The translations under genes were made by a program, and so were the position numbers. Of a stretch of DNA of 10,043 bases, positions 1 through 10,043 are shown piece after piece; positions within the stretch are counted from its first letter, which is position 1, and every line of letters begins with the position of its first letter. The notes under the pieces are model-generated. The model did not search any database and was not told where the DNA came from. It saw only the letters and a program-made list of their open reading frames with translations. The DNA lies in assembly GCA_001898095.1 (NCBI GenBank), contig MKSH01000059.1, positions 4,324 through 14,366 on the forward strand, read 5' to 3'. This DNA comes from Solirubrobacterales bacterium 70-9. GTDB taxonomy: Bacteria > Actinomycetota > Thermoleophilia > Solirubrobacterales > 70-9.

Positions 1-1658
1 TCATCCCCTTCCGACTCAAACAGGGCGTCTACGGGCAACGCCAGGCCGGCGTGCAGATGATCCGCGTGAAGCTGCCCTTCGGCGGGGTCTCACCCGAGCA
101 GATGGAGGCGTTCGCCGACGGAATCGAACGCTGGGTGCCGCTGAACAAAGGCCACATCACCACCCGGCAGAACATCCAGATGCACCACGTGCCGCTCGCC
201 CACGCCGCCGAGCTGATCCGCGAACTGGGCGACGCCGGTCTCTCCTCCCGCGAGGGTTGCGGCAACACCGTGCGCAACGTCACCGCCGATCCCTACGCGG
301 GGATCGCAACCGACGAGGTCTTCGACCCGACCCCCTACGCGGGTGCCTACGTCCGCTATTTCGTCCGCCACCCGGTCACCCAGGCGATGCCGCGCAAGTG
401 GAAGACCGCCTTCTCCTCCTCGGCGGCCGACCGGGCGATCGTGCCGATCCACGACATCGGCTTCCTGCCGGCGATCCGGGACGGCGAACGCGGCTTCGAG
501 GTCTGGGTCGGCGGCGGCACCGCGATCATGCCGCGCCTCGCCCACAAGATCTACGATTTCGTCGGCGCCGACGACGGCGAGTACCTGAAGGTGTCGGAGG
601 CGATCGTGCGGGTCTTCGACCGTCAGGACTGGCTGCGCAAGAACCGCGCCCGGGCGCGGATCAAGGTGCTGCTCGAGAAGATCGGCCCGGACGCCTTCCG
701 CGAGCTGGTCGACGAGGAGCTGGAAGGCGACTGGACCGAAGAACGCGACCACGCCGGCGACCTCGCCCGCCTGCGCTTCGACGACGACGAGGAGGCGCGG
801 GCGCCGGCGCGACCGCGGTTCCCGACCGAACCGAACGGCGACAGCTCGGCCTTCGAGGAGTTCGTCGAGCGCAACGTCACCGCACAGCGCCAGGAGGGCT
901 TCTACGCGGTCGCCGTCAAGGTCTTCCGCGGCGACCTCACGCCGGAGCAGTTCCGCGGCCTGGCGGCGATCATGCGCGAGTTCTGCGGCGGCAACGCCCG
1001 CACCTCGGTCGAGCAGAACCTCATCCTGCGTTGGGTCCGCACCGAGGCTCTCTACGACCTCTGGCGCCGGCTGGACGCGCTCGATCTCGCCGCCTCCGGC
1101 GCCTTCGAAATCGACGACGTGGTCAGTTGCCCCGGCACCGACAGCTGCAAAATGGGGATCACCGCCTCGATGGGCCTCAACCAGGCGATCTCGGAGCGAC
1201 TCGAGGAGATGGCGATCACCGACCCGCTCACCCGCCGGGTGCAGATCAAGATGAGCGGCTGCCCGAACGGTTGCGGCCAGCACCACATCGGCTCGATCGG
1301 CTTCTACGGCGCCTCGCTGAAGGTCGGCGGTCGGCAGATGCCCGCCTACATCCCGCACATCGGCGGTCGCGGCGAGGGTGGCGATCCGACGTTCGGGAGG
1401 CGGCTGAAATCACGGCTGCCCGCCAAGCGTGTCCCCGAGGCGGTCGAGCGCTGGCTGCGTATGTACGAGGCGGAGCGCGGGGCCGGCGAATCGTTCGATG
1501 CCTACGCCATCCGGGTCGGCAACGAGCGCTTCGAAGCCGAGGTGAAGCCGCTGACGCTGCCGGTCGAGTTCAGCCTCGGGACGATGGACGAGTTCATCGA
1601 CTGGCAGCGCTCCTCGCCCTACAAGGTCGAGCGGGGCGAGGGGGAGTGCGCGATCTAG
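1..1658 (+). CDS. Ferredoxin-type nitrite/sulfite reductase (siroheme, 4Fe-4S), 5'-truncated by window
   Basis: This enzyme carries out the six-electron reduction of nitrite to ammonium or sulfite to sulfide in the cytoplasm, using a siroheme coupled to a [4Fe-4S] cluster. The reading frame is open from position 3 and ends in TAG at 1656-1658. Residues upstream of the first ATG (51) read IPFRLKQGVYGQRQAG, which is family sequence, so the true start lies outside the window and roughly 20-50 residues are probably missing. Numbered from the ATG at 51, the cluster/siroheme cysteines are C360 and C366 (CPGTDSC) and C404 and C408 (SGCPNGC), all intact. The pseudo-symmetric ferrodoxin-like repeats are visible near residues 1-65 and 285-345, and the substrate/siroheme-pocket segments RNVTADP and PRKWK are present. 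There is no fused flavin domain, so the donor should be a ferredoxin. Neighbouring narGHJI favours nitrite as substrate, while the sulfurtransferase next door leaves sulfite possible. The family call is near certain; the substrate is not. Confidence 0.93.
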   Translation, partial: IPFRLKQGVYGQRQAGVQMIRVKLPFGGVSPEQMEAFADGIERWVPLNKGHITTRQNIQMHHVPLAHAAELIRELGDAGLSSREGCGNTVRNVTADPYAGIATDEVFDPTPYAGAYVRYFVRHPVTQAMPRKWKTAFSSSAADRAIVPIHDIGFLPAIRDGERGFEVWVGGGTAIMPRLAHKIYDFVGADDGEYLKVSEAIVRVFDRQDWLRKNRARARIKVLLEKIGPDAFRELVDEELEGDWTEERDHAGDLARLRFDDDEEARAPARPRFPTEPNGDSSAFEEFVERNVTAQRQEGFYAVAVKVFRGDLTPEQFRGLAAIMREFCGGNARTSVEQNLILRWVRTEALYDLWRRLDALDLAASGAFEIDDVVSCPGTDSCKMGITASMGLNQAISERLEEMAITDPLTRRVQIKMSGCPNGCGQHHIGSIGFYGASLKVGGRQMPAYIPHIGGRGEGGDPTFGRRLKSRLPAKRVPEAVERWLRMYEAERGAGESFDAYAIRVGNERFEAEVKPLTLPVEFSLGTMDEFIDWQRSSPYKVERGEGECAI

Positions 1659-1677
1659 CTCGGGGCCTGGAGACCTC

Positions 1678-1702
1678 TTTTACACACTAGTTATGTGTAA
1701 AA
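1678..1702. promoter_or_regulatory. Operator 1: perfect 25-bp dyad upstream of the sulfurtransferase
   Basis: The arms TTTTACACA (1678-1686) and TGTGTAAAA (1694-1702) are perfect inverted repeats separated by CTAGTTA. The site is an AT-rich island in GC-rich DNA, 20 bases after the reductase stop and 46 bases before the sulfurtransferase ATG. Related dyads with the same 9-7-9 geometry lie at 3164-3188 and 5626-5650. The core reads ACACT-N5-TGTGT. From memory, this is close to the ACACT-N5-TGTGA element reported for mycobacterial SufR. The right arm contains TAAAAT (1698-1703), a possible -10 element for the sulfurtransferase, so a bound repressor would cover the promoter. I infer that the binder is the regulator encoded at 4949-5626. 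Confidence 0.75.
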
Positions 1703-1728
1703 TCTGATCCGAATTCAGGCAATCAGAT
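1702..1728. repeat. Second inverted repeat in the sulfurtransferase leader
   Basis: ATCTGAT (1702-1708) and ATCAGAT (1722-1728) form a 7-bp perfect inverted repeat with a 13-base spacer that contains a further CC/GG pair around GAATTC. It sits between operator 1 and the ribosome-binding site. It could be a leader hairpin or a second protein-binding dyad. If TAAAAT at 1698-1703 is the -10 element, transcription starts near 1710 and the left arm is not transcribed, which would favour a DNA-level role. Confidence 0.4.
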
Positions 1729-1735
1729 GCAGTCC

Positions 1736-1740
1736 GGAGG
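1736..1740 (+). promoter_or_regulatory. Ribosome-binding site of the sulfurtransferase gene
   Basis: GGAGG lies 8 bases before the ATG at 1749. This consensus-strength site fixes that start for the sulfurtransferase. Confidence 0.85.
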
Positions 1741-1748
1741 TTTCTTGC

Positions 1749-2591
1749 ATGAGCTACGCGAAGGATGTCCTGGTCGAGACCGACTGGGTCGCTGCCCACC
1801 TCGACGACGATTCGGTGCGGGTCGTCGAGGTGGACGAGGATCCCACCCTCTACGCTGCGGGCCACATTCCCGGGGCCATCGGTCTCGACTGGAAGGCGGA
1901 TCTGCAGGATCCGGTCGAACGCAACTTCCTCGGTCCGGAGGACTTCGGCGCCCTGATGGGAAGTCGCGGGATCTCCAACGATCACACCGTCGTCCTCTAC
2001 GGCGACCGCAACAACTGGTTCGCCGCCTACACCTATTGGTATTTCCGCCACTACGGGCACCAGGCGGTGAAGCTGATCAACGGGCCGCGCGAAAAGTGGA
2101 TCGCCGAGGGACGGGAGACGAGTACCGAGGTGCCGTCCTTCGCCGCGACGAGCTTCGAGGTGACCTCACGCGACTGCTCGATCCGCGCCTTCCGCGACGA
2201 GGTCCAGGCAGCGCTCGGCGGCGACACTCATCTCGTCGACGTTCGTAGCCCGCAGGAGTTCTCCGGCGAGATCATCTCCCCGGCCGGGTACGAGCAGGAG
2301 GGGGCCCAGCGGGCCGGCCACATTCCCGGAGCCGCCTCGGTCCCGTGGTCGCAGGCGGTCAACGAGGACGGGACCTTCCGCTCGGCGGGGGAGCTGCGCT
2401 CCCTCTACACCGATAAGGGCGTCCTGGGCGACGACCGGCCGGTGATCGCCTACTGTCGGATCGGCGAGCGCTCGGCCCACACCTGGTTCGTCCTCCACGA
2501 GCTGCTCGGCCACCAGGAGGTCAAGAACTACGACGGCTCCTGGACCGAGTGGGGCAATCTGGTCCGCGCGCCGATCGAGCGCGGCGCCTGA
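1749..2591 (+). CDS. Thiosulfate sulfurtransferase (tandem rhodanese, CysA2/SseA-like)
   Basis: This cytoplasmic enzyme of 280 residues moves a sulfane sulfur from thiosulfate or a similar donor to a thiophilic acceptor through a cysteine persulfide. There are two rhodanese domains. The N-terminal one, about residues 8-125, is inactive and carries the AAGHIPGAIGLDW signature. The C-terminal one, about 150-275, contains DVRSPQEFSGE, RAGHIPGA and the active-site loop CRIGERS with catalytic Cys236. The loop and the NYDGSWTEWG tail match actinobacterial CysA2/CysA3-type sulfurtransferases nearly word for word, and the length is the family norm. It follows the nitrite/sulfite reductase by 90 bases but has its own operator (1678-1702) and a good ribosome-binding site, so it is probably controlled separately. 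It converges with the 4-helix membrane gene at 2615, 23 bases away. Possible roles are sulfur supply for Fe-S cluster repair or siroheme-enzyme maturation, or sulfur assimilation; the sequence does not decide between these. Confidence 0.95.
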   Translation: MSYAKDVLVETDWVAAHLDDDSVRVVEVDEDPTLYAAGHIPGAIGLDWKADLQDPVERNFLGPEDFGALMGSRGISNDHTVVLYGDRNNWFAAYTYWYFRHYGHQAVKLINGPREKWIAEGRETSTEVPSFAATSFEVTSRDCSIRAFRDEVQAALGGDTHLVDVRSPQEFSGEIISPAGYEQEGAQRAGHIPGAASVPWSQAVNEDGTFRSAGELRSLYTDKGVLGDDRPVIAYCRIGERSAHTWFVLHELLGHQEVKNYDGSWTEWGNLVRAPIERGA

Positions 2592-2598
2592 GGTCGGT

Positions 2599-2635
2599 GG
2601 CGCGGTCGCGGCCCTCAGGCGACCAAGGCCGCGCC
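2599..2635. terminator. Possible bidirectional hairpin between convergent genes
   Basis: GGTCGC (2604-2609) pairs with GCGACC (2619-2624) across a 9-base loop. GGCGC (2599-2603) can pair further with GCGCC (2631-2635) around a 6-base bulge. It lies between the sulfurtransferase stop (2591) and the end of the 4-helix membrane gene (stop at 2615), where a terminator is expected. There is no U-run, so this is a weak intrinsic-terminator call. Confidence 0.35.
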
Positions 2636-3082
2636 GAGGATGACGAGGGTCAAGGTGAGGAGCCCGATCGCGCCGCGCAGCGCCGCGGCGAGCACGGCGC
2701 CGCGGCGCACCTGGCCGGCGAGGGCGGGGGCGTCGATCGCGCGGCGTCGCAGCCGGGTCATCGCCCGCGCCTGCGCCATCCCGGCGGCGAGCGCCAGGAG
2801 CAGGGCCGCGGCGACGATCGCGGCGGCGACCAGGAGGCCGTCCCAGGGATGGTCGTCGAGCAGGATCGCGCCGGCCGCCAGGGCGACCAGGAGCGCGACA
2901 CTGCCGACGATGCCGTAGGTACGGCCCAGCGAACGGAAGAAGGCGATCCTCTGCGCCGGCTCGAGCGTCGCCGAGGCGGTCCGGGCGACGATGAAGATGG
3001 CGACGAGGCCACCGACCCAGATCGCTGCCGCCAGCGCCCCGACGACCAGCAGCGGAACCGAGGTGGCGAGCGGGGGGATCAA
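2615..3082 (-). CDS. Small 4-helix integral membrane protein, function unknown
   Basis: This is a strongly hydrophobic protein of about 155 residues. Four membrane segments are visible at about 9-34 (containing AAAIWVGGLVAIFIV), 54-75, 81-104 and 131-154, with an Arg-rich loop (TRLRRR) before the last helix. The layout loosely recalls CopD-like or DUF4149-type four-helix proteins, but I do not recognise a specific family and see no catalytic motif. A GTG at 3115 would give 166 residues starting with a non-family-like MQRLQGRRGQR stretch. I prefer TTG at 3082 because GAGGG sits 6 bases upstream and the TTG overlaps the stop codon of the 19-codon ORF (TTGA), a typical translational-coupling arrangement. 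An operator at 3164-3188 lies upstream, so it is a probable member of the same regulon as the sulfurtransferase. The gene is real; the start and the role are uncertain. Confidence 0.72.
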   Translation of the reverse strand: MIPPLATSVPLLVVGALAAAIWVGGLVAIFIVARTASATLEPAQRIAFFRSLGRTYGIVGSVALLVALAAGAILLDDHPWDGLLVAAAIVAAALLLALAAGMAQARAMTRLRRRAIDAPALAGQVRRGAVLAAALRGAIGLLTLTLVILGAALVA

Positions 3083-3138
3083 TCGCTGCCCTCGTCGTCC
3101 TTGGAGCCGCTGCACGACTCGGTGATCACGTCTGCCAT
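3079..3138 (-). CDS. 19-codon ORF resembling a ferredoxin N-terminus (leader peptide or gene remnant)
   Basis: The ORF runs from ATG at 3138 to TGA at 3079-3081 and encodes MADVITESCSGSKDDEGSD. It is preceded by GGGGGA 8 bases upstream and lies 25 bases downstream of operator 2. The first dozen residues match the usual start of actinobacterial [4Fe-4S]/7Fe ferredoxins (of the form MADVITEPCIGTKD followed by a cysteine cluster), but the cluster-binding body is absent in all three minus-strand frames downstream. Its stop overlaps the TTG start of the 4-helix membrane gene. It may be the remnant of a ferredoxin gene joined to another gene by deletion, retaining its promoter, or a short leader peptide now used for coupling. 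Coincidence is possible at this length. Confidence 0.4.
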   Translation of the reverse strand: MADVITESCSGSKDDEGSD

Positions 3139-3163
3139 CTGGCCCGTCCCCCGGGATCCGATC

Positions 3164-3188
3164 TTTTAAACACTAGAAATGTAAAAAT
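3164..3188. promoter_or_regulatory. Operator 2: imperfect copy of the 25-bp dyad upstream of the small-ORF/4-helix genes
   Basis: TTTTAAACA (3164-3172), CTAGAAA, TGTAAAAAT (3180-3188): the arms match as inverted repeats at 6 of 9 positions. The left arm is identical to operator 1 at 8 of 9 positions and the spacer also begins with CTAG. The core is ACACT-N5-TGTAA. It sits 25 bases upstream of the ATG at 3138 on the minus strand. The minus-strand reading contains TGTTTAAAAG, a possible -10 region placed like those in operators 1 and 3. It is less symmetrical than the other two copies and may bind more weakly. Confidence 0.6.
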
Positions 3189-3201
3189 ATCACGGAGGGC
3201 G

Positions 3202-3223
3202 CGGGCGGCCACTGGTCAGCCCG
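3202..3223 (-). terminator. Weak hairpin at the end of the hemerythrin gene
   Basis: CGGGC (3202-3206) and GCCCG (3219-3223) can form a 5-bp stem overlapping the hemerythrin stop codon. On the minus strand it is followed at some distance by a T-run (ATTTTT) that belongs to operator 2. The stem is short and the T-run is far away, so termination here is only a possibility. Readthrough into the next minus-strand genes cannot be excluded. Confidence 0.22.
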
Positions 3224-3647
3224 TCTCCTCGGCGGTCTCGATGGCCACCGCAAGGCGCTGCAGCGCGTCGGCATCGAGCGCCGCTTCGGCCGCCGGGAAG
3301 AGCTCGCGCTCCTCGAAGCGGACGTGGTCGTGCAGGAGCTTGCCCAGCGCCTGGACCTGCTCGATGGCGAGCCCGCCGAGCTGCAGGCGAAGCGCTTCGC
3401 GCCGGATCGCCAGGTGCTCCTCCAGCATCCGCGCCACTCCTGGTCGGTCGAGCTCGCCGAAGGCGGCCCAGCCAGGCAGCAGCACCTCCTCCTCGATGCG
3501 GAAATGGCGCCGGCCGTCCTTCTCCCAGAAAGCGAGGAAGGCCTGCGCGGCCGACTCCGCGTCATCCGCCTGCCGCAGCTTCCGCGCCGCGAGCAGCGCG
3601 GCCAGGTGCTCGCGGGAAAGGGGCTGCAGGGCCTCGGCGCGCTTCAC
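3216..3647 (-). CDS. Hemerythrin-type HHE cation-binding protein
   Basis: This is a 143-residue soluble four-helix-bundle protein predicted to hold a carboxylate-bridged di-iron centre. The ligand pattern is visible: H14 (SREHL), H48 and E52 (HFRIEEE), H78 (EEHLAIR), and H108 and E112 (HDHVRFEE). It is a full-length single-domain protein with no signal peptide, so it is cytoplasmic. Related proteins bind O2 or NO, or act in iron-centre repair or nitrosative-stress defence. The start is GTG at 3647, 10 bases after the stop of the 12-helix membrane gene, with GAGG overlapping that stop 8 bases upstream of GTG. It is therefore the third gene of a probable operon with the regulator and the membrane protein. 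A role in NO or oxygen sensing or scavenging fits the nitrate-reductase context, but this is inference. Confidence 0.9.
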   Translation of the reverse strand: MKRAEALQPLSREHLAALLAARKLRQADDAESAAQAFLAFWEKDGRRHFRIEEEVLLPGWAAFGELDRPGVARMLEEHLAIRREALRLQLGGLAIEQVQALGKLLHDHVRFEERELFPAAEAALDADALQRLAVAIETAEETG

Positions 3648-3657
3648 GACGGTCGCC

Positions 3658-4959
3658 TCAGATGCTCGGGCGGGCGGCGAGGAGGACGCGGCCGGCGAGC
3701 CGGGCGACGCGCAGCGCCAGCATCGCGTACACGGCGATCAGGAGCCATCTGGCCGGCGCGTGCAGGGACGCCGGCCCGCCCTTTTGCGCCAGTGCCAGAG
3801 CCGCCACGGCGAGCATCGCCAGGATCGAGACGAGGCGATCCAGGCGAGGCCGCGGGTCGGGCATGCGGGCGGTGAACCCGCCGCGCACGCGCACCACCAC
3901 GGCCAGTAGGTGCAGGAGCGACCCGAGCACGGTGAGCCCGATCCAGCCGGCGACCAGCAACGTGCCGACGGTGGCGCGCGTCGCACCCACCAGGGCCTCG
4001 TCGGGGCCGCGATCGATCGCGGCCGTCGTCGCCACCACCAGCGCGGCGAGCAGGAACGGCTGTGCGGCACCGACCAGGCGGGCGGCCAGGGAGAGCGGTC
4101 GGACCGCGCCGCGCAGGGAGGCGACGACGTTGATCAGCAGGGCGAGCGCCCCGAGGCAGAGGGCCAGCCATCCGGCGATCGCGAGCGGGTCGAGCGCCCA
4201 GGCGTAGCCGATCGCCAGCGCCGCGACGCCTCCGTTCCAGGCAGCGAAGGAGAGCGGCTGCAGGCGCGGGTGGCGCAGCTGGGTCTGGGTCAGCGATGGG
4301 TAGAAGGTGTGGAGGGTGCCGACGATCGCGCCGCCGAACCAGCCGGCCAGGTTGAGCGACATGTGGGCACCGAGGAGGTCTCCTTGGGCCCAGGGGACGC
4401 CGTGGGCGAGGAGTGAGCCGGCGAGCAGGCCGAGACCGAGGAAGAGCGCGCCGCAGCAGTACCAGGCCACCGCCCAGGGCGAGCGCCGCAGGGAGCGGCG
4501 CCACATCGTCGCGATCGCGAGGCCCCACGACGCGAGCGAGCCGACGAGGAGCCCGACCGCGATCCACACTGCGGTCCCGGCGTCGAGGGGGATGGCGAGC
4601 GCAAGGCCGATCGCGCCGAGGTTCCAGGCGGCGAGTTGGGCGCGCACGAGGCGCCGCGGCGGCGGGTCGGTGGCGAGGAAGGCGCCGACGAAGAACTGGC
4701 CGGCGCCGAGGACCAGCTGGGAGATGCCGCCGACGAAGGCCAGGTGGAGTGCGAGCCAGCGCCCCCAGGGCCAGGGGGCGACCGCCTGGACGATGGCGGC
4801 CACGGCGGCGGCCACGAGGAAGGCGATACCGCAGATGAAGAACGAGCTGACGACGTCGGTCGGCCGCAGGTCGCCGTCGCGTCGCGGCGCGGCCCGATGC
4901 CGGCACCGGCGCGGCTGGGGCGGCCTGCCTACCGGGAGCGCCGGCGGTTCAGTCGCCAC
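3658..4959 (-). CDS. 12-helix membrane protein with conserved histidines, heme-copper-oxidase-I/NnrS-like
   Basis: This 433-residue polytopic inner-membrane protein has about twelve hydrophobic segments, beginning after a short Arg/Pro-rich cytoplasmic N-terminus. Candidate metal or heme ligands are histidines inside helices: LALHLAFVGG (helix 2), LGAHMSLNLAGWFGG and GTLHTFYPSL (helix 6), and LLHLLAVVV (helix 10). Twelve helices with intramembrane His residues are shared by cytochrome-oxidase subunit I-like proteins and by NnrS, a heme- and copper-containing protein of nitric-oxide tolerance. The usual NnrS signatures are not obvious, so I do not assign that name. The chosen start is GTG at 4959, which overlaps the regulator gene by 11 bases. 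An in-frame ATG at 5037 would add 26 low-complexity residues that read like out-of-frame regulator sequence. Position between an Fe-S-type regulator and a hemerythrin suggests a role in NO or O2 handling. The membrane topology is secure; the function is not. Confidence 0.8.
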   Translation of the reverse strand: MATEPPALPVGRPPQPRRCRHRAAPRRDGDLRPTDVVSSFFICGIAFLVAAAVAAIVQAVAPWPWGRWLALHLAFVGGISQLVLGAGQFFVGAFLATDPPPRRLVRAQLAAWNLGAIGLALAIPLDAGTAVWIAVGLLVGSLASWGLAIATMWRRSLRRSPWAVAWYCCGALFLGLGLLAGSLLAHGVPWAQGDLLGAHMSLNLAGWFGGAIVGTLHTFYPSLTQTQLRHPRLQPLSFAAWNGGVAALAIGYAWALDPLAIAGWLALCLGALALLINVVASLRGAVRPLSLAARLVGAAQPFLLAALVVATTAAIDRGPDEALVGATRATVGTLLVAGWIGLTVLGSLLHLLAVVVRVRGGFTARMPDPRPRLDRLVSILAMLAVAALALAQKGGPASLHAPARWLLIAVYAMLALRVARLAGRVLLAARPSI

Positions 4960-5626
4960 CGTCGACCGGCCCCGAGACGGCGACGACGCAACCGGCGCGC
5001 TCCGGATCGTGTGGCTCGAAGCGCGCCAGCTTGGCATTCGGGATCAGTTGGGCGAGCAGCCCGCCGGTGATCCCCTTGTGCAGGGCGCAGACCACTTCCT
5101 GGTTCTCCATGGCCGACGCCCGGTAGGGACAGTTCTCGAGCTTGCAGACGAAGCCGGTCGAGCTGCGGGTCTCGAGCTCAGGGGAGAACCCGAGCGAGGC
5201 GACGGCCTGGCGAAATCCTTCGACCGGGTCGTCGCCCGGTTCCTCCGGGGCGAGTTCGCGGCCGATCTCGCGGCCCGCCTTCTCGACCTCGCGAAGCCGG
5301 TTGCGGCCCGGGGGGATGGCGCGCGCCAGCCAACGGGCCAGGTCGGCGTAGCCGGTCGGCCGATCGCCGCCGGGGGCTGCGCCAGGGGCGACGGACCAGA
5401 GGTCGCCCGGGCGGCCACGCCTGCCTTTGCTGCGGGTACGCTCGAGCAGCCCGGCCTCGTCCATCCGCTCCAGGTGTCTCCTGACGCCGTTCGGATGCAG
5501 ATCGAGCGCCGCCGAGATCTCCTCGGTCCCGGCGGGAGCCCTGTTGCTCGCCAGCCAGGAGAAGATCCGTGCCCGGGTTCGTTGTCGCAGTACGTCGTCC
5601 TCGAGGCGAAGGTCCATTCCGGACAT
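4949..5626 (-). CDS. SufR-like ArsR-type winged-helix regulator with C-terminal cysteines
   Basis: This is a DNA-binding transcription regulator of 225 residues (COG2345-type, the group that includes SufR). The winged helix-turn-helix spans about residues 12-80, with LDLHPNGVRRHLERM as recognition region and GRRGRPGDLW as wing. The C-terminal half contains C161 and C166 (FVCKLENCPYR), C180 (VVCALHKG) and C213 (AGCVVAV). That CX4CX13C plus distal Cys pattern resembles the Fe-S-binding part of SufR-like proteins, which sense iron-sulfur status, oxygen or nitric oxide. The gene begins 34 bases after narI and its start codon touches operator 3, which implies autoregulation. The annotated start is ATG at 5626, with AGGTGACC 8 bases upstream. 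A second ATG at 5617 (MDLRLEDD) is equally plausible, perhaps as a leaderless start. The family call is strong; Fe-S ligation and the signal are inferred. Confidence 0.88.
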   Translation of the reverse strand: MSGMDLRLEDDVLRQRTRARIFSWLASNRAPAGTEEISAALDLHPNGVRRHLERMDEAGLLERTRSKGRRGRPGDLWSVAPGAAPGGDRPTGYADLARWLARAIPPGRNRLREVEKAGREIGRELAPEEPGDDPVEGFRQAVASLGFSPELETRSSTGFVCKLENCPYRASAMENQEVVCALHKGITGGLLAQLIPNAKLARFEPHDPERAGCVVAVSGPVDGGD

Positions 5627-5650
5627 TTTACACAGGTCACCTGTGCTAAA
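5626..5650. promoter_or_regulatory. Operator 3: 25-bp dyad overlapping the regulator start
   Basis: TTTTACACA (5626-5634), GGTCACC, TGTGCTAAA (5642-5650): the outer arms match at 7 of 9 positions, and here the centre is also symmetrical, giving 7-bp perfect inner arms CACAGGT/ACCTGTG around a central C. The left arm is identical to that of operator 1. It fills most of the 34-base gap between narI and the regulator gene. On the minus strand it carries TAAAAT (5630-5625), a possible -10 element. Because it abuts the regulator's own start codon, autoregulation is the simplest reading. Confidence 0.72.
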
Positions 5651-5660
5651 GCCGTCGAGA

Positions 5661-6383
5661 TCAGGTCCCGCGGGCGCCCTTCGAGGCCCCGACCGGCGGC
5701 CCGTAACGCCGTCGGTAGAGGATGTAGGGACGGCCGATGTACTGCAGCGGGATGCTCCATGCGTGGACCAGGCGGCTGAACGGGAAGAGCGCCCAGAAGG
5801 ACCAGGCGACGATCGCGTGCAGTTGGTAGATCAGCGGCGCTCCGGTGGCGGCACCGACGTCGGGATCCAGGTAGAAGATCGAGCGCCACCAGTCGGCGAT
5901 CGAGGAGCGGTAGTTGTAGGGGTCGCTGGTGAAGAGCGTGTGGGCGAAGGTCATCCAGCAGCCCATCAGGATCAGCACCGTGAGCAGGAAGTAGGTCAGC
6001 ATGTCGACCCGCGTGGTCGTCCGTCGCACCCGCGCGCTGGTGGTGCGGCGATAGAGGAGCCCGAGGAAGCCGACCAGCGTGACCAGCCCGGCGATCCCCC
6101 CGGCGATTCCCGCGATCCAGCGGTAGACGCCCTCCGAGATCCCGACCGAGGCGGTGAGCGACTCGGGGATGCAGAGGCCGAGCACGTGTCCGCCGATCGC
6201 GGCGAGCGCCCCGTAGTGGAAAGCCGGGCTCGCCCAGCCGAGCACGCGGCGGTCGAGCAGCTGGGTGGAGCGACTGGTCCAGGCGAACTGGTCGCGCCGG
6301 TATCTCCACCAGTGGCCGACCACGAAGGTCGTGATCGCCACGTAGGGGAGGATCACCCAGAGCAGCACCTTGCCCGCGCTCAC
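5661..6383 (-). CDS. narI: Respiratory nitrate reductase gamma subunit (diheme cytochrome b)
   Basis: NarI is the membrane anchor that oxidises quinol at the outer face of the membrane and passes electrons through two b hemes to NarH. The 240-residue protein shows five hydrophobic segments. The four heme-ligand histidines are intact: H56 and H66 (FHYGALAAIGGH), and H189 and H207 (LHAIVAWSFWALFPFSRLVH). The first pair has the same numbering as in Escherichia coli NarI, and the second pair has the same 18-residue spacing. The start is GTG at 6383, overlapping the narJ stop by 4 bases (GTGA), with GGAGG 7 bases upstream. The C-terminal tail (YRRRYGPPVGASKGARGT) is basic, as expected for the cytoplasmic end. 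It is the last gene of narGHJI, and no terminator separates it from the regulator gene downstream. Confidence 0.97.
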   Translation of the reverse strand: MSAGKVLLWVILPYVAITTFVVGHWWRYRRDQFAWTSRSTQLLDRRVLGWASPAFHYGALAAIGGHVLGLCIPESLTASVGISEGVYRWIAGIAGGIAGLVTLVGFLGLLYRRTTSARVRRTTTRVDMLTYFLLTVLILMGCWMTFAHTLFTSDPYNYRSSIADWWRSIFYLDPDVGAATGAPLIYQLHAIVAWSFWALFPFSRLVHAWSIPLQYIGRPYILYRRRYGPPVGASKGARGT

Positions 6384-7030
6384 CGTCGCGCCTCCTTCCC
6401 CGGCATCACCTCGGGCGGCGCGAACGGCTCGAGTCCGACCAGTTCACCCGGCGGCCCGCCGGCGGCCAGCTGCCCGGCCAGCGCCCGCTCGGCGGCCGAG
6501 GTCCCGCCGAGGGTCGTGCGGACCGCGTCGAGCAGGTGGGCGTAGGGGCTGCCCCGCTCGCGCAGGCTCGCCCGGACCAGCTCGAGCGCCGCGCGGTTCT
6601 CGCGCAGGACGATCTCCCCCCTGCCGTCCGGGGCGGCGGCGGCGAACTCGAGCATCACCGGCAGGTAGTCGGGGAGCTCGGTGCCCTCGAGCGGCAGGCC
6701 CGCGGCGCGGTAGAGCTGCTTCAACCGGACCAGGACGCTGCCGCGCTCGCGCTTGTCGCCGTCGGAGTAGAAGGTGAGGTAGAGGCTGGAGCGTCGGTCG
6801 AGGTCGAGAACCTCGACGTAGTGCTCGGCACGCGTCGGGGCAGCGGTCGCCTCCCACCACTCGAAGAAGCGTCCCAACGCCACCCGTGCCTCGCCGCGGG
6901 GAAGCTCCGCGGCGGCGTCGCGCAGGTCCGGCGCCGCGGCATCGAGCTCGGTGCCGGGGTACTGCAGCAGCAGCGAGCAGAGCCGGTAGGTGAGCGCGAC
7001 GGCCTCGCGTCCCTGGCGCCGGCGGATCAC
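6380..7030 (-). CDS. narJ: Nitrate reductase delta subunit, molybdenum-cofactor assembly chaperone
   Basis: NarJ is a dedicated cytoplasmic chaperone that holds apo-NarGH until the molybdenum cofactor and Fe-S centres are inserted and the complex docks on NarI; it is not part of the final enzyme. The 216-residue all-helical protein shows the family segments LLQYPG (about 22-27), HYVEVLDLDRRSSLYLTFYS followed by DGDKRERG (about 69-96) and LPDYLPVMLEFAA (about 118-130). The start is GTG at 7030, overlapping the narH stop (GTGA), with AGGAGG 7 bases upstream. The overlap with narI at the other end indicates translational coupling. The Pro/Gly-rich C-terminus is variable in this family. Confidence 0.96.
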   Translation of the reverse strand: MIRRRQGREAVALTYRLCSLLLQYPGTELDAAAPDLRDAAAELPRGEARVALGRFFEWWEATAAPTRAEHYVEVLDLDRRSSLYLTFYSDGDKRERGSVLVRLKQLYRAAGLPLEGTELPDYLPVMLEFAAAAPDGRGEIVLRENRAALELVRASLRERGSPYAHLLDAVRTTLGGTSAAERALAGQLAAGGPPGELVGLEPFAPPEVMPGKEARR

Positions 7031-8610
7031 CTGGTCTCCTCCTGTCGGCGCCCGCCGGCGATCTTGACGATGTCGAGGTCGACCGGGCCCGCGTCGGTGA
7101 GCATGAAGCCCTCGGCCTCCGCTTCCGATTCGGGCGTCACCATCCCGCAGTTGCCGGGGCCGCCCTCGAAGTCGAGGCCGCAGGTCCCCTGCTGCTCCAT
7201 CAGCCGCCCGGCCAGCTCGGTGTGGGCCTGGGGGATGACGTAGCGGTCCTCGTACTTGGCGATCGCCAGCAGCCGGTACATGTCCTCGACGTCGTCGACG
7301 CTCATGCCGACCGAAGCCGGCAGCGCCTCGTCGTGCTCGCCGAGCACCTCGCGCTTGCGCATGTGACCGCGCATCGCCGCCAGCCGGCGGAGGACGCCGC
7401 GGATCCGCTCCGCGTCGCCGGCCGTCAGCAGGTTGGCGAGGTAGTCGACCGGGATCCGCATCGACTCGATCGCCGGGAAGACCGCGTCGGGATCGGCCTC
7501 GTAGCCGTCGTCTTCGAGGGCGCTGACGATCGGCGAGAGCGGCGGCACGTACCAGACCATCGGCAACGTGCGGAACTCGGGATGCAGGGGCAGCGCGACC
7601 TGGTAGCGGTGGGCGAGCGCGTAGACCGGCGAGCGTCGCGCCGCCTCGATCCAGTCGTCGGGGATCCCGTCGCGGGCCGCGCGCTCACGCACCTCGGGGT
7701 CCTCGGGATCGAGGAAGACGTCGCGCTGGGCGTCCAGCAGTTCGTGCGGATCGGGCACCGAGGCGGCGGCCTCGACCCGGTCGACGTCGTAGAGCACGAG
7801 GCCGATGTAGCGGATGCGCCCGACGCAGGTCTCCGAGCAGATCGTCGGCAGCCCAGCCTCGATCCGCGGGTAGCAGAGCGTGCACTTCTCGGCCTTGCCG
7901 GTCTTGTGGTTGAAGTAGACCTTCTTGTAGGGGCAGCCGGAGACGCAGAAGCGCCAGCCCCGGCACTTCGCCTGGTCGACGAGGACGATGCCGTCCTCCT
8001 CGCGCTTGTACATCGCCCCCGAGGGGCAGGAGGCGACGCAGGAGGGGTTCAGGCAGTGCTCGCAGATCCGGGGCAGGTAGAACATGAAGGCCTCCTCGTA
8101 GGTCGCCTTCACCTGCTCCTGGATCCCCTCGGTGAGCGGGTCCTGGTGGATGCGCTCCGGCGCGCCCGCCAGGTTGTCGTCCCAGTTCGGGCCCCAGCGG
8201 ATCTCCTCGAGCGGCTCGCCGGTCAGCTGCGAACGCGCCCGCGCGACCGGGTCGTGCTTGGACAGCGGCGCCGTGATCAGCTTCTCGTAGTCGTAGGTCC
8301 AGGGCTCGTAGTAGTCGTCGATCTCCGGCAGGTCGGGGTTGGAGAAGATCGTCAAGAGCTTCTTGATCCGTCCACCGGCCTTCAACCGCAGTCGCCCCTT
8401 GCGGTCGAGCTCCCAGCCGCCCTTCCAGTGCTCCTGGTCCTCCCAGCGTTTCGGGTAGCCGACGCCGGGCTTCGTCTCGACGTCGTTGAACCAGGCGTAC
8501 TCGGCGCCGGGCCGGTTCGTCCACACCTGCTTGCAGGTGACCGAGCAGGTGTGGCAGCCGATGCACTTGTCGAGGTTCATCACCATCGCCACCTGCGCCC
8601 GGATCGTCAT
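7027..8610 (-). CDS. narH: Respiratory nitrate reductase beta subunit (Fe-S electron-transfer)
   Basis: NarH carries electrons from NarI hemes to the NarG molybdenum site through one [3Fe-4S] and three [4Fe-4S] clusters on the cytoplasmic side of the membrane. The 527-residue product has all cluster ligands: C16, C19, C22, C26 (CIGCHTCSVTC); C183, C186, C191, C195 (CEHCLNPSCVASC); C216, W219, C222, C226 (CRGWRFCVSGC), where Trp replaces one Cys as in all NarH and defines the [3Fe-4S] site; and C243, C246, C258, C262. The start is ATG at 8610, overlapping the narG stop (ATGA), with GGAGG 10 bases upstream. The frame stays open further upstream only as a shadow of narG. The sequence is slightly longer than the roughly 512-residue E. 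coli protein. Confidence 0.98.
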   Translation of the reverse strand: MTIRAQVAMVMNLDKCIGCHTCSVTCKQVWTNRPGAEYAWFNDVETKPGVGYPKRWEDQEHWKGGWELDRKGRLRLKAGGRIKKLLTIFSNPDLPEIDDYYEPWTYDYEKLITAPLSKHDPVARARSQLTGEPLEEIRWGPNWDDNLAGAPERIHQDPLTEGIQEQVKATYEEAFMFYLPRICEHCLNPSCVASCPSGAMYKREEDGIVLVDQAKCRGWRFCVSGCPYKKVYFNHKTGKAEKCTLCYPRIEAGLPTICSETCVGRIRYIGLVLYDVDRVEAAASVPDPHELLDAQRDVFLDPEDPEVRERAARDGIPDDWIEAARRSPVYALAHRYQVALPLHPEFRTLPMVWYVPPLSPIVSALEDDGYEADPDAVFPAIESMRIPVDYLANLLTAGDAERIRGVLRRLAAMRGHMRKREVLGEHDEALPASVGMSVDDVEDMYRLLAIAKYEDRYVIPQAHTELAGRLMEQQGTCGLDFEGGPGNCGMVTPESEAEAEGFMLTDAGPVDLDIVKIAGGRRQEETR

Positions 8611-10043
8611 TCGAACACCACCTCCGTGCGGCGCTTGCGCAGCACCGTCACTTCGTCGCGCTGGGAGCCGGTCGGGCCGTAGTAGTTGAAGCCGAAGGAG
8701 AGCTGCGCGTAGGCGCCGATGAAGTGGGTCGGCTTCATCACGATCCGGGTGAGCGAGTTGTCGGTGCCACCTCGTTTCCCTTCCCGTTCGGTCAGCGGCA
8801 CGTTCAGGTGCTTGTCCTTCGAGTGGTACATCATGCAGACGCCTTCGGGGATGCGGTGGGACACCGCGGCGCGACAGGCGACGACGCCGTTGCGGTTGTG
8901 GGCCTCGACCCAGTCGCCGTCGGCGATCTCGAGTGCCTCGGCGTCCTCGCGGCTGATCCAGAGCATGCCGCCGCCGCGGAACAGGGTCAGCATGTGGAGG
9001 TTGTCCTGGTACTCGGAGTGGATCGACCACTTCGAGTGCGGGGTGAGATAGCGCAGCGTCAGCTCCCGGGGACCATCGCCACCCGCGGCCGGACCGTCGC
9101 CGTAGACGGCCTTGTGGCGCAGCGGCGGCCGGAAGATCGGCAGGCCCTCGCCCAGCTCCAGCATCCAGGCGTGGTCGAGGTAGAAATGCATGCGCCCCGA
9201 GAGGGTGTGCCAGGGCTTCTCGCGCTCGACGTTGACGGTGAACGGCGCGTAGCGCCGGCCGTGGGCCTCGATCCCCGACCACTCGGGCGAGGTGATCACC
9301 GTACGCGGCTGCACGCGCGCGTCGGCGAGCTCGATCCGATCGCCGCCGCGGGCGGCGGCGAGGTCGGCGAGATCGACGCCGGTGAGCTGCTCCAGCGAGC
9401 GGAATCCCTCGACCGCGAGCCGCCCGTTGGTGGTGCCGGAGAGGGCGAGGATGGTCTCGCAGGCGTGCTCCACCCGCTCGAGCTTCGGGCGACCGTGGGC
9501 GACGCCGCCGCGGACCGTGCCGTTGCGCTTGCCGAGCTCGACCACCTCCTCGTCGGGGATCCACTTGGCGCCCTTCACCGCCGTCCCCAGCTCCTCGACC
9601 AGCGGTCCGAGCGCCCGCCACTTCTCGGCCGTGCGCGGATAGTCGCGCTCGACCACGATCAGTTTCGGCATCGTGCGGCCGGGGACCGGCTCGCACTCCC
9701 CGGCCTTCCAGTCGCGGACCTCGCCCAGCGGCTGCGCGATCTCGTCGGCAGTGTCGTGCAGGAGCGGTGCGGCGATGACGTCGCGGCGGACGCCGAGGTG
9801 GTCCTCGGCGAGCTCGGAGAACCGCTCGGCGATCCGGGAGAAGGCGTCCCAGTCGGTCTTCGCCTCCCAGGGCGGCGGCACCGCCTGGTTGAAGGTGTGG
9901 ACGAAGGGGTGCAGGTCGGTGCTCGAGAGGTCGACCTTCTCGTACCAGGTGGCGGCCGGGAGGACGACATCGGAGAAGAGCGCGTTGCTGGTCATGCGGA
10001 AGTCGATCGTCGTCAGGAGGTCGAGCGCCCCATCGGGTGCCTC
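8607..10043 (-). CDS. narG: Respiratory nitrate reductase alpha subunit, C-terminal part (5' end outside window)
   Basis: NarG is the catalytic subunit that reduces nitrate to nitrite at a bis-molybdopterin-guanine-dinucleotide centre. The frame is open to the window edge and 478 residues are visible, about the last 40% of a protein usually near 1,200-1,250 residues. Recognisable segments are DFRMTSNALFSDVVLPAATW near the visible start, SGRMHFYLDHAWMLELGE, TPHSKWSIHSEYQDNLHM, the molybdopterin-dinucleotide-binding domain with WISREDAEALEIADGDWVE and GVCMMYHSKDKHLNVP, and the C-terminal THFIGAYAQLSFGFNYYGP. The N-terminal [4Fe-4S] site and the Asp molybdenum ligand lie outside the window, so cofactor completeness cannot be checked. 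It is the first visible gene of the narGHJI operon; any promoter is outside the window. Confidence 0.97.
   Translation of the reverse strand, partial: EAPDGALDLLTTIDFRMTSNALFSDVVLPAATWYEKVDLSSTDLHPFVHTFNQAVPPPWEAKTDWDAFSRIAERFSELAEDHLGVRRDVIAAPLLHDTADEIAQPLGEVRDWKAGECEPVPGRTMPKLIVVERDYPRTAEKWRALGPLVEELGTAVKGAKWIPDEEVVELGKRNGTVRGGVAHGRPKLERVEHACETILALSGTTNGRLAVEGFRSLEQLTGVDLADLAAARGGDRIELADARVQPRTVITSPEWSGIEAHGRRYAPFTVNVEREKPWHTLSGRMHFYLDHAWMLELGEGLPIFRPPLRHKAVYGDGPAAGGDGPRELTLRYLTPHSKWSIHSEYQDNLHMLTLFRGGGMLWISREDAEALEIADGDWVEAHNRNGVVACRAAVSHRIPEGVCMMYHSKDKHLNVPLTEREGKRGGTDNSLTRIVMKPTHFIGAYAQLSFGFNYYGPTGSQRDEVTVLRKRRTEVVFE

Follow-up and report, generated by a model that had tools for sequence, protein, structure and literature searches.

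Three palindromes in Solirubrobacterales bacterium 70-9 as probable operators of an ArnR-like, NO-responsive repressor

Three palindromes in the genome of Solirubrobacterales bacterium 70-9 are likely the operators of an ArnR-like repressor that is relieved by nitric oxide (NO) and governs a nitrosative-stress regulon. They lie in the window, i.e. the whole stretch of 10,043 nucleotides analysed here (contig MKSH01000059.1, positions 4,324 to 14,366), and their features are listed in Table 1.

Table 1 Features of the window, with positions counted from its first nucleotide
Feature	Position	Strand	Sequence	Characteristics
nirA, 3' part	51..1658	+		Nitrite/sulfite reductase family
Palindrome 1 (putative operator)	1678-1702		TTTTACACA-CTAGTTA-TGTGTAAAA	0/18 arm mismatches, perfect 9-7-9
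Rhodanese gene	1749..2591	+		Two-domain rhodanese/3-mercaptopyruvate-sulfurtransferase-like; PF00581, E=8.8e-32; downstream of operator 1
Four-helix membrane protein	2615..3115	-		DUF4149-like, 24.0 bits (cutoff 24.6); downstream of operator 2
Small ORF	3079..3138	-		FdxA-type ferredoxin gene remnant, 19 aa + stop
Palindrome 2 (putative operator)	3164-3188		TTTTAAACA-CTAGAAA-TGTAAAAAT	4/18 arm mismatches
Hemerythrin HHE protein	3216..3647	-		PF01814, E=1e-9; third gene of the regulator cluster
12-helix membrane protein	3658..4959	-		GTG start read from sequence; heme-copper oxidase/NO-reductase catalytic-subunit fold in the model
Regulator	4949..5617	-		Winged helix (HTH_20) and TRAPPC3-like C-terminal domain
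Palindrome 3 (putative operator)	5626-5650			2/18 mismatches; between narI and the regulator gene

Palindromes of the window

An earlier note on this DNA had described the palindromes with a constant 9-7-9 geometry directly upstream of gene starts, and coordinates, spacing and placement were all borne out. The ATG of the rhodanese gene (1749) lies 46 bp downstream of palindrome 1, that of the small ORF (3138) 25 bp downstream of palindrome 2, and the conserved ATG of the regulator gene (5617) 8 bp downstream of palindrome 3; the longest ORF of the regulator begins at 5626, within palindrome 3. Because its arms differ at four of 18 positions, palindrome 2 falls outside a search allowing three mismatches, a search that found no match in 200 dinucleotide shuffles of the window. 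A symmetric weight matrix (PWM) was built solely from other genomes, with 32 sites in ferredoxin promoters as training set; three of these (L052, L053 and L054) are the equally spaced sister counterparts of palindrome 2. Its three best scores in the window fell exactly on sites 1, 2 and 3 (33.6, 29.7 and 26.7), followed by a score of 0.7 once the frame-shifted duplicates of the first two were set aside; none of 200 shuffles reached 26.7 (maximum 13.8). An origin by chance, which the earlier note had considered very unlikely, or as structural AT-rich repeats with no regulatory role retains next to no probability: the shuffles, the reversed-pattern controls and the conservation of arms and targets all speak against it. 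The dyads may plausibly cover a -10 element, as had been suggested; at both site 1 and site 3 a TAAAAT overlaps the downstream edge, whereas a sigma-70 scan around each of the three sites predicted no promoter.

The regulator and its neighbours

The regulator is a probable [4Fe-4S] ArnR-like repressor. Its C-terminal signature reads C163-x13-C177-x2-H180-x29-C210, and the three cysteines (C163-x13-C177-x32-C210) and H180 are invariant. The N-terminal MarR/ArsR winged helix, the C-terminal TRAPPC3-like sensory domain and the three cysteines with a conserved histidine all correspond to the ArnR type, with the second cysteine gap three residues off; control of narKGHJI and hmp does not. Among 101 genomes, the globin domain of flavohaemoglobin occurred in G093 alone, and this genome gave no match to the regulator. 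Since nar sites were lacking and the globin domain is rare, the protein was filed as ArnR-like and not as ArnR. Membership in SufR was rejected with 15.1 bits against a cutoff of 178.8 for NCBIfam TIGR02702 (SufR_cyano; residues 19-77 only), as was membership in Rrf2/NsrR with 15.7 bits against a cutoff of 30 for PF02082, confined to the winged-helix part.

The 12-helix protein keeps the place in the regulator cluster that the earlier note had given it, and its identity is amended to a predicted heme-copper oxidase/NO-reductase fold, the structural model corresponding to the heme-copper oxidase superfamily (subunit I/NorB). The full heme/Cu ligand set of this fold consists of six histidines. 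H71, H198 and H216 are conserved in 17 of 17 sequences and H349 in all eight rows that reach it, but the full set is incomplete and helix VII lacks the histidine pair. Searches against Pfam up to E=10, where the HMMER filters drop most matches above ~0.1, and against NCBIfam assigned no family. The label NnrS (PF05940) was discarded for want of a Pfam NnrS match.

The small ORF and the four-helix gene had been taken as one unit of the circuit. Site 2 is indeed located there, but what had been read as a small ORF is left over from a ferredoxin gene, of which it keeps the first ~14 codons and a short later piece, as seen in a DNA alignment with intact copies from L052, L053, L054, L057, L058 and C254 of the same genome. 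By this alignment, the true start of the four-helix protein is probably the TTG at 3082. The rhodanese scored 124.6 bits against PRK11493, under the cutoff of 250.

Sites in the assembly and in related genomes

Six sites were found in the whole assembly with up to three of 18 mismatches and nine with a shorter core (up to three of 16), and none in either control. Every site lies ~50 bp or less from the nearest called start (at C61, that of a predicted ORF), and the adjoining genes include two RIC-type Fe-S repair genes and one ferredoxin. The many copies unrelated to gene starts that would have counted against one regulon are not seen, and the reading passed the comparative tests as a whole: sites are few, dyads are largely kept and motif and regulator co-occur.

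In related Solirubrobacterales, the motif-linked genes encode the regulator and a dedicated ferredoxin of the FdxA type, as well as RIC/ScdA repair proteins, OsmC and a subunit I of cytochrome oxidase; nirA is a probable further member. MIP18/DUF59, DUF488, cupin and rhodanese genes are site-linked too, and MIP18 is present in 22 of 27 loci. Cupin, rhodanese and DUF488 are not known to be tied to NO, which tells against an NO regulon. A 662-aa COX1-type target was rejected as NO reductase; its best model was CtaD (TIGR02891, 656.5 bits, just under the cutoff of 670.75). Among regulator-fetched loci of other genomes, from which loci L146-L165, fetched mostly via the motif, were counted apart, 26 of 34 regulator genes have an upstream site; the eight without one weigh against an NO regulon. 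The corresponding counts were 0/5 each for DUF2249 and DUF488, which may therefore be targets in few lineages or operon-internal genes, and ferredoxin counts are circular because the matrix was trained on ferredoxin promoters. A contig scan for relatives found one, isolate SZAS-9.

Dyads are largely retained where the genes are retained, as the one-circuit reading had predicted, except at the rhodanese gene, whose site occurs at the orthologues in G007 and G008 but in none of 12 further genomes that carry the gene; on this comparison it is lineage-specific. The expected link to nar and nir genes held in part. NarG/NarI/NarJ had no site in 11 regulator-fetched cases, which counts against an NO regulon, nar being an ArnR target, whereas nirA ORFs of three relatives have weak upstream sites (PWM scores of 18.1 in L052, 20.5 in L056 and 22.0 in L058). 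Two NirA counts of zero, one of them in regulator-fetched loci, are uninformative, as the NirA reference begins inside the gene. A further weak dyad lies upstream of the nirA start beyond the window (C59:4052), and a site-linked MFS transporter in G006, recognized by an MFS_1 match only, may be NarK.

This gene list bears on the nature of the signal. The same regulator and operators could respond to Fe-S cluster status, as SufR does to cluster demand, or to O2, nitrite or a sulfur species; rhodanese, DUF488, MIP18/DUF59 and OsmC would suit Fe-S or sulfur stress, and SufR, with the same three-cysteine design, controls Fe-S assembly (PMC6034842). We consider such a signal unlikely, given the two RIC-type repair genes, the hemerythrin encoded alongside the regulator and, with a weak link, nitrite reductase among the linked genes, the narI gene adjoining the regulator in the window, a first cysteine gap (x13) that equals that of ArnR and not the x12 of Rv1460, and the low SufR_cyano score.

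Most sites lie ~60 bp or less from start codons. Sites so close to start codons are typical of repressors, and ArnR and SufR are both repressors; a factor that, once modified, recruits polymerase and so activates its targets is hence improbable, even though the sign of regulation is unreadable from sequence.

Co-occurrence of motif and regulator

With a cut of E ~1e-29 for presence of the regulator, chosen after the list was seen, 27 of 101 genomes have both motif and regulator, 14 the regulator only, four the motif only and 56 neither; other cuts gave p=4e-9 and 2e-12 (Fisher tests, phylogeny ignored). Within genera g15, g17 and g34, both are present together or absent together. The 14 of 41 regulator-bearing genomes without a strict motif and the four of 31 motif genomes without regulator tell against an NO regulon. 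The latter four, in which the regulator was undetected, also favour another factor, e.g. of the CRP/FNR family, that binds the motif with the winged-helix gene merely one of its targets. Completeness is 78% for G005 and 84% for G008; in G010 (100% complete) the site lies 48 bp from a contig end and a weak regulator match (5.4e-5) was left out of the count; G012 (97% complete) is a true exception. Autoregulation is, moreover, indistinguishable from outside regulation in sequence. Nonetheless we give this explanation little credence: regulator and motif are present or absent jointly within the three genera, and none of 20 ferredoxin copies tested in regulator-less genomes has the motif (nor do any of 20 second copies beside the regulator). 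CRP/FNR half-sites read TGTGA...TCACA or TTGAT...ATCAA, and CACA-N7-TGTG has the inverse order.

Proposed mechanism and significance

From these data we infer an NO-relieved repressor. The winged-helix regulator would act as a dimer, each subunit with a probable [4Fe-4S] cluster held, as in ArnR, by the three invariant cysteines and possibly the invariant histidine of the TRAPPC3-like domain. With the cluster intact, it would bind TTTnCACA-N7-TGTGnAAA beside start codons and repress the operon that encodes it together with the heme-copper-fold membrane protein and the hemerythrin, as well as the dedicated ferredoxin, RIC/ScdA Fe-S repair, OsmC, cytochrome-oxidase subunit I and probably nirA; rhodanese and the former ferredoxin/four-helix unit would be targets added in this lineage. 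NO from nitrate/nitrite respiration would then nitrosylate the cluster and lift repression.

A soil actinobacterial order thereby gains a testable nitrosative-stress regulon with operator, regulator and gene list, which ties the heme-copper-fold 12-helix protein, the dedicated ferredoxin, DUF2249, DUF488 and MIP18 to probable NO stress. More tentatively, with the balance somewhat against so broad a claim, winged-helix/TRAPP [4Fe-4S] regulators like ArnR and SufR may form a phylum-wide nitrosative-stress class of Actinomycetota with clade-specific operators (TTTnCACA-N7-TGTGnAAA in Solirubrobacterales, CACGGT-N4-ACCGTG in some distant clades), in which Solirubrobacterales, without flavohaemoglobin, would base their NO defence on a dedicated ferredoxin that has been duplicated and on a heme-copper-fold membrane protein that is a Pfam orphan and lacks the usual CuB/FeB histidines.

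Comparison with known systems

NO control of this kind is already known, and a search of the open-licence literature by title and abstract start found no published account of the regulon in Solirubrobacterales among the papers listed, which is weak evidence of absence. The closest system is ArnR of Corynebacterium glutamicum, a [4Fe-4S] NO sensor that controls narKGHJI and hmp and whose DNA binding is abolished by NO (PMC12343034). It shares with our regulator the MarR/ArsR-type winged helix, the TRAPPC3-like sensory domain, a set of three cysteines of which the first two are x13 apart, a conserved histidine, the link to nar genes and the context of NO detoxification. The two differ in the second cysteine gap (x29 in ArnR and x32 here) and in their targets: narKGHJI and hmp are set against ferredoxin, RIC, OsmC, the regulator/heme-copper-fold/HHE cluster and oxidase subunit I, and the flavohaemoglobin globin domain is absent from 100 of 101 genomes. 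The available parts of PMC12343034, PMC10436651 and PMC8959459 give no ArnR operator sequence.

SufR, known from cyanobacteria and as Rv1460 of M. tuberculosis, is likewise an autoregulated winged-helix repressor with three cysteines for an Fe-S cluster; in contrast, C203/C216/C244 of Rv1460 are spaced x12 and x27 and it controls suf (PMC6034842). The NsrR, HcpR, DNR and NnrR regulons resemble ours in their core targets, which include dnrN/ytfE (RIC) and nnrS, in palindromic sites and, as proposed here, in a response to NO or nitrite, but their regulators belong to the Rrf2 or CRP/FNR families and recognize other motifs; NsrR sites of Bacillus and Streptomyces have been reported upstream of hmp only (PMC1274295). 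On our reading, the ArnR-type sensor would reach beyond the one nar/hmp switch of corynebacteria into a broader regulon of bacteria that lack hmp.

Three palindromes and their copies in the genome

The observation of three 9-7-9 palindromes at gene starts was confirmed, with arm mismatches of 0/18 (site 1), 4/18 (site 2) and 2/18 (site 3). A symmetric matrix was trained on ferredoxin promoters of other genomes, taking the best upstream site of each gene (33 genes yielding 32 sites, one poor match being discarded). Included among the 32 are three sister counterparts of site 2, from the fetched loci L052, L053 and L054. Its top three scores in the window (33.6, 29.7 and 26.7) fell exactly on the three palindromes. 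If matches to sites 1 and 2 in a shifted frame are set aside, the next-best score was 0.7, and none of 200 dinucleotide shuffles of the window reached 26.7.

The own assembly (4.2 Mb, 278 contigs, 84% complete) holds six sites with at most 3/18 mismatches and nine with the 16-base core, the control giving 0 in both searches. Each core site lies upstream of a gene or ORF cluster. Families at the own-genome sites are ScdA_N plus hemerythrin, OsmC, DUF488, DUF2249, Cupin_2, Fer4 and COX1; the two RIC-type genes scored slightly below the cutoff of the RIC equivalog model (184.8 and 199.0 against 204.7 bits) and the FdxA-type ferredoxin model gave 85.9 bits, under its cutoff of 125. Reading of the own-genome loci added matrix sites 26 bp upstream of a COX1-type gene (score 21.1) and near the end of contig C49 (19.6).

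Sites with the 16-base core in the genome of Solirubrobacterales bacterium 70-9
Site	Position in window	Gene context
1	1678-1702	before rhodanese gene
2	3164-3188	before ferredoxin remnant/4-helix gene
3	5626-5650	before regulator gene
		before DUF2249 gene and membrane-protein gene
		RIC-2 gene divergent to OsmC gene
		before cupin gene
		RIC gene divergent to DUF488 gene
		before intact ferredoxin gene
3 mismatches		before ORFs presumably resembling a nuo cluster

Co-occurrence of motif and regulator

The 101 genomes, which include the window's own, yielded regulator matches in 48 cases, 41 of them at about 1e-29 or better; several near homologues carry the label Solirubrobacterales. The strict motif, TTTNCACA-N7-TGTGNAAA with at most one mismatch, is present in 31 of the 101, and its reversed control in none except genome G095 (six control matches vs one true match). 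With the regulator taken at about 1e-29, 27 genomes have both, 14 the regulator only, four the motif only and 56 neither (Fisher p = 1.9e-10); the corresponding counts are 11/6/0/24 by genus (p = 3.9e-6) and 28/20/3/50 with all regulator matches to 1e-3 (p = 4.3e-9), phylogeny being ignored throughout. Among the motif-only genomes, G005 and G008 are 78% and 84% complete, and the site of G010 lies 48 bp from a contig end. G012 is a true exception: in this 97% complete genome the regulator was not detected, and of its two motif sites (loci L146 and L147) one stands at a 12-helix gene.

Relatives with the same genes have largely kept the dyads, a site preceding the regulator in 26 of the 34 loci fetched for it, and the interpretation of the palindromes as one regulon is supported. 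Within 150 bp upstream in these loci, sites were also found at COX1 (4/4), RIC-type (2/2), OsmC (1/2), MIP18 (2/5) and ferredoxin genes (27/30, the matrix's own training family), and none at HHE (0/14), NarG/NarI/NarJ (0/11), DUF2249 (0/5), DUF488 (0/5) or 4-helix genes (0/2). Remaining coding-like ORFs of 60 loci had a site in 9 of 385 cases. The enrichment at nar/nir genes raised in the earlier note was not found for nar in the loci fetched for the regulator, whereas nirA has a weak dyad in this genome (12/16) and sites in three relatives (matrix scores 18.1-22.0).

In L054 (G007), one site is common to the regulator and a chlorite-dismutase-family protein (6844-7539, minus strand; PF06778, 169.8 bits). 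Strong sites at L057:2661 and L158:6009 lie 44 and 102 bp upstream of ORFs that we take to be flavin-dependent-oxidoreductase-like.

Genes facing the three sites

Counterparts of site 2 occur at equal spacing in L052, L053 and L054. Since a full ferredoxin gene follows there and only fragments remain in the window (some 14 codons of the N-terminus plus a short stretch from further on, with several amino-acid changes), the small ORF assigned to site 2 in the earlier note is, judged by alignment, a decayed ferredoxin gene. The truncation may also be an assembly error. As it stands, site 2 faces the 4-helix gene. Ferredoxin orthologues (E<=1e-20) are found in 94 of the 101 genomes; no site was detected at 20 fetched copies from regulator-less genomes or at 20 fetched second copies from regulator-bearing ones, each a subset of all such copies.

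At a strong site in L160 (G098:C222, position 3312), a 136-aa ORF 18 bp away starts MAYVTAEPSI like the regulon ferredoxin; its first ferredoxin cysteine is a serine and the sequence diverges afterwards, a possible second ferredoxin-derived leader. The ferredoxin promoters of L070 and L085 carry dyads resembling a motif variant with an 8-bp spacer.

In a rhodanese search of 41 genomes (E<=1e-60), 14 others had the gene. Two of them, G007 (30.8) and G008 (30.3), have the site at near-equal position with different spacer letters and 12 lack it, so that site 1 is a lineage-specific recruitment. Site 3, a putative operator, is autoregulatory in position. The 12-helix protein (window 3658-4959, minus strand) has no Pfam family, and many of the order's regulator loci encode it; its predicted fold is that of a heme-copper oxidase/NO reductase, with four of the usual histidines only.

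Distant relatives and proposed mechanism

Among 396 Actinomycetota genomes, at least 46% identity over the whole regulator was found in G000, G021 and G059 only, which belong to the same order. More remote relatives, mostly at 26-40%, are widespread, any match being found in 188/396. A MIP18/DUF59 gene adjoins the distant relative in 22 of 27 fetched loci (L119-L145), and CACGGT-N4-ACCGTG with at most one mismatch, probably a different operator of a different clade, occurs in 8 of the 27 (reversed control, 1/27). In the genome from which the window comes, this pattern gives 24 matches of that kind vs 3 for the control; those at C37:28536 and C267:2120 are perfect.

The flavohaemoglobin globin domain was found in one of the 101 genomes only (G093, without regulator), the positive controls E. 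coli and B. subtilis both being matched. This absence slightly raises the odds, still short of even, of a tentative reading in which wHTH-TRAPP regulators would form a phylum-wide nitrosative-stress class with clade-specific operators and a Solirubrobacterales branch without flavohaemoglobin. The mechanism (Fe-S, NO, repression) we infer by analogy with a well-matched relative.
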